NCBI GenBank assembly: GCA_947631705.1
Contig: CANRMJ010000004.1
Coordinates: forward strand, 1 to 64,000
DNA: 64,000 nt
Direction of reading: 5' to 3'
Origin: an uncultured Clostridia bacterium
GTDB lineage: Bacteria > Bacillota > Clostridia > Oscillospirales > Acutalibacteraceae
Shown here: piece after piece, positions 1 to 64,000 of the stretch
Layout: each line of letters opens with the position of its first letter
Position numbering within the stretch: the stretch's first letter is position 1
The notes under the pieces: model-generated
What the model was told of the DNA's origin: nothing
Databases searched by the model: none
The model's input: only the letters and a program-made list of their open reading frames with translations
Made by a program: the position numbers and the translations under genes

Positions 1-2
1 TG

Positions 3-1022
3 ATACGCGATCAGAGCGAAGTGCTCGCAAGAGAGATTATAGGCACGGCGATCCAGCGCTGCGCCGCGGACCACACGGCGGAAACCACCGTTTCCGTTGT
101 ATCTCTGCCAAACGATGAAATGAAGGGCAGAATTATCGGCCGTGAGGGCAGAAACATACGCTCTCTCGAAACCATTACGGGCGTTGAGCTTATTATTGAC
201 GACACGCCCGAGGCTATCACAATCAGTTCGTTTGATCCTGTAAGGCGCGAAATTGCAAGGCTAACCTTGGAGCGCCTTATTCAAGACGGACGAATTCACC
301 CCACGCGCATTGAGGAAATGTTTGAAAAATCAACGCGCGAAGTAAACGCTATAATTAAACAGGAGGGCGAAAAGGCTGTTCTTTCCGCAAACTGCGGCTC
401 CATACATCCAGAGCTTGTAAGGCTCCTCGGAAAGCTGAAATACCGCACCTCTTACGGTCAGAGCGTGCTCAAACACAGCCTTGAGGTCAGCTATATAGCC
501 GGTCTTATGGCTGCCGAAATCGGAGCCGATGAAAAGCTTGCCCGCCGCGCGGGGCTTTTGCACGATATTGGAAAGGCTCTGGATCACGAGAAAGAGGGCT
601 CGCATATCGCGCTCGGTGTGGAATACGCGCGAAAATATAAGGAAAACGAACAGGTTGTTCACGCCATTGCCGCTCACCACGGCGAGATAGAGTGCAAAAC
701 AGTTGTTGCCTGCCTTGTTCAGGCGGCGGACGCCGTTTCAGCCTCCCGCCCCGGCGCAAGACGCGAAAATATCGAAAACTACATAAAAAGGCTCCAGCAG
801 CTTGAAGAAATTTCAACAAGCTTTGACGGAGTTGAAAGAGCGTATGCCATTCAGGCAGGTCGTGAGGTGAGGGTTATGGTTAAGCCCGACGCCGTAAGCG
901 ATGAAAAAATGCCCTTTATAGCGCGTGAGATCGCAAAGAAAATAGAATCCGATATGGAATATCCCGGTCAGATTAAGATAAACATTATCCGCGAATCACG
1001 TGTTTCCGATGTGGCAAAATAA
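3..1022 (+). CDS. rny: Ribonuclease Y, 3' part (5' end outside window)
   Basis: Endoribonuclease that starts mRNA decay at the membrane in Firmicutes. The frame is open to the left edge (the codons before the GTG at 21 are in frame and read IRDQSE), so the GTG is internal and the N-terminal membrane anchor and coiled coil lie outside the window. What is visible is a KH RNA-binding domain with the signature [15 protein letters not shown], followed by an HD metal-dependent hydrolase domain with [10 protein letters not shown] and [12 protein letters not shown], and the usual C-terminal domain ending near IKINIIRE. Two hairpins lie downstream before the polysaccharide operon. The identification is firm; only the 5' end is missing. 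Confidence 0.97.
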
Positions 1023-1032
1023 CTATGCAAAA

Positions 1033-1065
1033 GGCTGCCTTGCTTTTCTGCGGGCAGCCGATTTT
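1033..1065 (+). terminator. Hairpin just after rny, weak terminator
   Basis: GGCTGCC (1033-1039) pairs with GGCAGCC (1053-1059), a 7-bp GC-rich stem with a 13-nt loop, followed by a short T-rich run. It begins 11 nt after the rny stop codon. The T tract is weak, so the second hairpin at 1205 is the better terminator. Confidence 0.45.
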
Positions 1066-1204
1066 ATTCGGAAAAATTCAAAAAAACAGGTTTGCTTAAC
1101 AAATGTTGATGTTCGGGCGTTGCCCTTAATTATATTGTTGCACAAGGCAAAAAATAATGTAAAAATATTTGTAAAATTTTGTCTTATTTGTATAAATTAC
1201 ACAA

Positions 1205-1240
1205 GGATACGGGATTTTTTTCTCCGTATCCATATTTTTT
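1205..1240 (+). terminator. Rho-independent terminator before the polysaccharide operon
   Basis: GGATACGG (1205-1212) pairs perfectly with CCGTATCC (1224-1231), and ATATTTTTT follows directly. This closes the rny unit. The 1023-1361 gap holds only this hairpin, the weaker one at 1033 and the promoter at 1256; I see no gene in it. Confidence 0.8.
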
Positions 1241-1255
1241 CATAACCGTGTTTTA

Positions 1256-1284
1256 TTGATTTATTATTAATAATATGCTAATAT
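1256..1284 (+). promoter_or_regulatory. Sigma-A promoter of the exopolysaccharide operon
   Basis: -35 TTGATT (1256-1261), a 17-nt spacer and an extended -10 TGC-TAATAT (TAATAT at 1279-1284). It lies about 80 nt before the first gene and after the terminator at 1205. A second TATAAT sits at 1289-1294 without a good -35. The gene order after it suggests it drives the whole run to 21.3 kb. Confidence 0.6.
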
Positions 1285-1361
1285 AGATTATAATATCTGC
1301 AAAACGATCCGCAAAAGCGTTCTTGCAGAATAACAGTCATGATCTACGGAGGTAAAATAGA

Positions 1362-2120
1362 TTGGACAGGGAAAGAGAAATAGATATAGATTTCGGCAGA
1401 ATATTTTTTATGATGCGCAAACGCGTTGTATACATAGTTCTTGCAACCGTGATACTTGCGGTTTTATCGGGCTGTGTAACTCATTTTTTAATTTCTCCGA
1501 AATATTCCGCAAGCTGCACAATGTATGTTTACAGCAACACCGACCGCGTGAGCACCGATTCATCTATCGGGACAAGCGAGATCGCCGCGTCGCAGCAGCT
1601 TGTTAAAACTTATATTTGTATTCTTGAAAGCGACAGGGTGCTTGAAAAGGTTATAGAGGAGCTTGATCTTAACACAACGGCAGGCGCCTTGCAGGATATG
1701 ATATCCTGCTCGCAAATTGAGGAAACCGAAATTTTCAGCGTTACGGTTACAAGCACAAACGCCGTGCTTTCCGCAAACGTTGCAAACGCGATAGCGCAGG
1801 TTGTGCCGGAGGAAATTGTGCGCGTTGTTAAAGCCGGAGGCGTTGAGGTTATAGACTATGCGAAGGTGCCGAGCCACCCGTCTTCGCCCGATTTGAAAAG
1901 AAACGTTATCATAGGCGCAATGCTCGGCTTTGTGATTTCATTTGCAATATTCTTTATCTATGAAATGTTCGACACCACTATCACAAGCGAAAAGGATATC
2001 ACACGCGATTTTGATATCCCGATGCTCGGAACGATTCCACGGCTTATTCCGTCTTCAGAAAAGGAACCGCCGTCGGCCGCGGCTCAAAATGAAAACGCAA
2101 AAGGAGGTAAAAAACAATGA
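1362..2120 (+). CDS. Wzz/CapA-type chain-length and BY-kinase adaptor protein
   Basis: Membrane protein of the polysaccharide co-polymerase group (Wzz family) that sets chain length and activates the tyrosine kinase encoded next to it. It has a transmembrane segment at about residues 20-42, an extracellular middle part, and a second membrane segment at about 173-196 preceded by the proline-rich SHPSSPD typical of the family. The start is TTG at 1362, supported by GGAGG (1348-1352) nine nt upstream. Its stop overlaps the next start (ATGA), as usual for the split Gram-positive CapA/CapB pair. First gene of the operon; no regulator or PHP-type phosphatase accompanies it. Confidence 0.9.
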   Translation: MDREREIDIDFGRIFFMMRKRVVYIVLATVILAVLSGCVTHFLISPKYSASCTMYVYSNTDRVSTDSSIGTSEIAASQQLVKTYICILESDRVLEKVIEELDLNTTAGALQDMISCSQIEETEIFSVTVTSTNAVLSANVANAIAQVVPEEIVRVVKAGGVEVIDYAKVPSHPSSPDLKRNVIIGAMLGFVISFAIFFIYEMFDTTITSEKDITRDFDIPMLGTIPRLIPSSEKEPPSAAAQNENAKGGKKQ

Positions 2121-2887
2121 ATCTTTTCAAAGGCAGGAAAAAAGACGCGCAGAAAACACGCGGCTTTACGAGAGAAGACAGCAAAAAAATGCTGGGTCCC
2201 GAATCGCCTTTCTTTGTAAAAGAGGCTTATTCGTCTATCAGAACAAACCTTCTTTTTATGCAGCACGGCGAAAAATGCCCCGTATTTATTGTAACAAGCC
2301 CCACTGCCAACAACGGTAAATCAATAAACAGCATAAATCTTGCAATTTCGTTCGCGCAGATGGGCAAGCGCACGCTGCTTATAGACAGCGATATGAGAAA
2401 CCCCACGATTCACCGAATGTTTTCGATCCCCGTTAAAAACGGCCTTTCGGAAATCCTTGCCGGTCTTACGGACAATATCACCGTTTCCAAAACGGAAATA
2501 GAGAATCTCTCTGTTCTCACATCGGGAAAAATCCCTCCGAATCCCGCGGAGCTGCTTTCCTCCGCGCGTATGGATAAACTGCTTGAATTCGTAAAAGAGC
2601 ATTACGACTGCGTGTTTATAGACACGCCGCCCGTTAACCTTGTTACGGACGCAACTGTTTTCGCAGGAAAAACCACGGGATATATCCTTATAGTTAAAGC
2701 AAATTCAAACGACACATCAGACGTTAAGACCGCCGTTACAAATCTTGAACACGTTGGCGGCAACGTGCTTGGCGTTGTTCTTAACGATATCTCATCGAGC
2801 CGCCACAAATATTATTCCTATTACAGAAAATACGACTATAAATATAAATACAGCTACGGCTACGGCTATGGCTACGGATACAAATAA
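2117..2887 (+). CDS. BY-family protein tyrosine kinase (CpsD/CapB-like)
   Basis: Cytoplasmic bacterial tyrosine kinase that autophosphorylates with the preceding membrane adaptor and controls polysaccharide assembly. Walker A at about residues 61-69 reads SPTANNGKS, followed by I where most relatives have T or S and unlike the common PGEGKS form. Walker A' is DSDMR at about 90-94, and the Walker B region is VFIDTPP near 166. The C-terminal tail is the autophosphorylation cluster, with 13 tyrosines in the last 27 or so residues, including GYGYGYGYGYK. Length (256 aa) is normal for the stand-alone Gram-positive form. Translationally coupled to the gene before it by a 4-nt overlap. Confidence 0.93.
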   Translation: MNLFKGRKKDAQKTRGFTREDSKKMLGPESPFFVKEAYSSIRTNLLFMQHGEKCPVFIVTSPTANNGKSINSINLAISFAQMGKRTLLIDSDMRNPTIHRMFSIPVKNGLSEILAGLTDNITVSKTEIENLSVLTSGKIPPNPAELLSSARMDKLLEFVKEHYDCVFIDTPPVNLVTDATVFAGKTTGYILIVKANSNDTSDVKTAVTNLEHVGGNVLGVVLNDISSSRHKYYSYYRKYDYKYKYSYGYGYGYGYK

Positions 2888-2904
2888 TACAGAAGTGATG
2901 CCAT

Positions 2905-4413
2905 ATGACCAAACGTACAAGAATTCAGCTTACGTTTGAATATTTTGTTGATTTGTGCGCCATGCTTGCCGCAAACTTCATAGCGGTGAAAATATGCGGC
3001 CTTATCAACAAAATCCCCCCGCTTTCAACGGAAACGCTCATACGCTATATGCTGCTTGCTATCATTTCAAACACTGTTATCTTTGTCGGCTTCGCGTCTT
3101 CGTTGAACCTTTCTTTCAGGAGCAGAACGGCTGAAACGCTCTCTGTTCTCAGAAACTGCCTGCTGGGCTACATGGTGCTGGCGGTGCTGCTGCTGCTCAC
3201 AAAAAACGAGATTATCGAATCAAGATACCAATTTGTTATATCTCTTATTCTCTACATTGTCATTTCGGCGATCGGCAGATATATTCTCAAAAGAATTTTG
3301 ATTTACAGGTTTTCGCAGTCAAAGCTTGCAACGCTCACGGGCGTTGTTACGGTGGGCGAAAGAGCCGAGGAGTTTATTGAACGGCTTCAGTTGGACTGGG
3401 TGAGAAGAATTGAAGGGCTTGTTTTGCTTGACGCCGTTGAGGAAAACGGAGTTTACAAATATCAGCACAGCACGAAAAGCCTTGACGAAAGCGGAAACGC
3501 AACCGTTACTTACAGCAAAGAGCTTGAAACGGTGCGTGAAATTGCGGGAGTGCCCGTTGTTGCGAATTCCGATAATTTTATGGAGTGGATCCGCTCCTCC
3601 TCGCTTGACGAGGTCTTTCTTAACATTCCGTTCGGAATAGGTCCTCAAACGGAAGAATATATTGAAGAGCTTGAAAGCATGGGAATAACGGTTCACGCAA
3701 ATATTCCCATGTTTGAAAGAGCAACAGACGACGACAGCTACGGCAACATAAGCTGCGGCGTTACGGCGGGATATCCCATGGTGACGTTTTCCGCCGCGGA
3801 ACACAGCGTAACCCTGCTTGCAGTTAAAAGAATTTTTGATTTTATCTGCGGGATCATAGGCTCTGTTTTATCGGCGCCCATAATTCTGCTTGTTGCGATA
3901 CCGCTGCTTATAGAATCCAAAGGACCGCTTATTTTCAAGCAGCCCCGCATAGGAAAAAACGGCAGAGTATTCAACATCTATAAGCTCCGTTCAATGTATG
4001 TTGACGCCGAGGCAAGAAAAGAGGCTCTTATGGCTGAAAACAAGATGAACGGATTTATGTTTAAAATAGACGACGACCCGAGAATCACAAAGGTGGGGCG
4101 GTTTATAAGAAAAACGAGCATAGACGAGCTTCCTCAGTTTTGGAACGTTGTTAAAGGCGATATGAGCCTTGTCGGCACGCGCCCGCCCACGGTGGATGAG
4201 TTTGTTCAGTATGAAAGCCACCACAAAAGGCGCCTTTCAATGAACCCCGGAATAACGGGAATGTGGCAGGTGAGCGGCAGATCCGATATCCAGGATTTTG
4301 AAGAGGTTGTTAAACTTGACTGCAAGTACATAGACAACTGGTCGCTCTGGCTCGACTTAAAAATACTCTTAAAAACCGTTAAGGTTGTTTTAACGCGCAA
4401 AGGCGCTGAATAG
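2905..4413 (+). CDS. Initiating polyprenyl-phosphate sugar-phosphate transferase
   Basis: Transfers the first sugar-1-phosphate to undecaprenyl phosphate to start repeat-unit assembly (WbaP/WcaJ/CpsE type). About four N-terminal membrane helices come first, then a nucleotide-binding-like middle region. The bacterial sugar transferase domain starts near residue 305 (KRIFDFICG, FKQPRIGKNG, KLRSMYVDAE, TSIDELPQFWNV, MSLVGTRPP, ITGMWQVSGR). SD AGAAGTGA lies 6 nt before the ATG. Position directly after the kinase is typical for these operons. The sugar transferred cannot be read from sequence. Confidence 0.92.
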   Translation: MTKRTRIQLTFEYFVDLCAMLAANFIAVKICGLINKIPPLSTETLIRYMLLAIISNTVIFVGFASSLNLSFRSRTAETLSVLRNCLLGYMVLAVLLLLTKNEIIESRYQFVISLILYIVISAIGRYILKRILIYRFSQSKLATLTGVVTVGERAEEFIERLQLDWVRRIEGLVLLDAVEENGVYKYQHSTKSLDESGNATVTYSKELETVREIAGVPVVANSDNFMEWIRSSSLDEVFLNIPFGIGPQTEEYIEELESMGITVHANIPMFERATDDDSYGNISCGVTAGYPMVTFSAAEHSVTLLAVKRIFDFICGIIGSVLSAPIILLVAIPLLIESKGPLIFKQPRIGKNGRVFNIYKLRSMYVDAEARKEALMAENKMNGFMFKIDDDPRITKVGRFIRKTSIDELPQFWNVVKGDMSLVGTRPPTVDEFVQYESHHKRRLSMNPGITGMWQVSGRSDIQDFEEVVKLDCKYIDNWSLWLDLKILLKTVKVVLTRKGAE

Positions 4414-4428
4414 GGTGTGCTTTTCAAA

Positions 4429-5553
4429 ATGAAAATCGCAATGATAGGTCACAAAAGAATACCCTCCCGCGAGGGCGGGGTGGAGATAGTTGTCGGCGAG
4501 CTGAGCGAAAGAATGGCAAAAGCAGGTCACAGCGTTACCGCCTACAACCGCGGCGGAGAACATATTTCGGGCAGCCGCTTTTCAAACGGCGCAAAATTAA
4601 AGGAATACCGAGGGGTGCGCATAGTAACAGTGCCCACTCCAAAAAGCAGCAGTCTTAACGCCATTGTTTACAGCGTTTTCGCAACTATAAGAGCCGTTTT
4701 CAGCGGCTGCGACGTTATTCATTTTCACGCCGAGGGTCCCTCTGCGATGTGCTTTCTGCCTCATCTTTTTAAAATACGCACCGTTGTGACTGTTCACGGG
4801 CTCGACTGGCAAAGGGCAAAATGGGGCGGCTTTGCGACAAAATTCTTGCTTTTCGGCGAGAAAACCGCTGTAAAATATGCAGATGAGATAATCGTTTTAT
4901 CAAAAGCGGTAAAAAAATATTTTCTCGATACCTACGGCAGAGAAACCGTTTTTATTCCAAACGGCGTTACAAAGCCCGAAATCAGGAAAGCGCATATAAT
5001 TAAAGAAAAATATTCTCTTGAAAAAGACGGATACATACTTTTTCTCGGAAGGCTTGTGCCCGAAAAAGGGATCCACCGTTTGATAGACGCCTACAAGGAA
5101 ATAAACACCGATATGCCGCTTGTTATAGCGGGAGGGTCAAGCCATACAGATAACTATATGAATTCGCTGAAAGCCTCTGCTGCCGGCAACAGCAAAATCA
5201 TTTTCACCGATTTTGTTCAGGGCGAGGAGCTTGAAGAGCTCTATTCAAACGCCTATATTTATGTGTTGCCGAGCGATCTTGAGGGGATGCCGATAAGCCT
5301 TTTGGAGGCTATGAGCTATGGCAGATGTTGCCTTACATCGGATATTCCCGAATGCACCGAAGTGTGCGGCGGCAGAGCCCTTTCTTTTAGAAAAGGCGAT
5401 ACCGAGGATTTGAAAAACAAACTGCAAGAGCTTCTTGAAAGCAGGGAGCTTGTTGAAAATCTCAGGTCAGACTGCGCGGAATATGTGCTCTCAGCTTATA
5501 ATTGGGATAATGTGACTGCCGAAACACTCGCGCTTTACGGTGATACAAAATGA
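4429..5553 (+). CDS. GT4 family glycosyltransferase
   Basis: GT-B fold glycosyltransferase of family 4, adding a sugar to the lipid-linked repeat unit at the cytoplasmic face. The N-terminus MKIAMIGHKRIPSREGG is characteristic of rhamnosyl- and glucosyltransferase-like family members. The C-terminal nucleotide-sugar site shows FLGRLVPEKG and the E-x7-E type segment SDLEGMPISLLEAMSYG. The ORF track starts at GTG 4417, but family similarity begins at the ATG at 4429 and the GTG leaves almost no room for an SD, so I chose 4429. Its end overlaps the next start (ATGA). Confidence 0.9.
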   Translation: MKIAMIGHKRIPSREGGVEIVVGELSERMAKAGHSVTAYNRGGEHISGSRFSNGAKLKEYRGVRIVTVPTPKSSSLNAIVYSVFATIRAVFSGCDVIHFHAEGPSAMCFLPHLFKIRTVVTVHGLDWQRAKWGGFATKFLLFGEKTAVKYADEIIVLSKAVKKYFLDTYGRETVFIPNGVTKPEIRKAHIIKEKYSLEKDGYILFLGRLVPEKGIHRLIDAYKEINTDMPLVIAGGSSHTDNYMNSLKASAAGNSKIIFTDFVQGEELEELYSNAYIYVLPSDLEGMPISLLEAMSYGRCCLTSDIPECTEVCGGRALSFRKGDTEDLKNKLQELLESRELVENLRSDCAEYVLSAYNWDNVTAETLALYGDTK

Positions 5554-6563
5554 GCAGAGAAAGAATTATTTGGGTAGACAACGTTAAAGTTATCGCGATT
5601 TCGCTTGTGGTGCTCGGTCATTTTTTTCAGAGTATGATTTCCGCAGATATTATACAAGACAGCGCGGCGATTTCGTTTTTTGAAACATTCATATACTATT
5701 TTCACGTTCCCCTGTTTTTTATGTGCAGCGGTTTTCTGTATCAGAAATATTCGCAGGTGCGTTCTTTTTCTCAATGGGGGCAAAACGTTCTCAAAAAGCT
5801 GATTGCTTTTTCGGTGCCGTATTTTGTTTTTAATATTGCGTCTTACATTCTCAAAACGGCTTTTTCCGATTATGTAAACAATCAAACGGAAAGTCTTGTT
5901 TCAAATCTTTTTATCGAGCCTCTTCCTCCTTATTGGTTTTTGCTCACGCTGTTTCTGATTTTCGTTATAACTCCCACATTCGGCGGCAAAAAACAGATTT
6001 CCGCGGCGCTCGCGGTTTCCTTTGCGGTATATGTGTTTATCGGTGTTCAGCGCGTCATAGATGTTCCGACGGCAATAAATTCCGTTATGATTTACGAATT
6101 TTGGTTCGTGCTGGGAATGTGGATAGCCGTTTTTGATATCAAAAAGCTGTTTTCTTTCGGCGCCGCCGCGATTTTCGCGATATCGCCCTTGGCCGCGCTG
6201 CTCGGAGAGAGATTTTCTGTGCCGGGCATTATAATTAGGCTTATTTGCGGACTTTCCGCCTGCTTCGGTATAATCGGCTTTACGGGCAGGCTATACAAAA
6301 ACGGCAGGCAGACCCCCGTAATGGGTTTTGCCGCAAAATACACAATGCCCGTTTTTCTTATGCACACGATATTTGCCGCGGGAGTCAGAGCGATACTTTT
6401 AAAAATCGGTATCTCAAGCCCCGCGATACATATAGCGGCGGGCATAGCGGCTTCGTTTGCCCTGCCCGTAATCTCACAAATAATAATGGATAAAATTCAT
6501 CTTGATTTTCTTGTTTATCCGTTAAGATATTTAAAACCAAAGCAGAAAAGAGCGGAAAAATGA
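5550..6563 (+). CDS. Acyltransferase 3 family membrane protein
   Basis: Integral membrane O-acyltransferase (acyltransferase family 3, like OatA, NodX and WecH), expected to acetylate a sugar of the polysaccharide. The N-terminal hallmark is WVDNVKVIAISLVVLGH, with the conserved His at the end. About ten hydrophobic segments follow, including FHVPLFFMCSGFL and the late MPVFLMHTIF. The 4-nt overlaps at both ends show translational coupling. The acyl group and target sugar are not determinable; acetyl is the common case. Confidence 0.88.
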   Translation: MSRERIIWVDNVKVIAISLVVLGHFFQSMISADIIQDSAAISFFETFIYYFHVPLFFMCSGFLYQKYSQVRSFSQWGQNVLKKLIAFSVPYFVFNIASYILKTAFSDYVNNQTESLVSNLFIEPLPPYWFLLTLFLIFVITPTFGGKKQISAALAVSFAVYVFIGVQRVIDVPTAINSVMIYEFWFVLGMWIAVFDIKKLFSFGAAAIFAISPLAALLGERFSVPGIIIRLICGLSACFGIIGFTGRLYKNGRQTPVMGFAAKYTMPVFLMHTIFAAGVRAILLKIGISSPAIHIAAGIAASFALPVISQIIMDKIHLDFLVYPLRYLKPKQKRAEK

Positions 6564-7741
6564 AAATTTTGATGGTAAACAAATTCCTCTATCCCAACGG
6601 CGGCTCCGAAACTTATATATTCCGGCTTGGCGCCTGCCTTGAATCACTCGGTCACGAGGTTCAGTATTTCGGTATGGAGCATCCGAACAGAATCGTGGGC
6701 AACAGAGCGGAGCAATACACAAAAAACATGGATTTTCACGGCGGCAGCCGTATTTCAAAGCTTTTTTACCCGTTTAAAACGATTTATTCGTCAGACGCAA
6801 AAAAGAAAATGCTTGCCGTTTTAAAGGATTTCAACCCCGATGTTGTTCATCTTAACAACTTCAATTATCAGCTTACTCCAAGCGTTATATACGCTGTTGA
6901 AAAATACAGAAAAGCAAGCAAAAGAAAAGTTAAAATCATCTATACCGCACACGATTATCAGCTTGTGTGCCCGAATCATATGATGTTTAACTCCTCAGGC
7001 ATATGCGAAAAATGCGCAAACGGTGGCAGCGTGGCCTGCATAAAGGGAAGATGTATTCATTCAAGCCTTGCCAAAAGCGCCGTGGGCGCCGCCGAATCGG
7101 CTCTGTACCGAACGCTCAAAACGTATAAATACATAGACACAGTAATTTGTTGCAGCAAGTTTATGAAATCCGTGCTTGATAAAAATTCGGTTTTGGCGGG
7201 AAAAACGGTTGTGATGCGCAATTTTATCGAAAAGCCCGAAAAAAAAGAAGTTCAAAAAGAAAATTACGCGCTCTATTTCGGAAGATACAGCAGGGAAAAG
7301 GGTATAGAAACCATTGCGCGCGCGAAAAATATTAATTTCATCTGCGCGGGCTCAGGTCCCATGGAAGATTTTATAAACAGCCGGTCAAACATTAAAAATA
7401 TCGGCTTTAAATCGGGCGAGGAGCTTGAAATGCTTATCAGAAAGGCAAAATGCTCCGTCTATCCGAGCATATGGTATGAAAACTGCCCGTTTTCCGTTAT
7501 GGAGAGCATTTCCCTCGGAACTCCCGTTGTGGGCTCGGATATCGGCGGACTCCCGGAGCTTATCGAAAACGGCAAAACGGGAATACTGTTTAAAAGCGGC
7601 AGCGAAACGGATTTTGAAAACGCCGTAAATTCTATTATGCAAAACGACGCGAAAGCCGCCGAAATGGCAGAGAACTGCCTAAACGCCGAATTTGACACGG
7701 CGGAAACCTACACAAAAAAACTAATTGAAATATACAAGTGA
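6560..7741 (+). CDS. GT4 family glycosyltransferase with cysteine-rich insert
   Basis: GT-B fold family 4 glycosyltransferase. The N-terminal domain carries GGSETYIF, and around residue 130-165 there is HDYQLVCP with a cysteine cluster (CEKCANGG, CIKGRC) that recurs in a subgroup of GT4 enzymes from polysaccharide loci and may bind metal. The C-terminal donor site shows FGRYSREKGIE, PSIWYENCPFSVMESISLG and GGLPELIENG. Starts with ATGA overlap on the acyltransferase gene. Acceptor and sugar unknown. Confidence 0.9.
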   Translation: MKILMVNKFLYPNGGSETYIFRLGACLESLGHEVQYFGMEHPNRIVGNRAEQYTKNMDFHGGSRISKLFYPFKTIYSSDAKKKMLAVLKDFNPDVVHLNNFNYQLTPSVIYAVEKYRKASKRKVKIIYTAHDYQLVCPNHMMFNSSGICEKCANGGSVACIKGRCIHSSLAKSAVGAAESALYRTLKTYKYIDTVICCSKFMKSVLDKNSVLAGKTVVMRNFIEKPEKKEVQKENYALYFGRYSREKGIETIARAKNINFICAGSGPMEDFINSRSNIKNIGFKSGEELEMLIRKAKCSVYPSIWYENCPFSVMESISLGTPVVGSDIGGLPELIENGKTGILFKSGSETDFENAVNSIMQNDAKAAEMAENCLNAEFDTAETYTKKLIEIYK

Positions 7742-7746
7742 TTCAT

Positions 7747-8916
7747 ATGGCAAAAAAATTAAACGGAACGGTTATCGTTACTTATCGGTGCAACGCCCGC
7801 TGCACAATGTGCAGCCGCTACAAGCGCCCTTCCTCTCCTGATGAGGAAATCGGAATTGAAACAATAAGGAAGCTCCCGCGAATGTACTTCACGAATATAA
7901 CGGGCGGCGAACCGTTCATAAGAACCGATTTAAAAGATATTGTGCGCGAGCTATACAAGAAAAGCGACAGAATAGTTATATCCACAAACGGCTTTTTCAC
8001 AGACAGAATAATTGATTTGTGCAAAGAATTTCCGAATGTGGGAATACGCGTTTCCATAGAGGGTCTGGAAGAGACGAACAACGCCATCCGAGGACTTGAA
8101 GACGGCTTTAACAGGGGCGTTGAAACACTGAGAAGGCTGGTTGAGATGAAACACCCCGACGTTGGATTCGGAATGACCGTTCAGGACCGCAACGCAAACG
8201 ACCTTGTGCCGCTCTACAAGCTCTCCGACGAAATGAATATGGAATTTGCAACAGCGTCGCTCCACAATTCCTTTTACTTTGTGGAATCAAAAAACATTAT
8301 CGGAGACAGGGCGGCTGTTGCAAGGAATTTTGAGAATTTAATAAACGAGCTTTTGAACAGCAACAATCCCAAAAAGTGGTTTAGGGCATATTTCAACCAC
8401 GGACTTATAAATTATATTTACGGTCAAAAAAGGCTTTTGCCGTGCGATATGGCATTTGACACGTTTTTTATAGACCCATACGGCGACGTTATGCCCTGCA
8501 ACGGCACAAAGGAAAAGCTTGTTATGGGAAATCTCAACACCGAAACTTGGGATGAGCTTTGGAACAGCGAACAGGCGGAAAAGGTGCGAAACGAAGTTAG
8601 GCACTGCGACCGAAACTGCTGGATGATCGGCTCCGTTTCACCCGCAATGCACAAATACATCACCGTTCCCGCAATGTGGGTGATCAAGCACAAATTTTTA
8701 AGATTTTTCAAGAATAAAAAATACAGTATGTATGAGCTGCCGATAGTGCGCGACCTTGAAAGCGGAAAGGTTACGAAGGAAGAGCTTGACGCTCTTTCAA
8801 CCTGCGACGCCGATTCCGACGCAAGCGACGGGCTTTCGGAAAAATCAAAGGCGGCTTTAAAGGATAAAACGGGAGAACAAATCGTTGCCGATGAAATTGC
8901 CCGGCAAACGGAATAG
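7747..8916 (+). CDS. Radical SAM protein with SPASM-like C-terminus
   Basis: Radical S-adenosylmethionine enzyme. The 4Fe-4S motif is CNARCTMC (CxxxCxxC) at about residues 15-22, followed by NITGGEPFIR, the SAM-binding GGEP element. A second cysteine set near 230-290 (LPCD, MPCNGTKE, HCDRNC) is of the SPASM type and would hold auxiliary clusters. The tail is acidic and probably unstructured. Start chosen at ATG 7747 (MAKK); a GTG at 7738 overlaps the previous stop and is an alternative. It is embedded among glycosyltransferases, so the substrate may be a sugar or a peptide/protein anchor, but no precursor peptide is visible nearby. Confidence 0.9.
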   Translation: MAKKLNGTVIVTYRCNARCTMCSRYKRPSSPDEEIGIETIRKLPRMYFTNITGGEPFIRTDLKDIVRELYKKSDRIVISTNGFFTDRIIDLCKEFPNVGIRVSIEGLEETNNAIRGLEDGFNRGVETLRRLVEMKHPDVGFGMTVQDRNANDLVPLYKLSDEMNMEFATASLHNSFYFVESKNIIGDRAAVARNFENLINELLNSNNPKKWFRAYFNHGLINYIYGQKRLLPCDMAFDTFFIDPYGDVMPCNGTKEKLVMGNLNTETWDELWNSEQAEKVRNEVRHCDRNCWMIGSVSPAMHKYITVPAMWVIKHKFLRFFKNKKYSMYELPIVRDLESGKVTKEELDALSTCDADSDASDGLSEKSKAALKDKTGEQIVADEIARQTE

Positions 8917-8948
8917 ATTGGATATTTTCTCCAAACGGAGTGTTTTGA

Positions 8949-9776
8949 ATGAAAAGACTTGGGCTTTCCGAAATTCAGAAAACAGAATTTGAAATAATGT
9001 CCGCCGTGATTGACTTTTTAAATGAAAATTCCATTTTATATTACGTCTGCGGCGGCACGGCTTTGGGTTCCGTTCGCCATCAGGGCTTTATTCCGTGGGA
9101 CGACGATATAGATATTTTTCTGCCCCGTAAGGATTATAACCGACTGCTTGAACTGACCGACGGAATTCTTCTTGACGGATACATTTCGATAAAAAGACCG
9201 GGCGACAGTAATTATATTTATCCGTTTGCCAAGGCGTGCAGCGAAAAAACCGTTGTTTACGAGCAAAATGTTTCCGATAAAAAATATTCCATCGGGATTT
9301 TTATTGATATATTTCCTCTTGATAATTATTACAACTGCGCTTTTGCAAACGTTCTTTTTTGGACAAAATCAAGGCTGCTCCATAGTATGCTTGAATCCGC
9401 AACAAACCAGATAAATCTAAGCGCGCCCGGCTCCTTTAGATACCGAGCCAAAAATACGCTTCGCGCAATTCAAAAGCCGATTGCAAAAAGGGTTTCGCCG
9501 GAATACTTAACAAAAAAAATAGACAACCTCGCAAAAAAAAGGCAAAATAAAAACAGCGGATACGTTGGAAATATTGTGTGGAGCTTTAGTCTGAAAGTTT
9601 TTAAAAAAAGTATATTCGGAGATCCCGCCAAAGGCGTTTTTGAGGGTAAAGAGGTAAATATTCCCACCTTATGGAAAGAATATCTCACACAGATGTACGG
9701 TGATGATTATATGACATTGCCGCCTGAAAACAAACGTGTTTCCCACTGTGTGGATGCTTATTTAAAAAATGAATGA
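8949..9776 (+). CDS. LicD family phosphotransferase
   Basis: LicD/FKRP-type nucleotidyltransferase-fold protein that transfers a phosphodiester-linked group, such as phosphocholine, from a CDP-activated donor to cell-surface glycans. Diagnostic motif near residues 38-60: CGGTALGSVRHQGFIPWDDD followed by IDIF, with the metal-binding aspartates. CGGAGTG precedes the ATG. No licA, licB or licC (choline uptake and activation) is in the window, so the transferred group may differ from choline or be made elsewhere. Neighbours are the radical SAM gene and a DUF6625-type gene. Confidence 0.88.
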   Translation: MKRLGLSEIQKTEFEIMSAVIDFLNENSILYYVCGGTALGSVRHQGFIPWDDDIDIFLPRKDYNRLLELTDGILLDGYISIKRPGDSNYIYPFAKACSEKTVVYEQNVSDKKYSIGIFIDIFPLDNYYNCAFANVLFWTKSRLLHSMLESATNQINLSAPGSFRYRAKNTLRAIQKPIAKRVSPEYLTKKIDNLAKKRQNKNSGYVGNIVWSFSLKVFKKSIFGDPAKGVFEGKEVNIPTLWKEYLTQMYGDDYMTLPPENKRVSHCVDAYLKNE

Positions 9777-9801
9777 ACAACACCGTTTAGGAGTGTTTTG
9801 A

Positions 9802-10785
9802 ATGAAACGGCTTGCTTTGATTTCACCCTATTTCGGAGCTCTTCCCGAATATTTTGAATTGTGGTGCAGATGCGCCGCGAAAAATAAAAATATTGATTTT
9901 CTTATCTATACGGACTGCGATGTTATTTCGTCTTATGAAAACATAAAAATAACCAAAATTACTTTTGAAGAGCTGAAACGGAAAATTCAGGCTCTGTTTG
10001 ATTTCGAGATACGTTTGAGCAAGCCCTACAAGTTTTGTGATTACAAGCCCGCCACGGGGCTGATTTTTGCCGATGACTTAGCCGATTACCGCTATTGGGG
10101 TTATATTGATTTAGACACTATCCCCGGCAACCTTGAAAAATTTCTGCCAAACGAGGATTACGATAAAATATACAGGCTCGGCCACCTTTGCATTTACAGA
10201 AACACGCCGGAAAACAACCGCCGTTTCATGCTCCCCGCGGGTATGGATTACAAAGAGGTTTTCACTACCGACAATATTCTTATTTTTGACGAAAACGAGG
10301 GAATTCAAAAAAAATACGAGCTTTTGGGAATCAAAACATATACTCCCCGATGCTACGCCGATATAACGAGGCAGAGATATAATTTCACACTTTCATCAAT
10401 GTTTGCGCCGCAAAACGGATATATAAACAACTACAAAAGGCAGGTTTTCTTTTATGAAAACTCCGCCGTTTACCGCGCCTATAAATACAACGGCGAAATA
10501 AAAACAGAGGAATTCAACTACATTCATTTCAGTTCAAGAAAAATGCCCGTTCATTTTGAAAAAGCCGATAATTTCTTTATAACGCCGAGCGGATTTTACG
10601 AAAAAAACGGAAATATAACGGAAGGCGATTTTGAAAAATACAACGGCACAACAAAACGCAAAGACAGGCAAGCCCTTTTTAAATACAAGGTGTGGCTTTT
10701 TAAAAGGAAGGTCAAAAAAATCATAACCTCCATGCGTGAAAAGGCACGGAGTCATTCTGCCGAAAAGGAGCCGGTGACAAATTGA
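9802..10785 (+). CDS. DUF6625-type putative glycosyltransferase
   Basis: Resembles the DUF6625 family found in polysaccharide clusters: it opens with LISPYFGALPEYFELW and has FLIYTDC near residue 35 and WGYIDLDTIPGNL near residue 105, whose D-x-D could bind metal and nucleotide-sugar in a GT-A-like fold. The C-terminus is lysine-rich. SD AGGAG lies 9 nt before the ATG. Function as a glycosyltransferase is an inference from fold-like motifs and context. Confidence 0.7.
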   Translation: MKRLALISPYFGALPEYFELWCRCAAKNKNIDFLIYTDCDVISSYENIKITKITFEELKRKIQALFDFEIRLSKPYKFCDYKPATGLIFADDLADYRYWGYIDLDTIPGNLEKFLPNEDYDKIYRLGHLCIYRNTPENNRRFMLPAGMDYKEVFTTDNILIFDENEGIQKKYELLGIKTYTPRCYADITRQRYNFTLSSMFAPQNGYINNYKRQVFFYENSAVYRAYKYNGEIKTEEFNYIHFSSRKMPVHFEKADNFFITPSGFYEKNGNITEGDFEKYNGTTKRKDRQALFKYKVWLFKRKVKKIITSMREKARSHSAEKEPVTN

Positions 10786-11888
10786 ATATAGTTCATTTGC
10801 AGCTTTCCGGCGGATTCGGCGGAATCGCCGTTTTAACTAACGAGATATCAAAAATATCCGAGCACAACAATATTTTTTATTTCCTTTTCGAGGGCGGCTG
10901 CGTTGCCGACGACATGGCAAAGCACAGCCCCGTTCATATAGAAAACGGCAGTCACGGCGATTTTTTGGGCGAGGCAATCAAATTCACAAAATTCTGCAAA
11001 GAAAACAACGCCGATGTGATTATATCCCACACGGGAGCGCCGATTGTTCGCTTTATCGGAGCGTTTGCGAAAACAATGCTCGGAAAAAAGGTTAAATTTT
11101 TACTTTACTGGCATTCAAACGCTCAAAATTTTTCATATAAAAACAAAATCAAAAACTTATTTCAACTTTTTATAGAAAAAACAGCGTTTAAAAAATGCAC
11201 CTGCGCCGTGGCGATTTCCAAATCCGTAAAAGAGAGCTTTGCTGATAAATTCGGGTTTGACAGAAACAAAATCAGAGTTGTTTACAACGGAATTGATATT
11301 GACAGATTTTCGTTTTCCCCCTGCCGGAACCGCGAGGTGTTCAACATAATCTATGTCGGCAGAGTCTTTTATCAAAAGGGAGTTCATCTTCTTGTTAAGG
11401 CAATGGCTTGTATCCCCGAAGATTACAACGTTCACCTTAACATTGTGGGCGCGGCGGTGGAAAGCGGAGCCGATGATTATATCAGGCGCGTTAACGGCAT
11501 TATCGAAAAGCACGCTCTTCAAAACAGGGTAACGCTATGCGGCGAGCAAAATAACGTTGACGAATGGCTTGCGAAAAGCAGCCTTTTCGTTCACCCCGCA
11601 ATTCTTCACGAGGGCTTCGGCTTAACGCTTGCCGAGGCAATGGCGCGCGGCGTGCCCTGCGTTTCCTTCAACAAGGGCGCGATGCCCGAAATAATTGAGC
11701 ACGGCAAAAACGGCTTTATAGCCGAGGAGGAAACTCCCGAATGTCTTGCCGAATACATAAAAAAGGCTTATTCTCTTTGGCGTGAAAACGAAAGCGAATA
11801 TATGAAAATGTGCGCCGCCGCAAGAGAAACAGCCGTTAAATTCAGTGTTGAAAACACCAAAAATCAGCTTGAGAGCTTATATATCTAA
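10782..11888 (+). CDS. GT4 family glycosyltransferase
   Basis: GT-B fold family 4 enzyme. N-terminal GGFGGIAVLTNEIS is a typical acceptor-side glycine loop; C-terminal donor site has YVGRVFYQKGVHLL and HEGFGLTLAEAMARGVPCV. It starts at TTG 10782, overlapping the TGA of the gene before, with AAGGAG about 12 nt upstream; no ATG or GTG fits the conserved N-terminus. Third GT4 of the operon, so the repeat unit has several sugars. Specific linkage unknown. Confidence 0.88.
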   Translation: MNIVHLQLSGGFGGIAVLTNEISKISEHNNIFYFLFEGGCVADDMAKHSPVHIENGSHGDFLGEAIKFTKFCKENNADVIISHTGAPIVRFIGAFAKTMLGKKVKFLLYWHSNAQNFSYKNKIKNLFQLFIEKTAFKKCTCAVAISKSVKESFADKFGFDRNKIRVVYNGIDIDRFSFSPCRNREVFNIIYVGRVFYQKGVHLLVKAMACIPEDYNVHLNIVGAAVESGADDYIRRVNGIIEKHALQNRVTLCGEQNNVDEWLAKSSLFVHPAILHEGFGLTLAEAMARGVPCVSFNKGAMPEIIEHGKNGFIAEEETPECLAEYIKKAYSLWRENESEYMKMCAAARETAVKFSVENTKNQLESLYI

Positions 11889-11899
11889 GGTTTTGCTTT

Positions 11900-12790
11900 A
11901 TGCTTGGAATAGCTATAATTAATTACAACCAATATGAAAAAACAATAGACTGCGTTAACTCCGTTTTTGAAACGGCGCGCGGCATTGATTATAAAATCTA
12001 TCTGCTCGACAACTGCTCCCCAAACGGCTCGTTTGATATACTCAGGCGCGAATACGGAGAAAACCCGATTGTGGACTGCTTTCAGTCCGAAAAGAATCTG
12101 GGCTATGCGCGCGGAAACAATCTCTGCATAGAAAAAGCGCTGGCGGACGGCTGCGATTATATTCTCATTTCAAATAACGACATCGTTTTTGAAAAGGGCG
12201 CAATAAATCTGCTCTTGCGCGATATAAAAAGCCGCGACTGTCTTCTTATCGGTCCCGCGCTCAAAACGCCCGCGGGCAAATATCAGATAAGCGTTAAACC
12301 GTTCGCGCCGTCTTTTAAGGAATACGTATTCAGCGAAACATATTTTTCAAATTTTGACAGGAAGAAAAAATACAAAAGCCGCTTTTTTCCGCATGAATTT
12401 TCATATGTTTACTGGGTTTCGGGCGCCGTTTTTATGGCGGATATAAAGCTCTTTGAAAAAATAGGATTTTTTGACCCCGCAACGTTTCTTTATTTTGAGG
12501 AATATATTATTTCGGAAAAAGCCAAAAGGGCGGGGCTGAAGCTCGGCTTTGAACCCACCGCCTCGGTTATCCATTACCACGGCGCGTCAACCGGCGGCAA
12601 CGCAAATTATTTCACAAGGCTTGAGAATCTTAAATCGGAGCTATACTTTTTTAAAAATTATCTCGGCGCTCCGAAATCACGGCTGAAAACAATTCGCTTT
12701 ATAAGATGCCTTGAGGTGCTTTTCACCTTTACAAAGGAACGCAAAGTAAAAGACGCTTTTAAATTTATAAAAAACAGCAAAAAGCTTTAA
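11900..12790 (+). CDS. GT2 family glycosyltransferase
   Basis: GT-A fold family 2 glycosyltransferase (rhamnosyltransferase-like). It starts AIINYNQYEKT, carries LLDNCSPNGS and EKNLGYARGNN, and the D-x-D equivalent is in LISNNDIVFEKG near residue 95. WVSGAVFMADIKLFEKIGFFD and LYFEEYIISEKAKRAG are typical of the acceptor half. AAGG precedes the ATG at 9 nt. Soluble, cytoplasmic side of the membrane. Confidence 0.88.
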   Translation: MLGIAIINYNQYEKTIDCVNSVFETARGIDYKIYLLDNCSPNGSFDILRREYGENPIVDCFQSEKNLGYARGNNLCIEKALADGCDYILISNNDIVFEKGAINLLLRDIKSRDCLLIGPALKTPAGKYQISVKPFAPSFKEYVFSETYFSNFDRKKKYKSRFFPHEFSYVYWVSGAVFMADIKLFEKIGFFDPATFLYFEEYIISEKAKRAGLKLGFEPTASVIHYHGASTGGNANYFTRLENLKSELYFFKNYLGAPKSRLKTIRFIRCLEVLFTFTKERKVKDAFKFIKNSKKL

Positions 12791-12807
12791 AAGGATAAGA
12801 ATTTTAA

Positions 12808-14097
12808 ATGAAAATAAAGTACACTTCAAGCCCCACTTACAACATAACGCTCGCGACGATATTCGTTTATACGGGAATGTTGAATATAATCTCCGTTCCC
12901 GTGCTGAGATCGGACGCGTTTCAGAATTTCATTGTATTTCTCGCAACCGTTTTTCTGTTTGCAAACACGATACTAAACGAGTCTCTGCGGCGAAAAATCT
13001 CTCCTTATTCCCGATATTTTTATATATCGCTTATTTACCTTGCTGCTTTCACGGTGGCACACTGCATTTATTCTTATGCCGCCTACAATGAGGGCATGGA
13101 CGATTTATATACAACAATACGCCAGATTATTCTGATACTCTTTTTTATTCCATTTATGTATATCATCCACTCATTCGGCGGATACGACAGGCTGCTTAAA
13201 GATATATTGATTATGACGCTTGTGTTTATGGCGGTAAAAACAATTCGCGCGCTGCTTTATAATTTTACGGGAATCACTTTGTTTAACGCGATGAGCTACA
13301 GCCTGAGGCACGACAGAATGAGAATGTCTTTAAGCGCCTTCGGAGGAATTGTTTTCATCTTCAGCGTTTACAAGATAATGGAGCTTTCAAAAAAATCAAG
13401 GGAATATTATTTTTATCTTGCCGCCGTTCTGTTTATAGCTTTTTATGAGATTTATATCAATATGACGAGAATGTATATAATATCGTTTTTTGTTACGTTT
13501 TCTGTTATGGTTCTTGTTAAAAAGCGCCCCAAGGGCACAAAGCTGCTTATCGTTTTCATTATGTTTGCGGCCTTTGCGCTGCTTGCGGCAACAGGAATAT
13601 TAAGCGCTTTTCTTGAAACGTTTTCGGAAACAAACGAGGAGTTCGGAACCTCAACGCTCGGACGGTCTTATTCCATGTCCTATTTCTCGGAAATCGCGAA
13701 CAACAATCCCTTGTTCGGAATCAGCTTTCTCGTTCCCAACACCCCGCTCAGAACCGATTTGTTTTTCTCCTCCTCGGGAACCGCTTATCTTGACGATCTA
13801 GGAATAGTTAATATGTATTTCCGCTACGGCATACCCGGAATCATTCTAACCGTTTTGATTTTCGGCAGAATGATTTACTGCGCCGTTATGGCTCTGTTAG
13901 CGAAATCGGAAAGAACCGTAATAATAGTTGGAATAGTTGCCTTTGTTGCCACAACTTGTATTTCGCTCTGTGTGTTCGATGGTCAGCGGATTCTTACCCT
14001 GCCGCTTTACTGGGCGATTCTTGAATACGAATATTACGTCTGCGCAAAAAAGCAACGAAAAAAATTCACGCCGCGCAGCCTTGTGAGGATAAAATAA
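12808..14097 (+). CDS. Wzy-like polysaccharide polymerase (O-antigen ligase family)
   Basis: Integral membrane protein of 429 aa with about eleven hydrophobic segments and one larger loop around residues 270-330, the layout of Wzy polymerases and O-antigen ligases. It would join repeat units on the outer face of the membrane. Sequence motifs in this family are poor, so the call rests on topology and on sitting directly before the flippase. AAAGGAT lies upstream of the ATG. The next gene starts immediately after its stop. Confidence 0.75.
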   Translation: MKIKYTSSPTYNITLATIFVYTGMLNIISVPVLRSDAFQNFIVFLATVFLFANTILNESLRRKISPYSRYFYISLIYLAAFTVAHCIYSYAAYNEGMDDLYTTIRQIILILFFIPFMYIIHSFGGYDRLLKDILIMTLVFMAVKTIRALLYNFTGITLFNAMSYSLRHDRMRMSLSAFGGIVFIFSVYKIMELSKKSREYYFYLAAVLFIAFYEIYINMTRMYIISFFVTFSVMVLVKKRPKGTKLLIVFIMFAAFALLAATGILSAFLETFSETNEEFGTSTLGRSYSMSYFSEIANNNPLFGISFLVPNTPLRTDLFFSSSGTAYLDDLGIVNMYFRYGIPGIILTVLIFGRMIYCAVMALLAKSERTVIIVGIVAFVATTCISLCVFDGQRILTLPLYWAILEYEYYVCAKKQRKKFTPRSLVRIK

Positions 14098-15633
14098 TTG
14101 GAAAGTAAAAAGCAGACGGCGATGAACATAGGCACGAGCCTGCTTGCGTTCATTATAAACGTCGGAATAAATTTTAAACTGACTCCTTATATAATTGCGC
14201 GGCTCGGCACAGAATCATACGGCTTTATCGGGCTTGCGAACGATTTTGTTAATTACGCGGGCATTCTCACAATGGCGCTGAACACAATGAGCAGCCGCTT
14301 TATCTCCGTTGAATACCACCGCGGCAACAGAAAAAAAGCGCAAACCTACATAAATTCCGTTTTAATCGCGAATCTTTTTCTATCTGCGCTCGTTGTGCTT
14401 GCCGCTGTTTTTATCGTTTGGAAGCTTGAATACATAATAAACATTCCAAAGGGGCTTACCTTTGATGTTAAGATAACATTTTCGCTTGTTTTTATTAATT
14501 ATATTTTGGGAATCTGCATATCTGTTTTAAACTGTGCTCCGTATGTTAAAAACAGAATGGATAAAATTTATATACGAAACGCCGTTTCATATGTTATAAA
14601 GCTGATTATAACAATTGCTCTTATAACAATTTTTGATATCAGAATATTCTTTATAAGCCTAACCTCGGTTATATGCACGGCATATCTCGGCGCGGCAAGC
14701 TTTATCATTATGAAAAAGCTGATGCCCGAAATCAAGTTCAGCTTGCGCGATTTCAAATGGTCCGCAATAAAAGAAATCCTTTCGGGCGGCGTGTGGATGT
14801 CGCTTTTAAGCCTTTCAAATCTGATGCTTTCGGGGCTAAACAGCCTGTTAACGAATAAATTTATAAGCGTTGTCGCAACGGGCTATCTTTCCGCCTCAAA
14901 AACAGTGCCTAACTACATTGGTCAGCTCGGTCAGCAGCTCGGGCAGGTGTTTTCGCCGCAGATAACCGCTCTTTACTCGCGCGGGGAGAAAGACAAGCTG
15001 ATTTTTGAGTCTAAAAAGGCAATTCGGATTATGGCGCTTATAATGACGGTGCCGATTGCGGGCTTTATCGTGTTCGGCGGAGAGTTTTACACACTGTGGC
15101 TTGAAAATTACACACAGGAGGAAATCTCGCTTATTCAAACCCTCTCCGTTATTTCAACAATGCCTTATCTGTTTAACGCTTACGCTTACCCTCTTATTCA
15201 GATAAACACGGCGCTCAACAAGGTAAGAACGCCGGTGCTCGCAACGTTTTTCATAGGAATAGCAAACGTTCTCATCGTTATTCCTTTCGGTTTCGCAAAC
15301 AAGCTCACTCTGATTTTGCTGACGATTTTCGGCTCTGTTTTTATGAGCGCGAGGCTGATAATTTTCCAGCCGATTTACGCGGCTAAAATACTGAAGGTTA
15401 AAAAATCAACGTTTTATTCAATTATTTTCAAATGTTATTTTGTTTTTATGGTAACATTGATATCTATTTATTTTATAAAAAAATTATTTACGGTAACAAG
15501 TTGGCTCAGCTTTCTGCTTGCCGCGGGAATATGCGGAATTTTCGGATTCTTAATCGTATTTCTTTTGATTTTTAATAAAAACGAATATAAAACAGTGGCG
15601 TCGTTAATCAAATCAAAAATCTTTTTACGGTGA
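14098..15633 (+). CDS. Wzx-like flippase (oligosaccharide flippase/MATE-like family)
   Basis: Polytopic membrane protein of 511 aa with about 14 hydrophobic helices, expected to flip the lipid-linked repeat unit across the membrane. It opens KKQTAMNIGTSLLAFIINVG, and TPYIIARLGTESYGFIGLAN near residue 28 is typical of Gram-positive Wzx proteins. The start is TTG at 14098, right after the previous stop, with GTGAGGAT as SD inside the preceding gene. Works with the Wzy-like protein encoded just before it. Confidence 0.88.
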   Translation: MESKKQTAMNIGTSLLAFIINVGINFKLTPYIIARLGTESYGFIGLANDFVNYAGILTMALNTMSSRFISVEYHRGNRKKAQTYINSVLIANLFLSALVVLAAVFIVWKLEYIINIPKGLTFDVKITFSLVFINYILGICISVLNCAPYVKNRMDKIYIRNAVSYVIKLIITIALITIFDIRIFFISLTSVICTAYLGAASFIIMKKLMPEIKFSLRDFKWSAIKEILSGGVWMSLLSLSNLMLSGLNSLLTNKFISVVATGYLSASKTVPNYIGQLGQQLGQVFSPQITALYSRGEKDKLIFESKKAIRIMALIMTVPIAGFIVFGGEFYTLWLENYTQEEISLIQTLSVISTMPYLFNAYAYPLIQINTALNKVRTPVLATFFIGIANVLIVIPFGFANKLTLILLTIFGSVFMSARLIIFQPIYAAKILKVKKSTFYSIIFKCYFVFMVTLISIYFIKKLFTVTSWLSFLLAAGICGIFGFLIVFLLIFNKNEYKTVASLIKSKIFLR

Positions 15634-15638
15634 TATTT

Positions 15639-16940
15639 ATGAAAGTGCTGTTAATCGGCGATTTAAGATGCATCGCAAACTACGGAGCAATCGCAACAAC
15701 CGAAAGTCTTTATACATTAATAAAGAATGAACATAACGCGGATACGATTGATACTATTGACTATCGGAGCATTATCGCTCCGTCTCCTCAAAACGGATTT
15801 TTAAAATCAACGGAGGAAATAAAAGATGAAATTGAACGGTACGACAGTCCCGAACCCCATTGGAAACGTTTTATAAAATCAAAAAGCGCATACAGAATAT
15901 ATAAAAAAATAAAAAATTTAACTTCTCAAAAAAAAACACAGCAAGCCACGCTGCCCCATGTTCCGTATAAATTAAGCTGTTACGCCGATTTTTCAAACCA
16001 AGTTTTAAACAATGAAAAGCTCCAATACGAATATAAAAAAATCAAGGCGGCGGATATTATAATAATAAACGGCGAAGGCAACCTTGTTAAAGGAACAGAC
16101 AGCAGAGGTATATACCGTATCGGCGGACTTTATATTTTATTTATGGCATACTTTTGCAAAACTGTTATGAATAAAAAAACTTATATTGTTAATCATACGG
16201 TAGACCCGCAAAATGACGATATAAAAGAAATCATTCAATTTATTTATCCTCTGCTTGACGGAGTTTATGTAAGAGAAAGACTGTCGCTGAATCTGCTGAA
16301 CAGTTGGGGTGTTGATAACGCGCGGTTTGTTCCCGACGCGTTATTCTCTGCCGGGCTTGAAAACAAAATGTGGAAACCGAACAAAATTCTCGCCCTTGAA
16401 AAAATTGATTTTTCGAGCCCTTTTATTTGCATAGGAGATTCTTCCGCGATACAAAACAAAAACGGAAAAATAGATTGGGATATAGAAAAAACGTATATTA
16501 AGCTTATAAATTCTTTAAAAACGATCTGCCCGCAAATTGTTTTCGTAGACGGCTTTACAGGCGGTTGTGAAGAAATCAACAATGCTTTGAGAAAAACAAA
16601 AACGCCGTGTGTTTCATTAAAAAACGCGAATTACAAAGATCTTTATCAGATTTTTAAACATTGTTCTCTTTTTATTTCGGGAAGATGGCACGCGTCAATA
16701 CTTAGTTTAATGGCGGGTTGCCCTATTCTTCTGTGGGGCGCTGATTCCCATAAAACACGGGCATTATATGAGCTTATTGACTATCCCTTTGATTTTTTTG
16801 AAATAAAAAGCATTCCCGATGAGATACAGCATATTACTCTTGAGGCGAAAAAAGCAATCAATTATGATATGAGCGCAATCAAAAAAAGAGTAAACGAGCT
16901 TTCTGAAATGTCATTAAATAACGTAAATATGTTGAAATAA
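15639..16940 (+). CDS. Polysaccharide pyruvyl transferase family protein
   Basis: Member of the polysaccharide pyruvyl transferase family (WcaK/CsaB), which adds a pyruvate ketal from phosphoenolpyruvate to a sugar. The N-terminus is MKVLLIGDLRCIANYGAIA. The C-terminal signature is SLFISGRWHASILSLMAGCP with GADSHKTRALYEL, matching the conserved R-x-H and lysine region. ATG 15639 is preferred over GTG 15630, which overlaps the previous stop. Base composition is clearly more AT-rich than the genes before it, rising further in the next gene. Some family members may act on other donors. Confidence 0.85.
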   Translation: MKVLLIGDLRCIANYGAIATTESLYTLIKNEHNADTIDTIDYRSIIAPSPQNGFLKSTEEIKDEIERYDSPEPHWKRFIKSKSAYRIYKKIKNLTSQKKTQQATLPHVPYKLSCYADFSNQVLNNEKLQYEYKKIKAADIIIINGEGNLVKGTDSRGIYRIGGLYILFMAYFCKTVMNKKTYIVNHTVDPQNDDIKEIIQFIYPLLDGVYVRERLSLNLLNSWGVDNARFVPDALFSAGLENKMWKPNKILALEKIDFSSPFICIGDSSAIQNKNGKIDWDIEKTYIKLINSLKTICPQIVFVDGFTGGCEEINNALRKTKTPCVSLKNANYKDLYQIFKHCSLFISGRWHASILSLMAGCPILLWGADSHKTRALYELIDYPFDFFEIKSIPDEIQHITLEAKKAINYDMSAIKKRVNELSEMSLNNVNMLK

Positions 16941-16960
16941 TTTGAAAGGTAAAATGAAAT

Positions 16961-17953
16961 ATGTTTATAAAAGATTATTTAAAAAAAGTTCTTGCAGAAC
17001 CATATTATAAAAATAAAAATAAACGTAATCAGGCAAAAAATTTAAAAGCCACTTTTGAAAAAGAAATGTATTATATCAATTCTAAAAGTATTATTGAAGA
17101 AAAAACACTTCAGCTTCTTATCAAAGCTCATGGTTACGAAAAAGCAATTGCGCTCAATAACAAATCCTTCCTTTCAAACTTTACTGCATTAAACAACATT
17201 ATAAAAGATGTTGATTTTCTGATTAAAAACGGTATTAGCAATAACTCTTATGTAATCAAAGAAACTTGTTCGGTATTAAAAGCTGTCACCGCTTATCTGG
17301 AGAAAGAAAATATTGACTGTTCAGAAATAATTCCTGCTTTTGAAGATCTTATTTCCGAACACAAAATTATATCTGATTTAAACGCGGGTACTTTTACGAT
17401 AAAAAAGTCCGAAATTGAAAAAGCAAGGGCTTTTGATTATAAAACCTTTGTTAAAACAAGACATTCTATCAGACATTTTACAAATAAAATAATTGATGAA
17501 AATACTATTCTTGATATTATTTCAACTGCTTCATATGCTCCTTCTGCATGCAACAGACAGCCTAACAAGGTATATTACAGTACAAGTCCAAAAACACTTA
17601 AAGAAATATCAAAATATATAAGTGATCAAAAGGTTGTAAATGAAAATATATATAACTATTTTGTTTTGACCTCGGATCGACATATGTTTCCAAAATATGA
17701 AACATTTCAATACTTTATTAATGGCGGAATATTTCTTTCTTATCTTGTAGAGTCAATACATTCTGTCGGTCTGGGAAGTTGTATTTTTCAATCTCATATC
17801 AATTCTAAAAATGAGCAAGGACTGAAAGCACTATTAAATATTCCTGAGTATGAAGTAATTATTGCTATTGTGGGATTCGGGGAGCCATTGGAAAATGAAA
17901 CGTGTCTTTATGCACAAAGAAAAAATATAAGTGATATAGCAATAAAAAAATAA
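16961..17953 (+). CDS. Nitroreductase family protein in the polysaccharide operon
   Basis: FMN-dependent oxidoreductase fold (nitroreductase family). Residues about 1-150 are a helical region without a clear family. The nitroreductase domain begins near 165 with TRHSIRHFTNKIIDENTI, then ASYAPSACNRQPNKVYY (FMN and phosphate contacts) and IVGFGEP near the end. The gene is markedly more AT-rich than the rest of the operon and uses more AT-ending codons, suggesting separate acquisition with the pyruvyl transferase. Such proteins recur near pyruvyl transferases in polysaccharide loci; the reaction is not known. SD GAAAGG lies about 14 nt upstream. Confidence 0.85.
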   Translation: MFIKDYLKKVLAEPYYKNKNKRNQAKNLKATFEKEMYYINSKSIIEEKTLQLLIKAHGYEKAIALNNKSFLSNFTALNNIIKDVDFLIKNGISNNSYVIKETCSVLKAVTAYLEKENIDCSEIIPAFEDLISEHKIISDLNAGTFTIKKSEIEKARAFDYKTFVKTRHSIRHFTNKIIDENTILDIISTASYAPSACNRQPNKVYYSTSPKTLKEISKYISDQKVVNENIYNYFVLTSDRHMFPKYETFQYFINGGIFLSYLVESIHSVGLGSCIFQSHINSKNEQGLKALLNIPEYEVIIAIVGFGEPLENETCLYAQRKNISDIAIKK

Positions 17954-18095
17954 TCTACGTATATAAAACTAAAGGCGTGATTTGGGCAATTCGCTTGCCG
18001 AAAAAATCATATAAATTTTTTAAATTTCATTTACGGAAATTAAGAACCTATATTCCTCATTCCATATGCAGGCAGGTTCTGATTAAAACAGGACG

Positions 18096-19271
18096 GTGAG
18101 GCTGTTGCCGTTAAATCACAACCGGCTAACGGATATTTTAAAAAAAGACTCCGAAATCAATTTTATCGCTTTCTGCACAACACCCTGGCACGCGATAAGC
18201 ACCTGCGCCGCGCTGAAAAAGCTGCAAAGCGGCGGCGAAAAGCTGAAAGGAATAATCCTTGCGGATAAAGGCGATATCGGCAATCCCGCGCCGCTGATTG
18301 AAAAAAGCGTTTTTTCATCGCTCGGCGGAATTGATTATAAAACAGATTACTTTTCGGGCGTTGAATTTCCGAAAGGAAAAATCAAGAATTTAAAAAGGCG
18401 GCTCAAAACATTTTCCGTATTTATGCGCCGCTCGAAAGGCGGCAGAAAAATCTTTGTTCTGCACCCGATGAGCGTAAACGTTATTTTTGCCGCCGAAATA
18501 AAAAAGAATCTGCCAAACGCGAAAGTTATCAGCGTTATAACAGACGAGGGGCTCGGCTCTTATATGAGAAGCGATTTTAACTGGGCAATTGAAATCAAAA
18601 ACGTTTCGGGAAGCTCAGCCGCCTTTTTCAGAGCGCTTATTGATAAGCCGATAGGCAGATTTTACAAGCGCGTTTCCGCCGAAAGAGAAGAATTGCTGGA
18701 CTGCCGCCTGCTTAAAGAAAAAAACAGCGGCTTTGCCGAAAACGGCGAAATGACCGAATTTTATAAAAACGCTGCGGAAAACGAAACGCTGAACCCTGCC
18801 GATTACAGGCGCTACGAGGGCGCGGTAATCATAAGCGCGCAGTTATATTATGAAACGGGGCAGATAAAAAACAACGCAGACCTTGCCCTTTATTCAGAAA
18901 TCGCCGCCGCTCTTAAAAGCGAGGGAAAAACGGTTATCTTAAAGCCGCACCCGAGAGATAAAAACTTATCGCGATATGAGGGGCTGGGCTGTTTTGTTGA
19001 AAAAAACAACACTGCGGCGCAGGAGAGCATTTTTAACTGCCTTGATAAAAAGCCCGCCGCCGTTATAGCCTTCACATCAACGGGGCTGATCACGGCAAAA
19101 ATATTCGGCGGGGTGCGCGGCATTTCGGCAAACAGGCTTTTGCCTGCCGAAAGCGTAAGCAATTCCCTCAAAAACGAATTTGCCAATTTTGAAAGAGCGT
19201 TTTCCGATATGGTTTTTCTTCCCGCGGATATAAAATCGCTCGTTAACTCTGTTAAAAACACAGAAACCTAA
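18096..19271 (+). CDS. Probable sialyltransferase-like glycosyltransferase (GT52/POLYST-like)
   Basis: Not a close match that I can name, but it carries the three hallmark motifs of bacterial sialyltransferases: an acidic-acidic-glycine motif (ITDEGLGSY, near residue 150), the HP motif (ILKPHPRD, near 287) and a serine/threonine motif (AFTSTGL, near 327). The N-terminal FCTTPWHAI also fits the GT52/polysialyltransferase group. The two following genes make a CMP-nonulosonic acid, which would be its donor, so the product is likely a nonulosonic acid-containing side chain. The start is GTG 18096; TTG 18105 is possible. The 142-nt gap before it has a loose inverted repeat (AGAACCT/AGGTTCT) and no gene. 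Confidence 0.65.
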   Translation: MRLLPLNHNRLTDILKKDSEINFIAFCTTPWHAISTCAALKKLQSGGEKLKGIILADKGDIGNPAPLIEKSVFSSLGGIDYKTDYFSGVEFPKGKIKNLKRRLKTFSVFMRRSKGGRKIFVLHPMSVNVIFAAEIKKNLPNAKVISVITDEGLGSYMRSDFNWAIEIKNVSGSSAAFFRALIDKPIGRFYKRVSAEREELLDCRLLKEKNSGFAENGEMTEFYKNAAENETLNPADYRRYEGAVIISAQLYYETGQIKNNADLALYSEIAAALKSEGKTVILKPHPRDKNLSRYEGLGCFVEKNNTAAQESIFNCLDKKPAAVIAFTSTGLITAKIFGGVRGISANRLLPAESVSNSLKNEFANFERAFSDMVFLPADIKSLVNSVKNTET

Positions 19272-19289
19272 ATCAAAGGAGATTGTTTT

Positions 19290-20162
19290 ATGACTTATAA
19301 AAAACCATATGTTATAGCCGAGGCGGGCTGCAACCACAAGGGCGAAATGGAAATCGCGAAGGAGCTTATACGCGTTGCCGCGCAGCTATGCAATGCCGAC
19401 GCTATAAAATTTCAAAAGCGGTGCAACAAAGAGCTGCTCACACCCGAACAGTATAACGCGCCGCACCCGAATCCCGCCAATTCTTACGGAAACACATACG
19501 GAGCGCACCGCGAATATCTTGAATTCACGGCAGAGCAGCACGCGCAGCTTAAAGAGTGGTGCGAGGAATACGGAATCACATATTCCACATCGGTTTGGGA
19601 TTTAACCTCCGCAAAAGAAATTGCCGCCTTAAATCCCGAATTTATAAAAATCCCATCCGCCTGCAACAACAATTTTGAAATGCTGCAATGGCTTTGCGAC
19701 AATTTCGGGGGAGAGATCCAGCTTTCTTTGGGAATGACGACCCACGACGAGGAAAAACAGATCATAGAGCTTTTCGAGAAAAACGGCAGAAACAAGGATC
19801 TTGTTTTATTCTGCTGCACAAGCGGATACCCCGTGCCGTTTGAGGATATATGCCTTTTGGAAATCACAAGGCTTAAAGAGCAATACGGTGAGCGCGTTAA
19901 GAAAATCGGTTTTTCGGGGCATCATCTCGGCATTGCCGTTGACGTTGCGGCAATGACGCTCGGAGCTGAGGTTTTTGAGCGCCATTACACGCTTGACCGC
20001 ACATGGAAAGGAACGGATCACGCCGCGTCCCTTGAGCCGGACGGACTTCGCCGCCTTGTGAGGGATTTAAACAATGTCAACAAGGCGCTTACCTTTAAAG
20101 ACGCCGAAATTCTGCCTATAGAGCAGGTGCAGCGAGATAAACTGAAATACAGAAAGGGATAA
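19290..20162 (+). CDS. NeuB-family nonulosonic acid synthase, short form
   Basis: Condenses phosphoenolpyruvate with a six-carbon sugar (N-acetylmannosamine, mannose or a 6-phosphate) to a nine-carbon acid. NeuB TIM-barrel motifs are EAGCNHKG at the N-terminus, AIKFQKR, STSVWDL, KIPSACNNNFEML and GFSGHHLGIAVDVAA. The protein has 290 residues and stops after the barrel; the antifreeze-like SAF domain of normal NeuB (about 340-350 aa) is absent, as in some 9-phosphate synthase relatives. AAAGGAG lies upstream of the ATG. It is followed after 6 nt by the CMP-transferase/phosphatase fusion. Confidence 0.85.
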   Translation: MTYKKPYVIAEAGCNHKGEMEIAKELIRVAAQLCNADAIKFQKRCNKELLTPEQYNAPHPNPANSYGNTYGAHREYLEFTAEQHAQLKEWCEEYGITYSTSVWDLTSAKEIAALNPEFIKIPSACNNNFEMLQWLCDNFGGEIQLSLGMTTHDEEKQIIELFEKNGRNKDLVLFCCTSGYPVPFEDICLLEITRLKEQYGERVKKIGFSGHHLGIAVDVAAMTLGAEVFERHYTLDRTWKGTDHAASLEPDGLRRLVRDLNNVNKALTFKDAEILPIEQVQRDKLKYRKG

Positions 20163-20168
20163 ATCGAA

Positions 20169-21320
20169 ATGAACGTTGCGTTTATTCCCGTTAGGGGCGG
20201 CAGCAAATCCATTCCGCTGAAAAATATTAAGGAAATCTGCGGCAGACCCCTTGTTTACTGGGTTGCCGCCGCGGCTGAGAGCTGCCCTTTTATAGATAAA
20301 ATCTATATCGCAACAGACAGCGATAAAATAAAAGCCGCCGCCGAAAAATTCCGCCTTTCAAAGGCGGAGGTCATAGGCAGAAGTAAGGAATCGGCGTCAG
20401 ACGGAGCCTCCACGGAATCGGCAATGCTTGAGTTTGCCGAAAAATACGATTTTGACAATATCGTGCTCATTCAGGCAACCTCGCCGCTGCTCACGGGCGA
20501 GGATTTATCTGCCGGCTTTCGCCTTTTTGAATCTCCGAATACAGACAGCGTGCTCTCTGCCGTCAGGCAAAAGCGCTTTTATTGGCAAAACGACGAAAAC
20601 GGCATTGCCTCTCCCGTGAATTACGATGTTTTCAACCGCCCGCGCAGGCAGGATTTCAACGGCTGCCTTGCCGAAAACGGAGCGTTTTATATAACCTCAA
20701 AAAAGGCTCTGCTTTCCTCCGGCAACCGCGTTTCGGGAAAAATCAGAATTTCGGAAATGCCGGAAGACACGTTTTTTGAAATAGACGAGCCCTCGGACTG
20801 GATCATCACGGAGCAGCTTATGAAAAAAAGGGGACTGTGTAAAACCGAAACGCCGAAAATCAAAATGCTGCTCACGGATTGCGACGGCTGCCTTACCGAT
20901 TCCGGTATGTATTACAGTGAAAAAGGCGACGAACTTAAAAAATTCAACACCAGGGACGGCATGGCTTTCTCAATTATGCGAAAACTCGGCGTTTTAACGG
21001 GGATCGTTACAGGCGAAAACGTTGATTTAAACCGCCGCCGCGCCGAAAAGCTAAAGCTTGATGTGCTTGAATCGGGCGCCAAAAACAAGGTGCAGACAGT
21101 TCGCGCGCTCTCGGAAAATTACAGAATTCCCCTTGAAAACATATGCTATATCGGCGACGATATAAACGACGCTCCCGTTTTTGATATAGTGGGCTTTTCG
21201 GCTTGCCCTGCAGACGCCGTCAGCGCCGCAAAGGAAAAGGCAAAATACATAACAAAAGCAAAGGGCGGCGAGGGCGTTATTCGCGAGGTGTGCGAGCTGC
21301 TTTTTGACAATGATAAATAA
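20169..21320 (+). CDS. CMP-nonulosonate synthetase fused to KdsC-like phosphatase
   Basis: Two-domain enzyme. Residues about 1-225 are a NeuA-type cytidylyltransferase (IPVRGGSKSIPLKNI, ATDSDK, IQATSPLL, CLAENGAFYIT). Residues about 230-383 are a C0-type HAD phosphatase like KdsC (LLTDCDGCLTDSGMYY, FNTRDGMAF, GENVDLNRRRAEKL, CYIGDDINDAPVF). The same architecture is known in animal CMAS and in some bacterial NeuA proteins. The phosphatase can remove the 9-phosphate made by a NeuB-type 9-phosphate synthase before CMP activation. Last gene of the operon; a perfect terminator follows. Confidence 0.9.
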   Translation: MNVAFIPVRGGSKSIPLKNIKEICGRPLVYWVAAAAESCPFIDKIYIATDSDKIKAAAEKFRLSKAEVIGRSKESASDGASTESAMLEFAEKYDFDNIVLIQATSPLLTGEDLSAGFRLFESPNTDSVLSAVRQKRFYWQNDENGIASPVNYDVFNRPRRQDFNGCLAENGAFYITSKKALLSSGNRVSGKIRISEMPEDTFFEIDEPSDWIITEQLMKKRGLCKTETPKIKMLLTDCDGCLTDSGMYYSEKGDELKKFNTRDGMAFSIMRKLGVLTGIVTGENVDLNRRRAEKLKLDVLESGAKNKVQTVRALSENYRIPLENICYIGDDINDAPVFDIVGFSACPADAVSAAKEKAKYITKAKGGEGVIREVCELLFDNDK

Positions 21321-21326
21321 TGACCG

Positions 21327-21361
21327 AAACGCGGACGGAAATCAACCCGTCCGCGTTTATT
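21327..21361. terminator. Strong bidirectional terminator ending the polysaccharide operon
   Basis: AAACGCGGACGG (21327-21338) pairs perfectly with CCGTCCGCGTTT (21347-21358), a 12-bp stem with an 8-nt loop and A/T tracts on both sides. It begins 7 nt after the neuA-like stop and also lies just past the 3' end of the convergent GH95 gene, so it probably serves both. Confidence 0.9.
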
Positions 21362-21375
21362 ATGTAACCGCTTTA

Positions 21376-23472
21376 TTATTCCTCCGCGCAAAGCTTTCCG
21401 TTAACAATTTTTCCGTTAAGCTCTTTGCCGCCGTGCAGCTTTATTCCTCTCACGCTGCCGTTCCAGCAGGCGGGCATGGCGTTGTTTTTAATCATCTCCG
21501 CTATTCCGGCTGAAACGCCGAAATTTCCGTCTATCTGAAACGGAGGGTGCGCGTCAAACAAATTCGGATAAGAACCGCCGCCGCTCATAATTACCGAATG
21601 CATGCGGGGATTTATGGGATTAAGCTGATTTTTAATCAGCTTATACGCGTTTTCGCCGTTTCCGAGCCGAGCCCAAAGGCACACCTTCCAGCCGAGGCTC
21701 CAGCCTGTTCCTCCGAAACCTCGAACGTAAAGTGATTTTTCCGCCGCTTTTTTCAGCTCCTCCGAGCATTCAAACGGCGATGGATAAACGCAGTAAAGAT
21801 GGCTTAAATGACGGTGCTCCCTGTCTTTCTCCTCATATTCCTCCGCCCATTCGGGAATTCTTCCGTCCGAGGCGGGTTCAACCTGCCTTATATCGGGCGC
21901 GTTAAGCCCTAATTTGCGGCAAATTTCAAAAAAGTCATAGAGAATTTCCCTGTCCATAGACGGCATATATGTCAAGCTGTGCTCCTTTTGACCGAGCATA
22001 TATGTGTTTTCCGGCGAAAGCGACGGGCAGGTGACAAGCTCGCCGTCCTTTTGAACAAGAAAATCACGGTAAAATTCAAGGCAGCTCTCAAAAAGCGGAA
22101 TCATTTCGCTTTTAAAAGATTCATCGCCCGTATAGAGATAATGCTCATACATCATATTCAGCAGCCACGGCGCGCTCGTTTGCCAAATCGAATAAGACGA
22201 CGCGTTTCCGTTTCCCTTTGGATAGCCCGCGGGATTCGTGTTTCCCCAAATATCGGAATTGTGGTGCGCGCAAAAGCCGCCGCAGCCGTAATAATCCCCT
22301 GCCGTAACCGTTCCGTTTACTGCCAGCTTTTTAACAAAATCAACAAGCGGCTCAAAGCATTCCGAAAGATTGCAAATATCCGTGCACCAATAATTCATCT
22401 GTGTGTTTATGTTGATTGTGTAATCAGAGCTCCACGGCGCGCGAAGATGCTCGTTCCATATTCCCTGAAGATTCATGGCGGCTGTTCCCGACCTTGACGC
22501 GGAAATCGTGAGATATCTTCCGTATTGAAAAAGGAGCGCGATAAGCCCGTCGTCTTTCGCTCCGTTCTTAACAGCCGCAAGCCTTTCGTCCGTAGGCAGA
22601 TCCGAGCCGCCCTCAAGAGTTAAATCCACCCTGTTAAAGAGCGCCGAAAAATCGTTTGTGTGCTCCTTCAGCATTTCACCGTATGATTTCACGCGTTCAA
22701 ATCGTTTCATCGCCCTGCCGAGCGCGTCCGCCGTCGGCATTGATTTAAAATCAACAAAAGATGTTGCAAGACTTATTAAAATTGTTATCTCGCGCTGGTT
22801 TTTTACCGAAATACAATTCTTTTTAAACGCGGCGGCGCCTATTACTTTTGCCGCGCCGGCAAATTTCATTGCCCTGTTTCCGTAAACAACGGGATTCGAA
22901 ACATTGTAATACGGCGGCTGGCACACTTCGGGCGCCGAGCCCTCAATGATCAATGCGTTATCTTTTGCGTACACACTGTTTTTCAGCTTGCTTTTAAACG
23001 TTATTTCGCAGGAAAAATCGCTATCGGATTTCAAGTTAACAACAATCATATCTGCAACGCTGCTCGCAAAAACGGTTTCGGTGAGACCGCCGCACGAGGC
23101 GCGGGCAACGCCGCTTTGCAGATCAAGCGTTCTTTCGTATCCGTTTTTTGAAGAGCGTGATTTAAATTTGATTATGAGATCGCCGAACGGGAGATAGCTT
23201 TCGCACCAATGACCGTGAAAAGCCGTGTTTCCCAGCTTTTCGGCGCGCGAAATATCGCCGCCGAAAACGGCGTTTCGCAACTCGTTAAGACTCTCGTGCG
23301 CGTTTTTCGTGTTTAAATCCTTTGGATATCCGCTCCAAAGCGTGTCCTCATTCAGCGCAAGCCTTTCCGTTTTAAGATTTCCGAAAACCATTGCGCCCAG
23401 CCTCCCGTTTCCCACGGGCAGCGCCTCCTCAAAAACCTTTGCGGCGCTTTTGTAATAAAGTTTGTTTTTCAT
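21376..23472 (-). CDS. Glycoside hydrolase family 95 (alpha-L-fucosidase type)
   Basis: GH95 enzyme, usually an inverting alpha-1,2-L-fucosidase (some act on L-galactose). The N-terminal domain begins with a typical PVGNGRLGAMVFG and LNEDTLWSGYP. The catalytic barrel shows DYTININTQMNYW (asparagine pair of the active site), LSPENTYM, HRHLSHLYCVYP and DAHPPFQIDGNFG (the late acidic residue). At 698 aa it is somewhat shorter than many members. No signal peptide is present, so it should work inside the cell on imported oligosaccharides; no transporter is adjacent. The 267-nt gap upstream of it holds the terminator at 23673 and no gene. Confidence 0.93.
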   Translation of the reverse strand: MKNKLYYKSAAKVFEEALPVGNGRLGAMVFGNLKTERLALNEDTLWSGYPKDLNTKNAHESLNELRNAVFGGDISRAEKLGNTAFHGHWCESYLPFGDLIIKFKSRSSKNGYERTLDLQSGVARASCGGLTETVFASSVADMIVVNLKSDSDFSCEITFKSKLKNSVYAKDNALIIEGSAPEVCQPPYYNVSNPVVYGNRAMKFAGAAKVIGAAAFKKNCISVKNQREITILISLATSFVDFKSMPTADALGRAMKRFERVKSYGEMLKEHTNDFSALFNRVDLTLEGGSDLPTDERLAAVKNGAKDDGLIALLFQYGRYLTISASRSGTAAMNLQGIWNEHLRAPWSSDYTININTQMNYWCTDICNLSECFEPLVDFVKKLAVNGTVTAGDYYGCGGFCAHHNSDIWGNTNPAGYPKGNGNASSYSIWQTSAPWLLNMMYEHYLYTGDESFKSEMIPLFESCLEFYRDFLVQKDGELVTCPSLSPENTYMLGQKEHSLTYMPSMDREILYDFFEICRKLGLNAPDIRQVEPASDGRIPEWAEEYEEKDREHRHLSHLYCVYPSPFECSEELKKAAEKSLYVRGFGGTGWSLGWKVCLWARLGNGENAYKLIKNQLNPINPRMHSVIMSGGGSYPNLFDAHPPFQIDGNFGVSAGIAEMIKNNAMPACWNGSVRGIKLHGGKELNGKIVNGKLCAEE

Positions 23473-23672
23473 TGCCTCTCATGCTCCGTATTTTGCACTT
23501 TTTTAATTTCAATAAGGCTTTTGCCCCGTCATTAGATACGGCAAGGCACGGCATAAGCCGCGCTGTGAAATCGGCAGGAAATCCGCTGATTCCGAAAATG
23601 AAACCCGCCGCCATGTGCGGGAAACATCTTGCCCAAGCTATACTATACCATACCGAATACATGATATGCAAG

Positions 23673-23701
23673 AAAAACGCGCCCCGCAAAAAGCAGGGCG
23701 C
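23673..23701 (-). terminator. Terminator of the 23740-24174 gene
   Basis: On the minus strand GCGCCCTGC pairs with GCGGGGCGC (one mismatch, 5-nt loop), followed by a T5 tract (AAAAA at 23673-23677 on +). It lies about 40 nt after the stop of the small helical protein gene. Confidence 0.75.
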
Positions 23702-23739
23702 CGAAACTTTCGATAAAGTGGTCTGAACCACGCCGAAAT

Positions 23740-24174
23740 TTAAAGGAATCCTCTCATATCCTTTACAAGCTGTTCTTCAATATTTATCAAACGCTTTGTG
23801 ATATCCTTTGAGCTTTCATCCGCGGCGGCATATTGATTAAGATATTTACTGAGCGATTTAACGCCCATATTGCAGCCGTCCGTCATCAGATCGGCAACGG
23901 TTGCGTCTGACCTGTCCATAGCCAGCATCGCGTTCGTTTTTATCCAAGACATACCTTTTGCCATCGGATTTGGATTTTTGCCTTCATCCTGATATTTATC
24001 AAGATAAATCTGGATTTCATCTTTAAGCTTTTCGTGCTCGTCCTTGCAATCGGTTAAAAGCTGTTCAAGCTTATCGCTTTCAACATCATCAAGCACCTCT
24101 TCTATTGATGCCGCTCCCATTTTTATTCCCGCGTCACATTCACGAAGAAGTCTTACGGTGTCCTGTTCTATCAT
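23740..24174 (-). CDS. Uncharacterised helical protein, ferritin-like bundle suspected
   Basis: 144-aa, strongly helical, charged protein without membrane segments or signal peptide. Heptad-like stretches and the spacing of four amphipathic helices suggest a four-helix bundle of the DUF2383/ferritin-like sort. Phrases such as MAKGMSWIKTN and LMTDGCNMGVKSL look conserved in clostridial homologues, but I do not know a function. It is a single-gene unit with its own terminator. Its 5' leader is one of the two copies of the structured element described at 24175-24251. No ferroxidase iron-ligand pattern is obvious. Confidence 0.8.
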   Translation of the reverse strand: MIEQDTVRLLRECDAGIKMGAASIEEVLDDVESDKLEQLLTDCKDEHEKLKDEIQIYLDKYQDEGKNPNPMAKGMSWIKTNAMLAMDRSDATVADLMTDGCNMGVKSLSKYLNQYAAADESSKDITKRLINIEEQLVKDMRGFL

Positions 24175-24251
24175 AGCAATTCACATAGCCTTTCCGGCTA
24201 CAAATAGTAATTAAAAATCACATCTCCTGCGTAGCCGAACAGGGCGTGATG
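24175..24251 (-). ncRNA. Copy A of a repeated structured mRNA leader
   Basis: Immediately precedes the ATG at 24174. The 3' block TACTATTTGTAGCCGGAAAG continues GCTATGTGAATT and is nearly identical to the block before rsmE (55262-55291). TAGCC-GGAAA-GGCTA can form a hairpin that includes the only SD-like sequence (GGAAAGG). Further upstream, ATCAC pairs with GTGAT enclosing CCTG/CAGG. A cis-acting translation control element is the inference. Further upstream, to the iscR-like gene, there is only a CTCTCC/GGAGAG hairpin near 24260. Confidence 0.55.
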
Positions 24252-24393
24252 TAAATTTTGCCTCTCCCGCGGAGAGAATAGAAAAGCCTTGCCCTTCTAT
24301 TTATTTACATTTATATTATTGCCGCTTTTTTTCATAATAGGCAAAATATTTGAAACCACGCCGAAACAGACGGCTTTAAACAGTAAATTTCGC

Positions 24394-24422
24394 TTGAATT
24401 CCTACTATTAATATAGTATTAT
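24394..24422 (+). promoter_or_regulatory. Promoter of the Rrf2 regulator gene
   Basis: -35 TTGAAT (24394-24399), 17-nt spacer, -10 TATTAT (24417-24422), about 20 nt before the start codon. A dyad lies in the spacer (next entry). Confidence 0.65.
24403..24418. promoter_or_regulatory. Operator-like dyad in the Rrf2 gene promoter
   Basis: TACTAT-TAAT-ATAGTA, a perfect 6-bp inverted repeat about a 4-nt centre, placed between -35 and -10. Binding here would block RNA polymerase, consistent with autorepression by the regulator encoded downstream. Confidence 0.5.
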
Positions 24423-24441
24423 AGGTATTGAGGTGAGGTTC

Positions 24442-24870
24442 TTGAGAGTATCAACAAAAGGAAGATATGCGTTAACGCTTATGCTTGATCTTGCCGTGAA
24501 CAACACGGGGGAAAACATTTCAATAAAAACAATTGCCGAAAGAAACGGCATAAGCACAAAATACCTTGAGCAGATTATCTCTATGCTGAACCGCGCCGGC
24601 TACGTTAAGAGCGAACGCGGCTCTTCGGGCGGATACAGACTTTCCAAAAACGCTGAGGATTACACCGTTGGAATGATTCTGCGCCTGACGGAGGGCAGCC
24701 TTGCGCCCACAGACTGCGTTAACAGCAACGAAAACAACTGCCCAAAATATCACGAATGTGCAACGGTGGGAATTTGGGAAAAAATAAACAACGCCATAAA
24801 CGACGTTATAGACAATATAACTCTTGCCGACCTTGTTGATGAATACCGCGCAAAAAACACAGACAACTGA
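24442..24870 (+). CDS. Rrf2 family transcriptional regulator, IscR/CymR-like
   Basis: Winged-helix repressor of the Rrf2 family. The N-terminus MRVSTKGRYALTLMLDLA and the recognition region ISTKYLEQIISMLNRAGYVKS are typical. Three cysteines (DCVNSNENNCPKYHEC, about residues 91-106) match the position of the iron-sulfur ligands of IscR, unlike CymR of Bacillus subtilis, which lacks a cluster. The start is TTG 24442 rather than GTG 24433, because GAGGTGA (24430-24436) is an ideal SD for the TTG and covers the GTG. Followed by the cysteine/homocysteine genes, so it probably senses cysteine supply or iron-sulfur status and controls itself and them. Confidence 0.9.
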   Translation: MRVSTKGRYALTLMLDLAVNNTGENISIKTIAERNGISTKYLEQIISMLNRAGYVKSERGSSGGYRLSKNAEDYTVGMILRLTEGSLAPTDCVNSNENNCPKYHECATVGIWEKINNAINDVIDNITLADLVDEYRAKNTDN

Positions 24871-24916
24871 ATGTTTTTGTTTTGCGCTTAAAATTTAAAT
24901 TTTTTTCTAAAAGTTC

Positions 24917-24945
24917 TTGACAATGTAATTGTTAAGTGCTATTCT
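24917..24945 (+). promoter_or_regulatory. Promoter of the cysteine operon, with dyad on the -35
   Basis: -35 TTGACA (24917-24922), 17-nt spacer, extended -10 TGC-TATTCT (24940-24945). The -35 is part of an imperfect dyad TTGACAAT-GTA-ATTGTTAA (24917-24935), a plausible repressor site. Confidence 0.65.
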
Positions 24946-24959
24946 TTTATCAACACATA

Positions 24960-24982
24960 AAACCTATTAAGTCCATAGGTTT
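24960..24982 (+). promoter_or_regulatory. Hairpin or operator at the start of the cysteine leader
   Basis: AAACCTAT pairs with ATAGGTTT across a 7-nt centre, about 15 nt after the -10. It shares the CTATTAA...ATAG half sites with the dyad before the Rrf2 gene, so it could be a DNA operator as well as an RNA stem. No T tract follows, so it is not a terminator. Confidence 0.45.
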
Positions 24983-25008
24983 AGTATTTAATAAGGAGAT
25001 GAGGTGTT

Positions 25009-25074
25009 ATGAAAACAGTTTCAAAAGCATTGGGAATCGTATATTCCTCATATATCCGAATGTGCCGATGTTGA
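25009..25074 (+). CDS. 21-residue leader peptide ending MCRC
   Basis: Short ORF below the ORF-track limit: MKTVSKALGIVYSSYIRMCRC, then TGA. A very strong SD (AAGGAGATGAGG) precedes its ATG. It lies between the cysteine operon promoter and O-acetylhomoserine sulfhydrylase, and its last codons include two cysteines next to the stop. Inference: a regulatory leader whose translation senses charged cysteine tRNA or whose peptide stalls the ribosome. No terminator hairpin lies between its stop and the next gene (25075-25143), so classical transcription attenuation is not evident. It could instead be a small stand-alone peptide. Confidence 0.7.
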   Translation: MKTVSKALGIVYSSYIRMCRC

Positions 25075-25143
25075 AGATGTGTAAAAGTTTTAAAATATAA
25101 AGATAATTAATATAATAAAGATAGTTAACAAGGAGAATCTATT

Positions 25144-26430
25144 ATGTCCGATTACAAATATCATTTTGAAACGCTTCAGCTTCACGTCGGTCAGGAAAAA
25201 GCGGATCCCGCGTCCGACGCAAGGGCTGTTCCGATCTATCAAACAACATCTTATGTTTTTCACAACAGCGACCACGCTCAGGCGCGCTTTAATTTAACAG
25301 ACGCCGGAAATATATACGGCAGGCTGACAAATTCCACGCAGGACGTTTTTGAGCAGAGAATGGCTGCTCTTGAGGGCGGCGTGGCGGCGCTTGCGACGGC
25401 ATCCGGCGCGGCGGCGATCGCCTACACCTTTCAGGCGCTTGCAAAGGCGGGAGATCATATTGTGAGCGCAAAAACGATTTACGGCGGCACTTACAACTAC
25501 CTTGCCCACACGTTTCCTGAGCACGGAGTTGAAACAACATTTGTTGACCCCGACGATCTTTCCAATTTTGAAAACGCCGTTCGTGATAACACAAAGGCGA
25601 TTTTTATTGAAACGCTCGGAAATCCCAATTCAAATATTGTGGATATTGAGGGGCTTGCCGAAATAGCCCACAAACACAAAATCCCGCTTGTTGTTGACTC
25701 AACGTTCACAACGCCGTTTCTTCTTCGCCCGATCGAATACGGCGCCGACATTGTTGTTCACAGCGCAACAAAATTTATAGGCGGCCACGGCACAACGCTT
25801 GGCGGAGTAATAGTGGACGGAGGAAAATTCGATTGGCAGGCAAGCGGCAAATTCCCGCAGTTCACAGCTCCTAACGCAAGCTATCACGGAGTCAGCTTTG
25901 TTGCGGCGGCGGGCGCGGCGGCATTTGTAACCTATATCCGCGCAATACTTTTAAGAGACACGGGCGCCGCGATTTCACCGTTCAACGCTTTTTTGCTGCT
26001 TCAGGGGCTTGAAACGCTTTCGCTGCGAGTTGAGCGCCACGTTGAAAACACAAAAAAGGTGCTTGATTACCTTTCAGCCCACCCGCTTGTTGAAAAAATC
26101 AACCACCCCTCGCTTGATGAAAAATACAGAAAACTTTATAACAAATATTTTCCTAACGGCGCGGGTTCGATTTTTACGTTTGACATCAAGGGCGGCGAGG
26201 CAGAGGCAAAGAAGTTTATAGACGCGCTTGAAATCTTTTCGCTGCTCGCAAATGTTGCAGACGTTAAATCCCTCGTTATTCACCCGAAAACCACAACTCA
26301 TTCGCAGCTTTCCGAGCAGGAGTTTGAGGAGCAGAATATTCACAATAACACGATTCGCCTTTCAATAGGCACGGAGCACGCGGACGATATTATCCACGAT
26401 CTTGAACACGCCTTTGAGGCAATCAAATAA
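25144..26430 (+). CDS. metY: O-acetylhomoserine sulfhydrylase
   Basis: PLP-dependent enzyme of the Cys/Met metabolism family; makes homocysteine from O-acetylhomoserine and sulfide and can also yield cysteine from O-acetylserine. The N-terminus FETLQLHVGQEKADPASDAR is diagnostic for this subgroup. The PLP lysine lies in HSATKFIGGHGTTLGG (about residue 209), and the long 428-aa form with the ASYHGVSF insertion separates it from cystathionine lyases and synthases. SD AAGGAG lies 9 nt before the ATG. Co-transcribed with cysK behind the cysteine-ending leader peptide. Confidence 0.95.
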   Translation: MSDYKYHFETLQLHVGQEKADPASDARAVPIYQTTSYVFHNSDHAQARFNLTDAGNIYGRLTNSTQDVFEQRMAALEGGVAALATASGAAAIAYTFQALAKAGDHIVSAKTIYGGTYNYLAHTFPEHGVETTFVDPDDLSNFENAVRDNTKAIFIETLGNPNSNIVDIEGLAEIAHKHKIPLVVDSTFTTPFLLRPIEYGADIVVHSATKFIGGHGTTLGGVIVDGGKFDWQASGKFPQFTAPNASYHGVSFVAAAGAAAFVTYIRAILLRDTGAAISPFNAFLLLQGLETLSLRVERHVENTKKVLDYLSAHPLVEKINHPSLDEKYRKLYNKYFPNGAGSIFTFDIKGGEAEAKKFIDALEIFSLLANVADVKSLVIHPKTTTHSQLSEQEFEEQNIHNNTIRLSIGTEHADDIIHDLEHAFEAIK

Positions 26431-26451
26431 ACAATACGAAAGGAAATCATT

Positions 26452-27378
26452 ATGGCAATTTACAACAACGTTACCGAATTGATCGGCAAAACACCCATTC
26501 TTAAATTAAACAATTATTCCAAGGCGGAGGGCATCGAGGCAAATCTGCTCGCAAAGCTCGAATATTTCAATCCCGCCGGCTCTGTTAAAGACAGAATTGC
26601 CAAAGCTATGATAGAGGCCGCCGAATCGGACGGCTCTTTGAAAAGCGGCGCAACCATAATTGAGCCAACCTCCGGCAACACGGGAATCGGTCTTGCCGCC
26701 GTTGGCACGGCAAAGGGCTATCACGTTATTCTCACAATGCCCGAAACAATGAGCGTTGAAAGAAGAAATCTTGTTAAGGCATACGGAGCGGAGGTTGTTC
26801 TCACAGACGGCGCGCTGGGAATGAAGGGCGCCATCGCTAAAGCTGATGAGCTTAAAGAATCCACTCCGGGCGCCGTTATTCTCGGTCAGTTCGTAAATCC
26901 GGCAAACCCGAAGGCTCATTACAACACAACAGGTCCCGAAATTTGGCAGGATACAAACGGAAAAATTGACGCTTTCATCGCGGGCGTAGGCACAGGCGGC
27001 ACCGTTTCGGGAGTAGGCAAATATCTCAAGGAGCAAAATCCTCAAATTAAAATTTTTGCAGTTGAACCCGCATCATCTCCCGTGCTCTCGGAGGGTCACG
27101 GCGGGGCGCATAAAATTCAGGGCATAGGCGCGGGCTTTGTTCCCGATACGCTCGACACCTCTGTTTATGACGGCATTATCCCCGTTCCCAATGAAGACGC
27201 GTTTGCAACGGGAAACAAAATTGCCAAAACCGAGGGAATCCTTGTGGGCATATCAAGCGGCGCGGCTGTTTGGGCGGCAAAACAGCTTGCGGCAAAGGAA
27301 GAATTTAAAGGCAAAAATATAGTTGTTCTTCTCCCCGATACAGGCGACCGATATCTCTCCACCGCTCTCTTCTCATAA
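26452..27378 (+). CDS. cysK: Cysteine synthase A (O-acetylserine sulfhydrylase)
   Basis: PLP fold-type II enzyme making cysteine from O-acetylserine and sulfide. Signatures: [12 protein letters not shown] at the N-terminus, [14 protein letters not shown] with the PLP lysine near residue 45, [28 protein letters not shown] and the late [11 protein letters not shown]. Length (308 aa) is standard. GAAAGGAAA precedes the ATG. Follows metY by 21 nt and ends in an 11-bp terminator. No serine acetyltransferase is in the window. Confidence 0.97.
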
Positions 27379-27390
27379 CTTGAAATAAAT

Positions 27391-27418
27391 AAACCCGCTT
27401 GGATTCAAGCGGGTTTTT
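27391..27418. terminator. Terminator after cysK
   Basis: AAACCCGCTTG (27391-27401) pairs with CAAGCGGGTTT (27406-27416), loop GATT, then a T tract. It lies 12 nt after the cysK stop and just past the 3' end of the convergent dnaC-like gene. Confidence 0.9.
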
Positions 27419-27429
27419 GTATATATAAA

Positions 27430-28401
27430 TCATTTTATATATCTTATATCGTTGCCCTCTAAAATGAGGGTTGAATATTCACCTGCAATGCGGCTCATTA
27501 TCCTCATATCATAAAATTCATAAAAAACATCGTGATCATAGTTAGTGCTTATGATTGTGGGTATCTTTTTAAGAATCCTTGTGTTTATGATATTATAAAT
27601 ACACGACACGGAATAGTTGCTTTTAAATTCCGTCCCCAAATCGTCAATAATAAGCAAATCGGTATTAAGCACCTCATCCTTCGTGTAAAGGAGTTTATCT
27701 TGTTTGCCGAAATTTTCATTTTGAAGATCTGAAATAATATTTTGGCTTGTGCCGTAAATTACCGAATACCCTTTATTTATTGCCACGTTCGCAATCGCAA
27801 GGCTAAGATGCGTTTTGCCGAGCCCTGTTCTTCCCATAAACATAAGATTGGGCGAATGTGCGTTGAAGGACTGCGCGTATTTTCGGCAGGAATCAAGTAT
27901 TTTTTCTGCCTTTTCACGCGGAGAAATGCCGTTTTCCATTGCCTTTTCGGGATAATACCGCGTGTCAAACGTTTCAAACGTGCAGTCGTCAAGCGGAGCG
28001 TTCTTTCTAATAGAATCCCGCATTATTTCTTTCAATAATTCTTTATGACAAGCGCACAAACGGTTATTATAATATCCTGTATCGTTGCAAACAGGGCAAA
28101 TGTATTTTATTGAAAGCGCGTCCTCATCATAGCCGTTTTTTACAAGCAGCTCCCTTTTCTGCTTTTGCAGGGCAAGGCTCGCGCTCCGCAGACGATTGAA
28201 CTCCTCCTCTTTGTTTCCCTCGTGGAAAAACAGCTTAGAAATGGATATGCCTATTGCAGACAGCTTTTGCTGAATTTCCTCCAATTCGGGGATCTGCCGC
28301 GAAATTTCCTCCATTCGCGCGTTTGCCTCAAGAGTTGCGCTTTCGCGCCTGCGTTCAAGAATGTGTATAGCCTTTTGATAAACACGATTATCATACATCA
28401 T
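27430..28401 (-). CDS. DnaC/DnaI-like helicase loader ATPase
   Basis: AAA+ ATPase that loads the replicative helicase. The N-terminal half is helical, then a zinc ribbon (CPVCNDTGYYNNRLCAC, about residues 105-121) as in DnaI. The ATPase core has Walker A MGRTGLGKTHLS near 190 and Walker B LLIIDDLGTEF near 250, with IISTNY as sensor 1. The ORF track begins at GTG 28407, but that GTG lies inside the SD AAGGTGA; ATG 28401 (or 28398, with better spacing) is the likely start. One operon with the DnaD-domain gene upstream, so both probably act in primosome assembly. Confidence 0.92.
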   Translation of the reverse strand: MMYDNRVYQKAIHILERRRESATLEANARMEEISRQIPELEEIQQKLSAIGISISKLFFHEGNKEEEFNRLRSASLALQKQKRELLVKNGYDEDALSIKYICPVCNDTGYYNNRLCACHKELLKEIMRDSIRKNAPLDDCTFETFDTRYYPEKAMENGISPREKAEKILDSCRKYAQSFNAHSPNLMFMGRTGLGKTHLSLAIANVAINKGYSVIYGTSQNIISDLQNENFGKQDKLLYTKDEVLNTDLLIIDDLGTEFKSNYSVSCIYNIINTRILKKIPTIISTNYDHDVFYEFYDMRIMSRIAGEYSTLILEGNDIRYIK

Positions 28402-28408
28402 TTTCACC

Positions 28409-29428
28409 TTAAAATTTTATATCTGTGTTATTTTGTGCGTCTTTTTTTATTTCTTCTAAATTAAATGAGGGTTTTCCTCCGACTCTGTCCCTTGCTACCG
28501 TATTTTTAATTTCCTTATAATCTGTTTTGCTGTTTTCAAATTTTTTATTTTCCGCCTCAGCATCGGCGGGAGTTTTTATGCCAGCGCTTTTCCAGTTTTT
28601 CAAAATCTTATCGGCATAGCCGAGTTTGGGCGACGCGGTGTTTTCTTTCATTATTTCAATCGCAAGAGAAATCATTTCAAAGCTGAAATCCTCGCTCCAG
28701 CGCAAAACCATTTCGCGCTGCTTTTGAGTGGGCTTTCTGTGCGTTATTCCCGCAAGCGCCGCAATCTCTTTCCACAATCTGTCGCTGTTTTCAATTGATT
28801 TCAGTTTTTCCTCCGCCGCGGCAACGCTGTCTATTCCCTCTTCCATCCAGTTTTTGGCAATTTTAAGTATGTAAGCCGTGCCCACGGTGCGCCCTTTTTC
28901 ACGCAGCGAACGGCAATATTCAAGAATCATCAAAATTATTTCGCTGCCGAGCCCGTAAAAATTCACCATATTAACAAGCATTTCGCTGTCTTTAAGGCTC
29001 AGCGTTCTTCCCAAAACAGACTGCGCCTCGTTCAGTAAATCGCCTATCTCGTCGTTTTCGTTCGCGGCGTCTGTAATATCCTTTGGCGAAAGTGTCGGCG
29101 GCGCGTCGTCCATCCTTATAACCGCCCTTTCGGGGGCTTTTTCTTCGGAGTCCGCCGGCTGTTCGGGAACGGCGTTCGTGCCGTCTAAAGTTAAAACAAC
29201 TCCCTCGGCAATCCAAAACTCCATAAGCTCCTCCGCGTCGGCAGCAGTAATTCCGAGCGTTTTCGCAATCTGTGAAGACGAGCCTCTGCCTCTGCCGTTT
29301 AAAATAATCAGCAGCGCTTTAAGCTGGTATTCGCTTGCGAGCTTTATATACTTTTCCGTTACGGCGCAGGGCACACTGAAAACGCCGCCGCTCCAAAAAT
29401 CCCCGAAAGGGGCGATACTGTAATCCAT
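28409..29428 (-). CDS. DnaD domain replication protein
   Basis: Primosomal protein with an N-terminal winged-helix part (KALLIILNGRGRGSSSQIAKTLGI) and two copies of the DnaD/DnaB2 helical domain, about residues 125-215 (ILEYCRSLREKG, YILKIAKNWMEEGI) and 230-310 (GYADKILKNWKSAGI), each with the conserved YxxxIxxxW pattern. SD AGAGG precedes the ATG. Directly followed by the helicase loader gene, a pairing common in Clostridia. Upstream, 29429-29600 shows no gene. Confidence 0.9.
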   Translation of the reverse strand: MDYSIAPFGDFWSGGVFSVPCAVTEKYIKLASEYQLKALLIILNGRGRGSSSQIAKTLGITAADAEELMEFWIAEGVVLTLDGTNAVPEQPADSEEKAPERAVIRMDDAPPTLSPKDITDAANENDEIGDLLNEAQSVLGRTLSLKDSEMLVNMVNFYGLGSEIILMILEYCRSLREKGRTVGTAYILKIAKNWMEEGIDSVAAAEEKLKSIENSDRLWKEIAALAGITHRKPTQKQREMVLRWSEDFSFEMISLAIEIMKENTASPKLGYADKILKNWKSAGIKTPADAEAENKKFENSKTDYKEIKNTVARDRVGGKPSFNLEEIKKDAQNNTDIKF

Positions 29429-29602
29429 TAAAATTCCTCTTTAAACCGCCAAACGCTCCCGCTCCGCTCGGCGCAAAGCGTGTTGTTTTTTTCCTAAGTT
29501 CGCTTTCCGCCTCAAGGGCAGACTTCTCATTGTATAAATAATTTTATCAAAAATTGCATATAATGTAAATAGATAAATTAAGCGGATTTTTTTAAATTAG
29601 TA

Positions 29603-29631
29603 TTGACAAACAAATATTCTTTGTTTATAAT
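29603..29631 (+). promoter_or_regulatory. Consensus promoter of tRNA-Gly
   Basis: TTGACA (29603-29608), exactly 17 nt, TATAAT (29626-29631); 14 nt before the tRNA. A full-consensus sigma-A promoter as expected for stable RNA. Confidence 0.9.
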
Positions 29632-29644
29632 TTCATTGCGGAAT

Positions 29645-29720
29645 GCGGATTTAGCTCATCCGGTAGAGCGCCACCTTGCCAAGGTGGAGGTGGCGAGTTC
29701 GAGTCTCGTAATCCGCTCCA
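29645..29720 (+). tRNA. tRNA-Gly (anticodon GCC)
   Basis: Acceptor stem GCGGATT/AATCCGC with encoded CCA, D-arm TTAGCTCATCCGGTAGAGC, anticodon stem CCACC/GGTGG with loop TTGCCAA (GCC at 29678-29680), T-arm containing GTTCGAGTC. All arms fold normally. Confidence 0.97.
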
Positions 29721-29724
29721 GAAG

Positions 29725-29756
29725 TGCCATCCGATAAAACGGATGGCATATTTTTT
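29725..29756 (+). terminator. Terminator after tRNA-Gly
   Basis: TGCCATCCG (29725-29733) pairs with CGGATGGCA (29740-29748), loop ATAAAA, followed by TATTTTTT. The ORF-track start of the next gene (29724) lies inside this hairpin and is therefore wrong. Confidence 0.92.
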
Positions 29757-29780
29757 GAATTGTTGAAAAAGAGGAAGTTT

Positions 29781-32606
29781 ATGAAAACCACCAACACGTT
29801 TAAAAGGCTTTTTAACAGGCTGAAAAGCTCATATTTTGTTGTATACACATTGATTTTTGCACTCGCGGCGGCAATCGTGTTTTTTAGGTTCGCCTTAACG
29901 AAAACCTCTCTCGTTTGGAATCCCGACGGACCGGCGCAGCATTTTGCATCCTTTGTTTATTTCGGCAAGTATTTAAGAGAAATCGCAAGAAGTATACTTG
30001 CCGGCCACCTTGTAATTCCCCAATATGATTTTTCAATCGGTATGGGCTCCGATATTCTATCGGCTCTTCATTACTACGTTATCGGCGATCCTCTTAATCT
30101 TGTTTCGCTGATTATACCGTCAAAATACGCGATTTTCGCTTATTCCGCTCTGGTGCTTTTCAGATTTTATCTTGCCGGACTTGCCTTCTGCGCCCTTGCG
30201 AAATATAAAAGGCTGCCCGTTTTAAACACCGCCGCCGGCTCGCTCATATATATTTTCAGCGGCTACGCTCTCTATTTGGCGATCAGGCACCCTTCTTTCC
30301 TGAACCCTTTCATATATTTCCCGCTTATCATTCTCGGCGCGGAAAAGATTTTTGATAAAAAACGCCCTTATCTCCTTATTTTAACGATTTTCATTTCGGC
30401 TATCAGCAGCTTTTACTTTTTCTATCTTATTTCTCTTTTCACGGTGCTCTATATTTTCATAAGGCTGTTTTTTCAATACAAAGAAAAATTTATCAAAAAC
30501 ACAATTATGTGCTTTTTCAAATTCGGCGGCTGCTGGCTGCTCGGCACTCTTATGGCGTCCGCGATTTTTGTTCCCATAGTATCCGTTTTCCTCTTGTCAG
30601 ACAGAGGCACCGTGGAATACGGGCTTGACGCCTTTTTCCGCCCGTCATACTATCTTAACTTTATGAATGCGTTCACAAGCACCGTTTCACTTGAAAACAG
30701 CGTTTATATGGGCTTTACGGCTCTGTCAATCGGCGGCGTTATTATTCTTTTTATGCAAAAACGCAGCCACCGTTTTCTGAAAACCTCATTTATAATAATG
30801 ACCCTGATGATGATGTTTCCCGTGGTTTGCAAAATCACTAACGGCTTTTCATACGTTGTGAACAGGTGGACTTTTATTTACGGCTTGCTTGCCGCCTTTA
30901 TATTTACCGTTTCAACATCGGAAATCAAAAAAATCACGTTTAAAAAATCTCTTCTGCTCTGCGCCGCGTCGTTCATATATTTTTTCATAACGGTTTCGGC
31001 GAATTCAAGAAGAGCGGAGGGAAATCTTATCTCCGCCGTGATTCTTTTGTTGTTTTCTATAGCCTGCCTTGCGTTTTCCGCTTATCCGTATATAAACAAA
31101 AACATAGCCAAGGCAAAGCTTACACGCGGCTTTAAAGCCTCCGTTCTCTTTCTGACAGTCTTTGCGGTTATGATTAATTCCGTATATTATTACAACATTA
31201 AGGAAAACTCATACATTTCAAACTTTCTCAGCTTTTCCGACGGCGGAAATTTCGCATACGCCAACGGATTTAAAGGTATGCAAAAAATACAAAACACCGA
31301 TTCCGCTATAGAGCGCTATGAGGTGAGAAAAATTGACTTCGGCGATTACAACAACGCTATTTTAAATGAAACGCACGGCACTAATGCCTATTTCAGCCTT
31401 ATGAGCAGTTATCTTACAGGTTTTCAAAAGGAAATGGGCATTGTTTACCGCAACTATTCGATAATAAACGGCTGTTATTGCGACCCGTTTATTCAGACGA
31501 TTGAAAACATAAAATATTTTGCCTCGCCGGCTTGGGTAAAACCGTTATACGGCATAAGCAATGAAAAGCTCTGCGCCATAAAATCCAATCTTCCCGACGG
31601 AGAACATTACGGCGTTTATGAAAATCAAAATTATATTCCCTTCGGCTTTACCTACAAAAACGTGCTCTCTCAGCAGGAATACGATTCTCTCAGCTCCGTA
31701 GACAAGCGCGCCGCCCTCGTTCAGGCTTTAGTGCTTAACGATACAAACGAATTCGCAAACACTTCGGTATCTCAGCTTAACATAAAAAGCAAAAGCTCTC
31801 CCGTAACGCTTGAACCAAATGACGGTATCATTCTTGAAGGCAACAAAATTTATGTTTGGAAAAACGATACGAAAATAACGCTGAAAACCGAAACAGAACC
31901 GAATTGCTTTGTTTATTGTTTGCTGAACAATTTCAGATTTACCGATATGAACAACGAGGAAAAAATGAAACTGTTTGAGCCGGAAGAATACGGCGAGCTT
32001 TCAAAATATGAGCTTACGGAGTTAAAAAATAAAGACATACTTCGGAAAAAGGTTAGATGCTCAAGCGGCTCTCTTTCCGCAAACGGGTTTGAAACAGGTT
32101 TTAACATCGCCACGCCTTATTACGATTATTATAGCGGAATCACCGATTTCACCGTAAATTTCGCATACTGCGATAAGCCGATAGAGGAAATCACTCTAAA
32201 GCTAAAGGCGGGTATATATGAATTTGATTCCATAGAAACCGTCAGCGTGCCTATGGACGGTTTTGAGGAGCAGACTGCCGCTCTCGGCGAGGACACGCTT
32301 GAAAATTTAAGCGTTGAAACAGACCGCGTGAGCGGTGAAATAAACGCGCATACAGACGAATGGCTGTATCTCTCCATTCCTTACAACAAGAACTGGACAG
32401 CGTATGTGGACGGCGAAAAAACTGATATTTTCCGCGCAAACACGGCGTTTTCGGCAATTCATCTGAGCGGCGGGAAACACACGGTTGAGCTTGAATATTC
32501 AAACAAAACAATCTATTATTCCGTTTGTTTAAGCGCTTTGGGCTTTGCCTGTTTCGGTGTTACCGCCGCGGTGTATGAAATTTTAAGAAAAAAGCGCGCC
32601 CGTTAA
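29781..32606 (+). CDS. YfhO family membrane protein
   Basis: Large polytopic membrane protein (941 aa) of the YfhO family, GT-C-like proteins thought to transfer sugars from a lipid carrier to teichoic acids or other envelope glycans. The N-terminal half has about 12 hydrophobic helices; the loop WNPDGPAQHFASFVYFGKYL near residue 45 is typical. A large extracellular part follows (about residues 450-900), and a last membrane helix sits before the basic tail KKRAR. Start moved to ATG 29781, which has GAGGAAG upstream, instead of 29724 inside the tRNA terminator. Confidence 0.88.
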   Translation: MKTTNTFKRLFNRLKSSYFVVYTLIFALAAAIVFFRFALTKTSLVWNPDGPAQHFASFVYFGKYLREIARSILAGHLVIPQYDFSIGMGSDILSALHYYVIGDPLNLVSLIIPSKYAIFAYSALVLFRFYLAGLAFCALAKYKRLPVLNTAAGSLIYIFSGYALYLAIRHPSFLNPFIYFPLIILGAEKIFDKKRPYLLILTIFISAISSFYFFYLISLFTVLYIFIRLFFQYKEKFIKNTIMCFFKFGGCWLLGTLMASAIFVPIVSVFLLSDRGTVEYGLDAFFRPSYYLNFMNAFTSTVSLENSVYMGFTALSIGGVIILFMQKRSHRFLKTSFIIMTLMMMFPVVCKITNGFSYVVNRWTFIYGLLAAFIFTVSTSEIKKITFKKSLLLCAASFIYFFITVSANSRRAEGNLISAVILLLFSIACLAFSAYPYINKNIAKAKLTRGFKASVLFLTVFAVMINSVYYYNIKENSYISNFLSFSDGGNFAYANGFKGMQKIQNTDSAIERYEVRKIDFGDYNNAILNETHGTNAYFSLMSSYLTGFQKEMGIVYRNYSIINGCYCDPFIQTIENIKYFASPAWVKPLYGISNEKLCAIKSNLPDGEHYGVYENQNYIPFGFTYKNVLSQQEYDSLSSVDKRAALVQALVLNDTNEFANTSVSQLNIKSKSSPVTLEPNDGIILEGNKIYVWKNDTKITLKTETEPNCFVYCLLNNFRFTDMNNEEKMKLFEPEEYGELSKYELTELKNKDILRKKVRCSSGSLSANGFETGFNIATPYYDYYSGITDFTVNFAYCDKPIEEITLKLKAGIYEFDSIETVSVPMDGFEEQTAALGEDTLENLSVETDRVSGEINAHTDEWLYLSIPYNKNWTAYVDGEKTDIFRANTAFSAIHLSGGKHTVELEYSNKTIYYSVCLSALGFACFGVTAAVYEILRKKRAR

Positions 32607-32607
32607 A

Positions 32608-32651
32608 ATTTTAATAAAAATAACAAAGCGCCTGCCGCAGCAGACGCTTTG
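32608..32651 (-). terminator. Terminator of the tRNA-Met/tRNA-Glu unit
   Basis: On the minus strand CAAAGCGTCTGC pairs with GCAGGCGCTTTG (one G-T pair), followed by TTATTTTTATT. The stem begins 6 nt after the CCA of tRNA-Glu. It can also stop transcription from yfhO on +. Confidence 0.85.
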
Positions 32652-32657
32652 ATTGAT

Positions 32658-32732
32658 TGGTGACCCGGACGAGAATTGAACTCGTGTTACCGCCGTGAAA
32701 GGGCGGTGTCTTAACCTCTTGACCACCGGGCC
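32658..32732 (-). tRNA. tRNA-Glu (anticodon TTC)
   Basis: Read on the minus strand: acceptor GGCCCGG/CCGGGTC with encoded CCA, anticodon loop CTTTCAC (TTC) on the stem CCGCC/GGCGG, T-arm with GTTCAATTC. Two nt after tRNA-Met. Confidence 0.95.
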
Positions 32733-32734
32733 GT

Positions 32735-32811
32735 TGGTGGCTTTAACTGGATTCGAACCAGTGACACTGCGGGTATGAACCGCATGCTCTAGCCAACTGA
32801 GCTATAAAGCC
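32735..32811 (-). tRNA. tRNA-Met (anticodon CAT), probably elongator
   Basis: Read on the minus strand: acceptor GGCTTTA/TAAAGCC with encoded CCA, anticodon loop TTCATAC on the stem TGCGG/CCGCA, T-arm with GTTCGAATC. The first acceptor pair is G-C, so it is not initiator tRNA. A lysidine-modified tRNA-Ile(CAT) cannot be wholly excluded by eye, but the sequence looks like elongator Met. Confidence 0.9.
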
Positions 32812-32839
32812 ATATATTCGGCTTTTTCAAGCAAGATTG

Positions 32840-32868
32840 ATTATATTATATAATATTAGGTTTGTCAA
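32840..32868 (-). promoter_or_regulatory. Consensus promoter of the tRNA-Met/Glu unit
   Basis: On the minus strand TTGACA (32863-32868), a 17-nt spacer and TATAAT (32840-32845). Full consensus, about 30 nt before tRNA-Met. Confidence 0.9.
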
Positions 32869-32939
32869 CACTTTTTTTCAACGTAAAGGCTCCGTGTTTA
32901 ATAAAATCGGCATAAAAACGAAGAAAATCAAACATTTAT

Positions 32940-32968
32940 TTGATATGTTTCCCCTAATATGGTATTAT
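32940..32968 (+). promoter_or_regulatory. lexA promoter with overlapping dyad
   Basis: -35 TTGATA (32940-32945), 17-nt spacer, extended -10 TGG-TATTAT (32963-32968). A dyad AAACAT...ATGTTT (32930-32950) surrounds the -35 and could be an operator. It is not the classical GAAC-N4-GTTC SOS box, and I see no such box in this gap. Confidence 0.6.
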
Positions 32969-33029
32969 ATACTTAGATTTAAAAAATCGCGCGCGTTAAT
33001 CAGCGCCGCCGCGGCAGGGAAGTGATTTT

Positions 33030-33620
33030 ACGGACAAAATTAATGAAACGCAGAAAAAAGTTCTTGAATATATAAAAGACGTGATTTCCGAAAGAGGGTT
33101 TGCTCCCTCGGTTCGTGAAATCGGCAAAGCCGCGGGGCTTAAATCCACCTCCACGGTGCAATATAATCTCAACGCGCTTGAACGCGCGGGCTACATAGAG
33201 CGCGACCCGTATTTGAAACGCACCATACGCCTTGCGAACACAACGCTCAGATCGGTGCCCGTTCCTGTTTTGGGAACCGTTACGGCAGGCGCGCCTATTC
33301 TTGCGGTTGAACAGATTGAGGAATATATTCCCGTTGCAATGAGAAAGGACGGCGATTATTTTGCCCTGCACGTTAGGGGCGATTCAATGATAAACGCCCA
33401 TATTGTAGACGGCGATATCGTTATAGCCGAAAAAACGCCCGTTGCGTCAAACGGCGATATAATCATCGCGCTTATCGGCGAAGAGGCAACCGTTAAAAGA
33501 TTTTTTAAGGAAAACGGCCACTTTCGGCTACAGCCCGAAAACGAGCTTTACGAGCCCATTATAACAGACGAGCTGACGGTGCTTGGCAAGGTTGCCGCCA
33601 TTATCAGAAATTATTACTAA
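33030..33620 (+). CDS. lexA: LexA repressor, non-standard start codon suspected
   Basis: SOS repressor and self-cleaving protease. The winged helix-turn-helix includes APSVREIGKAAGLKSTSTVQ. The cleavage site is AG in GTVTAGAP (about residue 84), with catalytic Ser in RGDSM (about 119) and Lys in EEATVKRF (about 156). The ORF track starts at GTG 33081, but this removes the first DNA-binding helix. Family-like residues (DKINETQKKVLEYIKDV) continue in frame upstream, and the frame has no ATG, GTG or TTG back to the stop at 32997. An SD-like GGAAGTGA (33018-33025) points to ACG 33030 or ATT 33039. Heads an operon with mrp, comEB and a HAD gene. Confidence 0.9.
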   Translation, partial: TDKINETQKKVLEYIKDVISERGFAPSVREIGKAAGLKSTSTVQYNLNALERAGYIERDPYLKRTIRLANTTLRSVPVPVLGTVTAGAPILAVEQIEEYIPVAMRKDGDYFALHVRGDSMINAHIVDGDIVIAEKTPVASNGDIIIALIGEEATVKRFFKENGHFRLQPENELYEPIITDELTVLGKVAAIIRNYY

Positions 33621-33632
33621 GGAGTTGCTAAT

Positions 33633-34451
33633 ATGAGCGATTGTAATCACGACTGCTCGGCGTGCTCAAAAAAATGCGCCGACGCTAAAAACGAACAGAG
33701 CTTTCTTAAGCCCGCCAATAAATATTCGGATATAAAAAAGGTTATAGGCATTGTGAGCGGCAAAGGCGGAGTGGGCAAAAGCTTGGTTTCCTGCCTGCTG
33801 GCGTGCAAATGCGCTTCACTCGGTCTTAAAGTCGGTATTCTGGACGCCGATATAACAGGCCCCTCCGTTCCCAAATCTTTCGGCATAACAGAAAGAGCTA
33901 TGCAAGACGGCGAATGCCTGCTGCCCTCCGTAACAAAAAACTCAATCAAAATAATGAGCGTTAATCTTTTGCTTGAAAATGAAAGCACTCCCGTTGTTTG
34001 GCGCGGCCCCGTTATCAGCGGAGTTATAGAGCAGTTTTGGAGCGATGTTCGCTGGGGCGAGCTTGACTATTTATTTGTTGATATGCCTCCCGGCACGGGC
34101 GACGTTGCGCTGACTGTTTTCCAAAGTTTGCCGATAGACGGAATCGTTATCGTTTCCACACCGCAGGATTTGGTTAAAATGATAGTTGCCAAAGCGTTTA
34201 ATATGGCAAAAATGATGAACGTGCCCGTATTGGGTCTTATTGAAAATATGAGCTATTACACTTGCCCCGACTGCGGCAAAAAGCTTGAAATTTTCGGAAA
34301 ATCAAAGATTGATGAAACGGCAAACGAGCTTGGAGTGCCCGTGCTCGCAAAGCTGCCCGTTTCTCCCGAGCTCAACAGCCTTGTTGACGAGGGCAAAATC
34401 GAAAACGCCGAATGCTCCGAGCTTGATGATTTCGCGGACGCGCTGAAATGA
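33633..34451 (+). CDS. Mrp/NBP35-type iron-sulfur carrier ATPase
   Basis: P-loop ATPase of the Mrp/ApbC family that carries or assembles iron-sulfur clusters. Walker A VSGKGGVGKS near residue 45, VFVDMPPGTGD-type segment (LFVDMPPGTGDVALT) and the CxxC YTCPDCGKK for the bridging cluster. It also has an N-terminal cysteine group CNHDCSACSKKC (residues 3-14), similar in position to eukaryotic NBP35 and not universal among bacterial Mrp proteins. AAGGAG lies upstream; 12 nt after lexA. Confidence 0.93.
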   Translation: MSDCNHDCSACSKKCADAKNEQSFLKPANKYSDIKKVIGIVSGKGGVGKSLVSCLLACKCASLGLKVGILDADITGPSVPKSFGITERAMQDGECLLPSVTKNSIKIMSVNLLLENESTPVVWRGPVISGVIEQFWSDVRWGELDYLFVDMPPGTGDVALTVFQSLPIDGIVIVSTPQDLVKMIVAKAFNMAKMMNVPVLGLIENMSYYTCPDCGKKLEIFGKSKIDETANELGVPVLAKLPVSPELNSLVDEGKIENAECSELDDFADALK

Positions 34452-34463
34452 GAGGAGATAACA

Positions 34464-34961
34464 ATGTCTAAACGGGAAGACTATATTTCATGGGATGAAT
34501 ATTTTATGGGCGTTGCCCTGCTTTCGGCAATGAGGAGCAAAGACCCAAACACACAGGTTGGCGCCTGCATTGTAAATTCCGACAACAGAATAGTCAGCGT
34601 GGGCTACAACGGTTTTCCCCGCGGCTGCTCAGACGAAACGTTTCCGTGGGAGAGAACGGCAAGCAATCAAAACGAAACAAAATATCCGTTTGTGTGCCAT
34701 GCCGAGCTTAACGCGATTCTTAATTCAAACGGCAGGGATATGCGCGGCGCGAGAATTTACGTTGCGCTTTTCCCGTGCAACGAATGCGCGAAATCAATCA
34801 TTCAGGCCGGAATTTCCGAGGTTATTTACATAAGCGACAAATACGCCGACACGGATAACTGCCGCGCAAGCAAATTAATGCTTCAGGCGGCGGGAGTTAA
34901 GCTGACTAAATTTACGAGCGATAAAAAAATAGAATTTGATTTTGACGAAGAGAAAGTATAA
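34464..34961 (+). CDS. comEB: dCMP deaminase family protein (ComEB-like)
   Basis: Zinc-dependent deaminase producing dUMP for thymidylate synthesis. [10 protein letters not shown] gives the zinc-binding His and catalytic Glu, and [13 protein letters not shown] the two cysteine ligands. The N-terminus [27 protein letters not shown] is typical of the ComEB/dCMP deaminase group. Length (165 aa) is normal. GAGGAG precedes the ATG; same operon as lexA and mrp. Confidence 0.93.
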
Positions 34962-34964
34962 AAT

Positions 34965-35555
34965 ATGGAGATTGATATATACGATTTTGACAACACGATA
35001 GTTCCGTTTGACAGCGGCTCGCTTTTTGCGCTTTACTGCCTTATTCACTATCCTTGGGTAATCATTTGCCTGCCCGTTATTATGATTTTCGCATTGCTTG
35101 CCGTTTTGCGGATAATCAACTTCACGGCTTTTAAAAAAATATGCTTTATGTTTGTGCCGCTCGTGCCGCTTGAAAAGGCGGTAAAAGGCTTTTGGAACAG
35201 GCATGAAAAGCAGGTTAACAAGTGGTTTTACAAAAGAAAGCGCGAATGTGTTATTATCAGCGCGTCGCCGGATTTTCTTCTTGAGGAAATATCAAAAAGG
35301 CTTTCGTTCAACTTCCTTATCTGCACGCGCCACAACAGAAAAACAGGCGCGATAATCGGCGAAAACTGCCGAGGCAATGAAAAGGTTCGCCTTTTTAACG
35401 AAAAATTTCCAAACGCAAAGGTTATAGACGTCTATTCCGACTCTTTAAAGCATGACAGACCGATTTTTTCCCTTGCGACAGGTCAGTGCTATCACGTTGT
35501 AAAGGGCGAGCTTGAACCGTTTGATTTCGGTGAAAAATACGCGGAAATCAAATAA
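34965..35555 (+). CDS. HAD-IB phosphatase-like protein with membrane cap
   Basis: Haloacid dehalogenase fold, subfamily IB (phosphoserine-phosphatase-like). Motif I is YDFDNTIVPFDS, motif II IISASPDFL and a motif III/IV region is KVIDVYSDSLKHDRP. In place of the usual soluble cap, residues about 22-75 form two hydrophobic segments (LIHYPWVIICLPVIMIFALL, ICFMFVPLVPL), suggesting the active site is close to the membrane. Substrate unknown; a lipid phosphate is plausible. It follows comEB by only 3 nt. Confidence 0.85.
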   Translation: MEIDIYDFDNTIVPFDSGSLFALYCLIHYPWVIICLPVIMIFALLAVLRIINFTAFKKICFMFVPLVPLEKAVKGFWNRHEKQVNKWFYKRKRECVIISASPDFLLEEISKRLSFNFLICTRHNRKTGAIIGENCRGNEKVRLFNEKFPNAKVIDVYSDSLKHDRPIFSLATGQCYHVVKGELEPFDFGEKYAEIK

Positions 35556-35637
35556 TCTCTTTCAACGGTCAGCGTCAAGGCGCGCTCAGCGCGAAAACGC
35601 AATGTAAATATTATCATTTTCAGAGGCACGGTTTAAC

Positions 35638-36900
35638 ATGAAAAAATCTGCAATAATTATAATAACGGCATTCATTCTTCTCACACTCGTTTTTACTGCG
35701 GGCTGCACTCCGAAAAACGAAGAAACAACAGAACAGTATTCGGTTTACGAAGCGGACGGTATGATAGACAGGGAGCGCAGAGACAGGATTTTGCTTGCCG
35801 AGCTTGTTGATGAGGATTTTCACCTCTACGCGGAGGGCGATTACGTTATCCTTGTTCACAACGATCAGGAAACCGAGTTTTCGGATTGGAGCCGCAACAT
35901 TTCCAAGGAACCGCCGCAGATGTACTATTACGATTTTAACGGCGACGGTGAAAAGGAGCTGCTGATAAGAGCGTTTGAGGATACCGACGAAAAAACGGGC
36001 GAATCGGTTTACTGCCTTTATGCGCTTATGCCGAGCGAGAACAGCAACGGCGAATACGATTACACTGTTTGCTACGGCGGGCGTTCCTCTTGGCACACAA
36101 CGTTTTCCGAAAAGGTAATTATGGAAATGACTCAGCCCGCAAGCTGCAACAAAAGGCTGCAATTTGTTATGGCAAACAGCTACGATTCAACCGCCTACGA
36201 CACTGCCACAGGTCTTCTTACTGAGGGCAGGGCGTGGTATGCGGAGGCGCTTTCCGACGGCAAAGGGAATTACTACAACTTCACCGACTGGACCGAAGGA
36301 CTCGGAACATTCATAATAAATGAAGACGATATGAGCATAAAGGTTGAAATAAACATTTATGTTTCATATAATGAAGTGGACTCGTTGCAAAAAATAGGGC
36401 ATATAAACTGCGGCATAGAGCTTAAGGGCTCAACTTTTGACGTTGCCCAGCGCAGTGTAAACTTCACAACCGATGATAAATACGTTGTTTCAAATCCGCG
36501 CATCACAGCCGAAAAGCCGTGGCAATACACCGTTACAAACACCGGCGGCTACAGTGCGAGCGACAAAACGATAGATAATTTCTCGATAACGATAACACCG
36601 AGCGACTCAAAAGCGGGCGAACAGACCTCGTTCGCCGCCGGCACGGGAGAATTGAGAGCTGTGGACAGAGTTGTTTTTGAAAACAGCAAAATAACGTTTT
36701 ACGCAAAAAGCGGCTACACCTTTTCGGATTCGGTTGTTAAAAACAGAAAATATACCGTTACCGCCGTTGGGTCAAAAAAAGTTGAGGCTGCTTATTCCGC
36801 CGCAATTTCGCAAAGCGACGGCGTTCAAACGCTCGTTATAACGCTTGATAAAAGCTATCCCATAACGGAAATGAAAACGGTTTCCGTTGCGTTCGGATAA
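35638..36900 (+). CDS. Uncharacterised lipoprotein
   Basis: Hydrophobic signal peptide followed by a lipobox-like FTAGC (Cys at about residue 22), so it should be anchored to the outer face of the membrane. The first half contains YYYDFNGDGEKELLIRAFED, an FG-GAP/VCBS-like D-x-N-x-D calcium loop. The second half (about residues 230-420) looks like two beta-sandwich repeats with TVTNTGGYSASD and KSGYTFSDSVVKNRKY. I do not recognise a family function. Stands alone between the lexA operon and degV. Confidence 0.8.
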   Translation: MKKSAIIIITAFILLTLVFTAGCTPKNEETTEQYSVYEADGMIDRERRDRILLAELVDEDFHLYAEGDYVILVHNDQETEFSDWSRNISKEPPQMYYYDFNGDGEKELLIRAFEDTDEKTGESVYCLYALMPSENSNGEYDYTVCYGGRSSWHTTFSEKVIMEMTQPASCNKRLQFVMANSYDSTAYDTATGLLTEGRAWYAEALSDGKGNYYNFTDWTEGLGTFIINEDDMSIKVEINIYVSYNEVDSLQKIGHINCGIELKGSTFDVAQRSVNFTTDDKYVVSNPRITAEKPWQYTVTNTGGYSASDKTIDNFSITITPSDSKAGEQTSFAAGTGELRAVDRVVFENSKITFYAKSGYTFSDSVVKNRKYTVTAVGSKKVEAAYSAAISQSDGVQTLVITLDKSYPITEMKTVSVAFG

Positions 36901-36949
36901 TGATTTTCTAAAGTTTTTATAAATTGGTTCATAATAATAATGTTGATTA

Positions 36950-36978
36950 TTGAAGACAAACACTTGTTATGATATAAT
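36950..36978 (+). promoter_or_regulatory. Promoter of degV
   Basis: -35 TTGAAG (36950-36955), 17-nt spacer, extended -10 TGA-TATAAT (36973-36978), about 38 nt before the degV start codon. Confidence 0.7.
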
Positions 36979-37015
36979 GGCTTAGCTTGCAATCGCTAAT
37001 GAAAGGGGAAACAAA

Positions 37016-37864
37016 ATGGAAGTTGTTATTACCGCAGATTCCACGTGCGATTTACCCGGTTATATTATTAAAGAAAACGGTATAAATATCTTTCCTCTCT
37101 CTATCCTTTTGGGCGTTAATTCTTATCTTGACGGTATTGAAATTCACGCTCCCGACATTTATGAATACGTTAAAAAAACCGGCGAGCTGCCCAAAACCTC
37201 GGCGGTTACTCCGACTCAGTACGAAAAGGTTTTTTCCGAAATAACATCGCGCGGAGCGGCTGTTGTTCATATCGGTTTATCTTCTGCAATTTCATCAAGC
37301 TTTCAAAACGCCTCGGCAGTTGCGGCTAATTATGAAAACGTTTACTGCGTGGATTCAAAAAGCCTTTGCACGGCTATGGGTTTGCTTGTTTTGAAAGCGT
37401 GCGATTTAAGAAACAGCGGCTTTGACGCAATTCAGATCGCCGCACGAATAAAGAGCCTTGTTTCAAAGGTTCACACAACTTTTGTTTTAGACACGCTTGA
37501 ATATCTTCACAAGGGCGGGCGATGCAGCGGCATTGCCAGATTCGGCGCAAACGTGCTTTCTCTCAAGCCGTCAATTTCGGTAAGCACCGAAACGGGCAAG
37601 CTTGATGTTGCAAAAAAATACCGAGGCAAAATAGAAAGCGTTTACAGGCACTATATTTCAGACTGTATGGACGGCGCTAAAAACGCCGATAAATCACGCC
37701 TTGTTGTGGCAAACTCAGGCAATGTTAACGGCGAAATAATTGAATACGCAAGAAACGCCGCGCTCAAAAACGGCTTTAAGGAGGTTATCACCGCCACGGC
37801 GGGCTGCACGATATCATCTCACTGCGGGCCGGGAACGCTTGCGATTTTCTATATGGATGAATAA
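37016..37864 (+). CDS. DegV family fatty acid-binding protein
   Basis: DegV/FakB family protein that presents fatty acids to the kinase FakA for phosphorylation. N-terminal ITADSTCDLP, then KTSAVTPTQYEKVF, HIGLSSAISSSFQNA and the late SSHCGPGTLAIFY are family signatures. Length (282 aa) is standard. GAAAGGGG precedes the ATG. A hairpin terminator follows its stop, but birA begins only 51 nt later. Confidence 0.93.
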   Translation: MEVVITADSTCDLPGYIIKENGINIFPLSILLGVNSYLDGIEIHAPDIYEYVKKTGELPKTSAVTPTQYEKVFSEITSRGAAVVHIGLSSAISSSFQNASAVAANYENVYCVDSKSLCTAMGLLVLKACDLRNSGFDAIQIAARIKSLVSKVHTTFVLDTLEYLHKGGRCSGIARFGANVLSLKPSISVSTETGKLDVAKKYRGKIESVYRHYISDCMDGAKNADKSRLVVANSGNVNGEIIEYARNAALKNGFKEVITATAGCTISSHCGPGTLAIFYMDE

Positions 37865-37872
37865 TCAACAAG

Positions 37873-37904
37873 AGCATGACTTGCTTTGCGGGTCATGCTT
37901 TTTT
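37873..37904 (+). terminator. Terminator between degV and birA
   Basis: AGCATGAC (37873-37880) pairs with GTCATGCT (37892-37899), then T tract to 37904. The ORF-track start of birA at 37876 lies inside this hairpin, so it is not the true start. Confidence 0.8.
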
Positions 37905-37914
37905 CGGAGGAAAA

Positions 37915-38856
37915 ATGACGCTTAAAGAATTTGTTTTAAAAGAGCTTAGGGAAAACGACGGAAAATATATAAGCGGGCGGGTGCTCGCCGAAAAATCGGG
38001 AAAAAGCCGCGCCGCGGTTTGGAAGGCGGTTAATTCGCTTAAAAAAGACGGATTTTCCGTGCTTGCGGTTACAAACAGAGGCTACTCGCTTGATTCGGAA
38101 AGCGACGTGCTCACAGAGAGCAGGATAAAGTCCAAAATGCGGCACAACATAAAAATAATCTGCCTTGAGGAAACCGATTCAACGAATTCCCATGCCAAGC
38201 GTATCGTTTCCGATTCAGACGGCGAAACTCTTCTTATCACTGCCGACAGGCAGACGGCAGGCAGAGGCAGGCAGGGCAAAAATTTTTATTCTCCCGAGGG
38301 CACGGGAATTTATATGAGCCTTGTTGTTCATCCGAACGCCCTGCTGCAAAACGCCGTTTCGGCAACAACGGCGGCTGCGGTGGCTGTTTGCAGAGCTATT
38401 GAAAGCCTTAGCGGCATACGTCCGCAAATCAAATGGGTAAACGATGTTTACTGTGAAGGACGCAAGGTTTGCGGAATTCTTACCGAGGCCGTATCGGATT
38501 TTGAACTCGGAATCGTTACAAGCGTTATAATCGGCATCGGCATAAACATAAGCACAAGCGATTTTCCTGCCGAGGCGGGAAACGCCGGCTCGCTCAACGC
38601 CGATATCAGGCGCGCTGATTTAATAGCGGCAACCGCCGACGAGCTGCTTGACACGGTTTTCGGCGAATATTCCGATTTTATTGAATATTACAGAAACCAC
38701 AGTATGCTTTTGGGAAAGAAGATAAGTTTTATCCAAAACGGAAAAGTGACTCCCGCAACGGCTGTTGCCATAGATGAAAAGGGCGGTCTTGTTGTTGAAA
38801 CGGAGGACGGCGCAAGGCAGACCCTGCGCAGCGGAGAGATAAGCATAAGATGGTGA
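37915..38856 (+). CDS. birA: Bifunctional biotin ligase/biotin operon repressor
   Basis: Attaches biotin to carboxylases and, through its N-terminal helix-turn-helix (RVLAEKSGKSRAAVWKAVNSLKKDG), can repress biotin genes. The ligase part has ADRQTAGRGRQGKNFYSP (biotinyl-AMP loop), IKWVNDV and KVCGILTEA, then a C-terminal SH3-like domain. Start set at ATG 37915, which follows GGAGG (37906-37910); the earlier in-frame ATG is inside the degV terminator. Its 3' end overlaps the in-frame upstream ATG of the lysozyme gene. Confidence 0.94.
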   Translation: MTLKEFVLKELRENDGKYISGRVLAEKSGKSRAAVWKAVNSLKKDGFSVLAVTNRGYSLDSESDVLTESRIKSKMRHNIKIICLEETDSTNSHAKRIVSDSDGETLLITADRQTAGRGRQGKNFYSPEGTGIYMSLVVHPNALLQNAVSATTAAAVAVCRAIESLSGIRPQIKWVNDVYCEGRKVCGILTEAVSDFELGIVTSVIIGIGINISTSDFPAEAGNAGSLNADIRRADLIAATADELLDTVFGEYSDFIEYYRNHSMLLGKKISFIQNGKVTPATAVAIDEKGGLVVETEDGARQTLRSGEISIRW

Positions 38857-38879
38857 AAGCCGCCGAAAAGAGGAAAAAT

Positions 38880-39644
38880 ATGAAATTATCTGTTAAATTT
38901 ACAAAACCGCGAAAACGTGTTCTGCTTGCAGGAGCCGTGATTGCCGCGGCAATAATCATAACTGCCGCTGTGCTGAATAAATCAGACGCGGGAAAGCAGC
39001 GCTTTTTCAACACGGACGCGGAATACGTTGAAGGGATAGACGTTTCACAGCACAACGGCGAAATTGACTGGAACAAAGCGGCGAAAGCAACGGATTTCGC
39101 AATAATAAGAGCGGGATACCGCACCTACGGCGACGGCAATATTACAGAGGACAGCCGTTTCAGGGAAAACGCGGCCCGCGCAAACGGCGCGGAAATTCCC
39201 ATAGGGGTTTATTTTTACACGCAGGCAATAACGCCTGACGAGGCGGAGGACGAGGCCGATTTTGTGATTGACCTTATTAAACCCTATGATATAGACTTGC
39301 CCGTTTTTATTGATTTTGAGTATCCTTACGATTCAGACGGAAACGCCACGGGCAGAATGAACAGCGCGGCTCTTTCGGGCAGCGAGATTGCCGATATTTT
39401 AAATGCCTTTTGCTCACGGATAAAGCGAGCGGGCTTTTCGGCGGGTGTTTATTCATCTTCCTCCCTGCTGAATTTCAACATCAAAACATCAGCCCTTAAC
39501 AGCGATCTTTTCATATGGGTTGCGGATTACAATTCAAAAGTGACGTATCTCGGAAAATACGATATGTGGCAATACAGTAAAAGGGGCGCCTGCGACGGAG
39601 TAAACAGCAAATACACCGATTTGAACAGGTGGTACGCCGGATAG
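38880..39644 (+). CDS. Membrane-anchored GH25 lysozyme-like muramidase
   Basis: Glycoside hydrolase family 25 enzyme cleaving peptidoglycan between MurNAc and GlcNAc. One N-terminal membrane helix (VLLAGAVIAAAIIITAAVL) acts as an anchor or uncleaved signal. The catalytic domain has GIDVSQHNGEIDWNKA, IIRAGYRTYG, IGVYFYTQA, FIDFEYPY with the acidic pair and MWQYSKRG near the end. No binding repeats. ATG 38880 follows AAGAGG; ATG 38850 inside birA is an alternative in-frame start. Confidence 0.93.
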   Translation: MKLSVKFTKPRKRVLLAGAVIAAAIIITAAVLNKSDAGKQRFFNTDAEYVEGIDVSQHNGEIDWNKAAKATDFAIIRAGYRTYGDGNITEDSRFRENAARANGAEIPIGVYFYTQAITPDEAEDEADFVIDLIKPYDIDLPVFIDFEYPYDSDGNATGRMNSAALSGSEIADILNAFCSRIKRAGFSAGVYSSSSLLNFNIKTSALNSDLFIWVADYNSKVTYLGKYDMWQYSKRGACDGVNSKYTDLNRWYAG

Positions 39645-39652
39645 ATGAATTG

Positions 39653-39681
39653 TTGACCTTTATGGTAAAATATGATAATAT
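39653..39681 (+). promoter_or_regulatory. Promoter of glycyl-tRNA synthetase
   Basis: -35 TTGACC (39653-39658), 17-nt spacer, extended -10 TGA-TAATAT (39676-39681), about 40 nt before the start. The leader is too short for a T-box. Confidence 0.7.
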
Positions 39682-39719
39682 ATTTTTATATATAAGATAA
39701 CAGACGGAGGTTCCGATTT

Positions 39720-41102
39720 ATGAAAAACACGGAAAAATCACTCGACGCGCTCGTTGCGCTTTGCAAGGGCAGGGGCTTTGTTTACGCAGGCTCCGAAATT
39801 TACGGCGGCCTTGCAAACACATGGGATTACGGCCCTCTCGGCGTTGAGCTGAAAGAGAATATCAAACGAGCATGGAGAAAAAAATTTATTCAGGAAAACA
39901 AATACAATGTCGGTCTTGACTCGGCGATTCTTATGAATCCGCAAACGTGGGTCGCGTCCGGCCATTTAGGCGGATTTTCCGATCCCCTTATGGATTGCTG
40001 CGAATGCAAAACACGCCACAGGGCAGACGATTTGATAGAAAATTTTGACGGCACAAACGTTGCCGGATGGTCAAACGAGGAGATGAGCGCCTATATAAAG
40101 GAGCACTCTATCCCATGCCCCAACTGCGGAGCCGCCAACTTTACCGATATCCGCCAGTTTAACCTTATGTTCAAAACGTTTCAGGGCGTTACGGAGGATT
40201 CAAAAGATGAAATTTATCTCCGCCCCGAAACGGCACAGGGAATTTTTGTTAATTTTGCAAACATTCAACGCACTTCAAGAAAAAAAATCCCGTTCGGCGT
40301 TGCGCAGGTGGGCAAATCGTTCAGAAACGAAATAACACCCGGAAAATTTATTTTCCGTGTAAGAGAATTTGAGCAGATGGAGCTTGAATTTTTCTGCAAG
40401 CCGGGCACAGACCTTGAGTGGTTTGACTATTGGCGCTCGTTCTGCCGCGACTGGCTCTACGCGCTTGGAATAAGCAAGGATAATCTTCGTTTGAGGGATC
40501 ATTCACCCGAGGAGCTATGTTTCTATTCCAAGGCAACAACCGACTTTGAATACCTTTTCCCGTTCGGCTGGGGCGAGCTGTGGGGCGTTGCGGACAGAAC
40601 GGATTACGATTTAACACAGCATATAAACACAAGCGGCAAAAATCTTGAATATTTTGACCAGGAAACAAATGAAAAATATGTGCCTTATGTTATTGAGCCT
40701 TCGCTCGGAGTTGAAAGACTTTTCCTTGCCGTGCTGACCGAGGCATATGACGAGGAGCTTATAGACGAGCATAAAAACGACAGCCGTGTTGTTTTGCGCT
40801 TTCATCCGGCGCTTGCGCCGTTTAAGGCGGCTGTTTTGCCGCTCTCGAAAAAGCTTGCTCCTCAGGCAACGGAGATTTTTGAAAATCTCTCCAAAAAATT
40901 CAACGTTGATTATGACGACGCGGGCTCAATCGGAAAGCGCTACCGCAGGCAAGACGAAATCGGCACTCCTTATTGCATAACGTACGATTTTGAATCCTTG
41001 GAGGACGGCTGCGTAACCGTTAGGGACAGAGATACTATGGAGCAGGTAAGGCTGCCCATAGGCGGGCTTGCGGAATTTATAGAGAAAAAAATTGAATTTT
41101 AA
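39720..41102 (+). CDS. glyQS: Glycyl-tRNA synthetase, homodimeric type
   Basis: Class II aminoacyl-tRNA synthetase charging glycine. Motif 1 lies after [19 protein letters not shown], motif 2 is [21 protein letters not shown] and motif 3 [11 protein letters not shown] zinc-site CCECKTRH...CPNC segment lies near residues 90-140, and the anticodon-binding domain follows ([27 protein letters not shown]). Length (460 aa) is typical for the alpha-2 form. GGAGG lies 10 nt upstream of the ATG. The matching tRNA-Gly is 10 kb away. Confidence 0.96.
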
Positions 41103-41137
41103 CGTGATAAATCCATTTTACGAAAGGGGATATAACT

Positions 41138-42634
41138 ATGAAATTAAACAGAGCGCTAATCAAGCAGCAGGCTAAGCAGTTGATAAAAAACAATGTTTTA
41201 AAATTGTTTGCCATTTCAATTGTTGTTTCGCTGTGTGTTTCTCTGCCCTCGATAATTTTTTCGGGCCTCGCGGAGACATATATGTCTTTAAAAAGCATTA
41301 GCATGATGGATTTTGACTCGCCGCAGCAATATGACGACGCGGATGATTTAGAAGATTTTTTTGAAAATTATCCAGACGGAAACTACTATAATAATGATTT
41401 TTACAATTTCGGCAATCAAAACGGAGCGAATAATAACGAAATTCCCGATAATTCCGATATCTATGATATGAAAACCGCTGTGGAAATGATGGGGATGTTG
41501 TTTACACTCATTGCGATTATATTTATAGGAACGGTTGCAACATTTCTGCTTTCACCGCTAAGCGTTTCTCTTTCAGGATTATTTGTTGATTTCATACGCG
41601 GCAAGCGTTTTGATACAGATGAGGGAGTGCGCGTCACATTCCGCGAATCATTCAAAAAAGGAATATACGGCAAAAAGCTCGGAATCACAATATTAAGGCA
41701 AATCTTAATTACTTTGCTCTCTTATCTCTTATTAATTCCGGGAATAATCTTCAACTACAGCTCATATTTCTTTGCGCAGCTTATGTGCGATTATCCCGAG
41801 CTTTCTCCGTGGGATGCTATAAAGCTGAGCAAAAAAATCGTAAAGGGCAACAGAACTGAGCTTTTTGTTCTTGAACTCAGCTTTATTCCGTGGATGCTGC
41901 TCTGCATATTTGTATTTCCGATTGTCTATGTGCTTCCGTATATAAGCACAACGCAGGCTCTCTATTATGAGAACTTCCGCTTGAGAGCCATTCAGGAGGG
42001 CAGAGTAACGGAGGATGATTTCCTCAGCGACAGGCAGAAATATGAGAAATATGTGAGTCAAAGAATGGGCGGCGGCTACGGCGCACCTTACGGCAACCCA
42101 CAACAGCCCATGAACAACGGCGCGGGTTACTACAATCCGCAACAGCCCGTGAACAACGGCACGCCTTACGGCAACCCGCAGCAGCCTATGAACAACGGCG
42201 CGCCTTACGGCAATCCGCAGCAGCCTGTGAACAACGGCGCGGGTTACTACAATCCACAACAGCCCGTGAACAACGGCGCGGGTTACTACAATCCACAGCA
42301 GCCCGTGAACAACGGCGCACCTTACGGCAATCCGCAACAGCCCGCGAACAACGGCGCTGATTATTACAATCCGCAGCAGCCCGTGAACAACGGCGCGGAA
42401 TATTACAATCCTCCCGTTCATAACGACGAGCCTCAGACGGCTCCGACCGAAGAACCCGTTACGGATAACTCTTTTGACGAGCCTTTCGCCGAATACGAAA
42501 CGGCGCCCGTTTCCAAGCCGGAACCCGAGGCGGCGGAATCTGACGAACACGAAACCGAATCTTTTGACGAACACAAAGCCGAACCGTTTGACGAACACAA
42601 AACGGAGCAAGGCGAGGACGGCAAGGACGAATAA
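41138..42634 (+). CDS. DUF975 membrane protein with NPQQP repeat tail
   Basis: DUF975 family integral membrane protein: N-terminal LNRALIKQQAKQLIKNN, about five hydrophobic segments between residues 25 and 275, and PYISTTQALYYENFR at the end of the domain. Beyond residue about 318 comes a low-complexity tail: eight 13-residue repeats of the type YGNPQQPMNNGAP, then an acidic region with FDEHK-x-E repeated three times. The DUF975 core is common in Clostridia and its role unknown; the tail is probably cytoplasmic and disordered. GAAAGGGG precedes the ATG. Confidence 0.88.
   Translation: MKLNRALIKQQAKQLIKNNVLKLFAISIVVSLCVSLPSIIFSGLAETYMSLKSISMMDFDSPQQYDDADDLEDFFENYPDGNYYNNDFYNFGNQNGANNNEIPDNSDIYDMKTAVEMMGMLFTLIAIIFIGTVATFLLSPLSVSLSGLFVDFIRGKRFDTDEGVRVTFRESFKKGIYGKKLGITILRQILITLLSYLLLIPGIIFNYSSYFFAQLMCDYPELSPWDAIKLSKKIVKGNRTELFVLELSFIPWMLLCIFVFPIVYVLPYISTTQALYYENFRLRAIQEGRVTEDDFLSDRQKYEKYVSQRMGGGYGAPYGNPQQPMNNGAGYYNPQQPVNNGTPYGNPQQPMNNGAPYGNPQQPVNNGAGYYNPQQPVNNGAGYYNPQQPVNNGAPYGNPQQPANNGADYYNPQQPVNNGAEYYNPPVHNDEPQTAPTEEPVTDNSFDEPFAEYETAPVSKPEPEAAESDEHETESFDEHKAEPFDEHKTEQGEDGKDE
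42089..42400 (+). repeat. Tandem repeat, 8 units of 39 bp
   Basis: Eight in-frame 39-bp units coding for (YG/YY)NPQQP(M/V/A)NNG(A/T)x. Units differ at synonymous and a few non-synonymous positions, so they are related by duplication but not identical. A ninth unit decays into YYNPPVHNDEP. The array also keeps the opposite strand open (ORF 41762-42706, a shadow). Confidence 0.92.
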
Positions 42635-42694
42635 AGAGCCGCTTTGCGAAAACGGGCTTTGGCGGATAAAATCCGCCGTATCCATATAAATTAA

Positions 42695-42732
42695 CGGCTG
42701 TTTCACAGATAAATCTATTTGTGAAACAGCCG
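42695..42732. terminator. Bidirectional terminator between DUF975 gene and iolE
   Basis: CGGCTGTTTCACA (42695-42707) pairs perfectly with TGTGAAACAGCCG (42720-42732), 13 bp with a 12-nt loop, AT-rich on both sides. It lies between two convergent genes. A second short dyad GGCGGAT-AAA-ATCCGCC sits at 42661-42677. Confidence 0.85.
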
Positions 42733-42762
42733 CGTTATTTTGCGTATTTAATTTTTGCTAAA

Positions 42763-43662
42763 TTACAGTCCTGTCGTTTCGGCTATGTATTTTCTTGCCT
42801 TAACGGCATATTCAAACGGATTTGCCTTTGCGGGATCCTGCTCTGCCTCAACAACTATCCAGCCCTCATAGCCGCTTTCTTCAAGGATATCAAAAATCGG
42901 CTTAAAATCAACGTCGCCGTCTCCGGGAACAGTGAAAACACCCGCGCGAACCGCATCAAGAAAGCTCATATGATTTGGAACCACCATGTTGTTGTAAACA
43001 TCAAGGCGAACATCTTTAAGATGAACATGCTTAACTCTGCCGGCATACTTTTTGAGCACGGGAACGGGATCTATTCCCGCAAAAGTGAGGTGGCCGCTGT
43101 CAAACAGAAGATAAACAAGCTCCGGGTCTGTAAGCTCCATCAGCTTATCTATTTCCTCAACGGTTTGAACGCCGGTTCCCATATGGTGATGCACCGTGAA
43201 AAACATTCCCTTTGATTTTGCGTAAGCGCCCATCTCGTTAAAGCCTTTAACAACCGTTTTCCACTGCTCATCGGTATAATACGGCTTTTCATCAAGAATT
43301 GATTTATCAAGGCAGCCCTGAATGGAATTGCCCTGCTCGGAAACGCCCACAACCTTCGCGCCGAGCGCATGGAGCTTATCGCAATGCGCCTTAAACGCCT
43401 CAATCGTTTCTTCATACGGCTTTGAGGTTAGATAAGACGAAAACCACGCGTTGCAGATTTGAAGTCCTCGAATATCAAGATATTTTTTGAGAACAGCGGG
43501 ATCGGACGGATATTTGTTTCCGATTTCCGAGCCCTTAAATCCGGCGAGCGCCATTTCGCTGACGCACTGCTCAAATGTGTTTTCGCCGCCGAGATCGGGC
43601 ATATCGTCATTCGTCCAGCCGATAGGCGCAATCGCAAGCTTAACTTTTTTTGAATCCAGCAT
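42763..43662 (-). CDS. iolE: Myo-inosose-2 dehydratase
   Basis: Second step of inositol catabolism: dehydrates 2-keto-myo-inositol to 3D-trihydroxycyclohexane-1,2-dione. TIM-barrel xylose isomerase-like protein with the family start [20 protein letters not shown] and metal-site segments [30 protein letters not shown] and VVEAEQDP. Length (299 aa) is standard. Third gene of iolG-iolD-iolE; an intergenic hairpin precedes it. Confidence 0.95.
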
Positions 43663-43683
43663 AAGTTTTTCTCCTTAAATCAA

Positions 43684-43711
43684 CCGCCGAAAAACTCGGC
43701 GGCGTTTTTTT
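43684..43711. other. Hairpin in the iolD-iolE gap
   Basis: CCGCCG (43684-43689) pairs with CGGCGG (43697-43702). The T7 tract lies on the + side, so as a terminator it points against the operon; on the minus strand it is followed only by TTGATTT. It may stabilise an mRNA end or reduce iolE expression. Confidence 0.5.
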
Positions 43712-43713
43712 AA

Positions 43714-45567
43714 TTAATAGTCAAAAGTTTCTTTTATGTGCTTTTGCATATCCTCGTAAGCCGCCGCAACGGTTTTGCTCCTTGAAACCTCGGCAACGCC
43801 CACACGCCACCACGATTCAAAGCCCGGAGTCATCGTTTTGGGCAGCACCTTGATATCAAAAACAACCGATTTCGTCTGCTTTTTCGCGTCAATCAGAGCG
43901 GCTCTGAGCTCGTCGGACGTTCTGATTGTGTAGCCCTTTGCTCCGTAGCCCTCCGCGATTTTGGCAAAATCAACGTCTATTTCATCGCCGTCAAGCATAC
44001 CGGTAACGGGATTTCTTGCTCTGAACACGGTTCCGAACGTATCTGTTCCCTGGTTGTTTTGGAGATTTTCAATGCAGCCCCAGCCCATATTGTCAAACAC
44101 GCAAACGTTGATTTTCAGATTTTCCTGAAGAGCCGTGTAAAGCTCCGAATGACCCATAAGGAACGATCCGTCGCCGCAGAAGGCATAAACCTCCTTGTCG
44201 GGCTCGGCGAGCTTTGCGCCGAGAGCGCCGTTTACCTCATAGCCCATATTTGAATAACCGTATTCCATATGATAAGTGCCGCGGTTTTTAGGTCTGAAAA
44301 GGCGCTGCATATCGCCGGGGAGCGAACCGGCAGAGCCGAGCGCTATATCGCTGTCGTCCATAAACTCGTTGATTATGCCGAGCGCAAGAGTCTGATTAAG
44401 ACCTCCCGGAAGTTCAGTGCCGTAGTATTCATCCACAATTGCGTCCCATTCCGCTTTTGCGGCGGCAATTTCATCTGTATAAACCGTTTTGTATCCGTCG
44501 CAGGCGGTGATCAGCGCCGTAAGCGCCTCTTTTGCGTCCGCAACAACTGCCTCCGCGTCCATCTTATAAGCGTCAAACGGGCAGATATTTATGCCCAGCA
44601 CCTTTCTGTTTTCGTTGAAAAGCCACTTTGATGATGTTGTGAAATCCGAAAATCTTGTGCCAACGCCGATAACGAGATCGGCATCTCGGGCTATAACATT
44701 TGCCGCCTTGCCGCCGGTTACGCCGATACCGCCGAGATTGAGCGGATTTTTCCAATCTATAAGTCCTTTGCCCGCCTGCGTTTCGCTTATTGGGATATTA
44801 TATTTTTCCGCAAAGCGCAAAAGCTCTTTTTCCGCGCCGCTGTAGCGAACGCCGCCGCCGCAGATAAGAATGGGCTTTTCGGCGGATTTTATAAGTTTTG
44901 CCGCTCTTTCAAGCTGTGTTTGGGCAATAGGTCTTCTGTCCATATGCCAAACGCGCTTTTTAAGGAAATGCTCCGGATAATCATACGCCTCGCCCTCAAC
45001 ATCCTGCGGCATTGCAAGGCAAACTGCGCCCGTGTCCGCGGGGTCGGTAAGCACTCTCATAGCGTTAAGGCACGCCGTCATAAGCTGTTCGGGTCTTAAA
45101 ATTCTGTCGAAATAATGGCAAACGCCTTTAAACGCGTCCGTAACGGTTCTGCCGTAATTGTCAAAAAACTCAGCCTGCTGCAAAACAGGATCCGGCTGGC
45201 GGCAGGCAAACGTGTCTCCCGGAAGAACAAGCAGCGGAATTCTGTTTGCCGTTGCGCAGCCGCACGCCGTAACCATATTTGTTGCGCCGGGGCCGATTGA
45301 TGAAACGCAGGGAATTATCGCCTTCCTGTCCATCTGCTTTGCGTACGCAACTGCCGCAAGAGCCATATTCTGCTCGTTCTTGCCCTGATAGAATTTCAAA
45401 CCGTGACCGCCCTGCTCAAGCGCCTGACCGACGCCCACAACGCAGCCGTGGCCGAAAATTCCGAAAATGCCCGAAACGAATTTCGTTTCAACGCCGTCAC
45501 ATTCTATGTATTGATTGTCAAGGAACTTAACAAGCGCCTGTGACATTGTCAGTCTTTCTCTTTTCAT
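43714..45567 (-). CDS. iolD: 3D-trihydroxycyclohexane-1,2-dione acylhydrolase
   Basis: Thiamine diphosphate-dependent hydrolase opening the ring in inositol catabolism. ThDP fold motifs: FGHGCVVGVGQALEQ at the N-terminus, SSIGPGATNMVTACG, and the cofactor site GDGSFLMGHSELYTALQ...NMGWGCIENLQ. Length (617 aa) fits IolD. The ORF track starts at TTG 45573; ATG 45567 follows GAGGG at 6 nt and is preferred. The start lies just after the iolG stop, so the two are probably coupled. Confidence 0.95.
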   Translation of the reverse strand: MKRERLTMSQALVKFLDNQYIECDGVETKFVSGIFGIFGHGCVVGVGQALEQGGHGLKFYQGKNEQNMALAAVAYAKQMDRKAIIPCVSSIGPGATNMVTACGCATANRIPLLVLPGDTFACRQPDPVLQQAEFFDNYGRTVTDAFKGVCHYFDRILRPEQLMTACLNAMRVLTDPADTGAVCLAMPQDVEGEAYDYPEHFLKKRVWHMDRRPIAQTQLERAAKLIKSAEKPILICGGGVRYSGAEKELLRFAEKYNIPISETQAGKGLIDWKNPLNLGGIGVTGGKAANVIARDADLVIGVGTRFSDFTTSSKWLFNENRKVLGINICPFDAYKMDAEAVVADAKEALTALITACDGYKTVYTDEIAAAKAEWDAIVDEYYGTELPGGLNQTLALGIINEFMDDSDIALGSAGSLPGDMQRLFRPKNRGTYHMEYGYSNMGYEVNGALGAKLAEPDKEVYAFCGDGSFLMGHSELYTALQENLKINVCVFDNMGWGCIENLQNNQGTDTFGTVFRARNPVTGMLDGDEIDVDFAKIAEGYGAKGYTIRTSDELRAALIDAKKQTKSVVFDIKVLPKTMTPGFESWWRVGVAEVSRSKTVAAAYEDMQKHIKETFDY

Positions 45568-45569
45568 AA

Positions 45570-46583
45570 TCAACCCTCGATTTCCGAAAGCTTAACGGGT
45601 CTGTGCTCCTGAACCGATTTTTTCGCGGCAAGACCGAGACGGAGAGCCTCCAACCCGTCATAAACAGTTGTCTTAGTTGGTTTGTCGTTAAGAACGCAGT
45701 CTATAAACTGTGTCATCTCGTCCGTAAACGACTGCATATACCTCTCAAGGAAGAAATAGAGCGGCTTATCGGAGGTGTTGCCCTCAGCATTAATAAACGA
45801 AACATTCGTCGGCGTGTCATTCGCGGCGGAAGCCTGACCGTTTGAACCGAACACCTCAAGGCGCTGGTCATAACCGTAGGCGGCTCTGCGGCAATTGTCT
45901 ATAACGCCGATTGCGCCGCTCTTGAATTTAAGCGCAACAAGAGCCGTGTCAACATCTCCGGCGTTGCCGATTTCAGGATCCACCATAACGGTTGCGTTTG
46001 CGTAAACCTCTTCCACCTCGCCGCCGATAAAGCGCGCCATATCAAAATCATGCACCGTCATATCAAGGAAAATTCCGCCGGAAACCTTAACATACGCAAT
46101 TGCCGGCGGCTCGGGATCGCGGCTTGTGATTTTTATGGTTTGAAGATTGCCTATCTTGCCCTCCTCGGCAAGCTTTTTGATTTGGGCAAAGTTATGGTCG
46201 TATCTTCTGTTAAAGCCTATCTGAAGTTTAACGCCCGCCTTGTTTACCGCGTCTATAACCTTTTTTATTTTCGCAACGGTTAAATCAACGGGCTTTTCGC
46301 AGAAAATGTGCTTTCCCGCGGCGGCAGCCTCGCAGGCTATATCAGCGTGTGTATCTGTTGACGAGCATATAAGAACCGCCTGAATTTCGGGGTTCTCAAG
46401 AATTTTATGATAATCCTTATAATAATTTTTAATTCCAAGTTCCTCTGCAAGCTTTTTGGCTCCGTCCTCATAAAGATCCGAAACAGCAACTATTTCAGCC
46501 TGCGGAATGTGATAAGTGATTGATTTGGCATGCACCCGGCCGATGCGTCCGGCACCGATAATGCCTACTTTGAGCTTTTGCAT
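45570..46583 (-). CDS. iolG: Inositol 2-dehydrogenase
   Basis: NAD-dependent GFO/IDH/MocA family enzyme oxidising myo-inositol to 2-keto-myo-inositol. Rossmann motif VGIIGAGRIGRVHAKSI, EKPVDLT (catalytic-domain lysine), and SGGIFLDMTVHDFDMARFI with the conserved DxxxH region. First gene of the operon; GAGG precedes the ATG. No iolB, iolC, iolJ, transporter or regulator is present in the window, so the rest of the pathway must be elsewhere or lacking. Confidence 0.93.
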   Translation of the reverse strand: MQKLKVGIIGAGRIGRVHAKSITYHIPQAEIVAVSDLYEDGAKKLAEELGIKNYYKDYHKILENPEIQAVLICSSTDTHADIACEAAAAGKHIFCEKPVDLTVAKIKKVIDAVNKAGVKLQIGFNRRYDHNFAQIKKLAEEGKIGNLQTIKITSRDPEPPAIAYVKVSGGIFLDMTVHDFDMARFIGGEVEEVYANATVMVDPEIGNAGDVDTALVALKFKSGAIGVIDNCRRAAYGYDQRLEVFGSNGQASAANDTPTNVSFINAEGNTSDKPLYFFLERYMQSFTDEMTQFIDCVLNDKPTKTTVYDGLEALRLGLAAKKSVQEHRPVKLSEIEG

Positions 46584-46619
46584 ATTGATTACCTCTTTAT
46601 TCTTATTTTGTTCGGCTCT

Positions 46620-46633
46620 CTGCCGTTTGGCAG
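46620..46633. promoter_or_regulatory. Operator-like dyad before iolG
   Basis: CTGCC-GTTT-GGCAG, perfect 5-bp arms, located directly downstream of the iol promoter -10 on the minus strand. The position fits a repressor site over the transcription start. Confidence 0.4.
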
Positions 46634-46637
46634 TATA

Positions 46638-46666
46638 ATAATATCACACACGTAATTCTATTTCAA
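46638..46666 (-). promoter_or_regulatory. Promoter of the iol operon
   Basis: On the minus strand -35 TTGAAA (46661-46666), 17-nt spacer, extended -10 TGA-TATTAT (46638-46643), about 55 nt before iolG. Confidence 0.65.
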
Positions 46667-46725
46667 GACGAAGAGCGAATTTATTATTAATATTTAATTT
46701 ACAGATTAGTAAGAATAAAATCATA

Positions 46726-46754
46726 TTGCATTGATAATATTTTGATTGTATAAT
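46726..46754 (+). promoter_or_regulatory. Promoter of the TSCPD/GH36/lepB unit
   Basis: -35 TTGCAT (46726-46731), 17-nt spacer, -10 TATAAT (46749-46754), about 50 nt before the TSCPD gene. Divergent from the iol promoter. Confidence 0.65.
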
Positions 46755-46809
46755 ATTTAGTTGTGGGGGAATATCCCGCGGCATAAATCATTGCGAAAGG
46801 ACGATGAAA

Positions 46810-47064
46810 ATGACATATTCATATAAAACCACGGGCACTTGCTCGCGTGAAATCGTTGTGGACGTTGATGAAAACGGAGTTTTAAAGGACGTTAAATTTG
46901 CGGGCGGCTGCAACGGAAATTTGCAGGGCATAGCAAGACTTGTGCGCGGACTTAAAATAGACGAGGTTATAGAAAAGCTTGAGGGCGTAAAATGCGGACC
47001 GCGCCCCACCTCTTGCCCCGACCAGCTTGCAAGGGCGTTAAAAGAAGTAAAGGAAAAAATTTGA
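46810..47064 (+). CDS. TSCPD domain protein (TIGR03905-type)
   Basis: Small (about 85 aa) protein of the TSCPD family, named for the conserved TSCPDQLARAL near its end; TTGTCSREI, VKFAGGCNGNL and KCGPRP carry further conserved cysteines. The domain also occurs as the C-terminal zinc-binding part of some ribonucleotide reductases; the role of the stand-alone form is unknown. ATG 46810 is 8 nt after AAAGGA, whereas ATG 46804 is too close to it. First gene of a run that continues with a glycosidase. Confidence 0.9.
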   Translation: MTYSYKTTGTCSREIVVDVDENGVLKDVKFAGGCNGNLQGIARLVRGLKIDEVIEKLEGVKCGPRPTSCPDQLARALKEVKEKI

Positions 47065-47065
47065 T

Positions 47066-49417
47066 ATGTTTAAGCTAAAAAGCAAAAGCCTTGAAAGAGA
47101 ATTCAAGGTTACGGACGGAGCGCTTTTTGCTTCGCAGATAATAAACAGCGATTCCGGGATGCAGTTTGTTCCTGACGGAAACGGCTCTGAATTCGCGATA
47201 AGATTCGCGGACGGAGACGAGTTTACGTCAAAAGGTCTTCAGGTAACGGAAAGCGCCGAAAAAGACGGAAGGCTGTTTTTCCGTTTCAAGGAAACAATGG
47301 GCACAACCGTAACGATGAGCTTTCGCGTTTCCAAAGATAATTCAACTATAGAAAAACAGCTTGCCGTTAAACAGAGCACTCCTAAAATCATTGATTACAT
47401 AGCGCTTGAAAACGTGGGAATAATAAATTCCCGGTCGTCCTTTTCGGTTCAGGGCGGCAAAACTGAGGCAGGCGAATATTATTCAAATCTCGGCCAGCCG
47501 TTTTATATAGACAGCTTGTTTTTCGGCTGCGAATTTCCCGCAACCAAAAACATAATTGCCCACGGCAGAGGTCAAATCCTGTATTATATCGGCAAAAGCG
47601 CCGAGCAGCAGATAATCTGCCCCGTAACCGTTATGGGAGGCGCGAAGGGTTGCTCCCTGCCGGAGCTTCAAAGCGCTTTTTATGAATATATTTCGGGCAT
47701 TGCCCTGCCAACGCCTTACAGACTTCAATACAACACCTGGTACGACAGAATGATGAATATTGACGCGGACAATATTCAAAAGGCGTTTTACGATGTTGAA
47801 AAGCAGCTTTCCTCTCACGGCGTGCCGCCGCTTGACGGCTATGTTGCAGACGACGGCTGGAATAATTACAACGGCAATTTCTGGCACTACAATCAAAACA
47901 AGTTTCCAAACGGCTTTCTTGACGCAAGTCAGGCCGCTAAAAGTCTCGGCAGTGAGTTCGGGCTTTGGCTGGGTCCGCGCGGCGGATATAATTTCAATCA
48001 CAAATTTGCCAAAAAAATCGAAAAAAAGGGCTTTGGTTATTACAACGCGCAGGCGGACGATATCTGCGTTGCCTCGGAAAAATATCTTAAAAATCTTGAG
48101 GAATTCCTTGTTAAAACAACAAAGGAAAACGATATTTCCTATTGGAAGTTAGACGGCTTTTGCCTTAAACCCTGCCTGAATTCCAATCACGACCACATTA
48201 CGGGCGGCGACCACGAGATGTATATGGTTACGGAAATGTGGAGCCGCTGGATTAAAATTTTCAGAGCGCTGCACACGGTTCGCGCAAAGCAGGGCAAAAA
48301 AATGTGGATAAATATGACATGTTACGCAAACCCCTCTCCGTGGTGGCTTCAATACGTTAATTCCATTTGGCTGCAAAACAGCGCCGATATCGGCTTCGCG
48401 AATAATTATCCCAAGAACCGCCAGGCACAGGTTGACTCTGAAATCACGTACCGCGATTCCGTTTATTACGATTTTCTTGTTACGAGAGGGCTTCAGCTTC
48501 CGCTTTCGAACATATATAATCATGAGCCGATTTACGGTCACGAGGCTCATCTTGATTACACGGATGAGGAATTTGAAAAGGCTATGTATTGGAACGCCTG
48601 CCGCGGCGCGGCGCTAAACGAGCTTTATATCTCGGAGAGCATGATGAACGATAAAAAGTGGAATATGCTTTCAAACGTTCTTCGCTGGCAGCGCGGAAGT
48701 TTTCACATTCTTAAAAACGCCATGTTCCTCGGAGGAGATCCCGCGGAAAACAACATATACTGCTACGCCTCGTGGACGCGCGACGGAGAAGGCGTTATCG
48801 CGCTGAGAAACCCGTCTGACGAATCGGCGCCGCTCACGCTTACGCTCAACAAGCTGATGGGTTGCCCCGAAACGCTGAAAAACGCAAAGCATTGGGTGGT
48901 TTACGGCAGGGATATCGCAAACGCCGCGGATTCTTACAGCTACAACGATAAGATCCACCTTTCGCTCGCTCCCTTTGAGGTTAAAATTTTTCAGTTCGGC
49001 GCGGAATATCCCGCCAATGAAAACGAGAGCGTAAACGATTTTACAATCAGCTTTGATTACAGCGGCAGGGATTCTCTTATCTGCCAAAACAACGATATTA
49101 TGATAAGCATTGAAAAAGGCTGTGTAAACGCCTGCGCCGGTTCGCTGAGGCTTAAATCCGAAAGCATAATAAGCTCCACAAACCACAAAATAACAATCGT
49201 GCGCGAAAAGAACAAAATGCTTAAAATATATATTGATAACTTCCTTGACTGCTCCGGCTATGACAGGCGCGCAAAGGCGGAAATCTCCTTAAACGGTCTT
49301 TCGAGCTACGCGGCAAATTTCAAGGTTATACCGTCGGCAACTCCGTATAACCAGATTATCACGCTTGCCGATATACTAAAAAGAAGAAAGCGAATTTTCA
49401 GGAAGGGGACTGAATGA
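47066..49417 (+). CDS. GH36-like glycosidase with C-terminal beta-sandwich
   Basis: Clan-D glycosidase, most like family 36 alpha-galactosidases. N-terminal beta-sandwich (about residues 1-210), then a TIM barrel with LQYNTWYDRMM, YVADDGWNNYNG, FGLWLGPRGGY and SYWKLDGF, where the Asp matches the GH36 nucleophile position (K-x-D). MWINMTCYANPSPWW and LSNIYNHEPIYGH are further active-site segments. The last 110 or so residues look like an added laminin-G/concanavalin-type sandwich. No signal peptide, so it acts in the cytoplasm. Exact sugar specificity is uncertain and some relatives are not alpha-galactosidases. Confidence 0.78.
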   Translation: MFKLKSKSLEREFKVTDGALFASQIINSDSGMQFVPDGNGSEFAIRFADGDEFTSKGLQVTESAEKDGRLFFRFKETMGTTVTMSFRVSKDNSTIEKQLAVKQSTPKIIDYIALENVGIINSRSSFSVQGGKTEAGEYYSNLGQPFYIDSLFFGCEFPATKNIIAHGRGQILYYIGKSAEQQIICPVTVMGGAKGCSLPELQSAFYEYISGIALPTPYRLQYNTWYDRMMNIDADNIQKAFYDVEKQLSSHGVPPLDGYVADDGWNNYNGNFWHYNQNKFPNGFLDASQAAKSLGSEFGLWLGPRGGYNFNHKFAKKIEKKGFGYYNAQADDICVASEKYLKNLEEFLVKTTKENDISYWKLDGFCLKPCLNSNHDHITGGDHEMYMVTEMWSRWIKIFRALHTVRAKQGKKMWINMTCYANPSPWWLQYVNSIWLQNSADIGFANNYPKNRQAQVDSEITYRDSVYYDFLVTRGLQLPLSNIYNHEPIYGHEAHLDYTDEEFEKAMYWNACRGAALNELYISESMMNDKKWNMLSNVLRWQRGSFHILKNAMFLGGDPAENNIYCYASWTRDGEGVIALRNPSDESAPLTLTLNKLMGCPETLKNAKHWVVYGRDIANAADSYSYNDKIHLSLAPFEVKIFQFGAEYPANENESVNDFTISFDYSGRDSLICQNNDIMISIEKGCVNACAGSLRLKSESIISSTNHKITIVREKNKMLKIYIDNFLDCSGYDRRAKAEISLNGLSSYAANFKVIPSATPYNQIITLADILKRRKRIFRKGTE

Positions 49418-50574
49418 AAATGAATTGCAAAAAATGCGGTTGCAGCACTCTTATAGAGGAGGGGGATTGGCTCCGCTGCCCTCAGTGCGGCGCGGAATAC
49501 TTCAACACAAAAATCACTCCCGAACTCAGTGTTACGGAAAAAATAGATTTAATAGATAACGGCGGTTTAACAGAAACGCAGGCAGAGAAAGCCGTTTCGG
49601 CTTTCTCGGAAAAAAGCGTTGCCCCGTCTGAAGAGAGCGCGCGCGAAGAGCCCGAAAAGGAGAATTCCGAATTCACCGTTACGGAGCTGCCTGTTTCGCG
49701 CGCGGACAGCGGGGAGCTTGAAGAAACCTCGCCGGAAAAGCCGGAGGAAAGCGGTTTTGAGGCTGATGAGGAATTTCACAAAGCGGAACAAGACGATGCG
49801 ACTTCAAACACACAGGCGCAAAACTCCCCCGCCGAAGAGAACGCGGAATCGTTCCCTAACGCCGCAAACAACACGCAGGAAACCGAGAAAGGCACTGAAA
49901 CCGAGAAAAAAAAGCCAAGCAAATTTAAGGAAGTTGTTGATTTCCTGCTGCCGATAGTTATTGCCGTTGTTATAGCCGAGCTGCTCAAAATATTTGTGTT
50001 CGCGAACGCGATAGTTCCAACCGGCTCCATGATTGCAACTATCAACGAGAAAGACAGAATTATCGCCAGCAGGCTTGCGTATATCTCAGACGATCCCGAA
50101 AGATACGACATCATTATGTTTTATTTTCCCGATGATGAAACGCAGCCCTTCGTTAAGCGCGTTATAGGTCTGCCGGGAGATACGGTTTCTATGACAAACG
50201 GCGTTGTTTACATTGCCGATGAAAGCGGAAAGGTTTATCAAACAGACCAGAGCTTTGTTAATCCCGAAGACACGCCGACCGGCAATTTTGAAGAGATTTA
50301 CATTCCCAAAAAAGGCGAGATCATAACAACCGACGGCGATTACTGTTATGCTGAGAACGGCGCAAATGTCGGCGGAATGAACTTTTTAAAGAAATACTGC
50401 GAGCAGAATAAAAACGGAACATACACCGTTTCCGATAATCTTTATTTTGTTATGGGCGACAACAGAAACAACTCTCACGATTCAAGAGCATGGGAAAACA
50501 AATATGTTGCCAAGGATAAGATTATGGGCAAGGTGCTTTTCAGATACTATCCTGGCTTTGAAATGCTTAAATAA
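49414..50574 (+). CDS. lepB: Signal peptidase I with N-terminal zinc ribbon
   Basis: Membrane protease removing signal peptides. The catalytic core starts at about residue 180 with one membrane helix (LLPIVIAVVIAELLKIFVF); Ser is in PTGSM (about 204), Lys in FVKRVIGLPGD (about 247), and box E is MGDNRNNSHDSR. Unusual is the first 40 residues: CKKCGC...RCPQCGAEYF, a four-cysteine zinc ribbon, joined by about 130 acidic, Glu/Ser-rich residues. Start overlaps the stop of the glycosidase gene (ATGA) with GGAAGGGG upstream. A hairpin follows. Confidence 0.92.
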   Translation: MKMNCKKCGCSTLIEEGDWLRCPQCGAEYFNTKITPELSVTEKIDLIDNGGLTETQAEKAVSAFSEKSVAPSEESAREEPEKENSEFTVTELPVSRADSGELEETSPEKPEESGFEADEEFHKAEQDDATSNTQAQNSPAEENAESFPNAANNTQETEKGTETEKKKPSKFKEVVDFLLPIVIAVVIAELLKIFVFANAIVPTGSMIATINEKDRIIASRLAYISDDPERYDIIMFYFPDDETQPFVKRVIGLPGDTVSMTNGVVYIADESGKVYQTDQSFVNPEDTPTGNFEEIYIPKKGEIITTDGDYCYAENGANVGGMNFLKKYCEQNKNGTYTVSDNLYFVMGDNRNNSHDSRAWENKYVAKDKIMGKVLFRYYPGFEMLK

Positions 50575-50581
50575 TGTGTAA

Positions 50582-50606
50582 AACCGCCCGCGTCGTTCGG
50601 GCGGTT
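50582..50606 (+). terminator. Hairpin after lepB
   Basis: AACCGCCCG (50582-50590) pairs perfectly with CGGGCGGTT (50598-50606), 9-bp stem and 7-nt loop, but only AAATCTTATAAT follows. A partial terminator or processing site; it shows that the ORF-track start of the next gene at 50574 is wrong. Confidence 0.6.
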
Positions 50607-50636
50607 AAATCTTATAATATAAAAGGCTTTGATTTT

Positions 50637-51734
50637 ATGACATTGAATTTTAAAAACGGCTCTTTTAAAATTTTGCAGATCGCCGATGTTCAGGAGGGAG
50701 CGCGCGTCAGCGCCGACACTATTGAGCTTATAAACGCCGCTCTTAGCAGGGAAAATCCCGATCTTGCCGTTTTTTCGGGCGATCAGATATGGGGCAGGCA
50801 CAGCTTTAAGGGCAGCGCCGAAAAGGCGGAAAGGGTTTTGCGCGAAATAACCGCGCCTGTAACACAAAGAAATATCCCGTTTGCCGTTTGCTTCGGAAAT
50901 CACGACAGGCAGGTTGGTCTTTCTAACGAGAGGCAGTTTGAGATTTACAAAAAATTCAGCGGCTTTGTCGGCGAAAACACCTCCGGCGCAGACGGCTGCG
51001 CAAATCAGGTTATAGAAATCGCCGACGGCGGCAGAGTTAAATATCTGCTCTATCTTTTAGACAGCCATTCGAGCCTTAAAACGGGCGGCTACGACTCTGT
51101 GCATAAAAATCAAATCGAATGGTATAAAAAAACGCGCGATGAATACGAAAAAGCGAACGGCGGCGTTTTGCCGTCTGTTGTAATTCAGCATATCCCCGTG
51201 CAGGAAGTAACGGAGCTTTTAAAAGAGGTTAAAAAGGGCGAAAAGGGCGCCGTGCAGGGCTTTCGCAGGCACGCCGGCAAATGGTTTATTCTTGACGAAA
51301 GCAAAATCAACAAAGGCGGCTTTATGCGGGAATCACCCGCCGATCCTGAGGAAAACAGCGGCGAGTTTAACGCCATGGCGGAAAAAGGCGATGTTCGCGG
51401 AATTTATTTCGGTCACGATCACAACAATTCTTTTCACGGCAAGGTGCGTGGAATAGACCTTGGCTACACGCAGGGAGCGGGCTTTCACGTTTACGGTCCC
51501 GGTCTTGACCGAGGAGTGAGAATCATTGAGCTTAAAACAGACGGAACACTTAATACATACGATTTGAGATACAGGGATATCGTGGGTAAAAAGGTTAAGG
51601 AAAAGCTGCGCTATGCCGTTATCTCAATTATGCCTACAAATGTATACGACGCTTTTCACAGAGCGATCAAGGCGGCGGGAATACTTGCCGCCGCGGCAAT
51701 AGCGGCAGCGGTTATAATTTTGATATGCCGTTAA
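50637..51734 (+). CDS. Calcineurin-like metallophosphoesterase with C-terminal membrane helix
   Basis: Two-metal phosphoesterase. Motifs in order: LQIADVQE, VFSGDQIWG, CFGNHDRQ, VIQHIPVQE and YFGHDHNN; the first block has Q/E where DxH is usual, so one metal ligand may differ. Ends with a hydrophobic helix (GILAAAAIAAAVIILI), indicating tail anchoring. Resembles purple-acid/Icc-like phosphatases; substrate unknown. ATG 50637 has AAAGG 11 nt upstream and follows the hairpin. Confidence 0.88.
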   Translation: MTLNFKNGSFKILQIADVQEGARVSADTIELINAALSRENPDLAVFSGDQIWGRHSFKGSAEKAERVLREITAPVTQRNIPFAVCFGNHDRQVGLSNERQFEIYKKFSGFVGENTSGADGCANQVIEIADGGRVKYLLYLLDSHSSLKTGGYDSVHKNQIEWYKKTRDEYEKANGGVLPSVVIQHIPVQEVTELLKEVKKGEKGAVQGFRRHAGKWFILDESKINKGGFMRESPADPEENSGEFNAMAEKGDVRGIYFGHDHNNSFHGKVRGIDLGYTQGAGFHVYGPGLDRGVRIIELKTDGTLNTYDLRYRDIVGKKVKEKLRYAVISIMPTNVYDAFHRAIKAAGILAAAAIAAAVIILICR

Positions 51735-51748
51735 TCGGCAAAAAAACG

Positions 51749-51785
51749 CGCGGAAAGAAAAAATTCATTCCGCGTTGATTTTTTT
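51749..51785. terminator. Convergent terminator after the metallophosphoesterase
   Basis: CGCGGAA (51749-51755) pairs with TTCCGCG (51768-51774), then TTGATTTTTTT on +. The right arm and T tract are also the last codons of the convergent APH-fold gene. Confidence 0.75.
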
Positions 51786-52694
51786 CAGTTCGTTTTTCAT
51801 TCTTTTAACAACCGCTCTCATAATAAACCGAGTATATCTGCCCGTTTTAAGATAAACCATTGCCTCGTTCCAGAGCGCGTAAAAGGCGCATTTTTCATCA
51901 CATTTTTCGGAAACCTTATATCTTGATTTATAAGTATCATAGAGATTAAAAAGATCTCCCGTCAGACTTCTGAGCTGAAACAGCTCGTATTCGCGGTCGG
52001 CATACATTGAATTAAGAGGGTCAATAAATGCCGTAACGCGGCACTTTTTGTCCACCATCACGTTCATAACATTCAAATCCCCGTGAATAAGGCTTGCCTC
52101 TGCCGCGTCCCCGCTGAAAATCACGTCAAATTTTTTATATGCCGCCGTCATTGTTTCAAAAATATATGAGTCGAATTTTCCCTCTTTTTTTGCGTTTCGG
52201 GCTTTTTCATAAATATCGGCGGCAAACGGGCGGTAAAAATCAAGCCACGTGTCAAAATGCGGATTATCTATGTAACCGAATTTATCGTTCGTAACGCTGT
52301 GGATTTTAAGCAGCGCCGTCACCACCTCGTTCGCAAAGCGGCGCTTTTCCGCTTTTGACGCGAGCAGCATACGAATGTTTGTAAAGGCGTTTTTGCCCTC
52401 CGCAAATTCCATACAGACGCAATCCACGGGTATATCCTGCGTTTTTTTGTGAATAAAATAGATTTCGGGGAATTTAACGGCGTGTGTCTCGCCGAGTTTT
52501 CTCACGGCGTTTGCCTCTTTTTCCGCAATATCGTCCGAAAGAAAAATTTTAAAGGCGTATGCTTTGCCCGTGTTTTTATCAACGCCCCTGTAAACCCTGC
52601 CGAATGAACCGCCGCCGATATAGCTGAACGACTCTATTTTTGCCCCTTTCATCTCTTTTTCCGCAATAATCGGCAAATAATCTTTGTTTTTCAT
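51765..52694 (-). CDS. APH/protein-kinase-fold phosphotransferase
   Basis: Kinase-fold protein close to aminoglycoside/choline phosphotransferases. Glycine loop YIGGGSFGRVYRG, lysine in AYAFKIFL, catalytic loop LIHGDLNVMNVMVD and metal motif AFIDPLN. The real substrate may be a small metabolite or a protein; drug resistance should not be assumed. The track start (TTG 52706) is replaced by ATG 52694, which has GGGTGAG just upstream. It faces the metallophosphoesterase gene. Confidence 0.85.
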   Translation of the reverse strand: MKNKDYLPIIAEKEMKGAKIESFSYIGGGSFGRVYRGVDKNTGKAYAFKIFLSDDIAEKEANAVRKLGETHAVKFPEIYFIHKKTQDIPVDCVCMEFAEGKNAFTNIRMLLASKAEKRRFANEVVTALLKIHSVTNDKFGYIDNPHFDTWLDFYRPFAADIYEKARNAKKEGKFDSYIFETMTAAYKKFDVIFSGDAAEASLIHGDLNVMNVMVDKKCRVTAFIDPLNSMYADREYELFQLRSLTGDLFNLYDTYKSRYKVSEKCDEKCAFYALWNEAMVYLKTGRYTRFIMRAVVKRMKNELKKINAE

Positions 52695-52804
52695 ATTCTC
52701 ACCCAATGCAATAATATCACAGACGGTTGAAAAAATATATCACGATTCCCGACAAATTTTAAAACTCCCGTATTTTTTTATACGGGAGCTCGTTTCGGGC
52801 ATAT

Positions 52805-53515
52805 TTATTTGCAGAATCTGTGGCTTCCGATAACCACCGTAACGGGGCGCGAGTGCATAAAAGAATTGCTTGTTTTGGCAGGATTGTAGTAATATATAGC
52901 GCCGCCCGTGGGATCCCAGCCGTTTATCGCGTCTCTTGCGGCGCGCTTTGAGGTTTCCGAAACAGCCTGATGCCAGTTGCTGTCATAAATACACGAAAAC
53001 GCGCCGGACTGATAAACAACCCCGCTTATGGAATCGGGGAACGAGCTGTGCGCAACTCTGTTGAGAATAACGGCGCCCACGGCAACCTGACCCTCATAGC
53101 TTTCGCCGCGCGCCTCGGCGGATATAACCTTTCCGAGAAGCTGAACATCAGCGTCGCTGTAAGAAGATGAGCCGCCGGAGGAGGAACCGCCGCTCAAGCC
53201 GAGATAAAGCAGCGTTGTCGGCCCCACTATTCCGTCTGCCGTGATTCCAACATTACGCTGAAAGCTCTTAACGGCGCTCTGTGTGTTTTGACCGAAAATT
53301 CCGTCCACACTGCCCTTGTAATATCCAAGCTCGGAAAGCTTTTGCTGAATCCGCTTTACCTCGCTGCCCGTAGAACCGTATTTTGAAACGGCGTATACCG
53401 ATTCCTCTTTATACGACAGCTCATACGCCGCAAAGCCCGCCGCTCCCGCGCCGATTAATATTGCAAACACCAAAAGAAAAACGTAAAAATTTTTAAACGC
53501 TTTATATACCGTCAT
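52805..53515 (-). CDS. sleB: Spore cortex-lytic enzyme SleB-like
   Basis: Cell-wall hydrolase of the SleB/CwlJ type (hydrolase_2), which degrades spore cortex at germination. N-terminal membrane or signal helix (FYVFLLVFAILIGAGAAGFA), peptidoglycan-binding domain (GSEVKRIQQKLSELGYYKGS...GIVGPTTLLYLG), a short Ser/Gly linker and the catalytic domain (LGKVISAEARGESYEGQVAV, GAFSCIYDSNWHQ, GAIYYYNPA). Catalytic Glu is expected in SAEARGE. ATG 53515 follows AAGGAG at 9 nt. No YpeB gene next to it; a small membrane protein takes that place. Confidence 0.93.
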   Translation of the reverse strand: MTVYKAFKNFYVFLLVFAILIGAGAAGFAAYELSYKEESVYAVSKYGSTGSEVKRIQQKLSELGYYKGSVDGIFGQNTQSAVKSFQRNVGITADGIVGPTTLLYLGLSGGSSSGGSSSYSDADVQLLGKVISAEARGESYEGQVAVGAVILNRVAHSSFPDSISGVVYQSGAFSCIYDSNWHQAVSETSKRAARDAINGWDPTGGAIYYYNPAKTSNSFMHSRPVTVVIGSHRFCK

Positions 53516-53528
53516 TTTTTCCGACTCC

Positions 53529-53804
53529 TTAAACAAAGAAATTCAGCAGAAACGTTATTGCCGCTCCGGCGCCTATGCAAAGCAGCGCCTGGGTTATAAT
53601 AAATCTTATTTCCCTTTTTGTTTTTCTGCTTTTAGGCGGCTTTTCCGTTTTTCGGGCAAGACTTTCCGCCTCTTTTTTTAATTTTGCCCTGTCCTCGCTT
53701 CCATATTCAGGTTTTACAAAAAAAATTATTCTCTCAAAATAAGGATTTTCCGTATTTGTTACCTCAAGCACCTGCCTGTTTACTCCCTTAATCATAATAA
53801 GCAC
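53529..53804 (-). CDS. Small membrane protein next to sleB, unknown
   Basis: 91 aa with an N-terminal mixed region (GVNRQVLEVTNTENPYFERI), a basic linker and one C-terminal membrane helix (ITQALLCIGAGAAITFLLNF). I do not recognise it. It starts at GTG 53804 after AAAGGA; ATG 53795 is an alternative. Its 3' end overlaps the upstream end of the sleB ORF and the two are clearly co-transcribed, so a role in spores or envelope is possible. Confidence 0.7.
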   Translation of the reverse strand: MLIMIKGVNRQVLEVTNTENPYFERIIFFVKPEYGSEDRAKLKKEAESLARKTEKPPKSRKTKREIRFIITQALLCIGAGAAITFLLNFFV

Positions 53805-54283
53805 ATTTTCCTTTCAGTTTGTATCCGCCGCGATAATACGCAGACCGCAAAAATATAATTCGCATCGCTGAAAAACGCAAACATATTTTTGAATGTTATA
53901 CAAATAGTGTTGGATTTTACATACTTAAATATACAGCTTTAAAAAAATACATTTTTAGTTATTTTTGCATAAAAAAAGTTCTTGACAAAGATATTCAATA
54001 ACTTTTTGTATTAACTGTTTGACGTTTAAAATTGTGGAAAACGTTGTGGAAAATGTTTAAAACCTGCCCCGTTTTGCGCTTAAACAAGCGGTTTTTATAT
54101 GTTAAAAACGCAAAATCGTCTTAAAAGATTTGAGTTTTCAATAATTTACACCGAGTTTTCAACAATTTTGTAAAGTTACAAATGGTTACAATTTTTTTGG
54201 TTATTTTGCTATTTTTCATCTTTCGCAGAAGGCTTAAATATGGTATAATTTAATTATCAAAAGAGGAGAAAATTATACAAATA
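53805..54283. other. 479-bp AT-rich intergenic region with DnaA-box-like repeats
   Basis: Between divergent genes and without a coding ORF. It holds TTGACA near 53983 without a well-placed -10; two direct TTGTGGAAAA elements (54032-54041 and 54044-54053), close to the reversed DnaA box; two direct GAGTTTTCAA elements (54132-54141 and 54153-54162); a small hairpin CGCTT-AAAC-AAGCG followed by T5 (54077-54096); and an extended -10 TGG-TATAAT (54244-54249) for the glycosylase gene. Function unproven. Confidence 0.5.
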
Positions 54284-55129
54284 ATGATAATCACAGAAAA
54301 AGACGGCGCATTGATTTTGGAGGGCGTTAAATGCCTTGAGCTGCCGCTTACGCTTGACTGCGGACAGGCTTTTCGCTGGAAGGAGCAGGAGGACGGTTCG
54401 TGGAGCGGCGCAGCGATGAACAAATTTTTAAATATAAAAAAAGACGGCGAGGGGCGTTTTATCCTAAAAACAACGCTTGAAGATTTCAACAGCGTTTGGC
54501 GCAATTATTTTGATTTTGACAGGGATTACGAGGCAATATGCGAAAAAATAAAGCAGGATTCGCTTGTTGCCTCCACGGTGGACAAATATTACGGCATAAG
54601 AATTTTGAATCAAGACCCGTGGGAGGCGCTTGTTTCGTTTGTTATAAGCCAACAAAACAATATAAAAAGAATAAAGGGCATTATTAATCGCCTTTGCGAC
54701 GGCTACGGCGAGGAAATATGCGAGGGCTGGCACGCTTTTCCGAGCGCCGAAAGGCTGAGCGAGCTTTCGGTTGAGGATTTTGAGGCGATCGGAGCGGGCT
54801 ACAGAGGAAAATACCTTAAAAAGCTCGCCGATGACGCGGCAAGCGGAATAATAAATCTTGATGATATTAAAAATATGAGCCTTAAAGACGCCAAATCGGC
54901 TTTGCTTGGCATTTACGGCGTTGGCGTTAAGGTTGCCGACTGCGCGCTTTTATTCGGCTTTCAGTTTCTTGAATGTTTCCCGCTTGACGTGTGGATGAAA
55001 CGGGTGATGGAGTTTTATCCGAACGGTCTGCCCGAATGCTTTAAGGGCTATGAGGGAATCGCTCAGCAATATCTTTTTCACTGGGCGCGAAACAATCTTA
55101 ATAAAGGCACGGCAAAAATAAAGGATTAA
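54284..55129 (+). CDS. OGG1-like 8-oxoguanine DNA glycosylase
   Basis: Base-excision repair enzyme of the HhH-GPD superfamily, closer to eukaryotic OGG1 than to MutM. N-terminal LTLDCGQAFRWKEQEDGSW, then SFVISQQNNIKRIKGIINRL, catalytic Lys in GYRGKYLKKL (about residue 176), hairpin GIYGVGVKVADCALLFG and the Asp in FPLDVWMKRVM (about 232). Length (281 aa) is normal. ATG 54284 is 15 nt from GAGGAG, slightly far, but no better start exists. The end is followed by the leader of rsmE. Confidence 0.92.
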   Translation: MIITEKDGALILEGVKCLELPLTLDCGQAFRWKEQEDGSWSGAAMNKFLNIKKDGEGRFILKTTLEDFNSVWRNYFDFDRDYEAICEKIKQDSLVASTVDKYYGIRILNQDPWEALVSFVISQQNNIKRIKGIINRLCDGYGEEICEGWHAFPSAERLSELSVEDFEAIGAGYRGKYLKKLADDAASGIINLDDIKNMSLKDAKSALLGIYGVGVKVADCALLFGFQFLECFPLDVWMKRVMEFYPNGLPECFKGYEGIAQQYLFHWARNNLNKGTAKIKD

Positions 55130-55214
55130 TGCGAAAAATCACACATTCTATTATGATAGCGGATTGAGATGGCTAAAATTTTCCTATGGCATAATTTTGA
55201 GATGGCTGAATTCG

Positions 55215-55294
55215 CATAACGCCTTGTCCGTCCACAGGAAGAGTTATCGTGATTTAAAATACTATTTATTGCCGGAAAGGCTATATGAATTAAT
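55215..55294 (+). ncRNA. Copy B of a repeated structured mRNA leader
   Basis: Ends at the rsmE ATG. The block TACTATTTATTGCCGGAAAG continues GCTATATGAATT and matches copy A (24175-24251, minus strand) at almost every position. Upstream, ATAAC can pair with GTTAT around CCTTGT/ACAGG. Both copies share the order stem, linker, TACTATTT, GCC-GGAAA-GGC hairpin over the SD, then start codon. No Rfam class known to me fits it. Confidence 0.55.
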
Positions 55295-56017
55295 ATGAAA
55301 AAATTATTTGTTGAAAAAATATGCGGTGAAAAAATCACCTTGAACGAGGAGCAGAGCCGCCACATAGCAAAAAGCCTCAGAATGAGAAAGGGCGATATGC
55401 TCACTCTTTGCGACGGCGGCGGAAACGATTACGGCTGTATCATAGACGAAATAACGAAAAGCTCCGTTACCCTGTCTGTTTGCTATAAACAGGCAAGTGA
55501 AACGGAGCCGAATATAAAGGTGAGTCTTTTTCAGGGAGTGCCGAAGGCGGCAAAAATGGAAGATATCATTCAGAAATGCGTTGAGCTGGGCGTTTACGAA
55601 ATCACTCCCGTGCTCACCAAACGCAGCGTAAGCCGCCCCGAACCGAAACAGGCTGCCGCAAAGCGCGGGAGATACGGCAAAATTTCGCTTGAGGCGGCGC
55701 AGCAGAGCGGCAGGGGCATTGTGCCCGAAATAAACGAAATGGCAAGCCTTGAAACCGCGCTTTCGCAATGCCGCGCGGAGCTTATAATCGTTTTTTACGA
55801 AGGCGGCGGAGAAAGCCTTAAAAGCCTTATAAAAAGCGATATAAAATCGGTTGCGATCTTTATCGGCCCCGAGGGCGGCTTTGAAAAAGAGGAGATAGAC
55901 GCAATAAAGGCAAAGGGCGGAGTTTGCGCCACGCTGGGCAAGCGCATACTGCGCACGCAGACGGCGCCGGCAGCCGCTCTTTCGGCAATAATGCTGCTCA
56001 CGGGAAATCTTGAATAA
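55295..56017 (+). CDS. rsmE: 16S rRNA (uracil-1498-N3)-methyltransferase
   Basis: SPOUT-class methyltransferase modifying U1498 of 16S rRNA. N-terminal PUA-like domain with QSRHIAKSLRMRKGD; catalytic knot with GVPKAAKMEDIIQKCVELGV, RSVSRPE, FIGPEGGFEKEEIDA, LGKRILRTQTAPAAALS. Length (240 aa) is standard. Not preceded by prmA as in many genomes; instead it follows the glycosylase gene with its own structured leader. Confidence 0.96.
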   Translation: MKKLFVEKICGEKITLNEEQSRHIAKSLRMRKGDMLTLCDGGGNDYGCIIDEITKSSVTLSVCYKQASETEPNIKVSLFQGVPKAAKMEDIIQKCVELGVYEITPVLTKRSVSRPEPKQAAAKRGRYGKISLEAAQQSGRGIVPEINEMASLETALSQCRAELIIVFYEGGGESLKSLIKSDIKSVAIFIGPEGGFEKEEIDAIKAKGGVCATLGKRILRTQTAPAAALSAIMLLTGNLE

Positions 56018-56125
56018 AAACAGACAATTAATATGTGCCCAAACAGCTAAAAACGACTGTCCGCCCAACCTTTTTATATATCAATTATAAAACAATTTCA
56101 TAATTTATTTCGTTTTTAACAGTTA

Positions 56126-56162
56126 AAAGCCGCTTGAATTCCATGTGAATTCAAGCGGCTTT
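56126..56162. terminator. Bidirectional terminator between rsmE and the LRR protein gene
   Basis: AAAGCCGCTTGAATTC (56126-56141) pairs perfectly with GAATTCAAGCGGCTTT (56147-56162), 16 bp with a 5-nt loop, T-rich on both sides. It serves the two convergent units. Confidence 0.92.
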
Positions 56163-56194
56163 GCCTTTTGCTTAATTATAATTTATATATTATA

Positions 56195-57550
56195 TCATAT
56201 AAATAAGCTGCATATTTTTGCATAATCGCGCATATTGATTACGCCGTCGTTGTTCGCGTCGAGCACGCGCTCATAATGCTCATCGCCGTCATACGCTCCT
56301 ATGCTTTGGCTGAAGTTTAATTCGCTGTCCGCAAGGCAGGCTTTGCAATGCACGTTTACATTATCGCGCGAAACAGATACCACATCATATGAATGTTCGT
56401 TTGACCATGAGGAATAAATATCCCTGTCCTCCGTAACATTTTGCCCGCTGCCGCTCCAACTGCCGCAAACGGCTCCGAGCGGCGCCTCGGGAAGCTCCGG
56501 CTGCAACGCGTCCGCGCCCGAGTTAACATATTGTGTTGAAATCTCGGTTTCGTCCTCGCCGTTAATATATCTTACTCTGTAAAAATTCTTTTCGCAGAGA
56601 ACGGTTACTTCCATATCCTCAATTCCGTCAAGACCAACATCATAGGCATATGTTATGCCGTTGCGGCACAAATCATAATCAAAAAATTCAAACGCCTGTG
56701 ATGTAATATTATAGCCCGTAAACTGGGGAAGTCCTTGATCTTCGCCCGATGCATTGGGATTTTTAATGTTTGAATAAGTAATGCGCGATGCGCTTTCAAC
56801 AGCAACCGGCGCGCGGAATCCCGTTTCGTCATAAGTAACCTTAGATGTTACAACCTGCCCCTGAGTGTTATATGACGAAAATTCGTTAATTTCCGTGCAG
56901 TTTTTCAAATCAAGCGATGTGAGATGATTATTTGCGCAGTTTAACTCAGTCAGCAAATGGTTGTTTAGAAGATTAAGACTTGTGAGATTGTTATACCAGC
57001 AGATAAGGCTTGTGAGATTATAGCAATGGCTCACGTCAAGCTGAGACAAATTGCAGTTTCCGCATTGGAGCTTTTTGATGCCGCCGCCAAGAGTGAGCAG
57101 CGATAAATCCGAGTTGCCGCGGCAGTTCAAATCTTCAAGCTTATCATTTTTTGAAACGTCAAGAGAGGTGAGCTTGTTTCCCTCAACGGCAAGGGTTTTC
57201 AGATTGCTCAGCGCGGAAACATCGATCTTTTCAAGACCGATGCCCGCAAGACGAAGAGTCGTGAGCGAAGTGAAATATTCAATTCCCTTTAAATCCGATA
57301 TTTTTTCGTCGCTGTCCATTAGCCAAAGAGAAATCGGTATGTTCGTAATACTTCTCTCATCGGCGGTTAAATATCCCTTTTCGGCACCCGTGTCTATCCT
57401 TTCCGAAACGAGCGAACGCCACACAGGATCGGGGAAATTTTGATCGTCTATGGCAATCAAATCATCCGCTTGGGCAATAACGGCGGCGGAAAAGCAGCCG
57501 ATCACAAGCAAAAGCGAAAGGAGAACCGATAAAAGCTTTTTACTTTTCAT
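56195..57550 (-). CDS. Secreted leucine-rich-repeat protein with half dockerin
   Basis: Signal peptide (LLSVLLSLLLVIGCFSAAVIAQA), then LRR units of about 20 residues from roughly 75 to 235 (LTTLRLAGIGLEKIDVS, LTSLDVSKNDKLEDLNC, LTSLNLLNNHLLTELNC). A beta-rich region follows, and the C-terminus has DANNDGVINMRDYAKICSLF, the calcium-binding half of a type I dockerin with only one of the usual two copies. Probably adhesion or surface binding rather than catalysis. AAAGGAAG precedes the ATG. It lies 19 nt after the giant BIG2 protein gene, hence one operon. Confidence 0.85.
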   Translation of the reverse strand: MKSKKLLSVLLSLLLVIGCFSAAVIAQADDLIAIDDQNFPDPVWRSLVSERIDTGAEKGYLTADERSITNIPISLWLMDSDEKISDLKGIEYFTSLTTLRLAGIGLEKIDVSALSNLKTLAVEGNKLTSLDVSKNDKLEDLNCRGNSDLSLLTLGGGIKKLQCGNCNLSQLDVSHCYNLTSLICWYNNLTSLNLLNNHLLTELNCANNHLTSLDLKNCTEINEFSSYNTQGQVVTSKVTYDETGFRAPVAVESASRITYSNIKNPNASGEDQGLPQFTGYNITSQAFEFFDYDLCRNGITYAYDVGLDGIEDMEVTVLCEKNFYRVRYINGEDETEISTQYVNSGADALQPELPEAPLGAVCGSWSGSGQNVTEDRDIYSSWSNEHSYDVVSVSRDNVNVHCKACLADSELNFSQSIGAYDGDEHYERVLDANNDGVINMRDYAKICSLFI

Positions 57551-57569
57551 TATTTATTACTTCCTTTCG

Positions 57570-60500
57570 TTATCGTGTAAAGGCAACCTGAATGGTGTGC
57601 GTAATGCTTGAACCGTCCTTGAGAGTAACGGTGCAGGTGATTACCGCCGTGTAGTTTGAAGTTCCGAGAGTGGTTTGCGTGAGCGTTACAAGCCCTGTTT
57701 GATCAACGGAAATTTTTGAGTTGCTTGAGCTCCAATAAATCTGCTTGTAGCTCTCTGCCGTTTCGGGATAAGTCTTAACGCCGAGCTGAGCCGTCATTCC
57801 CCTCATTCCGAGAGAAGTTGACGCCGTTGATTTAACTGTTACGGATGTAACCTCTTCACCCTCGTATATAAATTTGAAATCACTTATCGGAAGCACCTCG
57901 TCAACTATTCTCATGGATCTCGTTACCGTTGTTTCCCTGTCGTAATCGTCTATCGCGGTAAACGTAACGTCTATCGTGCCGTAGGGATCTTCCGTTGTTT
58001 TAGTAATAACAATGCTGCTGTCTGTTGTTTCGGCTGTTACGCCTTGCGCGTTTTCAAACGTAAAGCTCTTTGATTTTATCATCGCGCCCTCGTTGAAGGA
58101 AGGTGTAACAACAACCTTGCCGTTTTCATCAGGCCCGTAGTTTGCGCCGTTTTCAACTATAACGCCGCCGCTTACAAGCTGAAGATCGCCCACAACTATA
58201 AATTCGTGACCCGCAAGATTGTTATATGCCGTTTGGAGTGACTGGAGCGCGGTGTCTATCTGTGTTTGATCCGAGGCAACATTGTCGCGCACCGCAACGG
58301 CGTTTTCATAAGCCGCTTTGAACGCCATTCCGTAATCATATGCGTAATCCGTGTAATCAACCGCGGCATACTGATTGATTGCCGCTGTGAGAGCGGTTGA
58401 ATCCCACGTTGTGTACGCCTCAACAGTTGCGGAGAAACCGCCGTCTACGGAGCGAACCGTTATCGTGGTGTTGCCGCGCGTGTTAAACGTTACCATACCG
58501 TTTTCGTCAACAGAGGCAATATCGGAATTCTCGCTCTCATAAACGCATTGCGTAATGCTTGGAACTGTTAATCTTGAACCGCTTGAAACAGTCGGATTCA
58601 GCTTAACCTGCTCCTGCGGAGCGCCGAATACCATATCGGTATCAAGCGTAACCTCTGTTACCGCGATCCTTACAAACGAAACATAAACGCTTGCCGAGCA
58701 GGTGTTGCCCGCCTCGTCGTGAGTTGTTGCCGTAATAAGCGCATATTCGGGCGTTACACTGTTGCTCTTCGTTACTATGCCGTTTTCGGATACGCTTATA
58801 TCGGGATTGCTTGAAGTCCACTCGACATAGCTGTAATAGCTGTCTGCCGGAGACGCCGATACGCCCAGCATAAACGACGCGTTGTTGATAGATGTGGATT
58901 GAAATCTTATAAATCCATCGTGCGGAACAGTTACGTTGTCCTGCTGCGCCGCTGTTATAACAAGTCCCGATACGGGAACGTATTTAACAAGCCCGTCATA
59001 TGCCGCTGTGAGCTCCTTAATCATTGCGTCAACATCGCGCTGCATTGCAATGGATTCATTGAGCATAACGTTTGCCCTTTGAAGAGCCTCCTGGAGAACG
59101 GCAAGTGAATTCGGCGTGTAAATGTTCTCATCGCCAACCTCGTTAAGGAATTCGGCATATGTTGAATAGAGATTTGCGAGATTGCCGAAGTTCGTATTTA
59201 ATACAACTTCGCAGGTCGCCGTGTGTCCTCCGTCAAACGTTTCGGCGGTGATAACGCATCTTCCGGTGTTTACGGGAGTAACCGTGCCGTCCGCGCCGAC
59301 GGTTGCAACGTCCTCGTTGTTCGATCTCCATATAATATCCTTTATTCCCGCTTTGTCAGGAGATACAGTTGCGTTCAGCTTGAACGTGCCCGCGTCCGCA
59401 TAGCGTGTAACGCTGCCGCTGTCTAACGAAACGGATGTTACGGTTTCTTCCGCAACAACCACGTTGACCGTTCTTGAAACGGTTCTGCCGTAGCTGTCTG
59501 TTATTGTGCAGCGCAGCGTGGCTTTCGCCGATTTGGAGCAGAGGGTCAGATAAGTTCCCGCGTGCGGATTAACGCTCACCGTGCCGCCGTTAATTTCAAC
59601 GTCGGTATCGCCGGATTTATCGAGAATCTCCCAGCTTGCCGAAACATAATCGTCGCTTGCGGGATAAGCCTTTCCGTCAAGTGTGATTCTTGTTCTTTGC
59701 GTGTAATATGAATTATCCGCCTTTTTGCTGACCGCCGTTGCATCGTTGGAAAGCGTGTATGCCTCGTTTTGCGACCAGTCCGATGTTTTCTGCTGCATAA
59801 TTTTAACATCCAGCGAAACATTCTCCGCAAAACTAAACTCGTGACCCGCAAGAGCGGCGCCCGCCGCCTCAAGAGCCGATGTGGCGGCATCTATCTGTTT
59901 TTGCGTGTAGCTTGTGTCCTCAACAGCCTTTAACGCCTCTTCATAAGCGTTTTTGAAAGCCATACCGTAATCATATTTATAATCCATATAATCAATATCG
60001 GCATATTTTTCAACCGCTTTAATCAGCGCCGACCTGTCGCCCTCTGTGGAAACGATACATTCCGCCGAATATCCGCCGTCGTAGGACGTAACTCTAACCT
60101 TGGTGGCGCCCGCCTCGTTAAAGGTGACAAGACCCGTTTGGTCTACCGACGCAACTTCCTCGTTATCTGATGACCAAAAAACGTCTTTAATGCTCGCGGC
60201 GCCTATATGGAGAAGTGAATCGCCTGTCGGTTCAAGCGTGTACGCAAGCTGATGCTCGCCGCCCTTTGCGCCGGCTATTGAGCTTTCACTCATATGAATT
60301 GCCGTTACGGGATAACGCGCGAACGAAACCCAAACATCGTCACTGAAGGAATTTCCGAAGTGGTCTGTTACCGTGCAGGTGATCCTGCCGTAGCAGCTGC
60401 TGTTTTCTCTTATTGTGCAAACGCCCGAATCGTCAACCAAAATAATATCCGATGATGATTCCCACGTTACTTTTTCATAGCTTGCGTTGTTCGGATAAAG

Positions 60501-63500
60501 CCTTACGTTAAGGTCAAGCTCGGCGTTCTTATAGCTGAGTCCCTCTTTGAATATTGAAATATCGTATTGATAGTAGTCTGAGGAGGCTTCACCGTCCAGA
60601 TACAGCTCAACGCGTTGCAGGTAATTGTATTTTTTAAGTCCGTTATAAGCGTCTTCCAGCTTCTTGCACATATCCCTTACTTCATTTTGCGTGGCGCTCT
60701 GCTGATAAATCATCTGCATTGCCTCATTAAGGGTTTCCATAAAATAGTTATATGAATCGGGATAGTAATTTTCGGGTGAAAGCGAAAGACTTGAATATGT
60801 GTTCACAAGCGATTGAAGAGGATCATAGTTTGTAACAACGTTAACGCTGCACGAACCAACAAGTCCGCCGTCAACAGAAGTTGCGGTGATAACGCAGTCG
60901 CCGCCGTAAACGTAAGTTACAAGTCCGCTTTGGTCAACAGTTGCAACCTCCTCGTCGCTCGTTGCCCAAACAACATCTTGAATGCTGGCGCTGCTTTTTC
61001 CAAGCACGTTTTTCGGAGTAACCGTTGCGGTGAACTGCTGTGTTTCGCCCGCCTTTGCGCCAACTACCGATTCGGGGCTCAGCTCAACGCCCGTTGCCGG
61101 TGTTTTCGCAAACGAAATCAAAACGCTGTCGCTGAATTCATTGCCCATATAATCCCGCGCCGTAACCGTGATAGTTGAATAACATTCGTTGTTTGACGTG
61201 GGTGTGCACACTCCGTACTTATCAACCTTAACGCTGTCGCTGCTCGAAGTCCATGTGATATTGCTATACATACAGTTTTTCGGATTAAGCAGATAATCAA
61301 GGCGGTAATTCGTTCTTGTGTAAAGCACCGTGTTAACGGGAACGCTGACATAGTCGCCCGCGTCGTTTCCGCTCTCGTTTAGAATAGAGATGCCGTTAAG
61401 GCTTATGTAGCCGCCGAGCTTATAGAATATGTAAAGAAGTTTATCCGCATAAGTGTCAACGGTTGTCTGTGACGGAAGATCAACGTCCTCATCAAGATAA
61501 TAAGCGTAATCAAGACATCTCATATACGTTTCGTAATCTTCGGCGTTTTCTTCCGTTTTTTGAACTATTGTTTTTTCACAAAGACTCAGAATGGATTCAA
61601 GATTGCTCTTGTCAGGATAAACCGTTACCGTGCGGGTATCCTTTAAGCTGCCGTCTGACGAAACGCATATAAGCGTCGCGACACCGACGTCTTTGCCTCT
61701 TAAAACGGCGTTGCCCGTTTCGGAGTCCTTGCTCTCAACAGAAAGCACGTCTTCATCGCTTGAATACCAGTTTGCGTCGTGGCAAGCGTAAGCGTTGCCT
61801 TCCCACGAGTCGTCAAAGCTCATCGTGTGGGAAACGTTAAGCGTTTTTCCGTTTATAACAGAAAGATTTTCTCCGTCTATCGAGTTGCCCGTTGCGTAGT
61901 TGCGTGTAACGGTAATCGTCAGCACCTCGCTTTTAACGGAGCCGTCCGCGGACATACAGTAAACGTTTACGCTGCTTGCCTTTTCAACGGCGGCTTTCAT
62001 CTTGATTTCAATTGTTCCCTGCTCGTCGTTTTGATTTGCTTTTTCGTAATCGGAATTATCTATATACCAAGTAAGGTGTTTGTTCGTTGCGTTTGAAGGC
62101 TCTATATTTGCCTTAACAACGCAGCCGTTGCCGTAATATGCGGCTGCCACTGATTTTTTAACTGTGGCATATTTATATGTTTGCCCGTTGATTTCAATCT
62201 GTGAACTGGAAAGCGTTCCGCCGCTTGTTACATCAACCGCTTCAAGCCCTATTGACTTTACGGGCTGACCGTTGAATATTTCCTTTGTTGATATTACTTC
62301 GGAAATCTGATAAAACGTTCCGTCAAGCACATAGTAGCCGGTAACAGCGCGGCACGCAATGGTGCACGTTCCGCCCGCGACAGCCGTGTATTTTCCGTTT
62401 TTGTCTATTGTGCCTATACCGTTTGTAGCCGTTCCGTCAGACATCATCGGGTTGTTTTCCCCGTCAAAAAGCGGCTCCCCGTCTTCGCCGGTGAGCTGAT
62501 AGGGATCGCTCGCCCAACTGTATTCGTAATCCTCAGGACTTGTTCCGCCCGTTACAACGCCCCAATAGACGTAGAGATTGTCTGCCTCCGCGGCGCGCTT
62601 CGGATAAATGTTTGCCGTTATATACTGTTCTTCGCCAATATTCAGCTCATCGCGGTCGGGAACAATCTCCACATCGGAAAGATATCTTCCCGGCTTGCCG
62701 ACAACGGTAAGATTATGTGATTTTGACACATTGTTCGCGGCAGACGTGGCAGTGATAATAACGTCCTGCGATGAAAACGCGCCGAGCGAACCGCCCGCGT
62801 CTCTGCCCGTGATTACACCCGTTACAGGATCTACGGACGCAATGGAGGGATCTGATGAAGACCATGTGATATCGGAAGTATCCGCCGCCTCCGGCTTTGC
62901 GTTTTCAATGGAAAGCTGAATTTGATTGCCCTCCTGAACCTGGTTCGCGCCCGTGATTTCAAAATCGGTACAGGGCACGCCGTCCACAACCGTAAACGTT
63001 ATTGAATCGTTAGTCGTGAACTGAAGGATAATGTTTGCAATAACCTTAACAGCCGTTGCGGTGAGCTGAACGGGGTCCGCCGTGCCGCCCGCTATATCCT
63101 TTATCGCAAACGCCGCGTCAAGTATGCCCATAAGAACTGTTCTGTTTATATCAAGACCGATATACTTGATAAGAACGTCCGCAACCTTTCCCGAATCTAT
63201 CGTTCCCGTGTTGTCAAGAGCATAAATATAGTTAATATATTTAAGAAGATTCTCTATAAATCCGTCCGTGTCGGGAGAAACAAGGATTGTAACCGTTCCC
63301 GTGTTTTTAAATGTAATAAGACCTGAATCGTCTACTGTCGCAACAACCTTGCCGTTTGAGAAAATAGACGAGCTCTTAACCGAATAGATAACGCCCATGT
63401 GAAGCCTTGTGGGAGTTGTGCAGGCATAAAGCTGGAGCTTTGAACCCTTTGCAACGGTTGTGGGCAGATCCTGCTTGTTTGTGATATGCGTTCCGTTCGG

Positions 63501-64000
63501 CAGAAAATCGGCATAGGGAGCGTCCGATTTCGTTACGCAAACGCTCATTTTGTCAACATCAAGAACCTTTCCGTCCGCGTCATACATCGTGCAGGATATA
63601 ACCGTGTTAACCTTGTCGAGATAAGAGCGCAGAGAGTCAACAAGCTGACCCTTGTAGGAATCTATAAACCTTGCGAGTATAGATTCGGAGCCGAAAGCGT
63701 CCTCAACAAGCTTTATGATTGAATCGGTATCCATCGTGTCCACATTAACATATTCGTTAAAGAGCACCTTTTCAAGAGCCTGTTTCATAAGAGAACCCAC
63801 AAGCGGGATCGTTCCCACCTCGTTATCGAGCCAAAGCCTTACGGCGGCTCCCTTAGAGGAGTCAAAAGCCCTGACAATGCCGTCCTCCGTAACGTCGCAA
63901 ACCGTAGGCGTGTCGCTGCTCCATTTAACGTAGCCGTTATCGGGCAGCGTGCAGTCTACAAACTGATAGTTAAACTGCCGCTTATCGCCCTCCATCATAT
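57570..64000 (-). CDS. Giant BIG2/Ig-like modular surface protein, 5' end outside window
   Basis: At least 2142 residues, frame open at the window edge, so signal peptide and N-terminus are not seen. Ig-like BIG2 domains recur (ITWSSSDPSIASVDPVTG near residue 375; VVWATSDEEVATVDQSGLVT near 1000). From about residue 870 there is a supermodule of roughly 270-300 residues repeated about four times: Ig-like domain, BIG2 domain, then a helical FIVAR-like stretch (YDYGMAFKNAYEEALKAV, YDYGMAFKAAYENAVAV). The C-terminus ends VAFTR without LPXTG, dockerin or membrane helix, so attachment must be non-covalent or through a missing N-terminal part. Likely an adhesin or scaffold. Confidence 0.88.
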   Translation of the reverse strand, partial: MMEGDKRQFNYQFVDCTLPDNGYVKWSSDTPTVCDVTEDGIVRAFDSSKGAAVRLWLDNEVGTIPLVGSLMKQALEKVLFNEYVNVDTMDTDSIIKLVEDAFGSESILARFIDSYKGQLVDSLRSYLDKVNTVISCTMYDADGKVLDVDKMSVCVTKSDAPYADFLPNGTHITNKQDLPTTVAKGSKLQLYACTTPTRLHMGVIYSVKSSSIFSNGKVVATVDDSGLITFKNTGTVTILVSPDTDGFIENLLKYINYIYALDNTGTIDSGKVADVLIKYIGLDINRTVLMGILDAAFAIKDIAGGTADPVQLTATAVKVIANIILQFTTNDSITFTVVDGVPCTDFEITGANQVQEGNQIQLSIENAKPEAADTSDITWSSSDPSIASVDPVTGVITGRDAGGSLGAFSSQDVIITATSAANNVSKSHNLTVVGKPGRYLSDVEIVPDRDELNIGEEQYITANIYPKRAAEADNLYVYWGVVTGGTSPEDYEYSWASDPYQLTGEDGEPLFDGENNPMMSDGTATNGIGTIDKNGKYTAVAGGTCTIACRAVTGYYVLDGTFYQISEVISTKEIFNGQPVKSIGLEAVDVTSGGTLSSSQIEINGQTYKYATVKKSVAAAYYGNGCVVKANIEPSNATNKHLTWYIDNSDYEKANQNDEQGTIEIKMKAAVEKASSVNVYCMSADGSVKSEVLTITVTRNYATGNSIDGENLSVINGKTLNVSHTMSFDDSWEGNAYACHDANWYSSDEDVLSVESKDSETGNAVLRGKDVGVATLICVSSDGSLKDTRTVTVYPDKSNLESILSLCEKTIVQKTEENAEDYETYMRCLDYAYYLDEDVDLPSQTTVDTYADKLLYIFYKLGGYISLNGISILNESGNDAGDYVSVPVNTVLYTRTNYRLDYLLNPKNCMYSNITWTSSSDSVKVDKYGVCTPTSNNECYSTITVTARDYMGNEFSDSVLISFAKTPATGVELSPESVVGAKAGETQQFTATVTPKNVLGKSSASIQDVVWATSDEEVATVDQSGLVTYVYGGDCVITATSVDGGLVGSCSVNVVTNYDPLQSLVNTYSSLSLSPENYYPDSYNYFMETLNEAMQMIYQQSATQNEVRDMCKKLEDAYNGLKKYNYLQRVELYLDGEASSDYYQYDISIFKEGLSYKNAELDLNVRLYPNNASYEKVTWESSSDIILVDDSGVCTIRENSSCYGRITCTVTDHFGNSFSDDVWVSFARYPVTAIHMSESSIAGAKGGEHQLAYTLEPTGDSLLHIGAASIKDVFWSSDNEEVASVDQTGLVTFNEAGATKVRVTSYDGGYSAECIVSTEGDRSALIKAVEKYADIDYMDYKYDYGMAFKNAYEEALKAVEDTSYTQKQIDAATSALEAAGAALAGHEFSFAENVSLDVKIMQQKTSDWSQNEAYTLSNDATAVSKKADNSYYTQRTRITLDGKAYPASDDYVSASWEILDKSGDTDVEINGGTVSVNPHAGTYLTLCSKSAKATLRCTITDSYGRTVSRTVNVVVAEETVTSVSLDSGSVTRYADAGTFKLNATVSPDKAGIKDIIWRSNNEDVATVGADGTVTPVNTGRCVITAETFDGGHTATCEVVLNTNFGNLANLYSTYAEFLNEVGDENIYTPNSLAVLQEALQRANVMLNESIAMQRDVDAMIKELTAAYDGLVKYVPVSGLVITAAQQDNVTVPHDGFIRFQSTSINNASFMLGVSASPADSYYSYVEWTSSNPDISVSENGIVTKSNSVTPEYALITATTHDEAGNTCSASVYVSFVRIAVTEVTLDTDMVFGAPQEQVKLNPTVSSGSRLTVPSITQCVYESENSDIASVDENGMVTFNTRGNTTITVRSVDGGFSATVEAYTTWDSTALTAAINQYAAVDYTDYAYDYGMAFKAAYENAVAVRDNVASDQTQIDTALQSLQTAYNNLAGHEFIVVGDLQLVSGGVIVENGANYGPDENGKVVVTPSFNEGAMIKSKSFTFENAQGVTAETTDSSIVITKTTEDPYGTIDVTFTAIDDYDRETTVTRSMRIVDEVLPISDFKFIYEGEEVTSVTVKSTASTSLGMRGMTAQLGVKTYPETAESYKQIYWSSSNSKISVDQTGLVTLTQTTLGTSNYTAVITCTVTLKDGSSITHTIQVAFTR

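Follow-up and report, generated by a model that had tools for sequence, protein, structure and literature searches.

The window, the whole stretch of 64,000 nucleotides that was analyzed, carries two matching blocks of sequence, one on the plus strand before rsmE (approximately 55208-55294) and one on the minus strand before a DUF2383-like gene (approximately 24259-24175). Both blocks had been described in the initial annotation and both are present, with ACGCC-TGT-CG, TACTATTT, GCCGGAAAGGCTAT, TGAATT and the ATG in common. The 80-nt block described there is, however, only the 3' third (H3) of an element of approximately 170 nt, whose parts at the two loci are as follows.

55120..55125, plus strand: SD-like AAAGGA just 5' of the element (rsmE copy), overlapping the end of an ogg-like ORF
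55127-55129, plus strand: stop codon of the ogg-like ORF
55128..55147, plus strand: remnant of H1 (H1 consensus TTAGTGTGAAAAATCACACTAA)
55171..55206, plus strand: hairpin H2, GGCTAAAATTTTCC-TAT-GGCATAATTTTGAGATGGC
55208..55294, plus strand: H3 block, the part first noticed; covariance model match of 85 bits, with covariation in the family
Within this H3, plus strand: P0, AATTCGCAT/ATATGAATT, with one mismatch
Within this H3, plus strand: P1, ATAAC/GTTAT plus a weakened GCCTTG arm
Within this H3, plus strand: P2, TCCGTCCACA with TATTGCCGGA, the pairing weakened by mismatches
55274-55280, plus strand: GGAAAGG, 3' of the P0, P1 and P2 helices
55295..56017, plus strand: rsmE (16S rRNA m3U1498 methyltransferase), native ATG at 55295, 3 nt past the element
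24262..24276, minus strand: hairpin CTCTCCGCGGGAGAG at the H2 position of the second copy
24175..24259, minus strand: H3 block of the second copy; covariance model match of 85.7 bits
Within this H3, minus strand: P0, AATTTACAT/ATGTGAATT
Within this H3, minus strand: P1, ATCAC/GTGAT plus CCTG/CAGG
Within this H3, minus strand: P2, TTCGGCTAC/GTAGCCGGAA
24189-24195, minus strand: GGAAAGG, then GCT-ATG
23740..24174, minus strand: gene for a DUF2383-like helical protein, 3' of the second copy and starting at 24174; the assignment is weak, under the Pfam cut-off

Both of these copies are old and decayed. H1 is not recognizable in the second copy, and the full rsmE copy folds no better than its shuffles (z of +0.8); an intact copy before dxr has a fold z of -10.6 against shuffles. 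The insert separates the SD-like AAAGGA from rsmE and is absent at all 29 of the orthologous rsmE sites that were read. An SD inside the hairpin had been suggested for the two blocks: GGAAAGG is indeed there, 14 nt from the ATG, but it is the element's own, and an SD of the native type lies upstream of the whole element.

Three methods brought out further copies: blastn, a search by pattern, and R1, a covariance model to which 40 sequences contributed. Owing to the palindromic nature of the element, a few of the model's matches read one copy in reverse, and all counts are therefore approximate. The source genome (G000) contains about 32 distinct copies (33 matches at E ≤ 0.01, one being the reverse of a palindromic copy), which places the resemblance of the two blocks far beyond chance. 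A model search of the genome and its relatives had been proposed as a check, with more copies before other genes and covarying stems as support, and such copies do exist: of 36 other genomes of the genus, 28 have matches to the model, with a range of 0 to approximately 42 per genome, and 23 other families of the order have none. A scan of public genomes also detected the family in MAGs titled Ruminococcaceae, Eubacterium sp. and Clostridia, some of which may fall outside the genus. Scans of viral contigs yielded a single contig, classed as viral in IMG/VR, with one copy on its minus strand (L389:4480-4570). One copy (L148/L360, G015:C22) is a nearly perfect palindrome that matches the model on both strands, as if one arm of H3 had been copied onto the other, and a second strongly palindromic copy (L181, reverse strand 1009-1093, G034) scores 41 bits on the reverse strand. 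No relevant Rfam family matched the element at gathering or relaxed thresholds, and literature searches found no description of it.

The full element reads, from 5' to 3', H1 (GTGTGAAAAATCACAC), the linker GATTRTATTG, H2 (CTCAAAATTTGCC/GGCATAATTTTGAG) and H3, a pseudoknotted domain of three helices (P0, P1 and P2) with GGAAAGG-CTATGTGAATT at its end. The GGAAAGG is near invariant across copies; one copy (L125) has AAAGAC. The element separates the native SD of a gene from its native start codon: where H1 is recognizable, most copies have a canonical SD immediately upstream, and the distance from this SD to a GTG in H1 is mostly 5 to 10 nt. The inner H1 arm pairs better with its own host flank than with other flanks of the same genome (76 copies; mean complementary run of 3.84 for own and 2.67 for other flanks, with a maximum of 3.29 in 1000 shuffles), which could mean that the arm finds its target by pairing, that the flank was copied, or that selection acted later. 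Some copies are longer, at approximately 285 nt, as they hold a second, nested repeat of approximately 115 nt (CAGTTGCGGTRCCCAAAATTT...GCCAGTTCTTATTGCTCCCT..CTGCGAGCGGTCGCAAACGAACC), placed between H1 and H2 (long copies L083, L088, L095, L198 and L206). The long form was rejected as an autonomous parent, because the extra sequence is an independent intergenic repeat, which also occurs alone and sometimes in tandem (independent copies L279-L308) and is found in 22 of 80 genomes of the genus.

Significant covariation had been one of the checks proposed, and P0, P1 and P2 do covary in the family. Among the 40 sequences, P2 has 24 double-change cells, a number reached by none of 500 shuffles, and P1 has six, reached by one of 500. 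Duplex energies were also compared in 98 copies between cognate strands and strands exchanged among the copies within a genome; cognate pairing was better than all 300 swaps for P0 (-6.36 versus -5.67 kcal/mol), P1 (-10.38 versus -9.30 kcal/mol) and P2 (-15.01 versus -13.16 kcal/mol). P1 and P2 reach a dG of -5 or lower in 95 of the 98 copies and P0 in 61. The pentamer pairs ATAAC/GTTAT (rsmE copy) and ATCAC/GTGAT (second copy), initially read as compensatory, are genuine and form part of a covarying helix, P1a. Sub-types of P0 change both strands (AATTCACAT/ATGTGAATT, AATTCCCAT/ATGGGAATT, AATTTCCAT/ATGGAAATT and AATCACCAT/ATGGTGATT). As the 5' strand of P2 is the loop of P1, these two helices make up an H-type pseudoknot, around which P0 closes. 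An extension pairing GCCTT with AAGGC dominates the MFE of young copies, but P1 and P2 are the supported helices: the extension gains nothing from cognate pairing (-6.68 versus -6.59, with a swap minimum of -6.73), and a single continuous long hairpin was rejected as the conserved fold on this ground.

The position of the element relative to the downstream gene is precise. In 103 of 142 unique copies the start codon (ATG in 135 of the 142, GTG in 5 and TTG in 2) lies exactly 19 nt past the AAAG of GGAAAGG, a spacing that puts it 3 nt after TGAATT/GTGATT. The strong copies that were read are in gene orientation and directly 5' of a start codon, with rare exceptions, namely a copy with no gene downstream (L189/L361) and the palindromic L148/L360, which is followed by a very short frame. 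The exact 3-nt position is held by 43 of 49 copies with an intact H1 and by 60 of 93 decayed copies (Fisher p=0.003), which suggests that precision arises at insertion and is lost later. The genes downstream include rsmE, dxr, radA, argS, proB, carA, luxS, yicC, prmA, purC and proS, together with gyrB-like, dnaB-like and hsp20-like genes; many are housekeeping genes, and they have no common pathway. The gene names of eight downstream proteins were checked with NCBIfam, in which the DUF2383-like protein had no match. Three nearly identical copies of a CCCAT sub-type in the source genome (L094, L095 and L105) precede argS, proB and carA, all tied to arginine or proline metabolism, which may be chance. 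In genome G029, copies occur in tandem (L164, L165 and L169), the right end of one element lying 3 nt 5' of the H1 GTG of the following one, as if this GTG functioned as a start codon or insertion could itself target the left end.

Among 30 upstream regions read for each gene, the rsmE and dxr copies occur only in the source genome and the yicC copy only there and in G004. The joined flanks of eight copies from G015 were searched against G004, a genome of approximately 90% identity, and seven of the eight matched across the junction with no insert. At purC, for example, G004 has AGGAGGAATATTAAA-ATG and G015 has AGGAGGAATT-[element]-AAA-ATG, and gyrB, proS, hflX and a U32 peptidase gene are further sites occupied in G015 and empty in G004. 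In the sites compared, no target-site duplication was visible and the flanks rejoin directly. Empty orthologous sites indicate that the copies are recent mobile insertions, and the family has two marks of a MITE-like element, multiple dispersed and nearly identical copies at non-orthologous sites and empty orthologous sites in relatives. We conclude from these genome comparisons that the element was recently inserted between the SD and the start codon, and that any regulatory effect would be secondary to its nature as a mobile insertion. A plain mobile repeat lying away from start codons, the contrary case considered in the initial annotation, describes the family only in part, as it is mobile but sits at start codons. 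Most likely, it represents a small mobile element of a new kind, one that inserts close to start codons.

No mobilizing enzyme was found in searches for Y1 transposase and reverse transcriptase. The three genomes of highest copy number (G000, G015 and G029) lack an IS200/IS605-type Y1 transposase, though they are drafts and the absence is not absolute; reverse transcriptase is absent from the drafts of G000 and G015, with a weak match in G029. These absences, of the transposase in three high-copy genomes and of reverse transcriptase in two, make an IS200/IS605 derivative, a REPIN/RAYT element and, with no Rfam match, a group II intron derivative or retrotransposition unlikely. Insertion, as the comparisons show, takes place in a single orientation, between the SD and the ATG, GTG or TTG and 3 nt before that codon; an enzyme acting in trans would presumably move the element. 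A bolder proposal, to which we give limited credence, is that the element recognizes translation-initiation sites as such, always 3 nt upstream of the start codon, for example by integration at or through ribosome-bound mRNA or by reading of the context of SD and start codon. We know of no mobile element that chooses its targets in this way.

Insertion at such a site leaves the native SD facing the GTG in H1 at normal spacing and the gene's own start codon 3' of the element. The GGAAAGG beside the P1/P2 pseudoknot would then be the most likely ribosome-binding site, and because the element would bring this site with it, insertion into essential genes could be tolerated. The covarying structure may be kept because it serves mobilization, translation once the element is inserted, or the two together. 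In the metG copy of G029 (L376), a deletion has given the 3' end of the element a canonical, optimally spaced SD (TGAGGTGA-TTAATT-ATG), which is what initiation at this end would predict. However, the 14 nt between GGAAAGG and the start codon exceed the usual SD spacing, and the AAAGAC of L125 also speaks against this role. On the sequence evidence, we consider that the element probably supplies its own GGAAAGG ribosome-binding site.

It is also possible, but improbable, that the ribosome-binding site is split, the three hairpins forming a compact insert across which a 30S subunit at the native SD reaches the native AUG. Most copies retain the native SD upstream, joining of both flanks restores normal spacing, and the predicted fold has H1, H2 and H3 almost head to tail; T4 genes 25 and 38 offer a precedent, in which structure between SD and AUG brings an interval of 22 or 27 nt down to 5 or 11 (PMC3014915). 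However, approximately 20 unpaired nt are left between the hairpins in the predicted fold, the insert is 6 to 10 times longer than in T4, and the element has a GGAAAGG of its own. Retention of the SD may, moreover, be mere history, as most copies are young.

The initial annotation had proposed a new class of riboswitch or protein-binding leader. A conserved, structured, RNA-like leader before start codons, with covariation and with no Rfam family, is what stands of this proposal. A true cis-regulatory regulon (riboswitch, thermosensor or protein-binding leader) spread by duplication could account for a covarying pseudoknot beside an SD-like sequence, for the fixed distance to the AUG and for the constant gene orientation. 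As the primary identity, however, such a class fails: the targets are unrelated (argS, proB, dxr, radA, luxS, carA, rsmE and others), copy number within the genus runs from none to about 42, and orthologous genes show no conservation, the rsmE, dxr and yicC copies being missing from nearly all orthologs and seven of the eight tested sites differing between close relatives by clean empty sites. We consider a regulon of this kind distinctly unlikely.

An intron-like element, removed from the mRNA so that SD and start codon are rejoined, would explain why excision gives back normal SD spacing and is consistent with a structured insert without target duplication. It is nevertheless very improbable, because the insert is only approximately 170 nt long and has no Rfam group I or II intron match, there is no reverse transcriptase in G000 or G015, the GTGYG-like 5' end lies in a variable stem and is not conserved, and a splicing element should be tolerated inside ORFs too, where none was seen. 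Least probable of all is a leader peptide or translational coupling, with the native SD translating a short ORF from the GTG in H1 and the ribosome reinitiating at the gene: 67 of 82 copies have this GTG at normal SD spacing, the frame it sets is more open than the other two and some source-genome copies stay open to a TGA overlapping the ATG of the gene, but the frame stops before the end of the element in 66 of the 82 and shifts between copies, so that a conserved peptide was rejected.

We are thus moderately confident that the two blocks in the window are old copies of a mobile element, non-autonomous and inserting at translation starts, whose GGAAAGG probably gives it a ribosome-binding site of its own. 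As a rule, mobile elements either keep clear of translation signals or destroy them, and the few bases between an SD and a start codon are a very unusual place for one to settle. Approximately 30 genes per genome are occupied, including aminoacyl-tRNA synthetase, gyrB and dnaB-like genes, and the strains survive. This raises the questions of how a mobile element finds start codons and how a gene with a structured RNA of 170 to 290 nt in its ribosome-binding site stays translated. The unit of pseudoknot and GGAAAGG could be a portable ribosome-binding module. There is also a warning here, in that multicopy structured leaders before unrelated genes, the usual sign of new riboswitch classes, can be mobile insertions.

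Among known systems, the split ribosome-binding sites of T4 genes 25 and 38 (PMC3014915) share with the element an RNA structure between SD and start codon. They differ from it in having one small hairpin within 22 to 27 nt, at a single site, and in being neither mobile nor multicopy. The palindromic intergenic repeats and MITEs of bacteria (REP/REPIN, BOX, Correia and bcr1) occupy intergenic space generally, and REP/REPIN sequences rely on a Y1 (RAYT) transposase. Like these, the element is short, non-autonomous, hairpin-rich and multicopy, with lineage-specific expansions and a patchy distribution among relatives; unlike these, it lies 3 nt before start codons, in one orientation and with no visible target duplication, and, unlike REP/REPIN, it is found in genomes (G000, G015 and G029) in which the Y1 transposase was absent. 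In Clostridium difficile, a c-di-GMP riboswitch and group I ribozyme lie upstream of a start codon, and removal of the RNA joins the SD to that codon. Removal of the present element would likewise bring an SD to a start codon, but it is of approximately 170 nt and is without an intron signature or evidence of splicing. Finally, the TD-1 and TD-2 motifs of Treponema denticola resemble the element in that a structured leader recurs many times within a single genome, before genes of diverse kinds; for the element described here, the empty sites of its relatives show mobility.
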